A stretch of 64,000 nucleotides of DNA from Xanthostigma xanthostigma (Eukaryota > Arthropoda > Insecta > Raphidioptera > Raphidiidae), in NCBI GenBank assembly GCA_963575645.1, contig OY754467.1:23271001-23335000 (forward strand), written 5' to 3'. This document shows, piece by piece, positions 1 to 64,000 of the stretch. The notes beneath the pieces were generated by a model, which was given only the letters and a program-made list of their open reading frames with translations, was not told where the DNA came from and searched no databases. The first letter of the stretch is position 1. Each line of letters starts with the position of its first letter. The translations under genes were made by a program, and so were the position numbers.

Positions 1-123
1 TGGAACGGCAAAGCAATTAAACAATATCAATCATATCCGACTCATGTCTAAAAACTATCCCTCTTATTACATTATGAAGTATTAAAGATGTATGACTCGA
101 GAGAACTCCTTAAATTTTGAATG

Positions 124-271
124 TATATGTTACGGTTAATACAAGAAAGTAGTTAATTCGCGAATTAATCGGCTAATTACCCGAATTAACCAATCCTTGA
201 CGTTGGTTAATTCGGGTATTAGCCGGTTAATTCGTGAATAAACTACTTTCTTGTATTAACCGTAACATATA
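124..271. mobile_element. Foldback (hairpin) MITE-like element
   Basis: A 148-bp near-palindrome. The left arm begins TATATGTTACGGTTAATAC and the right arm ends GTATTAACCGTAACATATA, and the arms pair over almost the whole length. The first 13 or so bases recur at both ends of 7161-7330, whose body differs, so the two form one family defined by its termini. It is non-coding and probably moved by a transposase acting in trans. Confidence 0.7.
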
Positions 272-1289
272 GACTATAGATTTCAAGATAATTATTTTCT
301 TTTCTACCCACATTAAAGTTATGTAACACTATAAATATCTCAAATTACTTTTAATGACCGAAGGAAAAAATATGACATATTCAAAATCACATATTCTTAT
401 CTAATGATAGGAAGTTGTACCCATATAAGGTGCAAGTCAAAATTAAAATTGCATATGTGGCATATTTTACTTTAAACTATTTTAATGGCTTCAGAGAATT
501 CCTTCTGAAAAAAACGTGATGTCTATTTCAAAGTTGCGGTCAACAGTCTCTTTATATTTATAATTCAACACTTCATCAACAAAAATGTATTCACATAATA
601 AAATTGTATCCGAATTAGGCGTTAGCATGAATGTTTTGAATAGCATTCAGCGAATAAAGAGTATGCGACCAGTTTCCGTAATGGATTTGATTATATAAAG
701 CTAAAGATGTCAAAATGATTTACTGATCACTCAAAATTCAAACATTTCTTATTCTAGTACTTCAATTTTTCATTAGTCACTCAAAAAAAATGTAAAGGAC
801 CTTGTTTTTTACCTGCCTGCGACAAGCAAAAGGGTTATGTTTATAAGTTTATTCATTTGCAAGAAAGAAAAAATAGTGGAGATTTTTTTGTCCCAAAGGT
901 ATTCTGAATGAAAATGAAGCATACACGTTGCTGTCCTCCGTTGTGTTCTTCTATTAAACTTGCTTTGATATTTTAAAACTACTTGGGTTCTGAAGGGCCC
1001 CATAGTCATTTTAATAGTGCAAATAATAACTCATGGATACTCGACTTTCTTTTTAATTAATAATCTACAAAACATTATCAACGTATTGCGACGTCGCATT
1101 TCTAGTTTGAGGTATGATATTTGTCAACCAACGAATGCTATGATTAATTAACTCATAAATTCGTCATAAAAACACGAAGAAACTCTATCATGTGTGTGCC
1201 TATAATCTGTAATAAATATAAAAAAGAAATAAAAAGTAGAGACTGTATATTTCACTACAGAAGTAAAACTGATATAATTGTAAAAAAAT
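272..1289. other. AT-rich stretch without recognisable genes
   Basis: I see only AT-rich non-coding sequence. Short open frames here have no recognisable motif or coding-like composition. Confidence 0.6.
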
Positions 1290-1386
1290 ACAAAATAATA
1301 ATAATAATAACGGCACCGACAACCAGGATCGAACATACAACCTTTAGGCTACAAGGCAACTGTTCTACCTCGCCGCCAACTTAACT
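1290..1386 (-). mobile_element. tRNA-derived SINE fragment
   Basis: On the - strand a tRNA-like head (GGCGGCGAGGTAGAACAG, then a B-box-like TATGTTCGATCCTGG) runs directly into a (TTA)n tail. This is the layout of a short tRNA-derived SINE. A tRNA-like fold is only partly possible and no flanking target duplication was found, so it is called a fragment, not a functional tRNA. Confidence 0.5.
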
Positions 1387-2436
1387 TAATGCTCTACGGT
1401 ATACGTGCATTGCGAGATGTTTGTTATATTTTCAGTCTCAAAAATCAATTTCACTCTACAATGCCAAAAGAAGTTAAAAACACGAAAAACTTGACGTGAG
1501 CGGTTTTGCTTTTTGAATACCTATATAGTAGAAGTATACATGTGCGATATGATAATGATTTTAAGTGCAACGACACTTATCGAAGTGAGACAGTGTGCGC
1601 GAGAAGGAGAAAGAGAAAAAAAAGACGAGTGCAATATTTGAACTGAAATCGATCGTATATTCCGTATAGGGAAGCACAATCCGCAGCCTGCTGCCTGTGT
1701 TTGCATATAAACAATAATCGCCGTCAGGTGAAAACACTGCAAACACCTCAGGAGAGAAATGCTTAACCGGTTCCTTGGCTCTTAGCAGGTTACATGTGAT
1801 TCCATCGATATTTATTCACATACAGGATCGGACTAAATAAATTATTCCTTAATTAGTTCTCGTTCAAGTCTAAAGTGCTAATTTAATAAATATTTCAGAA
1901 TAAATATTAAGAAATATATGATTTTGTTACAAATTACCTACAATACATTTATCTAGTACAGCGATTAGCAGGATCTCAGTCTCTTATTTTATCTTTACTC
2001 GACTGCGCGATAGCCCAGACAGTTATGTATCTTTATGCCCTTGAAGCATCCCAATGACTGGATGAATTTTAATCAATGAAGTGTGTATCGATTCGTCTAA
2101 ACCGTGCGATGGTTATAGGCTAGATATTGTTTTTATTCAACCAAAATAGCGGTAAATGCGTGCCATATTGAGTGAAATATCAGAGAATAGGTCTTTCAAA
2201 ATTTCTTTGACTATTTTAGAGCCAAAAGCTACGCTTGAGAATTACACAAACTGAAAGTTGTGTAGGTAGAATCTCTACATATTATTTCTTGTTGCGCATA
2301 ATGAATGAATCTGTTGTATTTCCTAAAGTACTCATTGAAGTGACATTGTGTACTATATAAAACAGAGTTGGTCAATATGAAATGCCTAAAGTTATAAAAC
2401 AATCTATTTGTTTTTAAAAGAATTAATTGGTAAAAA
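1387..2436. other. AT-rich stretch without recognisable genes
   Basis: No coding exon, RNA gene or clear repeat is seen. Confidence 0.55.
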
Positions 2437-2701
2437 AACTCGACTGCGTAAAAATGACTAAGTAAAAGGAAGAAAAAAAAATTAATTATTTAAAAAAACA
2501 AGAAACTCAACCGCACAAAAATGAAATTAATACGTAAAATTAGGAAAACATGTCGGAAAACCTTAACATGCAGCGGGTGGGGACACATTCAAAATTAAAA
2601 GAAAGAGACAAATATAGGTCTCCACCTGCTGCATGTAGAAATTTTACGACTTATTTTCCTCTTTTTAGTTAATAATTTCATTTTTGTGCAGTCGGGTTTT
2701 T
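2437..2701. mobile_element. Foldback element
   Basis: The inverted arms pair AACTCAACCGCACAAAAATG (about 2505) with CATTTTTGTGCAGTCGGGTT (about 2680), and inside them ACATGCAGCGGGTGG with CCACCTGCTGCATGT. A second, diverged copy of the left terminus lies just outside at 2437. The element is non-coding and directly abuts the composite repeat at 2702. Confidence 0.55.
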
Positions 2702-3561
2702 AGGCGCGAATAGCGTAAGCTAAAGCGCCTATATGTACTCGCTTTGTCTGTGAATCTGTGAATCTGTGATCCCGAATTTTGTATCCAGCGTACAGCCCAA
2801 ACGACTTAACCGATTTTAAAAAACTTTTTTTTTTTCGATTTGTCTCCGGGTAACTTAGATCCTAACGTCGCCCGATTTTTGAATTTTTGCTCCAGAGGGG
2901 AGCAATTTAGAAAAAACGAAGTTTTTCGCTTATAACTCGCTCAATTTAAATCAGATCGGTTCGAAACCTGTCTTAAACGAAAGAGGAGAAAATTTTACAT
3001 AAATTTCGTACAACAGAATTCGCCCAATCAGTTTTTCTATACACATTTATATAGAAATAAATTCAATCTGATATAACCGATAGCAAACATCTTTCGGTTA
3101 TCTCTCTCTGTTGCACGGTATAACATGGTAATATAATTATTGCGTATGTTCAGTCTTAAAATAAAATTGGTCGATAATTTTATTTATGACAATAATGAAA
3201 TTAAAAGATAGCATTTGTTCAAAAACGGATGCCGTTTCGAATATTTCTGAAATGCAACGCCTTCTAAGTTAACAATTTGAATAACTAATTATTAGAACTT
3301 AATACTTTGACAGATGCAAACCTCACTTTTGACATTTCTTATCATTCCGACACCAAGGATGAGCGGATTGAAACCAAATTTTGGGAGGATGTTTGATATG
3401 CAAATATGAAGTGGCCTATTGTTTTTGGGGAACATCGGCGCATGCGTAAAAGAATATATCTCTTATAATGTTGTTTTATATAATAATAATATAGTTTTTA
3501 AGACGGTTTTTACTCTATCTATTTTTACTAGAAATTTTTGTAATTTTTTTGGGGAAAATCG
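2702..3561 (+). repeat. Dispersed repeat flanking the minisatellite on the left
   Basis: It starts with a module (GCGTAAGCTAAAGCGCC, ACTCGCTTTGTCTGTGAATC) that recurs in direct orientation at about 6733-6797 and, diverged, at about 35840. Positions 2858-3290 match 53735-54135 in order and orientation (for example GATCGGTTCGAAACCTGTCT and TTCAAAAACGGATGCC). Positions 3340-3560 match 21080-21330 and the reverse strand of 44390-44660. This is a mobile-element family of unknown class; no protein frame is visible. Confidence 0.6.
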
Positions 3562-5775
3562 GTGACGTCACTCTAAATCCAATATGGCGGACTTCTAAAG
3601 ATGGCGGACTAATTTTATTATGCTTTCCTACAATATGGGTATCAAATGAAAGGGCTTGCTGAGAATAACTCTAAAAATAAAGTGACGTCACTCTAAATCC
3701 AATATGGCGGACTTCTAAAGATGGCGGACTAATTTTATTATGCTTTCCAACAATATGGGTATCAAATGAAAGGGCTTGCTGAGAATAACTCGAAAAATGA
3801 AGTGACGTCACTCTAAATCCAATATGGCGGACTTCTAAAGATGGCGGACTAATTTTATTATGCTTTCCTACAATATGGGTATCAAATGAAAGAGCTTGCT
3901 GAGAATAACTCGAAAAATAAAGTGACGTCACTCTAAATCCAATATGGCGGACTTCTAAAGTAGGCGGACTAATGTTATTATGCTTTCCTACAATATGGGT
4001 ATCAAATGAAAGGGCTTGCTGAGAATAACTCGAATCATAAAGTGACGTCACTCTAAATCCAATATGGCGAACTTCTAAAGATGGTGGACTAATTTTATTA
4101 TGCTTTCCAACAATATGGGTATCAAATGAAAGGGCTTGCTGAGAATAACTCGAAAAATAAAGTTACGTCACTCTAAATCCAATATGGCGGACTTCTAAAG
4201 ATGGCGGACTAATGTTATTATGCTTTCCTACAATATGGGTATCAAATGAAAGGGCTTGCTAAGATTAACTCGAAAAATAAAGTGACGTCAGTCTAAAACC
4301 AATATGGCGGACTTTTAAAGATGGCGGACTAAGTTTTTTATGCTTTCCTACAATATGGGTATCAAATGAAAGAGCTTGCTGAGAATAACTCGAAAAATAA
4401 AGTGACGTCACTTTAAATCCAATATGGCGGACTTCTAAAGATGGCGGACTTATTTTATTATGCTTTCCTACAATATGGGTATCAAATGAAAGGGCTTGCT
4501 GAGAATAACTCGAAAAATAAAGTGACGTCACTCTAAATCCAATATGGCGGACTTCTAAAGATGGCGGACTAATTTTATTATGCTTTCCAACAATATGGGT
4601 ATCAAATGAAAGGGCTTGCTGAGAATAACTCGAAAAATGAAGTGACGTCACTCTAAATCCAACATGGCGGACTTCTAAAGATGGCGGACTAATTTTATTA
4701 TGCTTTCCTACAATATGGGTATCAAATGAAAGAGCTTGCTGAGAATAACTCGAAAAATAAAGTGACGTCACTCTAAATCCAATATGGCGGACTTCTAAAG
4801 ATGGCGGACTTATTTTATTATGCTTTCCTACAATATGGGTATCAAATGAAAGGGCTTGCTAAGAATAACTCGAACCATAAAGTGACGTCACTCTAAATCC
4901 AATATGGCGAACTTCTAAAGATGGCGGACTAATTTTATTATGCTTTCCAACAATATGGGTATCATATGAAAGCGCTTGCTGAGAATAACTCGAAAAATAA
5001 AGTTACGTCATTCTAAATCCAATATGGCGGACTTCTAAAGATGGCGGACTAATGTTATTATGCTTTCCTACAATATGGGTATCAAATGAAAGGGCTTGCT
5101 AAGATTAACTCGAAAAATAAAGTGACGTCACTCTAAATCCAATATGGCGGACTTCTAAAGATGGCGGACTAATGTTATTATGCTTTCCTACAATATGGGT
5201 ATCAAATGAAAGGGCTTGCTGAAAATAACTTGAAAAATAAAGTGACGTCACTCTAAATCAAATATGGCGGACTTCTAAAGATGGCGGACTAATTTTATTA
5301 TGCTTTCCTACAATATGGGTATCAAATGAAAGGGCTTGCTGAGAATAACTCGAAAAATAAAGTTACGTCACTATAAATCCAATATGGCGGACTTCTTAAG
5401 ATGGCGGACTAATTTTATTATGCTTTCCTACAATATGGGTATCAAATGAAAGGGCTTACTGAGAATAACTCGAAAAATAAAGTAACGTCACTTTAAATCC
5501 AATATGGCGGACTTCTAAAGATGGCGGACTTATTTTATTATGCTTTCCTACAATATGGGTATCAAATGAAAGGGCTTGCTGAGAATAACTCGAAAAATAA
5601 AGTGACGTCACTCTAAATCCAATATGGTGGACTTCTAAAGATGGCGGACTAATTTTATTATGCTTTCCTACAATATGGGTATCAAATGAAAGGGCTTGCT
5701 GAGAATAACTCGAAAAATAAAGTGACGTCACTCTAAATCCAATATGGCGGACTTCTAAAGATGGTGGACTAAGTT
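3562..5775. repeat. Minisatellite, 120-bp unit, about 18.5 copies
   Basis: The period is exactly 120 bp with no drift across 2.2 kb. Each unit opens with GTGACGTCACTCTAAATCC, carries two ATGGCGGAC segments about 20 bp apart, and ends GAGAATAACTCGAAAAATAAA. Of 19 unit starts, 15 keep TGACGTCA; those at 4162, 5002, 5362 and 5482 are mutated. Because 120 is divisible by three, long reverse-strand open frames arise as by-products. Variants shared at an 840-bp spacing show a seven-unit block duplication. Confidence 0.95.
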
Positions 5776-5959
5776 TTTGACGTGATAACGTCTTATAAAT
5801 TGATGAAACACCAGCTGCACGCACGAAAAAGTGTAACGTTCCGCCTGACTCTGTGCGCGCAAGCGAGAGCGCAGTAATGTATTATTAAATATGATATTCG
5901 AGCGGAATACGTTATCACGTAAAACTATCGTCCGTAAACCGACTTTACAGACATCCAAT
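5776..5959. repeat. Non-repetitive segment bounded by an inverted ACGTGATAACGT motif
   Basis: The array stops at GACGTGATAACGTC and about 125 bp later the complement TACGTTATCACGT occurs, enclosing a relatively GC-rich stretch (GTGCGCGCAAGCGAGAGCGC). This may be a terminus of the element that hosts the array. No gene is seen. Confidence 0.4.
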
Positions 5960-6420
5960 TTTTTTATATAATAATGGTGTACTTTTTATAATGTTTTATT
6001 ATTCTACTTTACAAGAAAGTTTTGTAAAATGTTTTTTGAGGGAAAGTCGGCGCATGCGCAGAAGAGGTATAAGTTATAAAGTTGTTTGTATATAACAATG
6101 GTATACTTTTCATAACTGTTTATTATTCGATCTATTTTTACAAGAGTTTTGTATAATTTTTGGGAAAAATCGGCGCATGCGCAAAAGAGATACATGCCAT
6201 CGTTGTTTTTTATATAATAATGGTGTACTTTTTATAATGTTGTATTATTTTATTTTAAAGAAAGTTTTGTAAAAAATTCTTTGAGCTAAAGTCGGCACAT
6301 ATATGTTATAAAGTTGTTTTTATATAATAATTGGGTACTTTTCATAACGGTTTATTTTTCTATCTGTTTTTACAAGAAAGTTATGACATTTTTTTTCTAA
6401 ACTCATAATTTCAGAAATAT
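5960..6420. repeat. Diverged tandem repeat, period about 115-125 bp
   Basis: Roughly four copies of a block containing TATATAATAATGGTGTACTT, a TTTACAAGAAAGTTTTGTAA-like segment and CGGCGCATGCGCA. One block also stands to the left of the minisatellite (about 3430-3560), so the 120-bp array sits between diverged copies of a repeat with a similar period. Confidence 0.6.
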
Positions 6421-7160
6421 TTTGAAAAAAATCTGTTGTTCTTTTGTTCTGAAGATGTTAGTTAGGTTTAATTTTTGCATGACACAATAACATATTACAT
6501 AGAGAACCATGAAATTATTAAAATTATATTTTCCTTTCTGTGTTTCATTATTTTTAACTGTTATTTTTTTCTTAGAATAAGTAAATTAAGTTATACTATA
6601 TTATTCTCCAAGTGTCGTTAAATATAATTATATATACACCGATTTTCAAACAAAACACCGGGGTATATGACGTAAAATTTCGCGCCTTGTAATTCTTGAA
6701 TTACTTGGGCATATACTCCCACTGGTTAGTTTTTAGGCACGAATAACGTAAGCTAAAGCGCCTATATGTACTCGCTTTGTCTGTGAATCTGTGAGTCACA
6801 CTTTTTTTTTTTTTAATTATTAATTTTTGTACGTATATTTTTTGGTAATTTTACCACGGACACCTTGTTCCATCAGACCAGTTAGAAATTTGAAAGATCT
6901 GTTAAGAATTCTTTATAATTCGTTTTGTATATTTGAATTAGTCTTTTAATTCCATTTGAAGTTCTCTCCATTAAATTTAAGATAAAATACGTTCAGCATG
7001 GGAATACTATGTCAGATTTCAGTTTTTTATTCAAATGTCATGTTTGTTAAACGGAAAGTTTTTTCAAAAAAAATATTTTCTATCATAAGTCATATATTTA
7101 TTGTCGTCTACATTCTTATTATACAACATAGGCGATTATAAGAATATTTTAAGATAAAAT
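6421..7160. other. AT-rich spacer with right-hand direct repeat module
   Basis: Non-coding. Positions 6733-6797 repeat the module at 2700-2765 in direct orientation, marking the right side of the composite repeat. Nothing else is recognisable. Confidence 0.5.
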
Positions 7161-7330
7161 ATATATGTTACGGTAAATGTAAACTCTTGGGAAATGTACA
7201 CATTTACCGTAAAATGTGCCGGAGAATGTGTACATTAAATGTAGATATTGCGGCAAATGTACACATTCTCCGGCACATTTTACGGTAAATGTGTAATTTC
7301 CCAAGAGTTTACATTTACCGTAACATATAT
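7161..7330. mobile_element. Foldback (hairpin) MITE-like element
   Basis: A 170-bp palindrome running from ATATATGTTACGGTAAATG to CATTTACCGTAACATATAT. The arms pair almost perfectly, including TGTGCCGGAGAATGTGTACA with its complement. It shares only its outermost 13 or so bases with 124-271. Confidence 0.75.
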
Positions 7331-8538
7331 AATACCAAACTTGACTTTTCTTCGGCAAATGTCTGACAAAATTAGATTTTTTTTAATTTTTAGATGGTTT
7401 TGTTTCAAGTGAACAATTGCCTATAAAGATCACTAGCACATTTAGTGCAACTCTGAGAAGCGCAAAAGGTTTTTTACTGTGCTTCTGAAGTGCAGAAAAT
7501 GCATAGCCCATCGATGGCAACTAACACGCAGCGAACGAGCTGATCGTTTTTGTTTTTATGTAGGTACATGAGCTGTCGCACAACAAAACACCGAAGTCGG
7601 GTTCGCAACTTCTTATATAATTGGTTTTCCTTGTTAGTCAAACTTAACACACAATCGTGAGCCGATCGCAAATAATGGCTTTCTTCCACTTATGTCGAAC
7701 TGCCAGTTTACAGTCGCTTAACTGAAAAATAATCTACGCTAAACGTCTCCATAATCAACTACAATAAACTTTTTTTCAGATACTTTTCTCAAAATACTCT
7801 CAGCGTGCTTCATTTTTCCAGGAAACAAATTAAAAATTCATTAAAATAATTTTACTTTTTTATATGATCGTTCATTAAGTTAAAATTTTTGCAAAAATAG
7901 ACTATATGCATCTTTGAACTTGTCTAATTGTTGGTTATCTTATGGCCAATCTGAAATATACAAATAGAAATAAGTAAAAAAAAAAACTAAATGAAACCAA
8001 ATTTAAAAAATCTAATAACAATTTTTTTGGATTTAACTCATATAAATTAATCTGTTAAACACAATAATGTACCTACTTACCTTATATGAAACATTTAATA
8101 ATGTATTTTATAATTTGACTATAGTAACAGCGCTAATAATTCCTATGTTTAAAGCACCATTTTTTTCTGTACAATAAAAAAAAGATAGAAATTACTAATC
8201 TTAGAACAAATGTATTCGTTACAATAAAATTATCAGGTAAAATAGTTACTTGAAAAATAAATACACACTGTACTATACTCCTTGGTATTTTTGTTGAATA
8301 TTGTGACGTTCACCCTAAAATCCGACCGATGGTGTTAGTGTAAACGTCAAAAAAAGTTTCATTAAAATAAAAATGTTTTACTTTAATGTTTTACAACTAT
8401 ACACTTCACAAAAGGTTAATGAACAACACAAATAAATTGACAAGAGCAACTGCAGATATAATACTTCACATTTATAGGTTAGGTATTATAATCAATGTGG
8501 CGGCCATTATTATTTTCTCAGGCGAATAAATATTTATA
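7331..8538. other. AT-rich stretch without recognisable genes
   Basis: No coding exon or bounded repeat is recognised. Confidence 0.55.
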
Positions 8539-8622
8539 CCCGAGAATTTTTTTTTTTTTTTTTTATTTTAAAAGGAGCAAATCGGCTTCTATGGCCATTA
8601 TCGCGAAATAGCCCGAGAATTT
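8539..8622 (-). mobile_element. 5'-truncated poly(A) retroelement insertion with target duplication
   Basis: CCCGAGAATTT occurs at 8539-8549 and again at 8612-8622, an 11-bp target duplication. Between them, on the - strand, lies about 38 bp of element sequence (including GCGATAATGGCC) ending in a poly(A) tail. The same 3' sequence and tail occur at 63205-63290, so this is one LINE or SINE family. Confidence 0.65.
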
Positions 8623-9010
8623 GGACACAATAGATTTATACCTGCAGTAAACATAGTTATGCTTGGTGATTTGAATTATCGCTGTTTATCCGGAGGAATG
8701 AAACAAATGAACCGAATAAATAATTACTTACGTTCGGTGAATATGGCCATTAGACATATATCTAGTAATCCCTAATTGTGTGCATGCCGATTATATGTTC
8801 TTCTTAATATTATTATAATTAAGAATAGAACCGTTTTGAAATAAAAATAAAATAAAATTATTGAGAAAATGCACTATCGGGAGTCAAGACATAATCGTGT
8901 TCCAAGCTTGTACTTGACTGTCACAGTAAATTTCATGTGCGCTGGAGGATTGTGACTTTAACATAGTCGACAGCTCGCTACACATATTAAATATTAATCT
9001 ATAATCTATA

Positions 9011-9360
9011 TCTATACTACAATATGACGCTGAAGAGTTTGTTTGGTTGAACGCGCTAATCTCAGAAACTACTGGTTCGAATTAAAAACATTTTTTTTTT
9101 GTTGGATAGTCCAGTTATCGAAGACGGCTATAGGCTATATAATATCAGGCTACGATCAATAGAAGCGGAGCATCAATGAAAAATGTTGCAAAATGTAACT
9201 CAAAATTTGTCCGTCCGACAAAAATTTTTGAACGGTAACTCCTATCATCATGAAATTTGGACACAACATTCATCCCAGTAAACTAATGTCTCTCCCCTCC
9301 CCCATTCGTTCTTTTGCATGAGGGTGAAACCGGGAGGGACCGATATAGTTTTATTATATA
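9011..9360 (+). mobile_element. Helitron-like 5' end fragment
   Basis: It starts TCTATACTACAATATGACGC after a host A and continues with GAGTTTGTTTGGTTGAACGC, the style of 5' end seen in the other Helitron-like copies here (45423 +, 15515 -). No CTAG-type 3' terminus was located, so it may be truncated. Confidence 0.4.
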
Positions 9361-9891
9361 AACAAAATAAATTCATAAAACATAAGAAGAGTTGTTTGTT
9401 TTATCCTTCAAGTATTAAAGAATAACAAAAGGTAATTATTAAACTCGTAAACATTCGCTCCAGCCTGAAGAATACTTTTTATACTAAACCTATACATAAC
9501 TACATCATAAAAATAAAATAAGCAGTTCCGTCTTAAAACCGTTTTATTTACGTCTTAACAATATTTTTTGCAGAAAGTAATCCTATTCGTTCAGGTAGGC
9601 CATTTTTAAAGCTTACGCTAATCCATTAAAATCCTCGCACACTTGGAAATAAGTTGAAGAGCATTATATTATAGTAAGTTAGCGGACAGCCGCGTCAGAC
9701 GGATTAACAGAACTAATTTGTCTATACTGCGCGTGCATGTTCTACAGACGTATGTCACGTTCCCATTATTTATATGTGTGTAATTATTATTGTTCATCTG
9801 GTACCCGGTGTGATACCATGTTTCTGATCGGATCGGGACATCTTGCTGGACATCAGAGAACCACAGACCCCACCGTGTAAATGCACGAAAT
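9361..9891. other. AT-rich stretch without recognisable genes
   Basis: No gene or bounded repeat is seen. Confidence 0.5.
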
Positions 9892-10346
9892 AGTAATTGT
9901 TGCTTACGGAGCGGGGTGGCGTAGTGGTGAGAGCACTAGACTATCATTCGGAAAGTACCGTGTTTGAATCCGGGGGGGGGGGGGCAGACGTGGCTGGGGC
10001 TTTTTCCTGCTGCCTCTCGCCGAGAAACGGTAATTCCTCTACCGGCCATCTAGTTGAGGTTTTCCATGGTTTCCTTCAATAATTCCAGATAAATATCGAG
10101 ATGGTTTCTTTTTCAAGGCCATGGCCGATTACCTGTCAAACTCCTATGCTCAAAATTTGACCACCTTATCCTAATGTTCTAAAATTCCTTTATTCGTCCA
10201 TTGCTATTAATTAAGCGGAAGTTAAAAATGCATATAATAACGAGTATAGTGTGAAAAAATAGTAGGTAATGGTGCGAATGGCGACATAAAGTCGAGAAAC
10301 GGACGTTAAACGCGTTATTATTATTATTATCAGTAATTGTTGCTTA
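9892..10346 (+). mobile_element. tRNA-derived SINE, full length, with 15-bp target duplications
   Basis: AGTAATTGTTGCTTA flanks the element exactly (9892-9906 and 10332-10346). The head has a pol III A box (TGGCGTAGTGG, about 9917) and B box (GTTTGAATCC, 9962-9971), then a G12-like run, a body of about 300 bp and a (TTA)n tail. The perfect duplication and intact promoter boxes indicate a fairly young LINE-mobilised insertion. The partner LINE is unknown. Confidence 0.85.
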
Positions 10347-10688
10347 TACGATAAATAGATTTCAGAAATAGTTTTGATAAACCATATAAGCGGACACTAA
10401 TGCGAGCGAACACATAAGTTAATTCTGCTCATCAATACTGATAATATAAATATGTAACGGAATCTCTGTCTAGAGAATTGTCTCGCGGGTTTTTGGTATT
10501 TTTTTTTTGTATTTTTATGAAATATCTATGCTCGCCAACGCGTTTCCAAATTGTGTGTCTATCTGTATGTTTGTACGTGTCTAATTCGAGAGCGACTGAA
10601 CTGATAGTGATGAAGCCTACTATATTATATCTACGCAAACTTACAGTATGACGTACTTTTTTACGTTAAGATGAACCTGACTGTCTGA
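10347..10688. other. AT-rich spacer
   Basis: No gene or repeat is recognised. Confidence 0.5.
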
Positions 10689-10978
10689 AAAAGTTAAATT
10701 CCACCAAAAACGTAAATGTGAAAAAGGGGCAAGTTCGATTGAAACATCAAGTGGGTTTGGCTGCCGAAAAAAAGTAAGATGTAAGGTGCGAAGTTTTCAC
10801 TTGGCAAGGGTATACATGTTTTATATTATAGATAAACTTGCCAAGCGAAAACTTGGCACCGTCTTAGGTCTTACTTCTTTTTTTCGTCAAAGTAGTCAAA
10901 CTCAAACTCACTTGTTCTTTGTACTGATATTGGCCCTTTTTCCACGTTTATGTATTTGGTGGGACATAAATACTTTTT
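10689..10978. mobile_element. Foldback MITE
   Basis: Inverted arms of about 130 bp: CACCAAAAACGTAAATGTG pairs with CACGTTTATGTATTTGGTG, and AAGTTTTCACTTGGCAAG with CTTGCCAAGCGAAAACTT. The loop is about 30 bp. The short + strand open frame inside it is a by-product. Confidence 0.65.
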
Positions 10979-11620
10979 GTAAAGTTGCATTCTATTAAAT
11001 ATTATCTAGAGTCTCGACACACAATATTATAGTTAAGATATAGATATATTAATATGTATACATTAGTAAACAATCTCACCCCCACTATCCCATCTCACTA
11101 GTCCCGTCGCACTAGTGAATACACCGACTGCTTGTACTCCGTTACTATTTCCTGTCAGAGTAAGTCATCTTCGATTTTTATTGAGTTTTTATTTTCCTCG
11201 TAATTATCACCCCGAACTATTTATGTTCCAAATTTCAAAGTTCTAAGCTCTTAGAGTTCAGCTCGATTAATACCCTAGACCTATGATGATCTATCAGGCA
11301 TAGTGAGTCAGTGAATATCCAAAATTTGAATTTTTGGACACTCTTGAATCTTAAAAATCATTTCATCTAGACGTATGAAATTTGGAATACTACTTCATTT
11401 TGGTAACGTTAACCCTCCTGAAAAAAGTAAATCCTGTAACGTAACTAACCTCGGAGATAAAGGAGATCGAAAAAGACTCGAAATGATTCGTGTGAATTTT
11501 GCACATTGCACGAAGGATCGGTTTTGTTGCGAGAACTATCTCAGAAATATAATTGGCTGAACTAATAATATACCTAATCAGAATCGGAAAATAGTCCTTT
11601 GGGATAATTTACTAGTACTT
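10979..11620. other. AT-rich stretch without recognisable genes
   Basis: Nothing recognisable. Confidence 0.5.
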
Positions 11621-11920
11621 ATCAATAAATAAAATTATCGACCAATTTTTCTGGCAATTATATTTACAAAAATATATAAATATAATTTAATACATTACCG
11701 TTTCGGTTCGGATTTAGACCTTCTTCAGAATTGATCCAAAAAATATAAAAATTAATTAATAATAATTAGTTTCTAATAATTTTTTTTATTAATATCGAAA
11801 TATTGAAAAAATAATAACAAACGATTGTTTGTTATTATTTTTTTCAATGAAGAGTTCTAATCAGACGTTAATCAAAGATTTGATTATTTGTACTTATATA
11901 TATCATTTTAAAAGTACGTC
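11621..11920 (+). repeat. Dispersed repeat (family also at 22511 and 51480)
   Basis: It shares ATAAAATTATCGACCAATTT, TTTCGGTTCGGATTTAGACC-like, CTTCAGAA and GTTAATCAAAGATTTG blocks, in order, with 22511-22730 and partly with 51480-51586. It is non-coding; class unknown. Confidence 0.55.
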
Positions 11921-12549
11921 TGCTAGAGGTCAACGCTACAATTTTTTGAGAAACGTTTTCGTTGAAACCGATATTAACCCGAGCAAAATCGTAAGTAAAT
12001 GTTAATATATCATAAATTTCAACGCTTTTTTTATTTAACGTTATTTTAACCCGTGATATTCATTTAAGTTTCGTTCTCTAGCCACACAAAACAAACTCGA
12101 ATACATTAGTGGCCATCGCAACGAGTATGCATAATATAGGTATGTATTGTATGCTGTGATGTACACACATGTGATCGACCGCGGGCGGCAATATCTGCAG
12201 GGGGGCAGTTGATGGCGATCTTCAATGACCGCTTCGTCTGATTGACCGCCAGTGTGTCTGCCACGGTCACATGAGAAAGATGCCCGTTCTCTGCAACATT
12301 AATTTGTATTATTAAAAATAATTTTAATCAGCATTACCTAATTATTAAAGAATTCAACCGACTTAAAAAAAAGTAATAATCAGAGATTAGAATGCCTCTA
12401 AAAAGTATAATATAATCAAAATTTCTCTTCGTTTTACAATTACCTTCGCCACCTACAGTGAAATAGAAATCGGTGCGTTTTAATATATTATCCTAATATG
12501 TTTATAGTCATAGTGACTTAGTTATACGCTAACTATAAAATAGGATAGC
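11921..12549. other. AT-rich stretch without recognisable genes
   Basis: A short GC-rich patch (about 12175-12300) has no coding signature. Nothing else is recognised. Confidence 0.5.
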
Positions 12550-13100
12550 TGGGCAAAGTACTGAACGTAAGTGTTGTAAACACCGTGCATCGAGTATTTT
12601 CATAAATGATCGATTTATTCAAGCGACAAACGATTTCATTTTCAAAAATGCTTAAAAGCATCGTGTACTTACTAAAGTGCTTATAAAAACTAAGCATTAA
12701 TCAATAAGCATTTTAATGTAACTTCTTATATAATCTTATATTCTAACATTAAGTTATATGTATAAATGATGAACATGAGCAATAATTTATTGAAGGTGAA
12801 ATTCTTGCTTCAACAAACACGAAATTGATCTCTAACATCAAACGAAATAATATTTATAAAATACAACGAAATAGTGTTTAATTACCGCTTATTAAACATT
12901 GATAGTATTTTATTATTAAGCATACCTAGGTATAATATGCTTTAAGCATTCTTAATGCTTAATAAGCTTCTTGAATGCCTATTAAGCTTAGGTGCTTAGT
13001 AAGTAGCAAGTCTTTATACAAATGCTTTAAACACCAAGCATTGGACATCTGTGTGACAAAGTGCATTAAACATTGTGCTTTAAGTTTAAAACATTATTAC
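12550..13100. repeat. Region dense in AAGCAT/ATGCTT motifs
   Basis: Variants such as AAGCATTAA, TTAATGCTTAATAAGC and GCTTTAAGCATT recur on both strands over about 500 bp, so much of it is self-complementary. It could be a decayed foldback element. No termini were defined. Confidence 0.4.
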
Positions 13101-14500
13101 AAGCACTAAGTTCTGATGACTAACTAGCTCTGAAATAGGATTTACAATTTTATTGAAATTGAAAAAAAACTTGTTTGAAATTTAAAAAAAATGTTTAATC
13201 CGTTTATTTGACTTGTCTGTTTATATTTAGCATAATAAAAGCTGTGTTGGGTATATCAGAGTAATGTAGATAACTCATTTACGCTGAAAAGTGTACGTTA
13301 ACTATATATTATAATTACGTTTTTGTATAACAAACGCAAAGATGTAAATACTTTTTAAACTGGAGTACGATAGCAAACTCACCAAATGTATCGCAAAAAG
13401 TGCGTTTGTTTAATGGTGAAATTCTATTGCTAAGTCTACGATAATAAATAATGTGCAGTATTTAAATAAAGTTTGAAATGGCTATCGTTACAAACATATT
13501 CTTAGTTCAAAAGATTTAATAAAATTTTATCACCGATTTTTTTTTATTTTTCCTAATTACTTATGCTAATGTTGATTTAATAATGTATCAAGCATTCAAA
13601 AAAACTTTTACAATCGTTTTATTATCGTACGCAATACATAAAAAATATAAATATTTCATTGTCCTAATAAATCCAAAAGCTAATAATATAAAAATCGTTA
13701 TACAATATTTTGCGTTTTTTATTAATCCATGAATCTCTTGCAAAGGGATGAAATGTTTGGTATGGAAACATTGAATATTAAAATAAAAATACGACAAACC
13801 CTGAAACACTAACACTTTCTTCTGATGATGCGTCGGGAAGAAAGTTTTATGTTGGGTTGCAGGAAGCATTGTCAAAAAGTTTGATTTGACAATGACCTTA
13901 GATTGTGATCATATCATTACAGTTTTGATACATGCTAGTGTCACTGTAAAACTTTCTGCCATTTAGAACGTTAGAGTGTATTTACACAAGATCAAATGAT
14001 TGATTTACATAGAAAATATTCACTTTTCAACAATTTTCAAATTCAATTTTCTGACAATGCTTTCTGCTATTGACTTTAGTGTTTTTGTGATATTTTTTAA
14101 TATTCAATGGTTTTATTTAATGAAAAGCTCACTGTGTTGCAAATCTGTGAATTTTTTTATTATAACATCGGTTCTAACAGTCAGTAGAATATTTAATTTT
14201 ATCTTAGTGTGATAGGACACCTATTTTTGATTACAATAATCTGTCATAACGACATGTTAGATTTTGTTAAAGTGTTATTAAGAATTTTGACCAAGGTGTT
14301 ATTACTATTAGAATGCAAGGAATTTACTAAAACTATTACTTTAAAAATGTTTAGAGACTATAAACTAGTATTACGAGAAGACATTTAATCTCAAACGCCT
14401 TAATATTCAAGCGTCAAATAAATTTTCTTTCTTTGAAAAACGAAAAAAAAATGACTTTACAAGTTCAGATTGTTATTAGTTGTTTGGCTTTATTATATAA
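13101..14500. other. AT-rich stretch without recognisable genes
   Basis: Two open frames (13588-13875 -, 14000-14212 +) are AT-rich, Phe/Ile/Lys-heavy and lack recognisable motifs, so I do not call them genes. Confidence 0.5.
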
Positions 14501-14534
14501 CTAGTCGTCCGGTTCGGCTTTCCCGAATTTATAT

Positions 14535-15320
14535 AGGCCCCACTCACGATCAAACTTCATGCCACAGTTCAGTGTTCAGTGAAGTTGGACAGATTAATCG
14601 AAAGACTGACTGGCACCACACACAGTTCATGCAAACTGCTCAGTTTTTTAAATTTTTTGTGTTCAGTTTGGTTCAGTTGTTGGCATACACTCGTCGAGTA
14701 TAGATACATAAGATATATTATATTATATACACACTATAATATTATACTATAGAGTATAGTTCATTAATAAGAACTAAATGAGTAATTTAAATGGTGAGGA
14801 TTGGCTGTTCAGAGCTATGGGATTGTATTTAAAACAGAGAAATAAGAAAAAAAAAGAAGAATATGGGTGAAAAATTGATTAGAAATGCGTGATTCAAGAA
14901 GTCATGTTTATTTGATTAATGAATTACATCTTGAGCCGCTTGATTGCAATAATTATTTACGAATGAATGAATTAACTTACAATTATTTACTGGAATTAGT
15001 TACCCTATTTATTAAGAACCAGGACACAAATATGTGAAAATCTATTTCTGCACAAGAAAGGCAGCAACATTGAGATTTTTGGCTTCTAGTTGTACAAAAC
15101 ACAGAACTCCAAAAACTGAACTGAAAAACACCCACACACACAACAGTTTACTTGAACACTGAACACTGAAGTCGTTCAAAAATCAAGATGCATTTGATGA
15201 GTTCATGCTTGACTTCAGTGTTGGTTTCAGTGTTTATTTGTCCCACACACTATCATGCTTCACTGAACTATAAGTTTGAACACTGAACTGTTGCATGAAG
15301 TGTGATCGTGAGTGGGGCCT
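14535..15320 (+). mobile_element. PIF/Harbinger-type DNA transposon, internally deleted
   Basis: Terminal inverted repeats AGGCCCCACTCACGATCAAA and its near complement, ending ATCGTGAGTGGGGCCT, with further pairing (CAGTTCAGTGTTCAGTG) inside. The 3-bp target duplication is not clean. A broken Harbinger transposase reading (14778-15090) supports the superfamily. It is inserted inside a Helitron-like repeat. Confidence 0.65.
14778..15090 (+). pseudogene. PIF/Harbinger transposase N-terminal relic
   Basis: The reading resembles the N-terminal region of HARBI1-like transposases: a Lys/Arg-rich stretch with IWVKN, then SHVYLINELHLEP, NYLRMNELTYNYLLELV and ISAQERQQ in order. It is broken by a frame change in a poly-A run near 14850 and by at least three in-frame stops (TGA within the first block, TGA after KNQDTNM, TGA in the ISAQER block). 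The DDE catalytic core is absent. Between the terminal repeats this is a dead remnant of a mobilising transposase. The family call rests on motif order, not on an alignment I could run. Confidence 0.6.
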
Positions 15321-15515
15321 AATAGATTGCCACCGTTTTTTCGTCGACTTACGTTGCAAAATTGGCCGCCACGAAAAGCGCTTTTATTTTAACGCGATAA
15401 TGTATAGCCTGTGTTCATCGTGAAAATTATTTCAAAATATTGGTAAAAAATGAGTACTTTCGGAGATAACCTCCTATATCTAAACTTTACCTCTTTATAA
15501 TATTTATAATATAGA

Positions 15516-17815
15516 CGTATAAAAACCTGCTGGCTTAATATCAAAATTTATTTATTTAGTAATGCCACCTTTCTCCTAAAAATATAAAAATATGCCATAT
15601 AATATGTAGGTATTCTGAAACCATTGCTACGTAAAACAAACAATACACTCTTTTGTTACATTAACCCAAAGGACCCCCGGGGTCTCATTTAAGAAACCTG
15701 TGGGAAGCAATTTGTTAATATTGTTATATTTTCATGGACGTTATTTTATTCTCAGGAAGTTTATCGTGAAAAAATAATTCTAAAGGAGTTTTAGAAATAT
15801 TTGTAAAACAGTGACAAAGAACAAATTAGGTTCAGAAAGGAAGGAATTACAGATATTTTAAATATTTGATAGAGTTTTATGTGTGAAACCACTGTCATAA
15901 TTTTTTTGTAAGAAAATGTTGACTTGTATATCAATTAATAATTAATAATAATATATAAATATTATATAGTACCTATATAATAATATACAAAATATGGTTA
16001 AAAATAGTCAGCATTTTTGAGACAGCATTTATTGCGAATGTTCATTTGCTACTTTTAACCTGAACTAGTGAAGGTATCAATTTTAATTTTTAGTTTATTA
16101 TTCGTTCCATTTTTTTTATATATATAGTTATTTATGGACGCATCGACATCAAAGGTCATTAGCGTCCGGACCTATAGGTTATGAATCTAACTATATGAAG
16201 TTATTTTGGGCCTATTAAAACTAATTGAGACTAAATGAGAGAATACAATCCTGATGAGTTGAGAAACGATATTATACGCTGGATGCCGTTTTCGGTGTCG
16301 TCGAATATTTTAAGTAGGTCGTCGGGAAATCCGCAAGCGATTCTTTTGGCGGCATATGCGTTCCGTTTTAGTTCAATAGAAAATGTTACTAAATAAATTG
16401 ACTTTTTAATATGACATTTGTTTTTCGTTGCAGTGTGGTTATACTCTGAAATTTATTTATGTGTTACATTCGCAGACAAAAAAACACATTAGAAAAATTA
16501 AAAATTTAATTGGTGTTCTGAAAATCCTCACAGTTATATTATATTCTCAAAAAAAAAGAAACGTCAATTTTATAAATATTTCTTTTTCATATTGTCTTAT
16601 AGTAATTGAGAAGCTGGTTACAATGGTACTTACTTGTATAATGTTACTTTTTTATTTATTTACTTAAGCATTAAGTTGCAATAATAAACACGTCACATAA
16701 GATTTTATCTTAACTTTACAAAATATTTTATTATTTTTTTTTGTAACAGTATCTACAATATATTACATTGTCGTAATATTAACAGACAAAAAAAAATAAT
16801 TTCAAAATGTTGAAAGCAACGAAAAAATAATGTCGAAATTTGAAATTTATGAATTAAAATCCCAACAAATTATTAAACGCTTAAATTTCTGTGATAATAG
16901 ATAAATATTACATTAGAACTATGATTTAAAAAAATAAATTTAACAGATAATTTATTATAACACTTACAAGTTTAGTGAAAACGAAAACTTTTTGCATCTG
17001 AAACAAGTTTAGTTGTAGCAAAAAATGAATACGTATTTCTATTTTTAATGAAATTTAGTAACTGCTTGCACTTTGAAAGCAATATAAAATAATTATGTTG
17101 TGAACTTAGTGTTTTTTTTTAAGTAAATTATATAATCACATGATTAGTCAGAGGATAACCATTACGAAATACAGTTTCGTTTTTTGAGTATGCTGCACTA
17201 ATTTGACAGTTATTTTAAGGTTTATTTTATCAGTGAGTTGGTTCTAGTAGATAATGACATCCAGTTATGTTTTCGCAGATATTCTTCATTTATGTATTTA
17301 TTTACATAAACTAAAATTTATTTTTCAAGATGTTAGCTAATAAAAAATTAAGACGTATTTCTGTTTAGAATAAAAAAATACAAGAAATATGTTTGTGCTG
17401 AAATCAAAGTTTTTTTATGTGCAATAAGCAGACATGTTAGGAAATTAAATTTATCTGCTTATAATTTTTTTCTTTCTTGTGATGGCAACATTTAAATTTA
17501 TCACAAAGCAGTAGCAATAAATAACATAGCTAACTTAACAAACATAAAATCTTCTGCAGTTGGCAGAAGCAGGTGCTGTGAGGTATTTGAACTTGCGATG
17601 TTGGTACTATTATAAACGTTTCGTAATTTATTTTATGAATAAATTATTGGATTTGTGAAAAAACAGATTATCGCAAAATAATAAAAATCATAGAACGTTT
17701 GACCAATATTGTATGTTTGTAAACTAACAATAAAATAGGCTTGTGTTAATTGAAATGTTTTTGAGTAATGAACTATAATGGACATGTTAATAATTTACGG
17801 AGAGTGTCGACAAAA
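15516..17815. other. AT-rich stretch without recognisable genes
   Basis: A short piece at about 16130-16190 (GGTCATTAGCGTCCGGACC) resembles sequence at about 30200 and may be a retroelement tail. No gene is seen. Confidence 0.5.
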
Positions 17816-17975
17816 TACCGCGGGTGCATAACGATTGTTCGCCAATCTAAACCTCAATCGGATTCATCTGAGCCCTCGAACAATTATGAATGTTGTTCAA
17901 AAATCTAGAGAAACTGGTAGTTTACGGGAGCATCATGGAGGACAAAACGGGGAGAACTTCGAACAATTTCTGTTA
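17816..17975 (+). pseudogene. Possible DNA-transposase helix-turn-helix fragment
   Basis: One + frame reads NVVQKSRETGSLREHHGGQN, resembling the helix-turn-helix linker of Tc1/mariner-like or IS630-like transposases, where an R-x-TGS motif precedes a basic stretch. It is short, lacks DDE residues and has no inverted repeats around it. Low confidence; a chance match is possible. Confidence 0.25.
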
Positions 17976-18354
17976 ATACTTATATACATATTTCCATAGT
18001 AACATAACATAACGCCAGAACCAACCTCAAAATTTTAACTTTTCAACTTTAAAAACCTATTTCTCTTTTATTTTTGAGTATTGATTAAAAAATTACTTAA
18101 AATATTTATTGATCTATTTGATTAAAAAAAAAAATAACTTAAAAATCATCCTATATGGTTTTTGAGACGTTTAATTAAAGTTAAAAAAATGTATTAGTCA
18201 AATTGCACGTTGTATCAATAAAAATGTTTATCCTTTTTTTTGCCAGTACATAACTTGTTTTAGTAAACAGGATTGAAGCAGCTTTCAGTTTTATTTTCCA
18301 TTTTAGGAATATTTTTCAATTGTATTAGCATCTTTCAACAATCAGTTTAGAATA
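17976..18354. other. AT-rich spacer
   Basis: Nothing recognisable. Confidence 0.5.
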
Positions 18355-18585
18355 GTATCTATGCGCCATGAACTTTAAATAAAGCTGTATCGTCAGCGAA
18401 TAACGATAGGGATCCATGCTTGATAGATCATTGATATAATAATTATATGCTAACTAAAACAGGCCCAAGTATTGAGCTCTGTGGTTCTCCTACAGTTATA
18501 TTTAAAGCATTGGAATTAATGTCGTTTACTGAAGCTTTGAACTGACGGTAAGCTAAATAGGACTTAATGAGCTTGATAAAATAGG
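18355..18585 (-). pseudogene. Non-LTR (LINE) reverse transcriptase relic
   Basis: The - strand reads, in order, a segment like LIKSYLAYRQFKAS, then VGEPQSSILGPVL (the GxPQGSxLGPxL motif of LINE reverse transcriptases), and after stops and a frame disruption SLSLFADDTALF, which carries the catalytic FADD motif. The spacing between the motifs suits the palm of a Jockey- or CR1-like element. It is a short dead fragment without the endonuclease domain or a tail. Confidence 0.7.
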
Positions 18586-21079
18586 GTTAGTTTGTTATGA
18601 TATTTTAAAACACCCGTTGTTAACGTTACAAAGCGATTTGAAAAAAAAAATACGATTCAATGTCACTGTCAGAACTAAAACCCGAACCTATCCCTATCGC
18701 GACGGTTAATCACTTATTTTACTGTGACACATCTAAACAATCAACTTTCCTATTATAAAGCATATTCAACAGTATTTCACATTGTCCGAGAGTTAATTAT
18801 AGATTAGATATCATTAGAATATCAAACTTTGCTCAGTCGAGAACTGCGTCTAAGAGTAAATCGGGCACTAAATAGACTAGAACTGGTATATTGTGAGTCG
18901 GGTTTGAGTTCCGATAATTATATTGTTTAAATTATAACAACTAGCTATCTCTTTGCATATACTAACTTTACAACTGCCACTAAAGAAGGACACATTTTTT
19001 ATATTTTCAGCTCATTTTCTGACCCTCAAATTTGTAACTGAATTAAGTGTCTGATGAGACAAATCACAGAAAATATTTCTTTGAGCATAGAATTAGTTGT
19101 AGAATAGAGAATCAAAGGGCACGACACACCGTTCATTCGGCATAGTATAACTATTAAATTTTTACTGCAATAATGTTCATGTTACATTTGATCCCAAAGT
19201 GTTCTAAAATTATACGGTGTTGTAAGTCCGCTCACATTAAGATTAAACATTGATGAGCGACCCAAAGAAACTTAAATCTAAATGTCATTGTTGCTGAATA
19301 CAGGCTGACCACTTGGTATTTCTAAAATCAATCATAATATGCTCAACATTTTCTGTGATTATAGTCTCGTCATGAGTCATAACAAATCGTTTGTCATATA
19401 ATTTGGATCTAAAATTGAGGACCCGAAAACTGGCATTCACTTTGATCGTTCTCTCATTTGATCATTTCTTTGTAAACTTTTTCATTTTTTCGTATTTGCT
19501 TTTGAAAGTTCACAGATATCTATTAAAATCATAATAATAGGAGAGGAAACTAGAAAACATTATCCAATTTTATACTGGGTGTAGGCGAAAGGAAAATTTT
19601 AATAATAGAAAAATATTATTGCTTTTAATTTTTCATTGTACCGATAGCCTCGTAAGCGCCCTTAAAATATAAACTTTTTATTGTTGCTAATCTTTGCCTG
19701 AATTAAAAGAATAGGCAAATGCTATACCTTGGCTAATTATCACTGCACTAAACTTGTTTTTTTTTGCACCTTCTATCATATTATAACAAACGCAAATAAC
19801 AATTAATTGAAGTGCTATTAACAAGAAGTAGTTTCTGAAGTACTTCTAGATAAGTGTACTTCAGCTGATCTTTTATATCACCTTGCTAATGTTCTACATT
19901 CCTGCTAATTAATGATTGTCCGTAATCTTGTTTTGAATACTAATTAGCTCAGTGCATTCAAATTTACTTCTACAGAATTGATACGAAAGTTCAATTTTTT
20001 TCACAGACATATTTTATATCTTTCATTGGTTCAAGTTGCCTTTTCTCATCACAATAAATATTTGTTATATACAATTGCAAAAGTAGCACAAAGTTTTTTA
20101 CGTTACGAATTTGGACCTTGCAGCTGAATTTTATGAACATTCATCATAAAAAGGTTCCTGCTTTTGAAAGATACTTTAGGTTATATCTTACTTTTATAAA
20201 GTAAATCAAATATTATGATTTTGAAAGTTTCATAGGTCATATTTTCAGTAATAAACACTATTTTAAAACACACTAAGTATAGGTACTGCAAATAGGCGAG
20301 TTATAATAATTAGTTAATATTATTATGATTTCAAGTTTCCCTTCTTTACGTATCGTTGAAGTCTCCAGACTTTAATCAATCGTCTTACAAGTTTTATTTA
20401 TACTTTGCTTCCTAGTTTCGTTAAAAAGTAATATTTTCAAATTTTCATATGAGAAACTGTTATTACATCATATAAAGCTGCGTTTACAAGGCATCTATAC
20501 AATATAAAACTAAATTTTTAAAAGTTTTAAACAAGTATTGTTATATAGGTATTTCAACGAGAAATATATATATTTTTTTAATACAAAATCATATATTTAA
20601 AGTAGACAAGCAATATATTATTATCTGTCATTTTTTGAAAATGTTAAGACGGCAAACTACTAGAATTATTTAGCTTAATACCAACCAATTCGTATTTTTC
20701 AATTTAAAATTATTTTTTACACTAAGCTGAAAATCTAAACTGATGCAATATTTTCTAGAATTATAACTTAAAAATGGAGAATTGAAAACTAAGGTTCATA
20801 ATAAAACATATAAACAAGGAACCCATCTGATTTCAACTAACCGCAAACTTTTTAGATATTTTATTTTTTGTGAAAATCAGCAGTGTTTATTTTTCTTGCG
20901 AGTTTGTGAATTGTGATATACACTTGCGTTTTCATGATAAGGCTAACATTATTACCATTCAAGCACCATAAATGGGGAATGGTATTAATTTAGGTCAAAA
21001 TTCACGTTTCAGAATTTTGCAATATTTTTTTTATTTTGAGGTACCAAATCCAAATAAAAAAAACATATTTTTGTCAAAA
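18586..21079. other. AT-rich stretch without recognisable genes
   Basis: About 2.5 kb with no recognisable coding exon, RNA gene or bounded repeat. Confidence 0.5.
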
Positions 21080-21330
21080 ATCTGTGCGTCTGGTTGTATA
21101 CACGATACAGGTCAAACGGATGAAACCAAACTTTGAGTATGTTGGCTATGCAAATATGAAGAGCCTTATTGTTTTTGGAGGAAATCGGCGCATTTGCAGA
21201 AAAGATATATGCTATGACGTTGTTTTTCATATAAAAATGGTATACTTTTCATAACGATTTATTATTGCTTTTATTTTTTCAAGAAAGTTTTGTTAAAAGT
21301 TGCCTTATAGTTTCGAAAATATTTTAGAAA
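21080..21330 (+). repeat. Dispersed repeat (family at 3340, 5960, 44390)
   Basis: ACGATACAGGTCAAACGGAT, GAAACCAAACTTTGAGTATG, ATGCAAATATGAAG and GGAAATCGGCGCAT match 3340-3500 in order, and match 44390-44660 on the opposite strand. Non-coding. Confidence 0.6.
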
Positions 21331-22510
21331 TAAAAAAATCTTTTGTTTGGTGATCTGTCAGAAAGAAATTAGTTTATCATGCTTTGATTAATTTTTACAT
21401 GGCGTGGAACATATTATGCAGGTAACCATGCTGCGAATAGCAAATATCATATGTATTTAATACCAGCCATTACCCGCGTCACCAAGCGCGATATCATTTT
21501 TCTTTTCTTTATTATACTATACCAAATGTCAATATTTTTGAAGTTGGAATGGTCCCGTGCGTCGCCGAATTGTCTGGCATTTTTTTGACTGCATTTGTTC
21601 ATTTGATGACTATGAATGAAAATCGGATGATTTCTCGATCAGAAAAAGTATGCAACTAAAAACTGACGCATCATGTCGAAATAAAGTTTATGCTATATCG
21701 AATTTTAAAACGTGCGTCTAGAAAAACCGTTGGTATTTTGGTGTTTATGGTTATATTTTCCATTTTTATACTTTTCTTTAAAAAGTTGTCGACTCCTAAC
21801 GTCAAGCTGCACTTTGTAGCATTTTGTGTCCATTAACTTTTTTTATTTTCAGTTTCTATGAAATTCTGAGTAATTGTCATTAGTAATAGTTGGTATCAGA
21901 TTACCTTGTTGTTAACTTGAAAGACATTTAGCTTTTTCACGGACATTCTTATTAGTTAAGCATATTGACGTTTTTATTATTTAAAATAAAAATGAAGAGA
22001 AAAAACTCCGTTCAGTTGTTCACAGTTCGTTTAGTTTTGTTTTATAAATTATGCATACCAATTAAACGTGTAACATGTTACGTAGTATAGAGCGCATGCG
22101 TGCGTCAGTTATCCGTTACGTTTTGCTGTATTTGAAGGTTCATTAATCCCGCTTCAATCGAATTAAAGGAAGTGCGCTGTCAGAACACATTTCATTTTAT
22201 ATATCTGTCTTTATACTGCCAAATCAGGTTCGATTTAACCATTTCACGACAAAAATTACATCAATAGGCTCGTCTCACGTGACTATAGTATGATCTTGTC
22301 ATATCAATTATCTTGTGATGATTTTTTTTATTAAACTTTATATTTAATTCGCTTTTGAAATCTGTTAATTTCAAAATCCATTCTATGATTAATAAAAATG
22401 TATTCAAAAAATGAACAAAGGTTCAAAGTTCTACTCACTTCGTCGTTTATTGTACGTAAACTCGAATCCGATAAACATCGGTGTATTGTTTAATGATGTC
22501 TATTAGGTAT
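21331..22510. other. AT-rich stretch without recognisable genes
   Basis: No gene or bounded repeat is recognised. Confidence 0.5.
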
Positions 22511-22730
22511 ACAAATAAATAAAATTGTCGATCAATTTTTCTCAGACCAATATATTGACAAAAAATTAAAAAAATAACAAATCAATACAACATATTAAGA
22601 TGACGTTTCGATCCGGCTTTGGATATTCTTCAGAAAATTCTAAAAAATATTACAATTTTATTTATTTGAAGAGCTCTATTCAGACGTTTATCAAAGATTT
22701 GGATGTCTATTATATATTGCTTATAATTAA
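22511..22730 (+). repeat. Dispersed repeat (family at 11621 and 51480)
   Basis: AAATAAAATTGTCGATCAAT, a TTTCGATCCGGCTTTGGATA block, TTCTTCAGAA and GACGTTTATCAAAGATTTGG align in order with 11621-11920. Confidence 0.55.
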
Positions 22731-22958
22731 AAGTGTTAATTATTGAACTACAATGATTTTAGAGTAGTGAAACTAATTTTTTTCTAGTTATGAGTTTTAT
22801 GTTAAAAAAAAATGGCAGCTAACTGGTTAAATACAGTAAAGAATCCAATTAATCTCTGACTGAAATAATTTATAATGCAGCGAAAATAATTACTCGATTA
22901 TCCCAAACTATTCATTGAACATTAATTCATATTAACGACACGTGCAGATAAATGAGCT

Positions 22959-23010
22959 ACATTGTATCGATTTAAGAAGAGCAACTTCTTAATTAAATCG
23001 ATACAAATGT
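22959..23010. repeat. Short hairpin
   Basis: TTGTATCGATTTAAGAAG and CTTCTTAATTAAATCGATACAA pair with a small internal bulge and a 5-nt loop. It could be a small MITE or a hairpin RNA; there is no further support. Confidence 0.4.
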
Positions 23011-23771
23011 ATAGAATAGGCCGTATTGTGAAAGTGTTTCGGCCTGTTCAGCGGATCAGTTTGGTCTACCTCGAAACATTTTGGCAACAATGCCCATGCG
23101 TCTTTATTTGTTTTAGCAGTTATTCTTAAATCAAGTGAACCTCAAACACTCATTAAAAAAATTAAATGTTTTAAATAAATTATAAATAAAAAAATAGTAC
23201 GGCTACTTGTAATATATAGTGACTTTCAGTAACCAATAAAGAAATAATTATTCTTACCTGTCAAATCCCTTCAAAAGTAAAAATAATTTTTATTTTTTCG
23301 AAGAAATTCTTATTTTGGCAATCGGATATATGTTTTGAATTTCGATTTGTTGGTTTAAGTACAGTGTTTTAATAACTGCAGTACGAATTTTACAGTTAAA
23401 AATCGTATATAATAGTAATATGAACATAAATACGGTATAAGTTAATTTGTGCGTATTCAGTTGTTGGCACACATGATTAATTCTCATCAATAATTTTATA
23501 TGCAAAACCGTTACTGAATAAATGACCGTGATTATAATAAAGTTTATGAATTAGGTATAGCAATTGAATCACAGGTGCAGCTAAAGATGTATTGAAGAAG
23601 TTACATATATAAATTTATTTAAATAGAGCCAGTATATCCGAATAGCAAAAATGGAAATTAGAAATGCACAGGAAAAACTAAATTTATTTTTGGTAAATTA
23701 CCACAACCGACCTGTGACAGTCGAAAAATCGATATCGGTAATCATTTTTCAATTACACGTTTATCGATATA
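23011..23771. other. AT-rich spacer
   Basis: Nothing recognisable up to the palindromic element. Confidence 0.5.
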
Positions 23772-24376
23772 CAGGGTGAATCAGACCACCCGTACCGGTC
23801 GTTTTTTTTTAGAAACGGTTAGTCGTATAGAGTTGTGTCAAAAATCTGTATTATAAAAGCCCTATAATGAATAATCTAATGTAACATAACAGTTGCAATT
23901 TTTGAAAACTTATTGTGACATTGTTTAATTAGGTAACTAGATTTTAAATGCCAACTTTTAAAATTAAGTTCGTTGTTATGACATTTAGTCTAAGAAATTA
24001 GTTTCAGAATCGTCGATCAGACCAAATAATTCGTGTAGTTTTGAAAGTTGGTACAGTTATTTCTTAAGGTGTCCAGATGAATATACTAAAAGCCCCCGAG
24101 GGAGGGACACGAGCCGGCGGTGGGGGAGGGGGGGAAAGGTCTCTTTTTCAAGGTTTTTGCTTGTGACTCGAAAACTATTTATAATATCTTTTTTGTGACT
24201 TCTACATTAATTATCTACATTAAATTTCCTATAAATTATGTCTAAACATTTTTACTGTACGATCAATACTTTAGGAGATACAGAGTATTAAAGGTGATAA
24301 AAATAAGAAGCTAAATCGTTTTACAAATTTTAATTCTGAAAAATTAAACAATTTTTTTTTGCACAAGTATGCCGAC

Positions 24377-24659
24377 TTAACAATCAAATTGTGTTTCATC
24401 TTCGTCATCTTTATCATTAACATCGATGAGGACTCCATTAGTATAAGCTCCTAGGCAGCCGTTACAGATAAGACTACACTTAATGCCCGCTTTTCGGCAA
24501 CTGCATTTTCCAGAACAACCACTTTTACATCGGCAAAAAATTGAACTTAACAACGCGTCAGGAGCAGGAGAATCCAAGGTCGTGATTGGTTCTAAGTTTC
24601 CATCGACTCCTCGCTTCCAACCCCATATTTCAGGAGGCAGTTGGTTCCCAAGCCACTCC
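24377..24659 (-). pseudogene. Inverted copy of the CXC-domain 3' gene end
   Basis: The - strand here encodes the same C-terminal segment as 25487-25769 +: GNQLPPEIWGWKRGVDG, then a Cys-rich CXC cluster (CRCKSGCSGKCSC ...) and the acidic end ending DETQFDC and a stop. The frame is open across the whole arm, but there is no 5' gene portion beyond the palindrome junction at about 24659. The conservation of both copies suggests the inverted duplication is recent or that gene conversion keeps the arms alike. Confidence 0.65.
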
Positions 24660-25769
24660 AGATATATGTGATCAGTACATAAATTATGTAAAATGTCATT
24701 ACGGGCCACCTTCTACCGTAGTGTTTGATGGATACGATGACGTAAAAAATAGCACAAAAACATCTGAACAAAGAAGGAGGGCGGTGAAATCGTCTGTTGA
24801 TATAAACATCAATCTCTCGATGAAGGCCACTGTTCAGCAAGAGAATTTTTTATCAAATACAAAAAAACAAGTCCCAACTGATTAAACTTCTGACAGAAAT
24901 AATGCAGGCTGCAAACATAGAAACACAAATAGCTGCAAGTGATGCTGACTGCACAAATATTTGCACTGCAATTGATAAAGCTGTAGGCAATCTTGTGGTC
25001 ACTGTTATTGGAGAAGATGTTGATCTTGTAGTCCTTCTAATGGCTCTTACTCCTCTTGAAAAAGAAATATTTTTTGTCAAACCGGGAAGAGGAAAAGTGG
25101 AAACCAAAATATTTTCCTCTCAAGAACTTCAAAAACATTCATTTTGGGGTTCTATTCTCTTCATAGTTTCAGTGGGTGTGATACAACCTCAGCTATTTAC
25201 AGGAAGGGCAAAACATCAATTATCAAGATTTTTGATCAAAAGCCATTACTAAAGGAAATAGCAACTGTATTTTATGACCCAACATCAACTCCGGATGTTA
25301 TAGCAGAAGCCGGAGAAAAATGTTTCTTGAAGTATACCGAGCGCCCTGTACTCAGTCTGAGATTAACAGACATCGATTCACAGTTTTTCTGAAATCTTGT
25401 ACCAAGCCCAAACCGGATCTTTCTTCCCTCCCCCCTACCAAAGGGTCAGCGAAATATCACGCTTACAGAGTATTCCATCAAGTATAGGAGTGGCTTGGGA
25501 ACCAACTGCCTCCTGAAATATGGGGTTGGAAGCGAGGAGTCGATGGAAACTTAGAACCAATCACGACCTTGGATTCTCCTGCTCCTGACGCGTTGTTAAG
25601 TTCAATTTTTTGCCGATGTAAAAGTGGTTGTTCTGGAAAATGCAGTTGCCGAAAAGCGGGCATTAAGTGTAGTCTTATCTGTAACGGCTGCCTAGGAGCT
25701 TATACTAATGGAGTCCTCATCGATGTTAATGATAAAGATGACGAAGATGAAACACAATTTGATTGTTAA
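24660..25769 (+). pseudogene. Broken gene for a PIN/FEN1-like plus CXC (tesmin/TSO1-type) protein
   Basis: Read in order on the + strand: a STVVFDGYDD motif followed by a basic EQRRRA helix; a SDADCTNIC segment; GEDVDLVVLL; FSGCDTTSAIYRKGKTS; then after a linker a Cys-rich CXC cluster and an acidic C-terminus. The order VFDG, basic RR, acidic helix, D-x-D-hydrophobic, GCD(T) mirrors the active-site layout of PIN/FEN1-like nucleases. This is my inference; multi-copy arthropod proteins with this layout are, to my knowledge, annotated only as uncharacterised. The frame breaks near 24880, 25140 and 25390 and has a TAG at about 25484-25486, and the 5' end is missing. It cannot make a full protein. 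Confidence 0.55.
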
Positions 25770-26469
25770 GTCGGCATACTCGTGCAAAAAAAAAATTGTT
25801 TAATTTTTCAGAATTAAAATTTGTAAAACGATTTAGCTTCTTATTTTTATCACCTTTAATACTCTGTATCTCCTAAAGTATTGATCGTACAGTAAAAATG
25901 TTTAGACATAATTTATAGGAAATTTAATGTAGATAATTAATGTAGAAGTCACAAAAAAGATATTATAAATAGTTTTCGAGTCACAAGCAAAAACCTTGAA
26001 AAAGAGACCTTTCCCCCCTTCCCCCACCGCCGGCTCGTGTCCCTCCCTCGGGGGCTTTTAGTATATTCATCTGGACACCTTTAGGAATAACTGTAGCAAC
26101 TTTCAAAACTACACGAATTATTTGGTCTGAATTTCTTAATTTTCCCAGGCTAATTTCAATTTAATAATTTCAAACGAGTATTATTTAACAGGGATGGCAG
26201 TAACAAAAAAATGTCCTACAAAACTTGCTTATTTTTTAAAGATCTTTTCAACAATACCACTTTCGACCTATCGTGCCATTTAAAATTCCGGAACTCTGAA
26301 CATTCTGGAGCAAACTAATAGGGAAGTCAACATTTCCGAAGGGAAAAAAATATGATCATTTGATTCTTCATTGGGGCTTTGATAATGCAGATTTTTCACA
26401 CAACTCTCTACGACTAACCGTTTTCGAAAAAAACGACCGGTACTGGTGGTCTGACTCACCCCTCCATAA

Positions 26470-26617
26470 TAGTTCTGTTCCAACCTCTCTGCGGACGGTA
26501 CTATAATCGTCAGCCTCGCGCAGCAGCTCAAAAACCGACATAAACAGTTTCGCTTTAACTACTGCTCAAAACTGTGACTACAATATTACCGTTCGAGGAG
26601 AGGCTAGAACAGAGCTA
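26470..26617. mobile_element. Small MITE
   Basis: GTTCTGTTCCAACCTCTC at the left pairs with GAGAGGCTAGAACAGAGC at the right, flanked by TA on each side as in Tc1/mariner-type insertions. It is about 148 bp, non-coding, and directly adjoins the palindromic element. Confidence 0.5.
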
Positions 26618-27605
26618 AATATTAAAATTACATCAGAAAAAGTATTTACAACTAAAATAGAAAAGGTCATGCTTTGAAATAGAATGTAATGTAATATTTT
26701 AGCACCAAAAAAAAACATCCAGAGATTCTTTGAATTTAGCGAACCATTTTTTTATCTGAATATACTGGCAACACGTTGATTGAAAGGTTACGTAGGTTAT
26801 TGAATTGATCATTTGGCAATCAACAATGTACAGAAATATATTGTATAAAACTGACAAGTGGGTTGAACCGGCAATTGTTAAAGTATATTAGTGTGGGTTG
26901 AATGGTTTAAGTTACAATTTATCGACGAAATCTGATCGATAAATAACAAAATGTGAACTTTCAATTCTGTTGTTTAATGTTAATAAACTTTAATCATAGC
27001 TTTATATTACAAGTTGACTCCCCTCATCATTTGATAACTATTAGGATCTGACATTGTCAACACGTGACGCGACTTCAACGTTATAAATTGCTGTTTGTAC
27101 GATCGCGATATCGTGAAGATTTCCAGAAATAAATTCTGATCAAAACCACCATTTTTCAGACTGAAATCCGTCTAATGACAAAGCATATTTTTAGTTTGTT
27201 AGATCATTCGTGTCGCCATATTGATTGCCTCAGAAGTGAATCCTTTCCACACGTCATATAATACTTATTTACGATATGTAACCTAGATAATAGTCTATAA
27301 TATAAGATGGAACACATGATTGAGAACATAGAGAAAACCTTGGGGAAACACTGTAATTGAAATTAATTAGTCAGTGCATGCTTTGCCTTTTTTCGTGCTT
27401 CAAAACCATGTATTAGTAGTTTTTATACCTCGTTCGTAAATTAAGGTATTTTTTCATTATGGTAAAACGAGCGACCGGCGAGTTCTAGAGCATGCGAATC
27501 ATATCATTACGAACAAGATACATGCAAGATGCATACGCACATATTATCTCCTATAAAGTATTTGATTTTCACTTCATAATAAGTATATAGGTAGCTATAT
27601 TTATT
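26618..27605. other. AT-rich stretch without recognisable genes
   Basis: Nothing recognisable. Confidence 0.5.
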
Positions 27606-28731
27606 AGTGGCGGCTATAAGTCGGAGGACTGGTAAATAATTTGAGCCGGAATGAAACTACCTTCCCCCCCCGTTTTCGAGGATGCTGAACACGATGGCGG
27701 CGTCAGAATTTCTCATTGGGGTGGCCAAACCTCTCAAACCGGTCAAAAACCACCCCAGAGAGGGGTTAAACGCGATTTACTAGGTTTCCCTGCAGAAAAA
27801 AGTACTTTACCCCCGTTTTCGAGGTTGCTGAGCACGGTGGTGATCTTGTATATCGCGTCCAACCCCTACCAACCCCTCCACCGGCCAATACTCACCCTCG
27901 AATGGGGTGAATTTTTTTTTGCAATATCAACGGTAAATATATTATCTCTCCCCGTTTTCGAGGTTGCTGAGCACAGTGGCGGTGTTGGATATTGCGTCCG
28001 ACCCCTCCACCAGCCTATACTCACCTTCGGAAGGGGTGAATTTTTTTTATTATCACCTGGGATCACATTTTCAATAATAGTACTTCTCTTCTTGGTTGTG
28101 ATGGTCTTTCATTTCGGTCCAGCTGCAAAAAATATCATCAAGTACCGCCAGTAGTTCTATTGAATAATTGATACATACATTTATTTTTATATATAAATAA
28201 TTCAGAACATTTATTACGATACATGAAAGTACGGTTAAACAAATCGCTACAGTTTCTTCTCATAAATTACAATAATTAAAAAACTCACCCCTTTAGGGGT
28301 TGAGTATTGACCGGTGGAGGGGTTGGTAGGGATCGGACGCGATATCCAACACCACCACCGTGCTCAGCAACCTCGAAAACGGGGAGAGAACATATATTTA
28401 CCGTTGATATTGCAAAAAAATAAATTCACTCCTTTCGGGGGTGAGTATTGGCCGATGGAGGGGTTGGTAGCGCGATATCCAACACCACCACCGTACTCAG
28501 CATCCTCTAAAACGGGAGTAAAATACTTCTTTCTGCAGGGAAACCTAGTAAATCGCATTTAACATCTCTCGGGGGTGGTTTTTGGCCAGTTTGAGGGGTT
28601 AAGCCACCCCAATGAGAAATTCTGACGCCGCCATCGTGTTCAGCATCCTCGAAAACGGGGGGGGAAGGTAGTTTCATTCCGGCTCAAATTATTTACCGTT
28701 TTCGTGTTTTTTCCGACTTATAGCCGGCACT
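27606..28731. mobile_element. 1.1-kb foldback element with three sub-repeats per arm
   Basis: CGGCTATAAGTCGGA (27611) and TCCGACTTATAGCCG (ending 28726) bound arms of about 460 bp around a central AT-rich loop of about 200 bp. Each arm has three diverged copies of a 130-150-bp unit marked by CCCCGTTTTCGAGG followed by TGCTGAGCACGGTGG, in mirrored order. The open frames running through the arms are by-products. It resembles foldback-type elements with internal repeats; no transposase is present. Confidence 0.75.
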
Positions 28732-29879
28732 ATATTATTTATATATCTAACAGTTCCGTGTTCGACCATATTAAGTCAAATTGGATTGTATACGAAAACT
28801 ATACGCCTAATTTACTCGTAACGTTTCAATTAAGCTCTAAAAGCTCTTTTATTATATGAAAACTTTAAAAAAAAAATTGAACCACCTTCAAAAAAACCAA
28901 TAAAAAACGTAAAAAAAGTTTTGAGGTTGGCGCCATTTTAATTACTATAAATTACTGTCGTGCCGTTTGCAGTGAAAATAATATGTTACTACTTATATTA
29001 TTTAAAGATAACTTCTTTTTTATTTTAAAATTGAATAATAATAATAGTAAGTTCATAACAATAATATAATAATGAGTAAATTTTACTGCAATTGTTTTGA
29101 AAACTCGTTCGGACTTAATTTTTACTTTCTATTACAGATAAAGATCTTGAAATATCTATGCGTCTTTATAGTTATGTGCATTTTTATCTGACATAATATC
29201 AAAAAATAAAACACATCTCATTTTTACGGTTCGTTAGCTGCTCAATTTTCGTTATTAATTAAAACTACCTCGCTGCTGTGATTTTACCGCCAATGCAGTC
29301 GGCTACTGTACATTAGTATTGTATCATGCCACAGAATGTTCTGCAATAAAAAAATAACCAATGAAATCAATGCAACGGCGTGGGTTTATTAATTAATATT
29401 CTGGTAACATGATACTTTTGATGCGTTTTTTGGAAATACTGACTGCATCACTGAACCAGTTGTTGTAAATTGTTGACAAAGATCTAAGTATACCTACTTG
29501 TTTTACTAATAATAAAGAACTGACAATACTCGTGTATAATCTTGCAATAACTCATTGAATGGTTACTTTTTCCAACGGAAAACACACACCTTTATCAAAG
29601 TTGAAACCACAATAGCCGTATATTAAATTAGTTATAGTTAATTACAATAGTGGTTTCCTTCATTTTGGCATATTACGGTTTTTTGAGTCTAGAATTTTCA
29701 ATTTTCAATTCAGATATCTATAAGGATTAAATTTAAGTTATACTTGTTTACAGAATGGCTATTACATATCTACTGAACTTGTAAAGCGGCTCTTTGAACT
29801 AGCCATATTGCAGAACGTGAAACGTCATTCAGTTCAATTCTTGCATCGTTTTTATTTTCTGGTACTATTTCTGAAAACT
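28732..29879. other. AT-rich stretch without recognisable genes
   Basis: Nothing recognisable. Confidence 0.5.
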
Positions 29880-29946
29880 GTCACCTTTTAAAATTTGCCG
29901 CCCTAGGTCTTGGCCTACTCGGCCTATTGATAAATCCGGCCCTGGA
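29880..29946. mobile_element. hAT MITE end fragment
   Basis: GCCGCCCTAGG followed by GATAAATCCGGCCCTG resembles the right end of the element at 35177-35491 (CTAGGGGTGGCC, AAATCCGGCCCT). The left end is missing. Confidence 0.4.
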
Positions 29947-32055
29947 ATACACCGCTGAGGCTTCACACTTCTGAATATACTTTATAGCGTTATGACAGTT
30001 ATGATTTTCTATGTAGGTGGTCTGCGTGCGGCCATCATTACTGCTTGATCTTGCATCGCTACCATCGCTGCTTTTAATGTTACTGCTACGAAATTAGCAT
30101 TAGCTACACGTCAATGCAGAACTGTATCAGCTGATCGGAAGCATTAATTAACATTCCAGTCTATAATAGATTAGATAAGATTGTGGATGCTCGACAACTG
30201 AGGTCATTAGCGTCTAATTCAGTCTATAAAATCAATTTCTTTTCATTTCACATGCATCTTACTCATTACTTAGCATTTACATTAGTATTTCTTGAGGCGT
30301 TATCAAATGTCACATAAGACATTTTGACGATGTTTCGGCTGCAGACATTGTTCTTTAATGCAAGAACAACGTCTGCAGCCGAAACATCGTCAAAGATAAA
30401 AGTTTATAAAATTAAGAAATTTGTTCTACTTTATGCAAGATTTCAGATTTAACAGACAAATGCTTAACGTTAGAGATTCCGTTGATATTGAAACGATTAG
30501 CTTTGGACTTTTTCGGATAAGCTCACGTAATCGTCTCGTAATATAATTTAAACTATTTGTGCTAAGTATTGAGACAATTAAATAAATAAATTTTAATAAA
30601 ATTAATAAACAATTTAAAATATTTATTTTGAATGTTTTATTATAAAATTGTGAACAAGATATCTTAGAATGTACACACAGAAAATTTCTGATATCTTAAT
30701 GTGATTGGAATTGACAAAGTGAAAAATAATCAATTAAACGACACATGCAAAAAGAAATTTGGATCGGTAGATCACTAAGTACTCCATATTCTCCCTGATG
30801 TGGTTTAAAGGAAATATTTCAGCACTTTTTCACAGCTTATTTTAATACATTCTATTTCAACCTTTTAAAACCTACTGCCTTTTTTCAGACAAAAAACATA
30901 TTTTTTTCTTTATTTCACGGCGTTGTTCAACATGCCAAAACCAAAATTGACACGCGCCGTGACAAAACAAATAGACAAGTACAGTAAATATCCAATTCTA
31001 ATTATTACTTCTAAACTACGTACAATGTAATCTAAAAGTTTTGAATCGTTACAATATAAATAAGATATGTGAAAATAATAAAATTCTTTTCTATCATATC
31101 TAGCTTCTAATAATTAAAATATACATTAATTTTTGACGAAGGGATTGATGTCCAACAAATTAAATGTGAAAAATATTTATAAGTTGCACATTCCTGCCTT
31201 AAAGTGTTATCATTTATTAAAGTTGCCTACACATAAACGATAATATAATAGGTATGTCCAGTGAAAATAAACGGCTTCCTGTCATACAGAATGCTGCTGA
31301 CTGATTGATCTCGATCGCAATCTGACAGATGTGCTATAATAATCTGTATTGTTGTAATGGATACCAACGCGGAAACGTCTATTGTTACTCCACCAGCGAT
31401 CGTTGTCGTCGTCTTAACTTACCTAACTTCATATAACACTGTTTATTGTTGTTTTTTATTTTGGTTCTAACTTTTCAATGTAACTTAATTTTCTTTTGTA
31501 TTTTTTTCCTTGTAATGGAGCTCGGTAATCACGCTTTATTTGATGTTAACACGATAGTCGTATTACATAAAGTGTTTTACTTTTTTCGTGCAGAATATTT
31601 AAGAACATTTAAGCATCTTATGCTAGTATGGAAAAATAAATATTTGTCTTACTTGTTTTTTGTAACTTTTCAAAGAGTTTTATATTCTGCCTTTATTTGT
31701 TTATGTTGATAACTACTGTTTGTAATATCGCCGAGATTGACTGTAAAATACTTTGGTGTAGATATTTACCAGCCAGTCGGTTTTGCTTTCAAGTCTTCTC
31801 AGGATAAGTTTTTTTTCAAATTTCGTGATCGTATCGAATCTAATTCAATAAACATACTTCAGTAGCGCTGATATAATTTCCTCCGTCTTCGTAATATTTA
31901 CTATAAAAAGACTAGACCCGAGTCCAAAGCTGTCAAATGCATTTATTGAAATATATTCAAAACTATCAAGAAGCTTAAATAAATAATTTAAACACAAAAT
32001 TAAAGAATTAATTGAATGAATATCTAACAGTTTGTGTGTATATTTATATTTTCAG
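29947..32055. other. Non-coding sequence upstream of the first visible exon, probably intron
   Basis: The exon at 32056 starts in mid-codon after an acceptor, so this must be intron unless a missed exon lies in it. The hairpin at 30323-30394 is listed separately. No other exon is convincing. Confidence 0.5.
30323..30394. repeat. Near-perfect 72-nt hairpin
   Basis: A 24-bp perfect stem (TTTGACGATGTTTCGGCTGC ... GCAGCCGAAACATCGTCAAA), one mismatch, then an inner stem TTGTTCTT/AAGAACAA and a 6-nt loop. It may be a minimal transposon derivative or a hairpin RNA precursor; the sequence cannot distinguish these. Confidence 0.6.
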
Positions 32056-32635
32056 ATTTCATCCCAATGGCTCAGCAAACCAAATTGTTAACCAGCACTG
32101 CAATCAACAAACCCGTTTGCCCAGTGAACAGGCGGAAAATGATCACGTGCTGAAGATGATGTCCGCACGATCAACGCCGAACCTGCAACAACCGGCGTCA
32201 CCTGGCAGGCCTCCACCACCTCTGCCCAACGAACACAGTACAACAGCAGCACCTCAACAGCCCCAGCAGCAGCAACAACAACAACAACACACCTACTGCT
32301 CCTATTTACAACATACAACAGTGACGTCACTACAATTAACATCATCAGTAACATCACTGACGACGTCCTTGACGGACGATGAATCGTGTCCTCCACCTAC
32401 ACCCGTTCGAGACGCGTCGAGTCTCAAAGCGGTCAAGTACGGTCCTGGACACGAGAAGTTTCCATCGTGGCCCGTTCCGGCAGCAGCTGATGCTCCGCAA
32501 GTATTGCGAGGGCCTCCAAGTGGAGGATCGCACAGATCGAAGTCTTGGACCGACCACACCAACTATCCAAAGGAGAAGGTTATAGCGTATACGAGACCCT
32601 ACATGAAGCGACCAAATTCAGCTTATTCACAGCAG
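32056..32635 (+). CDS. Exon of a Shroom-like cytoskeletal adaptor gene (tentative), visible exon 1
   Basis: Begins after the acceptor TTATATTTTCAG and ends at the donor CAG|GTACCT. It supplies the third base of a split codon and then 193 complete codons (phase 0 at the end). The protein is low-complexity: PGRPPPPLP, a glutamine tract (about eight CAR codons in a row) and a Thr/Ser-rich stretch, followed by a more ordered-looking part with HRSKSWTDHTNYPKEK and AYTRPYMKRPNSAYSQ. GC content and codon use contrast sharply with the flanks. Proline motifs of this kind bind SH3 or EVH1 domains. Assignment to the Shroom family (actin and Rho-kinase adaptors at apical junctions) rests mainly on visible exon 3 and is tentative; another insect scaffold protein is possible. 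No start codon lies in the window. Confidence 0.7.
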
Positions 32636-33368
32636 GTACCTAGTCATTTTTATAAGTGTTATATAAAATATTACGAAACTTAAGAAAAAAGCTCATATAA
32701 ATGCGGCCACTTAAGCTTGATGTTTAAGTGGTATTTCAATAACTTTGTATTGTTAGAAGTGACTATACATATGTTACATTGTGTACCTAGTACCTACTGA
32801 CTTTATTATTTTATACACTATTGTTGTACAAGATTCATTTTTGCTGCATGAATCGTTTGGTTTACTTTAAAAATTAATTGGCAATATTCAACAGTTTCGC
32901 GGTTTTCAGAAATTACAATAAAAAATAATTCGTTATGTCATAAAAATATAGCATTGAAAATTTATTATTAATATGATCTCGTACTTATACTGTGCACATT
33001 TTTATAATTTTTGAGAATATTATTTTTTTTATCTAGAGTTCTGTAATATCTCGAGCTATACGATCTCGGAGTTACGCGGTTGCTTATTTTCCTCTCATGC
33101 TTCGCCTCTAACATACCACTTGAAGTACTCCGCCCGCATTTCATTAGTACCCCGAGCTACGGGAATTTGTTCTACGTGATCTTTATCAGTCCCATCTATC
33201 GCGTAACTTCGGGATATTACTGTAAATAGACTAAACCCCATTACTATTGAGAACAAATCCCACTATACTCAAGAGTTCTCGATTTAGAAATTCTGAAGTT
33301 TTCATTCCTGCCAAAAAACAAATATGAATTAAAGTTTAAAATAATTTTACAAAAACTTCTACTTCCAG
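32636..33368 (+). other. Intron (733 bp) with a small MITE
   Basis: GT-AG intron in phase 0. At about 33041-33224 CTGTAATATCTCGAG and, on the other strand, CAGTAATATCCCGAAG form terminal inverted repeats of a short non-coding MITE, with GTTACGCGG/CGCGTAAC pairing inside. Confidence 0.65.
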
Positions 33369-34159
33369 AAACTAAAAACAGTAATGGAACGATGTGAGAA
33401 GATCCCAGCCGAAGCGTACGAAGTTAGACGAGAAATGGACGAGCGATTATATTTGCCTCGCGTAGATCGCGAAGGCAAGCCAATAGGCGACATGGACTAC
33501 ATGGTACCGTCACCTCCCGAACGCGACATACAACAAAACAAACCTCAGCTGAATCAGTCCGATCTCGAAGAATACGCCCGCTCCTACCAAGACCAGCCGT
33601 CGCTTCAACATTTGACGCAAGCCGATCTTGAAGAATACGCCAGATCTTACGATGAAGCTTTAACACACCAGCACCAGAAACAACCGTCGTATGCGCAAAG
33701 TGAAGGCTACCATAGCTACGTTTCAAGTACAGATTCGATGTCGACTCCGTTCCTCGACAGGTTACGGCGTGATAGCGAAGCGGTCAGAGTTTGGGACGAA
33801 CCTCCCGAACGGGAGCGAGACGCCGGACGTCATGAAGGTCGGGATAGTGTCGTCACGACGAGTTCCGGCAGTGCGTCGTCGAGCGAGACGTTGAAATGGC
33901 ACGGATCAATGAGCGATGTTTCGGTGGCGAGCAGTTCTTGTACACAACATCCGTCGTCAAGACAACTGATAGCGCACAGTGCGCGCGTCCAGACGCCGCA
34001 ACGTCACAATTCGGAAAGCGTTCTCTATATTAATCCAAATTCAGCAGCCGAACAAGGAGGATGGAAGGAACGTGAGAATAGAAATAATCACCAGAATAAA
34101 TTGAGACTGTTTCCGGTCAATACTTATACCGTTCAACCAGTTGAATCGTTGCATCACAG
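33369..34159 (+). CDS. Exon of the Shroom-like gene, visible exon 2
   Basis: Begins after CTACTTCCAG and ends at CACAG|GTAATT. It continues from the previous exon in phase 0 with KLKTVMERCEKIP and ends two bases into a codon. It encodes 263 complete codons. Visible features are a charged helical start (EAYEVRREMDERLYLPRVDR), a tandem pair of DLEEYARSY motifs about 29 residues apart, a motif YVSSTDSMSTPFLDRLRRDS, and long Ser-rich stretches (SSGSASSSETLKWHGSMSDV). Ser-rich adaptor sequence like this is commonly phosphorylated, which is inference. The open frame covers the whole exon. Splice sites and phases agree with both neighbours, so I am confident that this is coding even though the family is uncertain. 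Confidence 0.75.
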
Positions 34160-36022
34160 GTAATTTTCAATTTACAGAATTTACTAAATGTCTATATTTA
34201 CGACATATCAAAGTAAATTAAGATTCAATCTCAAATTGTCGATAAATACGGATGACTCTGATAAGGCATGTTGGTGCAAGCGATCATATAACAATTGGTG
34301 TTTGTAGCAAATGACGACAAAGATCGTACTCTTCCAAAAAATTGTTGATCGCGACTTTAAAATTCATCAGATCAAATGATTACATTACGAACAAAATTTC
34401 TAGTTTAGAAAAACCGACATTTTCTCGATTATTTTCACATACTAAATAGACGGAGGTATCGAGTTTTACACCATATTATTGTTTCAAAATTCGAAAAAAA
34501 ACTAATGATTTTATAGGGCAATATGATTGAAATAATAGGGCAAATATAATACTTTCAACTCGGTTCATTGAAAAGTATAACAATACATCCTCGTTGAAAA
34601 TTACCCAGAAACAAACGAAATTCTCTTTTACCAGTAAACACAGTAAAAAATAAACAATTACGAAAACGCGATTTGATAAAAAATAGGTAACAATTTATCA
34701 TTTTTTATTCACTTTTTGCAAAATTTGAAAACCTAACATATAAAATTCAATATAATATAAATACATTATAAATTTTAAAAAAATGTATTGCATTGTATCC
34801 TGTTGCACCTCATTTGAAAGGTGTCAATTCTTTTCACACTTAATTAAATAATCTAAAATCTAGCCATTAGATTTTTGATTTTATAAACAAAATATGCACT
34901 TATAACTAGAAAACAGATGATTGTTAGTTCCTCTCTAGTGATAAATGTTTTTATTAATAGGCAGATTAAAAAAAGAAATCAAATCGAATATTTTAATGAA
35001 ACACCGAACAACAAAGAAAATATAATAATGGAACCCTATTAGGGCTAAGAAGAGTACGAAACAGCCGATACCTACTAGTCGGGTAAAACATATTTAAGTT
35101 TTAGTATAGGTAACATCAAATGTTTTTACTAATGTTTAACTTATTGAAAGATTGTTTTATATTTTAGTAAGCTTCACAGGGCCGAATTTCCCATAAGGTC
35201 ATGTAGGCTCGCGCCTAGGGCGGTAAATTTTTTAGGGACGGCAAACATCAGAGTTGAAAAAATATAAAGTCAAGTCAAAATTTTTTTGCGATCACGTAAT
35301 TTCATTAACTAAATTTTTTCAAGCAAATACTGATTTTTTTCCAATTTTCAATTTGAATTTCCCGCTGAGAATTAGCTTAATACAAACCTCCATGCAACTG
35401 ACATGAAAAAAAAAAACTCAGTGAGACCTCAATTAGAGGAGCGGCACAATTTACTCTGCCTAGGGGTGGCCAAATTGTAAATCCGGCCCTAAAGCTTCAG
35501 CCGGTTTTCTATAGTTGAAGTGTCTGTCTGTAATGTCTAAATAACGGTCACTTTTTGAGATAACACGGTTATTTTCATGCTATCAGAACGTAAACGGCCG
35601 TTTGTAAAATTTTGTCTTTCTGTCTGTCTGTCCCGGCTAATCTTTGAAAAGACTGAATCGATTGTGATAGCACTTCACAGACAGTTTAAGGACTATGCCA
35701 AAAGTGATCTTGGCAAGTGTTAGATAGTGTTTGAATATGAATTGGAGTTGTGATGTATAAAAATCGGAATAAAAAAGGTTTATACCTATATACTAAGAGT
35801 TTTTAATAGTTTTGCAAAAATTGTTTTTCAATATTAAGGCGAGAATAACGTTATTTAGCTAAATCGTCTATATACACTCGCATTGTCTGTCAATCTCTGC
35901 ATCACGGTTTTTTAGACCTAGCAATATTTTTTTAATTTTAAATAGATAAACTATAGAAATATGTTTAAATACTTTTAATGAGTTTCAATCACAATTACAA
36001 ATGAATTAATATTTGTTTCCAG
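34160..36022 (+). other. Intron (1863 bp) containing a hAT MITE and a repeat relic
   Basis: GT-AG intron in phase 2. It contains the hAT-type element 35177-35491 and, at 35835-35920, a diverged copy of the module at 2702 and 6733. The rest is AT-rich with nothing recognisable. Confidence 0.6.
35177..35491. mobile_element. hAT-type MITE with 8-bp target duplication
   Basis: AAGCTTCA flanks both ends (35169-35176, 35492-35499). The termini are CAGGGCCGAATTT and, on the right, AAATCCGGCCCTA, nearly inverted. The 8-bp duplication and CAGGG start fit the hAT superfamily. 315 bp, non-coding. Confidence 0.8.
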
Positions 36023-37498
36023 ATTAACACCTCAGTCGCCAACTCAGCCGTCATTGTCAGTCGCGGATCGCGTAAGTGAATTAGAACGTCAACAACAAAT
36101 GATGAGATATACCTACTTAGATCCAGACAAAAAACACCGGGTGTCTGACCCTACGCTCAAGGCCATTCAAAAGAAAGCCCTGCTATCATTTTACGAACGT
36201 CATCACTCAGCAGTACCAACTAAAAGTCAATCGTGGAGATCCGAACCACAACTTGCTCAACCGGCAGTTGCCAAAGCCCAGTCACCGCCTCCACAGCCAC
36301 CACCAAGACCAAGAGCACATCCAGCATCAAGAAGAGCGTCTTCAGCATCAGATTATGCAAAAGGATCTTGGCGAGACAATTTGTCTTTAAAGCGCGAATC
36401 ACAGAATCAAGAAACACTAAAAGATAGTCCAAGACATCAACATAGTAACAGTTGCGGATCACTATCAAGTGATCTTTTAGGTCCTGTTATAGTGGGACCA
36501 TCTATATCAATTGATGATTGGGTACCAGAAAGGCCTCCGAAAAATCCACATTTAAGATCTGCTTTCCCGGACTTATTTATAGATCAGCGAGTTCCGAGTC
36601 CAGATTTACCTCCACCGTCGCCGCCTATGGTATTAGAAAATGAAGTGTTTAATAGTGACGAACCATTGCCACCTCCTCCGCCTGAATTGGAAAATCCAGA
36701 TTGGCAACGTAACAAAAATATCAAAGAAAGTGGTATGACTCACAGTAGACAGTCTTCTGAGAGTACTATAAGTGACAATATATCGAATCAACGATCGCGC
36801 TGTAGTCCGCCGAAAACGCTTGCCATTCAACAGCAAGAAAGACGTAGCGCCGAACCTCAAGTTAGACATTCAGAATCCCAAGTTAGACATAGCATATCCG
36901 GTCGTAACACGGAAGTTCGCGGTTCGTGTAGATATCGCCCAAGTTCTGCTGTTCCGCATTCAAGTCAACAAAAACATTTATCAAGATCACCTCCCGAAGA
37001 AAAACCGACACGAAGAAGTCTTTATCCGTTCGTCAGATCAACGTCGTGCGAAACTGATACTGAACACGGTCAGTGCGTCGGATTTGCCACACATCGACAA
37101 ATACCGACCGAAAGAGCCAGTTTAAGATATTCGTCCACTCAGAAGATAATGATGAATGGAAGAGTATCGATAGCCGTTAGCCAAAAGATAAGAAATAGTG
37201 TTTCCGGACAGTTTAGGGCTGAGCCTTTAAGAGCGCATCATATTTCTAAAAGACCACCAGCACAATTACCGGAGGATGAGAGCAATAATAACAGCAGAGC
37301 GCAAGGACAAGTTCCGGTCCACGAACAAGATAATCAGAAGAGGAAGCCTTTGACGAGGAGTGATAGTCAATCTTCACAGATCCAACCGCCTCCTTTACAG
37401 CCGAGGAGGCTAAATCAGAGTTTGAGAACGAGACATGAAAATATCCAAGAAGACAGTCAACAGGACGGGCGCGATAACAGACAGCCATTACAACAAAC
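36023..37498 (+). CDS. Exon of the Shroom-like gene, visible exon 3
   Basis: Begins after TTTGTTTCCAG, completing an Arg codon, and ends at CAAAC|GTAAGT. It has 491 complete codons and leaves two bases for the next exon. Near its start lies the most family-like segment: SVADRVSELERQQ (coiled-coil-like), TYLDPDKKHRVSDPTLKAIQ and KKALLSFYERH. Proline-rich ligand motifs follow (SPPPQPPPRPRAHP, PDLPPPSPP, PLPPPPPELENP), then a Ser/Arg/Gln-rich tail with a duplicated EPQVRHSESQVRHS segment. I associate the SDPTLKAIQKKALLSFYERH region with insect Shroom proteins from memory, without an alignment. A C-terminal Rho-kinase-binding ASD2 module would be expected further downstream and is not in the window. 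No stop codon is reached, so the gene continues. Confidence 0.75.
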
Positions 37499-40121
37499 GT
37501 AAGTATTTCAAATTTCTATAATATTTACACGTTTTGAATGACCAAAATTAAAGAAGTTGAAAAATTGTCTTCTGAAATGTTGCCCTCATATTATGAACTA
37601 CTAAGCTGCTGCATAGATAAATTATGAAAATCCTTAGGTACTTGATCGCGCGACTATTGGTAGATTGAAATTTAATTCAGACGGTCCCCTGATGACTTGA
37701 TATAAGTTTTTGCTTAATTTATCGTAATATAAACTTTAATTTTTTTCCCTGTATAAAATCTTGTGTAGGTATATAAATAATTTATATGTTAAACAGTCGT
37801 ATAATTTACATTAGTGATATGGAATGAAAATTCAAAAAGTCCAAGCATTGAATTTAAGAAAAATTAATTTACTTACTTTTAAGTTAACTAAAATATTTGT
37901 GGTTTTAATTAAATTTTAAATAGTTCATCAGTACAATAAAGTGAACAAAAGTAGTTTTTTTTGACCTTGTGTTAATAATAACATTGGGTTAATCGAAAAG
38001 TGAAGTCCCACCAAATCTGATTTATTTATTAGTAGAGACAAATATTTTTTTTTCTTTAATTATGACACAAAAAAGCATATACTGTATACTAATAATTATT
38101 ATTCTTCGATTAGGTGGAAAAATTGGCAATATTATGCGCACCATAAAGAGATAAAAATTTCAATGCCAAATGTTCTATTAATTTAATAACTGGTGTTAGG
38201 GTGTGCAAAGCATTAATTAGTTAATTGCGAACTGGTAGAATTTTAATGCTTATCGATTTTACTGAACATTTTGTATAAATAAAGCTTGCAATGTCGTCTA
38301 ACTATAACACTGACATTTTGTGCTATGTTTTAAAACAGTACAGTTATTAATTTTAAATTACGTGGTTGCATATCCGCGTATTGCAGCCATAAATTAAAAT
38401 AGAGAAGCTAAATGTCAAATGCAAAGTGATTTCAGTAAGACTTAATCACATTATAAGTGCAAATAGTGATTGTCTTATCATCATAATTGATTTATAATTT
38501 ACAATTTACTTGAAAACCTTGAACCAATTTTCCAAAATTCAATTACATACATCCAGCTATAACCTGGATTTCTCTTTCAGTTATCGGTAAAACATTATCT
38601 ATTCTTATAAAAGCAAATATCGTTTAAAGATTTTCCTGCATAATTGTATTCTGAAATTCGAATTATTATGTATATATCGGAAATCATTATATTTATATGT
38701 AGGGAATACGACACTGTGACTTAAATAATAAAAATTATCACAGTTATCAGGTAGCAACTAAATTAGCATTTTTCATAGTAAAAACATTTGGAATACCCTG
38801 AAAGGTGCCACTTCAACTTTCATTTTTATGACCCTAGAAAATGTTTGACACTACAAAACTAAAAAAAAAGATCTGTACTGTGACAATTTAACTAGGAGCA
38901 ATAGCTAGGTATGGCCTACCTAACATTCTGTCCTGTTCGCGAAAGGTTGTAGGGGGCAAGCCATTACTATATTTACGTAATTGTTTGATAGCACAAACAA
39001 AATGTATACTTACCAATATCTGTAACAAGCAAATGATTGGAAAAAATACAATAAAAACAGCAACATGAAGTGTGTTGTTCAATGAGCGACAATGCTGATA
39101 ATAGTTGGCGGTTGGCTTTACTGTAATCACTGCTCCCCCACGCGGCTTACATCATTATTATTAGTGTTTTATCCATGTGGCGTCGATTGGATGGCGGGAC
39201 CTATGGGTCGGTCAAAAATTCTTGACGTCTTATAGCCTCCTGAAAAGTTTCGCGCCATTATTGAAAATGTTTCTATATATTAATTTGTCTGTATGTGTAT
39301 CACTGTATACTATATATATTTGCATGTTCGGGTAATAACTTTAGAGAGTTAATTGATTTTGAAGAACTTTAGTTCATGTGCTGAAATCCACAACCGCACG
39401 AAGCCTATTTAAAATAGACGGGCCATTTTTAAGAAATATTTTAAATATCGAAAAACTTGTGAAAATTGAGTTTTAACCTATTAGTAGAGATTAAAATGTG
39501 TCACTAAAACTTTATTAAAAGTTTGCAGATACGGAATTATTTACTGAATAGTGTATTTAATTTGGTTTTGATATTGGATTGACAATAATATTGCAGTCAA
39601 GAAAATAATATTATTTTAAGGGGTGATTAAGGGGCAAACATTTTTATTTTGTCTAAAAACACAGTTTCAATAATAAAGCTACAATACCTGTATTAGCAAA
39701 TAGAATACACTATATTGTTGGCAGGGTTTTGACACTGCGACTCTAGTTCTTACAATTACGCTTCAAAATCATAATAATTCGCTAATGGTATAGAAATAGT
39801 TGCGGTCACCTCCGATTTACGATCGATGACCATAACATAGTAGTTAATGATTTCGATTAAAAATAAGTACGTCTGTATCGTACATAAATTGAACTAACTG
39901 CCGGTGTTTAAATAAGCCTTTAATGATTATTTATCGAGTCATTAGATGAGTGCACGTAATTTGCACATATTGTTTGCTCTGCATTTCCTTTTGTAGACTT
40001 TGTTAACTGTGCTTAGACGACATAATGGGTTGTTTTAGATTTTTTTGAAAGAAAATGGCGTTTATTCATTGCTAATAGAAGCGAGAACCAGAAGATTTAT
40101 GTTTTCTTTATGCTTGCTTTA
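37499..40121 (+). other. Start of a very long intron
   Basis: Opens with the consensus donor GTAAGTATTT. No further convincing exon was found in the remaining 26.5 kb. AT-rich, with nothing bounded before the Helitron. Confidence 0.5.
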
Positions 40122-40707
40122 TCATATTAATATTATAAATGCGAATGTAAGTTTGTTTGTTACGCTTTCACGCAAAAACTACTTAACCGATCATCATGAA
40201 ACTTTGCACATACACTCTTGAAGGTATTAGAAGTAACATAGGATACTTTTTATTAAAAAAAAATAAAAAATTTTTACGAAAAATAAGAAAGGGTTGAAAA
40301 CATTTTTTGGGCCCAAAAATACCGAAAAATTTCTCCGAATCGTTTCAAAATTGAAATTTAACCCTTTAGTAATGATTAAAATGTGCTATTAAAATTTCAT
40401 TAAAATCGGCCCGACAGGACCGGACTTACAAATTTTATGAAAACGTTAGTTTGTAGACATTATTATTATTATTGTTTGTTACGCTTTCACGCAAAAACTA
40501 CTTAACCGATCATCATGAAACTTTGCACATACACTCTTGAAGGTATTAGAAGTAACATAGGATACTTTTTATTAAAAAAAAATAAAAATTTTTTACGAAA
40601 AATAAGAAAATTGTTTGTCAAAATATGTGCAATACCTCAACCCCTGATATGCATGTCAAAAGTCGATTTCCATCTCAATCGCGGGCGTAGCCGCGGGTAG
40701 CGGCTAG
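40122..40707 (+). mobile_element. Non-autonomous Helitron
   Basis: Starts TCATATTAATATTATAAATG after a host A. It ends in CTAG followed by a host T, preceded by a 5-bp GC hairpin (CGCGG GCGTAG CCGCG) about 10 bases upstream. A-T insertion, TC start, hairpin and CTAG end are the Helitron hallmarks. Inside, about 130 bp (GTTACGCTTTCACGCAAAAA ...) is directly duplicated at about 40160-40290 and 40480-40610. No Rep/helicase gene. Confidence 0.8.
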
Positions 40708-40736
40708 TAACAGAATAAAACTTACTTACGCTCCTG

Positions 40737-40844
40737 TTAGTAATTTTCTTTTGAGTCGAACTGATTGTCGTCCCACGAAATTCTTTGTTGTTAGTAATTT
40801 TCTTTTGAGTCGAACTGATTGTCGTCCCACGAAATTCTTTGTTG
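40737..40844. repeat. Exact tandem duplication of 54 bp
   Basis: A 54-bp unit beginning TTAGTAATTTTCTTTTGAGT occurs twice head to tail without a difference (40737-40790, 40791-40844). Confidence 0.9.
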
Positions 40845-43800
40845 TCCCAACGGCGAGATTGTAACAGTATTAATCGCCTGAGAACATGCATTCAGTTTTT
40901 TATATATTGGGAAATAGACAATGCATTTTTACGATAGAAATATACATTCATAAGTATATACTTCATACCAAATCGCAGTGTATTATTCAAAAAATGACAT
41001 TTATACAAAACATAGTCTGAACATTTTTTTTTTTTTTTGTAAATATGGTACCCAATTTGTCGAGTTTAACTTGTTTAGGTTAAAAAAACTCGGCTTGTTT
41101 TGAAAAAAGTGTACAGGTACCGCTTTAAATATACCGAACTGTTCAAAAGAAGTACAAATCAAAGGAAAAAATTTAATTTGTAAAAGTTGTAGGTCTAATT
41201 CTGTATTATTTGAGGTTCCAGTTAAAATACCCGTACCCAAATGGAACTGAATAAATGTAGTCATTTATTTTGTTAGCAATGTTTGAAAATAAGTCCACAA
41301 TCTTTTTAAAACACTATTATGCTATTATCAAAATATATTGGCGGAGTAATTCGAAGACGTTTTTCAACAAACACTTTTTAAATACTTCTGTTATCATGGA
41401 CAAACATGCAAAGCAACTCAAGCAGCTGGTGTTGAAAATATTTGTCTGAAATTTATTACATTTACGTTTTTCTCTTTTTATATATTCTAATACGCAACCT
41501 GTTTAAATAACAATATAAAAACACGTAGCAGCATTTTATAAAGATATTTACTCCAGGTGTGGGTGCAAGATTTATTATTACGACATTCATGTCGTTGTAT
41601 AATTAATTTAATAATGCAATTGCATTGGACTTTAGATCGTAAAAAGGAAGGATTATATTGTTTTAAAGTGTCTTTTTGTTTACAACTATTTGACGTTATA
41701 GTTTATGATATTGTAAAAGAAGCATTTGTAAAATTCTTGTGACGAATACAAATATAATGGTTCAAATAAAATAAACTATTAAATTAACCGGGATTTAAGA
41801 GAAAACATTTGAATTTTATTTTAGGTATACATTCTAAATCTTTTAAATTTAAAGAAGATTACATAGATCTATAATAGGCTCTGCGATATTTGTTACTACT
41901 TAAAACAATAGTTCTCGGTCACCTGTGTATTAATATTTTCCAATTGATACAATTATCCAAATTGGCAAAATTTAGTTTAATTCTGTAATTATAAATACCA
42001 TTGGCGTAACAAGAGGGGGGGGCAGGTAGGCCTGGCCCACCCTAGAATATTAATTTTAATAACAAGATAAATCTACAATAATCTACATATTTTTCTTTGT
42101 CGTAAAATTTCTCCAGAAAGTCGTGTTGATCAATTTCGCTTCTATGAACAGTTTTCAAACTATGTAAAGTGACAATGGTAGGTAGATTTGAAAATTTGCC
42201 CCCCCCCTAGGATAATTAATTCAAAATCAATATTTAATTATTATTACAAAAGGTGATCACCACAAGAAAATATTAATTATTCTGTTGGGTATAATATATA
42301 AAATACGTAAACGAGGCCACGCCTGTATGACAATGTTTAATGTCAATACTTGCACCGCATACGTTATGCAATGTTACTCATGAAGCGGAAAATCCATCAC
42401 TTGTCACAATTTATGCTTACCGACGTTACGGAAAAGGTTTTCAACCTTTATCCAACATTGAAGTCTCTAAACCGCAAATCATCGTAATAGTGTCTCTCCC
42501 TAAAGTTTGTTGATAGGGATGCGCGTATATACAGAAACGGGCGGGGATACGGATTGTACCGCCCTGGAATTTATAATATTTTCAAAATAAGTTGCAATTA
42601 GGAGAGAAAAAAAACAACAATTTTCTTCCAACTTACTTTTAATTTTAATTTGTAGGGTTAGCAAAATACCATGTAATACAAATAATAATGTTTCATTTTA
42701 AACTGATTTGTGCTAGAAATAGATTTACAGTAAAATGTTTCGAATTTCCGTGTATGTACCTATGTACAATGAAAGCTGTAAAAACAGCCGATTTTGATTA
42801 CAATCTTCTGTAAAATGTTTACATTGTCTATAAATTTTACAGAGACAGCAGTACTAACTATAAAATTTATAAAAAAGTAAACATTGTATGGAAGATAACA
42901 ATAAAAATGAATTACGTTTCTTCAGAAAAATTTCTTGGTTATAGCGTCTGAAGATTGGAATCTACTATAATTTATGATTAGGTACTCAAAAAAATTTGAA
43001 GTTTTGTTAAAAACATTACAGAGTTACGTTGTTTTAATGATTTGAAAATTCGAATAGTACAACTTTTTCAAATTAACGTTGAATGCCCACAGTTCTAATT
43101 ATCAATTTACAATTGAAAATATAAATATAGAAATTACGTATATTTTTTTGCATCTAGCATATTTTTGTAAGCGTTCATCTTTTAACAATATTTGACAAAA
43201 TTATAAAACAGAATTATAATTATAAATTACTACCAATGTTAGAATAATCTATAAAAAATTAGCAGACAAGGTAAAAATATGCAATTTTATCACTGTAGTC
43301 ATTTCTAAGAAATGTATATGTATGTATGTTTTTATAAAACCTATATACAAATTCTTTGTTCATTTTAAGAACTTTACAAAGGATGGCTAATTTTGAATAG
43401 ATAATTGTCATTTTTATATGATAAAACACATGAGTGTTTTCTGTAATTATAATGTTATATCATCACTATAATTAAATTATTAACATTCCAAACAGTAAAA
43501 GGAGAAACAGGAACTATGGAATATAGAAGTACTCATCGTAACTTCTGCATGCATGCACCAATATTAACTTAACAGTAAGTTAATATAATATTATGTATTC
43601 TGTACGTTAAATACGTGCATCTAAATTGTTGTAATTATGCTGCCAGTTAGTACTGATATTTCTGTGAATCGTCCTGACACCTAGAACTAAAACTACGCTG
43701 ATATCACTTAGGGGACGTCTATTAATTACCTAGGCGTTAATATGAATGTCTTAATGTACTACATTTTTTCTGTGAAATTGAAATAAGAAGAGAAAAAAGG

Positions 43801-45422
43801 TACACAATATTATCGGTTATAATAATGTAGGTATATGCTCTGAATTAAAAAAAAAGATGACGAGATATTTCCAATGGCCTGCTTTTTTATGAGATTTTGT
43901 CGAACCCGTCCCCCCATTTTGAGCTCACGTAATTAATCCTATCATTCCTATTATAACTAGTAGGTACTAGACTTAAAAAGGTTTTTTTTTATTACGAATG
44001 ACGACGGGCAATTTAAATTAAATAAAATGTTAGGTTAGAATATCTATTACACGATGTTAACGTTACTGAATATCGCACATCATTACTAGATTGGTTTCTG
44101 TATTCGCGGGTATAGGCCACTCACTCCGACTTACTCATGCACAGTTTTTTTATGAAACACACAAAACCGATAAAAATTTGTAACATTTAGTGTAATATCG
44201 TAATAAAAATAATAAAATTTCTGTTAACGTGTGTGATGACGCGAGTAACGGTTAGTAATATCTATACATTCTGATATTTGCTTTTTGGTCCCATAGTTAC
44301 ATAAAGTTTTAATTCGAGATTTAAAAATTGCCAACTCGATGACTTCAAAACAAAAGAACAGCTAAATTTTTATTTACAAAGTACTTATACGAAACTATAA
44401 GTTTTAGAAGAAAAAAAATATTTTACGAAACTTTCTTGTTATAAGTAGGTATAGAATAAATAAACCGTTATGTAAAGAACGCCGGTATCATAAATAAACA
44501 GAGATATAGCACGTATATTTTCTGCGCATTTGCCAATTTTCCCCAAACACAATAGGGCTCTAATTCCTATTTATATGTTAAACACCCTACCGAAATTTGG
44601 TTTCGATCCGCTCAGACGTCGACCTGTATCGTGCCAACAGACGAACACACTTTCCAAAAATATTATGATGTTTGAACTCGGGCGATCTTAAAACGACAAG
44701 GTATTGTATAATTTTTGAAAGTGAATTTTGACCTTTAAATTAGAACCATTCCCGACTTGGGGAGTTGGAATGATAAAACATCGAAAAAAGCAGCACTGAT
44801 TACCGCTCAAATTCTTATATTCTAGCATTACCAGAGCTAAACCCACCCGCTGTTTAAATTCTATGAAATAGTTAATTATTGCTTACACCACGAGCCGAAG
44901 AATTCTAATATTATTTGCTTCGTAATCATTTCAATTCCAATTTGTCACAATTATGGTATATAATAAATATCTTGAAATGACTTCAATGCTCGCACAAGAC
45001 GGAAATTTTATAGCACGTTAACAAATTAGTAGGTTAGCATTTTTTTAAAACAAAAATCATTAAACATAGTTTAGAAACCGTGAAATATCTTATTTTTATT
45101 TGTAACAAAGTTCATTAAACGTATAATTAGCCATTTGGTTAAAAGACTTCAACGCTTAGGTAAGAAACAAAATTTATCGAACAAATAAAATATTATTCCA
45201 ATAAATATTTACGACCAATTCATCAAAAAAATTGCCTTTTCGCAACGTGATAACTTTTTTCGAGAATATACTAAAAAAATTAAATTAAAAAATTATATAC
45301 CTATAACAACAATATTAGACAAATTGATTAGAAAAAAAAACACATAAGTAAACTTATTGAAAAACAAAATTTAATTTAAAAATTATTATACCTATGTGAT
45401 TCGAACAACATTTATCTATAGT
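40845..45422. other. Intron-like AT-rich sequence
   Basis: No exon is convincing. At 44390-44660 the reverse strand matches the dispersed repeat at 21080 (GGCACGATACAGGTCGACGT, GAAACCAAATTTCGG). The open frame at 41557-41742 lacks any recognisable motif. Confidence 0.45.
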
Positions 45423-45610
45423 TCTATACTAATATTATATTGTAGAGGTAAGTTTGTAATGTTTTCACCAATATTTAGAATGGTCATTCAGAATGGACAT
45501 AGGCTATAATATATTATCGCGTTAAAATTAGTCACTTTTCGTGGACACCAATTTTGGAACGTAAATCGACAAAAAAAAATCTACAATTTCGGGCAAATCC
45601 GCAGTAGGTC
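45423..45610 (+). mobile_element. Helitron-like 5' fragment
   Basis: Starts TCTATACTAATATTATATTG, followed by TAGGCTATAATATATTATCG and CACTTTTCGTGG, which match the reverse strand of the interrupted Helitron at 14501-15515. No 3' terminus was found. Confidence 0.4.
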
Positions 45611-45899
45611 TCTTGTAGAATCATAAAACAGTGACGAACATATATTTTTTTACACTTAATTAAAACAGGTAATAGGTAACAAATTTTTAATTTATACCTA
45701 AATATGTTTTAATTTGCATTTGTGAGATTCTGTGAATGAAAACTGTTTTTATGTACCTATAAACATGCATTTTTAGTAGTTTAATGTTTTTATAATCTGT
45801 TAAAGGCTAACATAAATTTGCTTGACAATAAAGTTTTTAAAGGGATTAGTAAATATATATTTTCCATTGTTACCGTAACTTTCTACTTTAGTATGCAGA

Positions 45900-46420
45900 C
45901 AGCGGTGGATTAACCTATAAGCAAAATAAGCTATTGCTTAAAGCATCACGTCTTAGGGGGCACCAAAAATCAGAACTTAGAAATGAAAGGTCCATGTCCA
46001 TGTCAACAATTTTTTTTTCTTTTTGTCATGTTCCCAAAAATTTGATATACTGACATAAAAGTCTTAGGAAGTATAAAAGTTAAAAATAATTATTTATTTT
46101 GGAAAATGAGAACGATTTGTTTTTCTTAACTTTAAAAGTTTTGTAACTTTTTTCAATTAATTGTATAAAAATGCCTAAGGACCGATTTTGTAGACAGTCA
46201 AATTTTCAATGAAAGCATTATTTGTAAAATTCAATTTTTCCAGAAAATTCTATGCTTTTTAACTTTTTTTATCAATTTTAAGCTTTTGACATTCACAATT
46301 TGAAAAAAAATTATACACTTAACACGGCAGATAGATAATATTAAAATTAGAAATTTGTTAGAGATGAGGGCCCATAGACAAGAAATGCTTAGGGCATCAA
46401 GGAGTCTTAATTCGGCACTG
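45900..46420. mobile_element. hAT-type non-autonomous element with 8-bp target duplication
   Basis: TATGCAGA flanks both ends (45892-45899, 46421-46428). The ends CAGCGGTGGATTAACC and TTAATTCGGCACTG are roughly inverted, with a subterminal AAGCATCACG / GGGCATCAAGG similarity. 521 bp, AT-rich, non-coding. Confidence 0.75.
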
Positions 46421-46428
46421 TATGCAGA

Positions 46429-47454
46429 GTATCCGACAAATTGGTAGTTGAGACCGTTGCACCACTTCTATTTAATTTTTAAGATACTCTTTATTAACCA
46501 ATCAGATATACGGATTGTAAACTAAGCGAAACTTAAAAGTTAAATAAAATTGCTGTAAAGGCCTAGTGTCATAATTACCTACTTCAGGAATAAGATCTCC
46601 AATTAAGAGTTTTTATTCGCTAAGTAACTTTAGCTGTCATTTGTATTTATTCGTTAAAGAACAGAAATTAGAAATGCTTTTTTATTGTAAGGACAAGTGA
46701 TTTATTGAAAAAAAAATTGCATTATTTAAACATATTTCGACAAGATTGACAATTAAAATACTTGTATCTCTGTAACGAGTAAGAATTTTAACTGTGTTAG
46801 TACGATGTTTCAAGTCGGGTAGAACACTCGCTATAACAATTTGATAAAAATTAACTTTGAACAGTGCACATTATTCCTTATGTACACAAACAAATAATAA
46901 AACCATTATTTCCTTCTTGTATAGTCCATATTAATTGCAAACAAGATTTTAAAAACGGCTGAGTTTGGCTTACATATTATGATCAATGATGACACAGAAA
47001 TAGACAACTTCCGCGATTATATATAGAGGGGTATATCTATGAAAAGTGAGTCGCGACCTAACTACCGACCGGTCAACTGTACATAAACAAACCACACGCT
47101 TGTTGTTTTTTATTTGTCGATGTTAAGTGTAAGGTAGAAAATCTTGCGAGAAATTTTCTAAAAAATTGTTTTATCTATTTGTAACCCTGAACAAATGTGG
47201 GTCGACCCCATTCTACATAAAATTAAAAATTAACGGTTTTCTGATTTTCTCCATTACGTGTAGTATTAGACCTTCTTTTGTGTTAAATTTTAAGGTTTTA
47301 AATCAACTGGAAGTAAGTACCCTAGATCACAATACGTAATTAAAAAAAAAATTATTGCATTCAGTTAGTAACTTTGTATTTTTTACAGGCCTATGGAGTC
47401 ATAGATATCAGTATTAAATATTAATTTCAACTTATTACCTTTTGCCGTTCCTTA
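46429..47454. other. Intron-like AT-rich sequence
   Basis: Nothing recognisable. Confidence 0.45.
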
Positions 47455-47560
47455 GAAAATAGATCTTGACGAACTGGCAGGCAGGCGGACAACAATAAAA
47501 TGATCCTAAAAGGGATCCCTTTTTGTTTTCATTCTGAACTAGGAATCTAATTCTAAAAGT
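47455..47560 (+). mobile_element. Probable non-LTR retroelement 3' fragment
   Basis: CTGGCAGGCAGGCGGACAAC followed by AATGATCCTAAAAGGGATCC and CTTTTTGTTTTC resembles a common insect LINE 3' end (a G/C-rich CAGNC run, then GTGATCCTATAAGGGTTCCG). This is recognition from memory and would need a repeat-library search. Confidence 0.35.
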
Positions 47561-49636
47561 CAGCGGACATTCTGTAATAATAAGTAAGTCCACACCCTTC
47601 CATGGAGCGGCGTCTGCTGCACCCACGCATTGAAACAACTAAGTTTAAGCAAACAAACCGTTATCAATATTCAATAAGTATTGATATTGAAATAAATCAG
47701 CTTTTATAATATTTGCGTATAATGAACGTCAAGTAAATAAAATAATGTCGATTGTATATTATAAAAAAAACGCACCCATATTCGAAAACATTATTACTTA
47801 AAATATTTAGTATATATAGGTATAGAAATAAATAGCTAATAGTTTACTATCACTTTACATTAGTTAAAACTATGTTTACTCAAATAGTTCCCTTCTTCAA
47901 TTTAAAACTTAATAATTAATTATTTAAGTTTAATGCCATTATTTTTTTTTTCAAAGCTTACTCACTATGGTATCCTATTTTAAAACGTCAAAAATTGTAT
48001 TTAATTTTCTAGGAATGAGAAGTATCTAGAATGAGTTTTTGCTCCTCGAAACCCATTTTTCATAAATTTCATCCAAATCGTTAGAATTGTTTTCAACCAA
48101 AAAGCGCGTTTAATAATACAGTAGGATTATATATTGTTATTAACATCATCTCTCGGTATATAACAATGAAATACCTACTATACTGCTTTTGAATTACGTT
48201 AAATAAGGCTTTTAGTTGTTCGTATGTCTTATCTCCCGATCGCCTTGATTTTAACTTCAATATTATTTTCTAGGGTATGTTTTCAGTTTCTATGATAAAT
48301 TATTATTGAAAAAAACAGTAATAAGTAAAAACGGTGCCCAATATGCTGCCTTTAAAATGTGTGGTCTGACAATTTCGACCACATTTTGTCTTAAGAAAAG
48401 TAATACTTCAACCACAAAAGCAGATGTAGATTTAAGTTAAGAAGCTATAAAGATTGTTGATTTAAATATATATTCGACAGCATAGATTATTATTAGCGCA
48501 GAATCTATACCTAGATATAAGACCATTCTTTTAAATGACCGCATGAACTGAATTTTATTACTTACATAATAAATTTATTAAAAGAAATGTTTAAGAATTT
48601 AAAGAATTTTAAGTGATGATAAAATGGAAATATTATAAATAGTTCCAAGTATAATTTAATCTAGGTTAACATTTTATCATTGCATAATTTATTAAAATGA
48701 GATATCTGTTAACACCACAAGAAATATAATTTATCATTTATTGTTTAATAATGTACATTTATTGTATTGTTTATAGTTGCGATGATAATTAATAAATGTT
48801 TTTATAATAATTTATTCAAGCGTTTCAAAATAAGATATTGCGTGAGCATGTTATTGATAATATTGTTTCTTCACATCTTGTGTCTGATAAATCCTAAACA
48901 ATTTCACTTTTCCATTAAATATCAGATATCGTCTGCATAATTTTGAAATTATAATTTCATGATTTTATACGAATTTTAATCAGTGAATTCACTTAAGAAC
49001 AAACAAGTCAACAATTAATTGGTCATTTTGAAGGCTGGTTTATAAATGAATATAGTGAAGTCTCAGAATACACTGTCGGGTCAAAAACAAATGTCCGGTC
49101 GACAAAATTAACGCACTCTTCTCTTGTACCTATTTTTTTTTTTTTTATTAATTATAAATGACGTTATTATAAACAACGTCGTTAATGGATCAGTTGGATT
49201 TATAAATTTTGAATTAATTGTTATTTTATAATGTTTTAGCCAATATCCATCCGTGTAAAATAGAAATACTCTGTCATTTTAGAATGAATCTGTACATAAT
49301 ACATATTATATACAGAGAAATATTTTAAAAATATTTCAGAAACAGTTTTTTGGCAAACAATTAATTTTTATTGCTTTTATGACCTACGGGTCACGACGTA
49401 AAAGGTGATATCAAATAATTGTAGTTTATAAATCTAAAATCTTTTAAATACGGTTTATAACCAAACATTATTGTGTTTGAAATGTTTTGCCGTTACTTAG
49501 ATGCAGACAAATAGGTACATATTTTGCACTGTGTATACTGTATACAGTTGATCCGAATTTAGAGTCCTCAATTTCAACAATAAATATATAATTAAAATAA
49601 TTTATCAAGTCGTATGACAATCATTTTTGTATGACA
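47561..49636. other. Intron-like AT-rich sequence
   Basis: Nothing recognisable. Confidence 0.45.
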
Positions 49637-49896
49637 AAGGTCGCTGCACACAAGGCTAAAAACGCTGTTAGATTCCTTGCTAGATTTTCCGTACTAGTTT
49701 TATAGCGCTGATTTTCTTGTTTGCTGTTAAGTGCTCGCTTCACACGAGTCTATTTTTCAACCTTGTTTTGTGGATAGATCTGATGCGCGCACAGTGACAG
49801 TTCGAATATAAACACAGAGCAAAACGTGTCTGTGACGTCATTTACAGCTTCGTACCCAGCCTACAGGCGTTTCTAGCCTCGTGTTTAGCAGTCTTA
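49637..49896. mobile_element. MITE with imperfect terminal inverted repeats
   Basis: CTGCACACAAGGCTAAAAACG (left) and, on the opposite strand of the right end, CTGCTAAACACGAGGCTAGA form imperfect inverted ends around about 260 bp of unusually GC-rich non-coding sequence. Superfamily not assigned. Confidence 0.45.
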
Positions 49897-51479
49897 AGTC
49901 TCGGAGGTGCCATTAAATAAGGGGTTGAAGGACACCACTATCTGCTGTCTAAATCATATCAGTTTCAGACTAATTATGATTGTTCGCCCTAATTGACCTA
50001 CAATACTGTTGAATTTTAATATTTTTCAGTTAAAAAATTTCTTAATTAAAAGATGAGGTAATAATATAACACTGTAGAACTGCAATGAATTGATAGAATG
50101 AAGAAATTATAAAAAAAAAAAAAAAACAATTACAAAATAATATACCTACGGAATAGTTGGTTACTGACATATTTAATGTCAAAAAAACTTACGGTAAACA
50201 TCTATATAGTTTTCAGATCGTTAAAAAAGCTTTCTTTTAATTGTTCTATTTAATGTTAGTATATGAGTTATCCGTTTTTATTTTAAGTATATAGATATAA
50301 TTTACTTTGTTAAAATGAATAATTATTAATTCGTGTATCCTACAAAATATATAAAATTTTCATAAAGCTACATAAGAAAATATTCGAGAAAAACGTTATC
50401 AATTAATTAAACACACAGTAATAATTATTTTTCATAGCACTGCATACATGACGTGTAAATTATTACTAATAATTATTAGTGTATATTTAATTAATAAATT
50501 GACAACGTTTTTCGCAAATATTTTCTTATGTAACTTATAATTTTGTATAAATTTATAGTGAAAAAATGGAGATTTCGAAAATGTAAAAAAAATATATATA
50601 TATTGCCATTAAAAAAATGCATGTACACTTCCGGTTGAGTTTGAAGTACAAAAAAATATACCTCAGCAGTTCCCGATAGTAAATCTCGAGTTGAGCAAAA
50701 AACTATTTTAACTTTTTTTTTATCTAATTCTAGTAGGAACACGAATTACTCACTGTTACCACTTTCGGTGAACACGCTGTATCAGTGTATACACATCATT
50801 TGTATATGGTTAAATATAAACACCGGACCTGTATACAAATTTTAATATTAAATTTATAAATAATAATGCTAACGCATCGTATGTACCTACATCGAAAATA
50901 ATATAAAATAAATTATGAAACTAATGATTTTGCAAAAATCGTAGACGATATTAATGTAATGTTATAGGTCAGTGACTTATTGTACCTATATATGTAACCG
51001 GTTTGATCTGCGGACACTATTATCAACATTAATTTGTTAAAAATCTCTATAAAAATATTACTATTAAGAAATACCAAATATAGGTACAATACCACCAGCT
51101 ACGCGACACGAACCCAGAGAGTTCGAATAACTGTAATTGTCATATAAACAATACAGCACTGGATGATTCTTTGCGTTTACTTACTTGTACATTGATGTGT
51201 TGTACTTCCTTGGGGCAAGCAAAGCGAAATATTTATACTACGGTGCAAAAATAATTGACAGTGACGTCACACTTGTACTTACTTCATAATATAAGATAAA
51301 CGGAACAGTTTTTATGCATGGAGTGGGTATGATCCGTAGCACTGAACTGTATCCAATTATTCCCAGAAAAAAATAGCCCTTTTCTGACAAGTGACAAGGT
51401 CTTTGTTAAGTATAACGTATTAAAAAGTGAGTGACTTTCATAGTCATTCCTCAAATCTAAGTTGATAGTATTTTTCAAA
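49897..51479. other. Intron-like AT-rich sequence
   Basis: Nothing recognisable. Confidence 0.45.
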
Positions 51480-51586
51480 AAATAAATTATCGATCAATTT
51501 TTCAGACACATAATATATTAACAGAAAATATATAAATTCTTCAGAACTGATTAAAAAAATATAAAAATTAATTAATGATTAGTTTC
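51480..51586 (+). repeat. Dispersed repeat fragment, cut by a Harbinger
   Basis: AATAAATTATCGATCAATTT to TTAATGATTAGTTTCTAA matches 11621-11780 with a gap. The element at 51590 is inserted at its right edge. Confidence 0.5.
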
Positions 51587-51589
51587 TAA

Positions 51590-52704
51590 AGGCCCCCATA
51601 CACCTCGTTCTTTTTTGGCAGTTTTAACCGCCGGGTAAAACTGTACGGTTAAACACGAACAACGGCCATCCCCATACACCTCGTTCTTTTATGGCAGTTT
51701 TAACCGCACGGGTAAAACTGTACGGTTAATTTAAACACGAACAACGGCCATATCCACACAGAGGCGTAGTTTCGTTCAGTTTTTCTGAAGTCGTGGCATC
51801 ATTAATACGATCTGCTTTGATGGATCCTACGACAACGTTAGCAGTTGCAGCCGCAGTGGCTATAAAATTAAAATTTTCAAAAAGAAAACGTTCAAAATGG
51901 ACTAAAGAATGGTTACTTAAACGCAGGCAATTTTCACACGTAAATCTTCTAAATGAATTACGACTAGAACCAGGAGATTGCTTTAATTTTCGATGCAATT
52001 GTATGAATTGAACGAGCTGAAACTTGAACCTGGGGATTGGTTCAATTACCTGAGAATGGACGAACATACTTATTTTGAGTTATTATTAACCGTTAGAATG
52101 CTATGCGGCGCAAAAGCGCTGCGATCGTTTGTATCGAAAATTGCGGCGCAGCGCAAAAGCGCTGCGAGTATCAGTTTCAGTGTGTTGAGAGCTATTTTTT
52201 TTAGATTTTTTATTTTCTAAAAGAAATAAAATACAATGATATTGATATTATTTTATGTTTAATAAACATTAATAAACAATATAATGCAAAAATAATTAAT
52301 AAAATTGATTGATATTTGTCTAAATTAGAGTGTTTTATTTGACACCATTATTTTTTCCTCTAAATTAATCAATATGTTTATAACAATTTTCATTTATTTT
52401 TGTCAAAATTGCTTAGCACTAAAACGGTTAAAATATAAATCAATACTCAAACTAATTACAATCATTTAATTAATATGACTTATTTGCTGTACGTCGCACC
52501 ACTGAATAAACACGTCGATTCTTATCGGAAAGCGCCACACATTACGATTTAAAACGACAACCAGCAAACACGTCGTGTTTAAAATCAAGATTCGGCAGAT
52601 AAAAAAACTGCCGTGTTTCATCGACAGTTTTTGCCCATACACTTCGGTTTTGACCGACGTGTTTTATCGTGACGATGAAAACTGCCAAAAAAGAACGAGG
52701 GCCT
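51590..52704 (+). mobile_element. PIF/Harbinger DNA transposon, internally deleted, TAA duplication
   Basis: TAA occurs at 51587-51589 and 52705-52707, the 3-bp duplication typical of the superfamily. Ends: AGGCCCCCATACACCTCGTT with a TTCTTTTTTGGCAGTTTT subterminal block, inverted at the right as AAAACTGCCAAAAAAGAACG and AGGGCCT. The left end has a tandem duplication of about 77 bp (51594 and 51670). It contains an N-terminal transposase fragment only. Confidence 0.85.
51793..52220 (+). pseudogene. Harbinger transposase N-terminal fragment with internal duplication
   Basis: Two overlapping open frames. The first (51793-52011) has a signature SKWTKEWLLKRRQFSHVNLL followed by NELRLEPGD. The second (51993-52220) repeats a similar LNELKLEPGDWFNYLRMDEH segment and continues TYFELLLTVRML. 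Both match the region upstream of the catalytic core in HARBI1-like transposases and occur in that order. The second copy of NELxLEPGD suggests a short diverged tandem duplication with a frame change between the copies. After about 52110 the sequence becomes GCGC-rich repeats and ends. The DDE domain and the MADF-type partner gene are absent, so the element is non-autonomous. Confidence 0.65.
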
Positions 52705-52707
52705 TAA

Positions 52708-53734
52708 TTCATGGTTTTTGAAAAAAATTCACAATTTTGACATTTTTTAGGTAAAATTTACCAATTATTTGGGTGAATTTTAATATTTTTTTCGGGTGAA
52801 TTTTGACAATTTTTTTAGATAAATTTATAATTATTTGTTTGTTCAGGTCAAAAAATTTCAACTCTGATTTTAATAATATAAAAATCAATTTTAACAAAAA
52901 ATGGGACCCCGTTGGACTTCAATAAGTCCCAGGTCCCTAAAAACGTAAATCTGTCCGTGTTTCTGAGTGACGTGGACTATATGTTACTACGCCATGACAA
53001 AAGAATGACCAACATCGCGGAATATTATCATAGATTCATAGAAAACTAAAAGAGTTAGGCAGTCAACAACGCTAAGTTTTATAAATATATTTCTAAACTA
53101 ACTGGACAAAAAGCTAAAGACGCCGTATGTTATTGCAGTACATTTATATGTTGTCGCTTTTTTACGAGATTAGATTTCGGTATTTTTAATTAGTATTATT
53201 TAATTTATAAAATACTATTAGCAATGTACAGTAAGCTAAGCAGTCATTTAAAGATGTAATTATTTATGTAATAATACTTGTCAAAATATATTAATTATCT
53301 TTAAAACTTATTTGAACAGTTGACTAACTTATAAATTAACTATAAAGTTTTCGTCACTTAAAATTAATGTGTAATTAATTTTCCGCTTTTTGTTAAAATA
53401 ATCTGCACTGAGATCTTGTTTGTATATTTTTTATGATAAATTGGGAATTTTTATTATCTGTAATCAAATAAATTTATTTAAACGTCACCCGAAGGTTAGT
53501 AGGTAATAAATATTTTTGCTGAAAATTAGTTTAAATTTTTATTATTGGAACGAAGTTCCTTTTGGGGCGTTATAGATATAAATGGGAGGGCTAGTAAAAA
53601 AAATCGTAAGAACAATGCGTAAGAAAAAAACGTAAAGAAAAATCTACATGTATATTTACCTATTGTATGTGTCCGTAGACATGGAATGTTGAAATTTGGC
53701 ACACTTGTCACTTATAATATAGGACATTGAACAG
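52708..53734. other. Intron-like AT-rich sequence
   Basis: Nothing recognisable. Confidence 0.45.
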
Positions 53735-54135
53735 ATCCTAACGGAGTCGGGTTTTTGAATTTTGGTCCCGGAGGAGAGCAAATTGAATATAAAAAAGTTT
53801 TTCGCTTATAATTCGCTTAATTTAATTCAGATCGGTTCGAAACCTGTCTTAAACGATAAAGGAGAAAATTACATACAGTTCACATAACTGAATTCGCGTA
53901 AATAGTTTTGTTTTATACATAAAAAAACAGAAATAACACTGTATAAATTCGATTTTGCCTAATACATCGCTCACGCGGTGCGGTTATCCTTTTCCATTAC
54001 ACAGTGTGTTATGGACATATAAAGATTGCGTATGTCTTAAAATAAAAAAATTGCATTTGTTCAAAAACGGATGCCATTTTAAATATTTTAATATTTTATG
54101 AAGTGCAACGCCTTTTAACTTCACGATTTGTTATT
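53735..54135 (+). repeat. Dispersed repeat, second copy of 2858-3290
   Basis: GATCCTAACG, GAGAGCAAATTGAATA, TTCGCTTATAATTCGCTTAA, CAGATCGGTTCGAAACCTGT and TTCAAAAACGGATGCC follow in the same order as the left flank of the minisatellite. Confidence 0.75.
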
Positions 54136-54152
54136 AAACCTATATAAATAGC

Positions 54153-54215
54153 GATATCTAAGCAAGGTCAGTGGTAGAATATGCTATGTCTCGGGTTCGA
54201 TTCCCGATAGATGCG
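54153..54215 (+). pseudogene. tRNA-Gly-like remnant lacking the anticodon arm
   Basis: GGTCAGTGGTAGAAT (D-arm and A box as in tRNA-Gly) is followed after only about 9 bases by TCGGGTTCGATTCCCGA, a perfect 5-bp T stem with a canonical T loop, then TAGATGC. There is no room for a 17-nt anticodon arm. It is a decayed or SINE-derived tRNA, not functional in translation. Confidence 0.6.
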
Positions 54216-54326
54216 CAACAAATGTTATTTTTATTTTTTTAGAGATACAAATCACTCGATTAATTTTTGTTTAACAATCATATATTATAAATAAAATTTT
54301 TGAATATTTTATCAGACAAATTATAG

Positions 54327-55249
54327 TGTTAACGTTTGGTAGCCAACGACGGAATTGTTATATCCCACCGCTGCTACCCGCACGCCGTAGTCGACCAATC
54401 AAATCAGAAAAGTCATACCACGTGCGTACGGTATTTAAAAAAGGGACGGGTTCTGTCCCTAGCGGATCTTTATCGTTGTTCAGTATTGGTAGCGTATTAA
54501 AAGTAAAGCTTCATCACACGAGATCAGATATGTACAATGGTTTATTTACAAGAATGAAATTTACATTAACTACGAGTATACAAAATATATAATAACTACT
54601 TCTAACAAATTCTTAATTCCCTATAATATACTATTATGCAGTGGTAGACATTGCTGCAAGCAGTGTCTAACCTACCGAACTACGAAACCCAAAATGTACT
54701 TACATGATAATCTTCGACAACCAACTTCAACGACCGATGAGCAAAGACTGAATGATCAGTAAATGAATGATGAATAGTGAATAATGAATGAACAAATGAT
54801 TAAATGAATGAACAACAATTAATGAATGAATTTTCGCCGCGTTCTGCCCTTTTCTCAAAATTACCCCACTCTTAACTTGTCTGCGAGCGCATGCCTTCAA
54901 CCAATCGCAAACGGGCATGTAATCGCGTTGCGCCTGCGTAGTTAGTTATACTGATTTTAAGGGGTTGAGATAGGGGGGTTCTACGAATTCTGTTGGTTTT
55001 TATGACCTGACCTTCGAAATAGATACCATGTATGTTTCCATTGTTTTCCGTATCAACTAAAGTAAATATTTACGTCTTGGGTTCATTTGGATTTCGCATT
55101 CTACTCTTATCTCTAATTTTCTCTATATTCTTTGAAAAAAAACCCTTAATGTATTTTTAGTCCAGTGGCGTACCAGAGATTTTTATTCTTCCACTGTATA
55201 ATAATGTTAAAAATATGTTTTGGCGTCGCCCGGTTTGGCGCCGTTAACA
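54327..55249 (-). repeat. 3' LTR
   Basis: 923 bp, TG...CA ends. It includes a short AATGA/TGAATGA-rich microsatellite at about 54763-54830. On the - strand TATATATTTTG (about 54592) lies about 45 bp before AATAAA (54546-54541), a plausible TATA box and poly(A) signal bracketing R. The promoter reading is inference. Confidence 0.9.
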
Positions 55250-55263
55250 CCACTCCCCCCTTA
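55250..55263 (-). other. Polypurine tract
   Basis: On the - strand TTAAGGGGGGAGTGG directly precedes the 3' LTR; this is the plus-strand primer site of an LTR retrotransposon. Confidence 0.8.
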
Positions 55264-55532
55264 AAAAAAAATTTTAGTCTCAACAGGGACTAAGATTCTT
55301 TTAGTAACTAAAAAAAAAACGAATTTTACGGAGTATTGACTCCCCCCTTCTGGTACGACACCGGGCTCATACTTATGTCTATGAATCAACTTATTAGTAA
55401 CCATTGTTGAACTACAAAAAAAAAACTTATAACTCTTAACACTTTTCTATGACCAACCAATTACGTTTTTAACCTCACAGTTAGTTAAAAAATAAAGGAA
55501 ATTATTCTTCTCCACTCCCTGGTTTAGTTTAA

Positions 55533-56067
55533 CTATTTCGGGTTATGTCGTGATGTGCCGGCGTCTCTTGCAGCTGGATTATTACACCCTTGTACGGTGT
55601 CACGGCTGGTTCCGGTCGGGCTGCTGCTGGCTCTGGTAGATTTGAGAACTCGGGCGGTCGCTCGGTGGGTGGATCTTGCTGTCGTTGCATCGCCTCGGGT
55701 GTAGCTAGTGATCAGCTTGGTCGTTGCTTCTTTGCTGATCGCGTTGCTGAGGTTTATAACTTGTAGGTTTGTCGGAGTACGCGACAAGCTTCTTGTCAGC
55801 GTGTTTACTATGGCTTGGCGCTCGACGTCGAACTCTCCTCTCACTTGGGATGCGTGAGAGTACCTCCCGCAGTGTGTGACTTGTCGTTGGACCTCCACCT
55901 TTGGACGATCCGTGTAGTCGGCGACTTGCAGTAGCTGTATGTATGCTTCAGCCTACTAGATATTCTTCACCTGGTATTGACAGTCTTTTATCTCCAGTAG
56001 TGATATCGTCGTAATGTTTGACCGCGACCCCGCACAACACCGTTAATATTAAATTCTCGTACATCAT
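55533..56067 (-). pseudogene. Env-like remnant (degenerate)
   Basis: Between pol and the polypurine tract, where env sits in env-bearing Ty3/gypsy elements. An ATG at 56067 begins a short frame with a hydrophobic, signal-peptide-like start that ends at a TGA near 55945. A second frame contains an AYIQLLQ and a CGRYSHAS motif that I associate with the N-terminal part of insect retroelement envelope glycoproteins, and continues open to 55533. That frame carries two adjacent TAG codons at about 55956 upstream of AYIQLLQ. The rest of an envelope (fusion peptide, transmembrane anchor) is not seen. It is truncated and broken, so a functional product is not expected. Family assignment is from memory and moderate at best. 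Confidence 0.45.
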
Positions 56068-56737
56068 AACTTCGCGCTTTCGAACGTCTTGTTAACTAGT
56101 ATATATTATAACAAAAAGGTCTCTGCCTTACACACTTTTACACAGTTTACTATGCCTTAGTCACTCTTTCACTTCTGATTAATGTATCTCGCGGCACTCA
56201 TTTAAATTTATTAGCTCACATACAGTTTTGTCTCTTTTTGGGTCATAGAAAATTGGTCTCTAACAACATAATATAACATAAAAAAAATATTGGTTACACT
56301 CTTCAAACAAGGAGAATTCCACCATTATTAACGTCATTGCTACATATGTATTCTTTCAATTATCTTTAGGTTTCCTCTATTGAAATGGTGTAATTCCCCT
56401 TCATATTACAATAAAGGCGTACTATTACTGACTCCCCTCTTCACATTATTAAACTTATCCGTAAAAGTATACTCTAACTGTCCCAACAAGAACCAAGATC
56501 TTCACAATAACTATATCACCCGAAAGGAATAATTTTTCTAGATTAAATATGAAGAAAATCTACCTATTATGGAATTTAATACTACCGCTATCCCTTTTTA
56601 TTTTCGACATCTTGGTTATTGCTGTCCGTTATGACTTATAGTATGGTAACGCTCATATTTACAAAATACCACACAGACAGATAAAAAAAAAGAAAAACAA
56701 CAAAAGAATCGGCTCTGAAACAAAAGAAAGATTATTA
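56068..56737 (-). other. Spacer between pol and the env-like remnant
   Basis: AT-rich, without an open frame longer than noise. It may retain deleted envelope leader or splice sequences, but nothing specific is recognised. Confidence 0.5.
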
Positions 56738-58849
56738 TTAGATTCTTCTTCTGAGCACCCATGGTGCGTCAGGTGCTGGCCCTTGACTGCGTGTATGATA
56801 CCCCTCGGTTCCGCTTCGGCTTGGTGTCCGATGGCTCGATGGTGCCTCGGCAATCGGCGTGTCGTCTTCGGCGTCGTCACTGCTGCTATCGGACCCTGCG
56901 GCGCTAGGCGAAGGCCTCCAGGTGCTCCACTGAGGTCCCGCTTGCGGGGTGGACGGAGGGTCGGTTTGGTTGTTACCTTCGCTAGGATGTGGTCCTTCTC
57001 CGTTGTCAGCAGGCGCTATCAAAATTTCAAATTGCGCTGGCAACTCCTCCTGCTTTGCTAATCTGTAAATCCGAATAATTATTTTTGTCCCTTGGAATAC
57101 TTCCTGAATCATCTCTTTAACTCTTTCCCAACTCAGCCCGTCTAGACCAGTGCCTATTCGCGGCATAGCCAGTTTAGTCGCGTGCACCCTTCTCATATGG
57201 TCCCTCATTGCAATTAGCGAATTGCGTAGATTCGCTAAGGTGGGTTTATGGTAGTACCCTTGTTTGGTCACTAGATAATATATATACCGGTCGCGATCCT
57301 TCAGCCACACTACATTACCAGGTTGTGGTGTCTGTTTCTTCAGTTCGTCTGTCTGACCAAACTTTCGGCGGAAGCACGCGGCGATACCCTGCCCCATCTT
57401 CAAGTCTGCTGACACGCAATGTGCCAACGAATAGTCCCCCGGCGCTGTAAAAAGGTCCCCGACAACCTCGGTAATGTCGGGCGGGCCTGTCTCCTGAGCG
57501 CTTCGCGGCTCGCGGGCTGTTGAAACTTCTCCCGGGCCTTCTTCGGTTGCGGCGTCTGCTGCGCTCGCACTGCACTTCTTCAGTCGGTTTGCGTGTACCA
57601 CTTGCGTCGCACCTCTCTTGACGTGTTTTATTTTGAAGGTCACCGGTCCCTTCTGCTCGGTGATCACATATGGGCCTACCCATGGTCGCGTTAATTTCTT
57701 CGACCGGTGCAGCTGATTGCTCGGGTCGTGTAAATACACTCTGTCGCCTACCTCGAGGCTAATCTCCTTAAAGCGCTTGTCGTGTTGGACAGTCGTCAAA
57801 ACTCGCGCTGCCAAAATTCCGTGCACTGGAATTTTGACTGGCTCGATGAGTAGGGACTTCTTGGGCTTTCCAATTTGTTGTCTCGCTTGGCACACACACT
57901 CGGTTCGGGCGGGAATTTTGAGGGCCTCTTTCAGCTCTACAAAAGGTCTGCCAACCTTCTGCTCGCTGTCGTTCGGGCACCATGGCAGTGGCGCCGACGG
58001 CGAGTCTTCTAGATCCCCTCCGCATTTGAGTGTTGTGGCTGCTCGACTTCCAGTGTCTAGCCCATTTCGCGCTCCTACGGTAGTACATCTAATATTTTCA
58101 CGTACCTGTTTAAAACTTCTGAAAATTTTTGATTTTGCGGCCCCGTCATTACTTGCTCGTTTGTTGTTCCGCGACCCCTTTTCGTCACGTATGTTCTGGC
58201 TGTGCTGCGAACCCCCATTATAGCGTTTATTCTTCTTTACTCTTCCCCCGGCATTACATATGGCGTAAATTTTGTCAAGTTCACCTTCTGCATACAGTCT
58301 TTCTGGCACCCCGTTTAAATAGATCGTGCCGTTTCCCATATCTATCATACCCTGGTGTTCCTGTAAAAAGTCACGGCCCAAAAGTCCGTCTACGTCTATC
58401 GGTAACTTGTCGCACACTACGAATAGTGACTGCAGCGTCCTGTCGCCGATAATCAAATTGACCTCCACGGTTCCTCTGCTTTCCAACTCGTGCCCCGTAA
58501 TGCTTGTTAGTTTAATGTTATTATTGTACTCACCTGTACACCCCGGTATTACTACTGGCTTGATGATAGACACTGCCGAGCCTGTGTCCACCATCAAACG
58601 TATGGTTTGTGATCCCACCTCCGCGAACAGAATATGTGGAACACCCCTGCGATATTGTGCATTGATATGTATCACCGTCTCGCGCTTGTCCGCGCCTCGG
58701 GTTGGGGTAGTCTGTCCGAAGTGCGACTTGCGTTTAAAGACCTCTCCTGCTGAGTTTGTGCTGTAGCTTCGTGCTCTAAATGTCGCGACCTTTCTTCTGG
58801 TGGCGGCGCTTGTGGACGTCGCGCCCGCAGCTGAGGCGGCTGGCTCCAC
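56738..58849 (-). CDS. Pol frame: retropepsin, integrase C-terminal module, TARG1-type macrodomain
   Basis: Open for 703 codons if counted from the GTG after a stop at 58850-58852; translation is expected by -1 frameshift from gag at about residue 37. Domains: retropepsin about 60-190 (VDTGSAVS at 87-94, GLLGRDFL at 155-162); the post-protease linker to ARVL at about 351; then an abrupt switch to the integrase C-terminal module (VGDRVYL at 367, WVGPYVI at 390, HANRLKK at 419). A macrodomain follows at about 458-597 with VGDLFTAP, SLAHCVSADLKMGQGIA, YYLVTKQ and AMPRIGTGLDGLSW. Lys529 and Asp570 align with the catalytic Lys and Asp of human TARG1 (K84, D125). A Ser/Asp-rich tail ends at 703. 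Reverse transcriptase, RNase H and the integrase core are deleted in frame at about 57780-57800. GC-rich compared with the surroundings. Confidence 0.85.
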   Translation of the reverse strand: MEPAASAAGATSTSAATRRKVATFRARSYSTNSAGEVFKRKSHFGQTTPTRGADKRETVIHINAQYRRGVPHILFAEVGSQTIRLMVDTGSAVSIIKPVVIPGCTGEYNNNIKLTSITGHELESRGTVEVNLIIGDRTLQSLFVVCDKLPIDVDGLLGRDFLQEHQGMIDMGNGTIYLNGVPERLYAEGELDKIYAICNAGGRVKKNKRYNGGSQHSQNIRDEKGSRNNKRASNDGAAKSKIFRSFKQVRENIRCTTVGARNGLDTGSRAATTLKCGGDLEDSPSAPLPWCPNDSEQKVGRPFVELKEALKIPARTECVCQARQQIGKPKKSLLIEPVKIPVHGILAARVLTTVQHDKRFKEISLEVGDRVYLHDPSNQLHRSKKLTRPWVGPYVITEQKGPVTFKIKHVKRGATQVVHANRLKKCSASAADAATEEGPGEVSTAREPRSAQETGPPDITEVVGDLFTAPGDYSLAHCVSADLKMGQGIAACFRRKFGQTDELKKQTPQPGNVVWLKDRDRYIYYLVTKQGYYHKPTLANLRNSLIAMRDHMRRVHATKLAMPRIGTGLDGLSWERVKEMIQEVFQGTKIIIRIYRLAKQEELPAQFEILIAPADNGEGPHPSEGNNQTDPPSTPQAGPQWSTWRPSPSAAGSDSSSDDAEDDTPIAEAPSSHRTPSRSGTEGYHTRSQGPAPDAPWVLRRRI
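57059..57478 (-). other. TARG1/OARD1-like macrodomain segment of Pol
   Basis: About 140 residues covering a complete OARD1-type macrodomain. TARG1 removes ADP-ribose from glutamate through a covalent lysine intermediate. The ADP-ribose-binding GDLF, the SLAHCVSAD loop, the MGxGIA loop, the catalytic Lys (codon 57263-57265) and the catalytic Asp (57140-57142) are all present. The segment is uninterrupted and in frame with the rest of Pol. Activity is inferred, not shown. Confidence 0.85.
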
Positions 58850-59742
58850 CTATTTGGGCCTCGTTGCGTGACGCCATTGCCTTGGGCACGTTTTTTTGAG
58901 TAGCACTCTCTCTCCTGGTGCCCCGATTTTTTGCAATAGCGACACACTACTGCTGCTTTACAATCGCGTCTCATGTGTCCCATCCTAAAACAATTAAAAC
59001 ATTCCATATTTGTCCCGCTACTTACCTGCCTGTCCATGGTGTGCGCTCGTTGTTTTGGTGCTGCCGGCTGCCAGTCTGTGTCCGGTAATACGGCCTGGAC
59101 TGTGCCCCGCGTCGTGTCCAATAATGCTCGATGTAGTTCAGCCTGTTCCGCTATAGCCGCTGCGGTGTCGATCGTAAGACCATCTTGAAGCGTGAGAGTG
59201 ATGCCGATTGTCTGTTGCATTTCTCGCTTCAACCCGACCTTGAACTGTGTTAGTATGTCGCGCGCATTCATACGCTCTATCCCTGGTTTTTCAGCTTCAG
59301 TGGCTGTCTTCAGTTCTTCGTCTAGCAGATCTTGTCCCGCTAATTTCACTCTTGTCGTGAATTGGCGAACTGTTTCCGTGGCCTTTTGGTAAACCTGAGA
59401 AAGCTTAAATCGCGCCACCCCGGGTATTGTCGGTGGTTTAAAATGGTTGATCAAAGAAGTCTTTACCTGCTCGTAAGTGGCGGATGCCAATTTTGTATCG
59501 CTGCGATAGTATTGGTATGCACTTTCGCTCAGTTTGCACCTCAATACTTTCACCAGTTGTTCGTTCGTGATCCCGTCCAATTCTGCTCTTTGTTCCAATC
59601 GCTCAAAATATTCCGCTACTCTTTCTTTACCTGTGAGAGGTTCTATCGTATTCGCGAAACTGCCTAGCATGACACGCGGCATTTGCACCGTAACTACTTG
59701 TGGGCTAGTGCTATCACTCGACACTCTAGATGGCGTGGCCAT
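58672..59742 (-). CDS. gag: Gag (capsid plus two-zinc-knuckle nucleocapsid)
   Basis: 356 residues from the ATG at 59742. Residues about 30-210 form the capsid-like part, including PLTGKERVAEYFERLEQ and YQKATETVRQFTTRVK, the helical retrotransposon-gag pattern. Two CCHC zinc knuckles lie at 248-261 (C-F-N-C, G-H, C) and 267-280 (C-R-Y-C, G-H, C), followed by a basic, Gln/Arg-rich tail. It assembles the particle and packages element RNA. The last 66 or so bases overlap the translated pol frame through the frameshift site at residues about 336-338. No stops or frame damage, which agrees with recent mobility. Confidence 0.88.
   Translation of the reverse strand: MATPSRVSSDSTSPQVVTVQMPRVMLGSFANTIEPLTGKERVAEYFERLEQRAELDGITNEQLVKVLRCKLSESAYQYYRSDTKLASATYEQVKTSLINHFKPPTIPGVARFKLSQVYQKATETVRQFTTRVKLAGQDLLDEELKTATEAEKPGIERMNARDILTQFKVGLKREMQQTIGITLTLQDGLTIDTAAAIAEQAELHRALLDTTRGTVQAVLPDTDWQPAAPKQRAHTMDRQVSSGTNMECFNCFRMGHMRRDCKAAVVCRYCKKSGHQERECYSKKRAQGNGVTQRGPNRWSQPPQLRARRPQAPPPEERSRHLEHEATAQTQQERSLNASRTSDRLPQPEARTSARR
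58732..58738 (-). other. -1 ribosomal frameshift site (U UUA AAC)
   Basis: The - strand heptamer T TTA AAC lies in gag phase as TC[T TTA AAC], exactly as X XXY YYZ slippage requires. After slipping, reading enters the pol frame (FKRKSHFG), which stays open into the protease. A GC-rich segment follows (GGCGCGGACAAGCGCG, about 25-50 bases downstream) that could fold into a stimulatory stem. The gag stop at 58672 is 60 bases on. Confidence 0.85.
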
Positions 59743-60152
59743 TTTGACTGAATGTTAATTTCTAACCGGGTATTTGAATAGGCAAAACAAAACTTTTCTA
59801 CAAATTAAAGCTAAATTTTTGAAGCACTCATATACGCGCGACTCGCAAAACCCCTTTTTTTTTGACAAAGTATGAACACAATAAAAATCGATAAAACCGA
59901 ACTTCTGCTACTTGACACTCTATTAACTGTTTATTATTGTTAATAACTCACTCAAACTCACTTAACATGCCCTTGATTGTCCCCGTGGTTATTTATAACC
60001 CGTTTGGCAATACTCGCACTTCAATATCCCGTTTACTCGTTTAGTGTGCCAAAATGCACGTGTTTCTATATCCGCAAATCAACTTATCCATCATACACTG
60101 CATCTCGCACGACGTTGCTTACTTGTTTTTTTTTTCTGAACTACTTAAAGAT
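59743..60152 (-). other. 5' leader of the retrotransposon
   Basis: About 410 bp between the primer site and the gag ATG. No conserved element is recognised; a packaging signal would be expected here. Confidence 0.5.
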
Positions 60153-60170
60153 CCCATACCGCTGCCACCA
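60153..60170 (-). other. Primer binding site, tRNA-Leu type
   Basis: One base after the 5' LTR the - strand reads TGGTGGCAGCGGTATGGG. TGG plus TGGCAGCGGT complements the 3' end of animal tRNA-Leu with acceptor GG(T/C)AGCG. Other tRNAs with this acceptor are possible. Confidence 0.65.
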
Positions 60171-60171
60171 T

Positions 60172-61094
60172 TGTTAACGTTTGGTAGCCAACGACGGAAT
60201 TGTTATATCCCACCGCTGCTACCCGCACGCCGTAGTCGACCAATCAAATCAGAAAAGTCATACCACGTGCGTACGGTATTTAAAAAAGGGACGGGTTCTG
60301 TCCCTAGCGGATCTTTATCGTTGTTCAGTATTGGTAGCGTATTAAAAGTAAAGCTTCATCACACGAGATCAGATATGTACAATGGTTTATTTACAAGAAT
60401 GAAATTTACATTAACTACGAGTATACAAAATATATAATAACTACTTCTAACAAATTCTTAATTCCCTATAATATACTATTATGCAGTGGTAGACATTGCT
60501 GCAAGCAGTGTCTAACCTACCGAACTACGAAACCCAAAATGTACTTACATGATAATCTTCGACAACCAACTTCAACGACCGATGAGCAAAGACTGAATGA
60601 TCAGTAAATGAATGATGAATAGTGAATAATGAATGAACAAATGATTAAATGAATGAACAACAATTAATGAATGAATTTTCGCCGCGTTCTGCCCTTTTCT
60701 CAAAATTACCCCACTCTTAACTTGTCTGCGAGCGCATGCCTTCAACCAATCGCAAACGGGCATGTAATCGCGTTGCGCCTGCGTAGTTAGTTATACTGAT
60801 TTTAAGGGGTTGAGATAGGGGGGTTCTACGAATTCTGTTGGTTTTTATGACCTGACCTTCGAAATAGATACCATGTATGTTTCCATTGTTTTCCGTATCA
60901 ACTAAAGTAAATATTTACGTCTTGGGTTCATTTGGATTTCGCATTCTACTCTTATCTCTAATTTTCTCTATATTCTTTGAAAAAAAACCCTTAATGTATT
61001 TTTAGTCCAGTGGCGTACCAGAGATTTTTATTCTTCCACTGTATAATAATGTTAAAAATATGTTTTGGCGTCGCCCGGTTTGGCGCCGTTAACA
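60172..61094 (-). repeat. 5' LTR
   Basis: 923 bp, TGTTAAC...GTTAACA, offset from the 3' LTR by exactly 5845 bases along its whole length, with no difference found by eye. Supplies the element promoter. Confidence 0.9.
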
Positions 61095-61098
61095 ATAG

Positions 61099-62787
61099 TA
61101 AAAAAAATATACATAATAAATAGCGAAAAGAACTTTGTTCCAACTGGGTGTTCCACGACACCTCTGGTCTTTTTAGGGATTTACATTTCTTGACAAGCTT
61201 TATTTTTCAATAACATCAAATTCATCGGTTGTCCATATAAACTCTAAGTTATGACTTTCATTAAAATTTGACAGTTAACCATGCATAAATCTGTTCAAGA
61301 AATTTAATTTTGAAGTTATCACAACCGATTTTTTTTTATTTATTATTAAAAGTGCATTTTTGACAACTGGGTCATTCATGCAAAATGATAAAATAACAAA
61401 AATTATACACTATACATTAGCTTACTACTAGATAGGAAACAATTTGTGTAGGTATCACTGATTCCATCTAGAAACTTTTATAATTTAATAACCGATTTTA
61501 TTATCTTAATTAAAGTAATCATTTAGTTAGTAGCAGTATAATCCAATAATTGACAACTGAATGATGTTTTATTATCAAAATAATAATATAGTACACGGAG
61601 AGAAAAGTATCGAGAAATTACCGAATAAGCACTGAATCAGCACATAAGTGGTCACATACCGATTTTCTATAGTTATTGAATCGAAATTACGAGTGAAAAT
61701 TAAATTTTATGCATTTTTTATAATTTTACTTCTAGGTATGTTATAAAATTTACTTGTGGTAAGAATTGAACATGTAGACCTAATATTTAAAAAAAGAAAA
61801 ATAATTTTAAAAAAATCAACGTTACACTTTTTTTAATACTCTAAATTTTACTGTGCCAACACTTTAATTTTCACCTATACCAGAACTTAAAATCTTGGAT
61901 CTACACTTTCAATGAAAAATTTCAACTGAAAAGATTATATTCTGTTTGAAGTGTTTATTCAAAAGAAAATAATAAAAATATTGAATTGATAAGGAAAGAA
62001 TATTGTTAATAAAATTCCGCTCTTTAGCGATACAAGGATAATTTTTGTACTAATTGTAGTAATTATCGTATATCGGATTTATTCTCGGTATGCTGATTTT
62101 AAACTTTTGGAATCGATACCCGTTATTAACCTTATTTTGAACGCATACTTAGAACAAATAACTGACAATCAGGAACTAGGAAGAGTTGTATAGAACAGTG
62201 CACTATACTCGTAAATTGCATAACTATAGTAGGTATATCTTTAATAATGTTATATGTGAAGAAGTGAGAACCTTGCGATAAAAACAATCTTACTTTAAGT
62301 ATACACCATTAAATTACATACATATTACTTTACAAACTCGTGAAATGTGTACGTTTATCGTTTGGTTGCGGAGTGAAAAACCACATCATTTCAGACTCGT
62401 AAATATTTTTATTATCGCCTGTAAGGAATAAATACACAAGGCTATACAAGATGATCAGTTGTTTACTATAAATTGACTTCATAAATCTGTTGTACCGCCA
62501 GGATTATTGTTTGTCCTTAATTGGCGTTATTATTTTAGGACACAGTCAGCGTTTTCATTATTAACACAAGTCATAAGAACCAAGAACTTCAAGTAAAATT
62601 AGAATTAAAGAGCGATCGCGAAATTTATCTAGAATTGTTAAAGGGAAACCTGAATAAATTGGCCTGTTTCTATCCGCGAGTTTCCGTTTCTCACTCAATT
62701 CGTATCAGCGAAACCAAGGACGGTTTGATCCATCTGGAGCTCTAGAAATATCCTGGGTTGGACCGGGCTTTGTATTTCCGTAAAAGG
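61099..62787. other. Intron-like AT-rich sequence
   Basis: Nothing recognisable. Confidence 0.45.
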
Positions 62788-62795
62788 CACTAATG

Positions 62796-63101
62796 CAGTG
62801 GTTCCCAAACTTATTTGGCCTACCAACGCCTTTTTCAGAAAAAATATTACTCAGCGCCCCCTGGATTTTTTTTTCATTTTAATAGAAATCAAACAGATAT
62901 ATATACGTATTAATGTTTTTAGCTTTTTTGGTAAAATATAGTAAACAAAGATGTAAATTAGAAACATTGAGTTTAAATGTATGGAACTATTTATTGAACT
63001 CAGAATTCATCGCCCCCAAATGCCTCTGTGACTATCACCGCCACCGTGAATCGCTGCAGCATCCACCAGGGGGGCGGTAGCGCCCACTTTGCAAATTACT
63101 G
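62796..63101. mobile_element. hAT-type MITE
   Basis: Starts CAGTGGTTCCCAAAC, a classic hAT terminus, and ends GCAAATTACTG. Flanked by CACTAATG (62788-62795) and TACTAATG (63102-63109), a 7/8 match of the expected 8-bp duplication. Internal CAGCGCCCCCTGG and CACCAGGGGGGCGG are subterminal inverted motifs. Confidence 0.75.
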
Positions 63102-63204
63102 TACTAATGCCTTCGAACTGGCACGGTTTTGTAATGCAATCATTAACTTACAAAAGCGTGTTTAATTAACGTCCCGTGTTCATTTTGAGGCCTTTATGCA
63201 AATC

Positions 63205-63290
63205 TTGAATTTTTTTTTTTTTTTTTTTTTATTTTAAAAACAAAATAAGCGAATCAGCAACTAAGGCCATTATCGCAATAACAAATACAT
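63205..63290 (-). mobile_element. Poly(A)-tailed retroelement fragment
   Basis: On the - strand GCGATAATGGCCTTAG leads into AAAATAAAAAA(n), the same 3' end as at 8539-8622. Its 5' boundary and target duplication are not clear. Confidence 0.5.
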
Positions 63291-64000
63291 AATATGGTAA
63301 GTAATAAGTATAAATATTAAATAAGTAACATATTCAGATTTCAGGTAAGTACAATTTATATGTAGGTATGTATATTAATTTATTATTATCTATTTTCAAT
63401 TTTCTATTAAATTTTTGATCACAATTATACTTTACGGATTACTTCAGTGCGTGATATAGCGTAGGATTTTGAAAACTTATTAAACAAACAGCTTGTATAA
63501 TTTGTAACCTGTTGCAATTCACCAAGCGTAACAATATACAGCCTTTACTTTTAGCGAGTTGTAATTTGTTGTTGTGTTATAACGTGAGATGTTGCACAGA
63601 GACGTGTAACGTACATGAATATTACATAGGCATAGCCATTCCGTGCCGCTGAGGTTACATCCGGATATGTCTAAGGACCTTGACACTGCTTTGATTGTTG
63701 GAACTACATACAATTGTATGCGTACCTTCCTAGTACGTACTTTGTAAACATGGGCAATATAAAAACGAGAGTGCATTCACCCATTTGACATCAGACTGCT
63801 TTTAATAATGCCTGTTTCACAACGGAAAAATAAATTGAACTCATTCTTACGGTATAATTGTAATTATAACAACCGGACTTACTTGATTTCAAATATTTAA
63901 ATTTAATTTACTCCATAAAACACGCAAACACGAAAGCAATTATATTTGGAAAAAATTTAAATACATATATAGATGGATGTGTGTTTGTTTATAGAAGTTC
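63291..64000. other. AT-rich sequence to the window end
   Basis: An open frame at 63519-63776 (-) has no recognisable motif. Nothing else is seen. Confidence 0.45.

What the first reader, a model, noticed from the sequence alone, without database searches (positions are those of the whole stretch)
57059..57478. Retrotransposon Pol ending in a TARG1/OARD1-type macrodomain with both catalytic residues kept
Seen: one uninterrupted frame carries retropepsin, the integrase C-terminal (GPY/F) module and then a full macrodomain with the GDLF, SLAHC, MGxGIA, VTK and GxGLD motifs. Known: TARG1 hydrolyses ADP-ribosyl-glutamate using a Lys (K84) and an Asp (D125); both positions are filled here (Lys529, Asp570). 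Inference: the element may encode an eraser of host mono- or poly-ADP-ribosylation, acting against PARP-type antiviral defence or at integration sites, in parallel with the macrodomains of some RNA viruses. I know of no described LTR retrotransposon with this fusion.
Basis: partly seen in the sequence, partly recalled or inferred. Interest (0 to 1): 0.93.

Follow-up and report, generated by a model that had tools for sequence, protein, structure and literature searches.

The report
Retrotransposon carrying ADP-ribose hydrolase domain
A family of virus-like jumping genes has taken a cell enzyme domain that strips ADP-ribose marks into its own replication protein and kept it intact, which suggests that these elements need to undo a host modification in order to spread.

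Summary
Confirmed, on the minus strand. Residues 458-597 of a 703-aa Pol frame are a TARG1/OARD1-type macrodomain (human TARG1, E 6e-41; catalytic Lys529 and Asp570 kept). The copy is a recent insertion (identical 923-bp LTRs, ATAG duplication) but lacks RT, RNase H and integrase core. Eleven other copies share its deletion junction; nine relatives have open 1578-aa frames. Full and deleted copies exchange haplotypes, as expected from co-packaging.

The fusion is not private. The 623-Mb genome gives 88 macrodomain matches in at least 11 element families, with the domain after integrase, between protease and RT, or between RNase H and integrase; other public datasets show it too. Lys and Asp are present in all 77 readable loci of 78 examined. 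Pooled dN/dS is 0.20 in the domain, 0.66 and 1.24 in its flanks. So the domain is selected, probably as an enzyme.

Its target is unknown. I favour a hydrolase acting at particle, cDNA or integration steps over a chromatin reader. My searches found no report of a Pol-fused TARG1 domain; macro domain ORFs in fish retroviruses are reported.

The parts
60172..61094 (-). 5' LTR, 923 bp
   Evidence: 100% identical to the other LTR over 923 bp; TG...CA ends
54327..55249 (-). 3' LTR, 923 bp
54323..54326 (.). target-site duplication ATAG, left
61095..61098 (.). target-site duplication ATAG, right
60159..60170 (-). primer-binding-site-like TGGTGGCAGCGG next to the 5' LTR
   Evidence: sequence; the tRNA was not identified
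58672..59742 (-). gag ORF, 356 aa, with CCHC zinc knuckles
   Evidence: Pfam Retrotrans_gag 3.8e-05 and zf-CCHC 8.2e-07
58732..58738 (-). TTTAAAC, a likely -1 frameshift heptamer, in the gag/pol overlap (gag codons TTA AAC)
   Evidence: sequence; register worked out by hand; function inferred
56738..58849 (-). pol-derived open frame, 703 aa, internally deleted (no RT, RNase H, integrase core found)
   Evidence: the same 120 bp around the junction, at about 57783, is in 11 of 11 other deleted copies and in 0 of 9 full ones
58343..58624 (-). retropepsin (RVP)
   Evidence: E 1.8e-07
57575..57676 (-). integrase C-terminal module (Integrase_p58_C)
   Evidence: E 1.6e-11
57059..57478 (-). TARG1/OARD1-type macrodomain
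57263..57265 (-). codon of Lys529 (TARG1 K84 position)
57140..57142 (-). codon of Asp570 (TARG1 D125 position)
55533..55952 (-). remnant of an env-like fusion glycoprotein gene
   Evidence: DNA-aligned with L010, whose remnant matches Pfam Monjiviricetes_fusion at 2.8e-07; the window's own stretch was not scanned
55253..55262 (-). polypurine tract AAGGGGGGAG before the 3' LTR
   Evidence: sequence

Best explanation
The window holds a young, non-autonomous copy of a Ty3/gypsy-type LTR element whose Pol has captured a host TARG1/OARD1-type ADP-ribosyl hydrolase. Shown: the fusion, its recurrence in at least 11 element families of this genome and in other datasets, intact catalytic residues, purifying selection on the domain, recent insertion, and recombination between full and deleted copies. 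Inferred: the domain is made by a -1 frameshift as part of Gag-Pol, packaged, possibly freed by the protease, and used as an active hydrolase that removes ADP-ribose from Asp/Glu of proteins, or from phosphorylated nucleic-acid ends, during particle, cDNA or integration steps, so that host PARP enzymes do not silence or tag the element. The deleted copies are probably mobilised in trans by full ones.
For: TARG1 match E 6e-41, 1.4e-53 by profile. Lys and Asp in 77 of 77 readable loci of 78 examined, the window and the likely host gene L048 among them; in 18 public element proteins Lys in 18, Asp in 17. Window domain fits the published TARG1 pattern (pattern from PMC6397177). Pooled dN/dS 0.20 (0.14-0.29; 59 syn, 41 nonsyn) against 0.66 in the tail and 1.24 in the linker. 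Domain at several Pol positions, so it need not be tied to integrase. Deleted copies share one junction and exchange haplotypes with full ones: 38 of 50 two-allele sites have both alleles in both classes. Host PARP domains present.
Against: No activity, expression or protein data. No predicted structure (not accepted). The G3 family, and the RNase H-macro-IN type except P0031, miss the strict TARG1 pattern; of 18 public element proteins only 7 meet it. Within the window's own family the domain's dN/dS (0.36) is hardly below its tail's (0.43). A TARG1 fold could also bind without cleaving.
Confidence: 0.55

Rival explanations
1. The domain is a reader and tether: attached to the integrase C-terminus it binds ADP-ribosylated chromatin or break sites and guides integration, as chromodomains do in chromoviruses (recalled).
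For: 8 of 11 families have it after the integrase C-terminal module, where chromodomains sit (recalled).
Against: Catalytic Lys and Asp present in every readable locus, which binding alone would not require. Elements with 57% and 67% identical integrase carry it between protease and RT, another type between RNase H and integrase.
Confidence: 0.2
2. It acts on a soluble metabolite (O-acetyl-ADP-ribose or ADP-ribose esters) rather than against a host defence, a metabolic helper like retroviral dUTPase (recalled).
For: TARG1 also cleaves O-acyl-ADP-ribose esters (PMC7050489, passages seen).
Against: I know of no reason why a retroelement would need it; no data here.
Confidence: 0.12
3. Passenger: a chance capture without use to the element.
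For: Identical LTRs mean little time since the last insertion; in the window's own family the domain is hardly more constrained than its tail.
Against: dN/dS 0.20 over 970 codons in seven families, flanks near neutral, Fisher 4e-07, though related copies are not independent; at least 11 families.
Confidence: 0.05
4. Host gene that a retroelement has been inserted beside, or an assembly artefact.
For: Insects carry long OARD1-like proteins.
Against: Same fusion at many places on different chromosomes; LTRs enclose it in the window copy, with a target duplication, and in two relatives; in the likely host gene L048 the domain is in two pieces about 960 bp apart, as by an intron.
Confidence: 0.01

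Closest known systems
TARG1/OARD1/C6orf130 (ALC1-like class macrodomain hydrolase)
   Same: Sequence over the whole domain (E 6e-41), K84/D125 positions, HCxS loop, published pattern.
   Different: ALC1-like hydrolases are minimal, without extensions (PMC7050489 passage), and insect OARD1-like proteins are long cellular ones; here it is part of a retroelement Pol.
Ty3/gypsy (Metaviridae) LTR retrotransposons and insect endogenous retroviruses
   Same: LTRs, gag with CCHC, PR, 4-bp target duplication in the window; RT, RNase H and IN in relatives. Filed here by domain content and order; no RT tree was made.
   Different: Extra hydrolase domain; in some families an env of the Monjiviricetes fusion type. 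Authors of PMC10084718 (passages) reported Gypsy fragments near such glycoproteins but no clear capture by Gypsy.
Macro domain ORFs in fish epsilon-like endogenous retroviruses (Basta et al. 2009)
   Same: A retroviral element with a macrodomain.
   Different: Known to me only from one sentence in PMC4977317, which speaks of additional open reading frames; the paper itself is not held, so type and position could not be compared.
Anakin (BEL-Pao element with chuvirus glycoprotein, mosquitoes)
   Same: Capture of a chuvirus-type glycoprotein as env (PMC7642597, passages).
   Different: Different Pol superfamily; no macrodomain in the 12 of 30 passages shown.
Coronavirus/alphavirus/hepevirus macrodomains
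   Same: Virus-encoded ADP-ribose eraser (PMC6397177 passage).
   Different: Described as a separate clade (same passage); none of the 11 profile matches in the PDB is named as viral, though organisms are not shown.

Membership tests
TARG1-type macrodomain | whole-domain sequence similarity, better than to other macrodomain classes | tested here: met
   TARG1 142.6 bits, next distinct macrodomain (5m31) 35.9 bits; 183.8 against 44.9 by profile. That 5m31 is DarG is recalled
TARG1-type macrodomain | catalytic Lys84 and Asp125 | tested here: met
   window K529, D570; 77 of 77 readable loci of 78 examined, L082 being cut off
TARG1-type macrodomain | pattern TKx(30,35)Px[IL]GxGxD (PMC6397177) | tested here: met
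   Met by the window domain. Over loci 56 of 67 tested (host gene L048 among them), 11 more not tested; misses are the nine G3 copies, L041, and L045 of which only a partial stretch was given. Public element proteins: 7 of 18
TARG1-type macrodomain | hydrolysis of ADP-ribosyl-glutamate | not testable with these tools
   needs an assay
TARG1-type macrodomain | macrodomain fold | not tested
   structure prediction not accepted
Ty3/gypsy LTR element | LTRs with TG..CA and 4-6 bp target duplication | tested here: met
Ty3/gypsy LTR element | domain order PR-RT-RNaseH-IN | tested here: inconclusive
   this copy lacks RT, RNase H and IN core; the order is seen in pieces of relatives; no complete Pol of its own family was read
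Ty3/gypsy LTR element | place in an RT tree | not tested
   no RT tree was made
Endogenous retrovirus (env-bearing) | env between pol and 3' LTR | tested here: inconclusive
   window: remnant only. A relative on C1 has a long glycoprotein frame between pol and 3' LTR

The most novel reading that the evidence does not exclude
A Pol-encoded ADP-ribosyl hydrolase is a standard counter-defence of a whole clade of insect retroviruses: they carry the eraser in the particle to undo host ADP-ribosylation of their nucleoprotein, cDNA ends or target chromatin, and element lineages have shifted or re-captured the domain at several places in Pol because what matters is the freed enzyme. ADP-ribosylation would then be an unrecognised restriction layer against retroelements in insects.
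Probability: 0.35. Interest if true: 0.92.

Novelty: new variant of a known kind. Interest (0 to 1): 0.76.

Why it matters
Few LTR elements are known to keep extra enzymes (recalled), so a selected ADP-ribose eraser inside Pol points to a host ADP-ribosylation step that limits them. [quoted passage not shown] Such a layer is therefore plausible, and now testable with a defined enzyme, defined loss-of-function mutants and many natural copies. It also gives a retroelement parallel to the macrodomains of RNA viruses.

Tried and rejected
Artefact, chance or private copy: rejected. Passenger: disfavoured. Single versus many captures: undecided. The element domains needed 3 changes of label in the trees, but one common origin was not rejected (AU p 0.456, where L041 was left out, and 0.303); 140 columns are few, and L041, P0031 and P0050 have long branches. 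Before these trees I dropped eight near-duplicate host proteins and all matches covering under 110 residues; P0033 and P0059 were labelled host although that is unsure. A first dN/dS count without alignment was dropped because indels and stops spoilt its integrase and some tail rows; one search replaced it. A first IN/macro comparison had typed only 76 of 150 rows and missed one at 42% identity; one search repeats it with all 150. Structure prediction: not accepted. Env copy count in the genome: not completed, given up. No dating in years was tried. The organism was not identified; that it is an insect is inferred from the likely host gene L048, nearest to insect proteins (66% to P0026, Cryptotermes). 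Literature: 10 full-text searches, of which I saw the listings, found no Pol-fused TARG1 domain; several listed only 15 to 30 of many papers, the library holds open-licence papers only, and no transposon database was on hand.

Full report
Observation. The frame 56738-58849(-) is open for 703 aa and carries, in order, a retropepsin, the integrase C-terminal module and a macrodomain. The macrodomain matches human TARG1 (PDB 4j5q and others) over 139 of 140 residues at E 6.2e-41; the next distinct macrodomain, 5m31, is at 5.6e-08. A profile from 16 element domains gives the same ranking (1.4e-53 against 1e-10). Lys529 and Asp570 fall on TARG1 K84 and D125. The review PMC7050489 writes Glu125 (passage); PMC6397177 writes D125, and the aligned human chain has Asp.

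The element. LTRs of 923 bp lie at 54327-55249 and 60172-61094 and do not differ at any position; ATAG stands on both sides. The gag frame has CCHC knuckles. A TTTAAAC heptamer in the right register lies in the gag/pol overlap, so a -1 frameshift is likely (inferred). Pfam finds no RT, RNase H or integrase core, and only a remnant of an env-like gene follows pol. It is a recent but non-autonomous copy.

Its family. A search of the window's own 623-Mb genome with the domain gives 88 matches at E 1e-5 or better, 99 candidates scored; counts are lower bounds. Twenty-one complete domains, counting the window once, are 96-100% identical: 9 in open frames of 1578 aa, 8 of 703, 1 of 701, 2 of 542, 1 of 534; a further match is partial. 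The 120 bp around the deletion junction occur at 99-100% in all 11 other deleted copies and in none of 9 full ones, where only the right half aligns at 90-92%: one deletion that has multiplied. Over the domain and the next 700 bp, 38 of 50 two-allele sites have both alleles among both full and 703-aa copies, and 406 of 1275 site pairs fail the four-gamete test. This mosaic fits template switching between co-packaged RNAs, hence mobilisation in trans (inferred).

Other families. Clustering the domains that are complete enough and without stops at 80% gives 11 element families and one likely host gene, L048, whose domain is in two pieces about 960 bp apart. Pfam on pieces of nine representatives (which also scanned the deleted copy L011) puts the domain after integrase in six (L010, L030, L033, L039, L040, L042; L040 adds a CCCH finger), between protease and RT in two (L004, L043), and between RNase H and integrase in one (L041). 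In five of these nine (L033, L039, L040, L041, L043) Pfam itself does not call the Macro family at E 0.01; there the domain's place comes from the match to the window's sequence. Integrases of the two protease-RT elements are 57% and 67% identical to the window family's, so near relatives carry the domain at different places. Of the 150 integrase matches listed (150 of 2154 candidates scored), 62 have 42% identity or more and 56 of these have a domain match within 9 kb on the same strand; of the 88 lower ones, none. The trait marks a clade.

Elsewhere. Protein searches found the fusion in other datasets: after integrase in P0041, P0044, P0051 and P0058 (the last named Aromia moschata, without RT or RNase H in Pfam); after protease in P0050; between RNase H and integrase in P0031 and in P0062-P0071, seven of those ten scanned by me; before protease in P0035 and before integrase in P0061 (partial domains). 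Of these 18 proteins 18 keep Lys and 17 keep Asp. The trees do not settle whether there was one capture or several.

Selection. Over seven families with three or more copies, changes in the domain are 59 synonymous and 41 nonsynonymous (dN/dS 0.20, bootstrap 0.14-0.29), in the tail 25 and 60 (0.66), in the linker 8 and 35 (1.24); Fisher 4e-07. Copies share ancestry, so the p value is only a guide. In the window's own family the contrast is weak (0.36 against 0.43 in the tail, 0.95 in the linker).

Env and another captured gene. In a relative on C1 a Monjiviricetes-type fusion glycoprotein frame lies between pol and the 3' LTR; its LTRs align at 99.65% over 861 columns, the differences being 3 gaps. 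In a sister copy on C4 with identical 855-bp LTRs, a SINA-like RING and zinc-finger frame stands there instead; that copy's integrase core match is cut short.

Mechanism. Shown: a TARG1-type domain in Pol, conserved catalysis residues, purifying selection, recurrence, recent mobility. Inferred: active hydrolase, release by protease, target and benefit. Conserved catalysis residues and shifting position favour a free enzyme over a tether, but both stay open. [quoted passage not shown]

Novelty. Ten full-text searches (listings seen) found no Pol-fused TARG1 domain. One review sentence reports macro domain proteins in fish retroviruses. I therefore call it a new variant of a known kind: an LTR element with a captured cellular enzyme.

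Noticed in passing
L030 and L089 (G000:C4:29499000-29506236): A SINA-like RING plus zinc-finger frame sits in the env position inside identical LTRs. 41 matches to it exist in the genome, one beside another macrodomain match at C10:10.407 Mb.
   Followed up: partly
L008, L033, L087: Ty3/gypsy-type elements with a Monjiviricetes-type fusion glycoprotein frame after pol; in L033 it is split over two frames. PMC10084718 had found no clear Gypsy capture.
   Followed up: partly
IMG/VR loci L091-L170: 105 viral-contig loci encode relatives of the macrodomain; the 80 kept are 35-47% identical. Not analysed; a possible phage parallel.
   Followed up: no
P0059, P0060: Macrodomain beside a GDSL-lipase-like domain in P0059, and in a mayfly protein named TDRD12 by its source, P0060.
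   Followed up: no
window 3562-5777: 120-bp tandem array, 18.5 copies, 95% matches.
   Followed up: no
window 32012-37502: Three plus-strand ORFs of 223, 259 and 482 aa, perhaps exons of a host gene; no Pfam match at E 0.1.
   Followed up: partly
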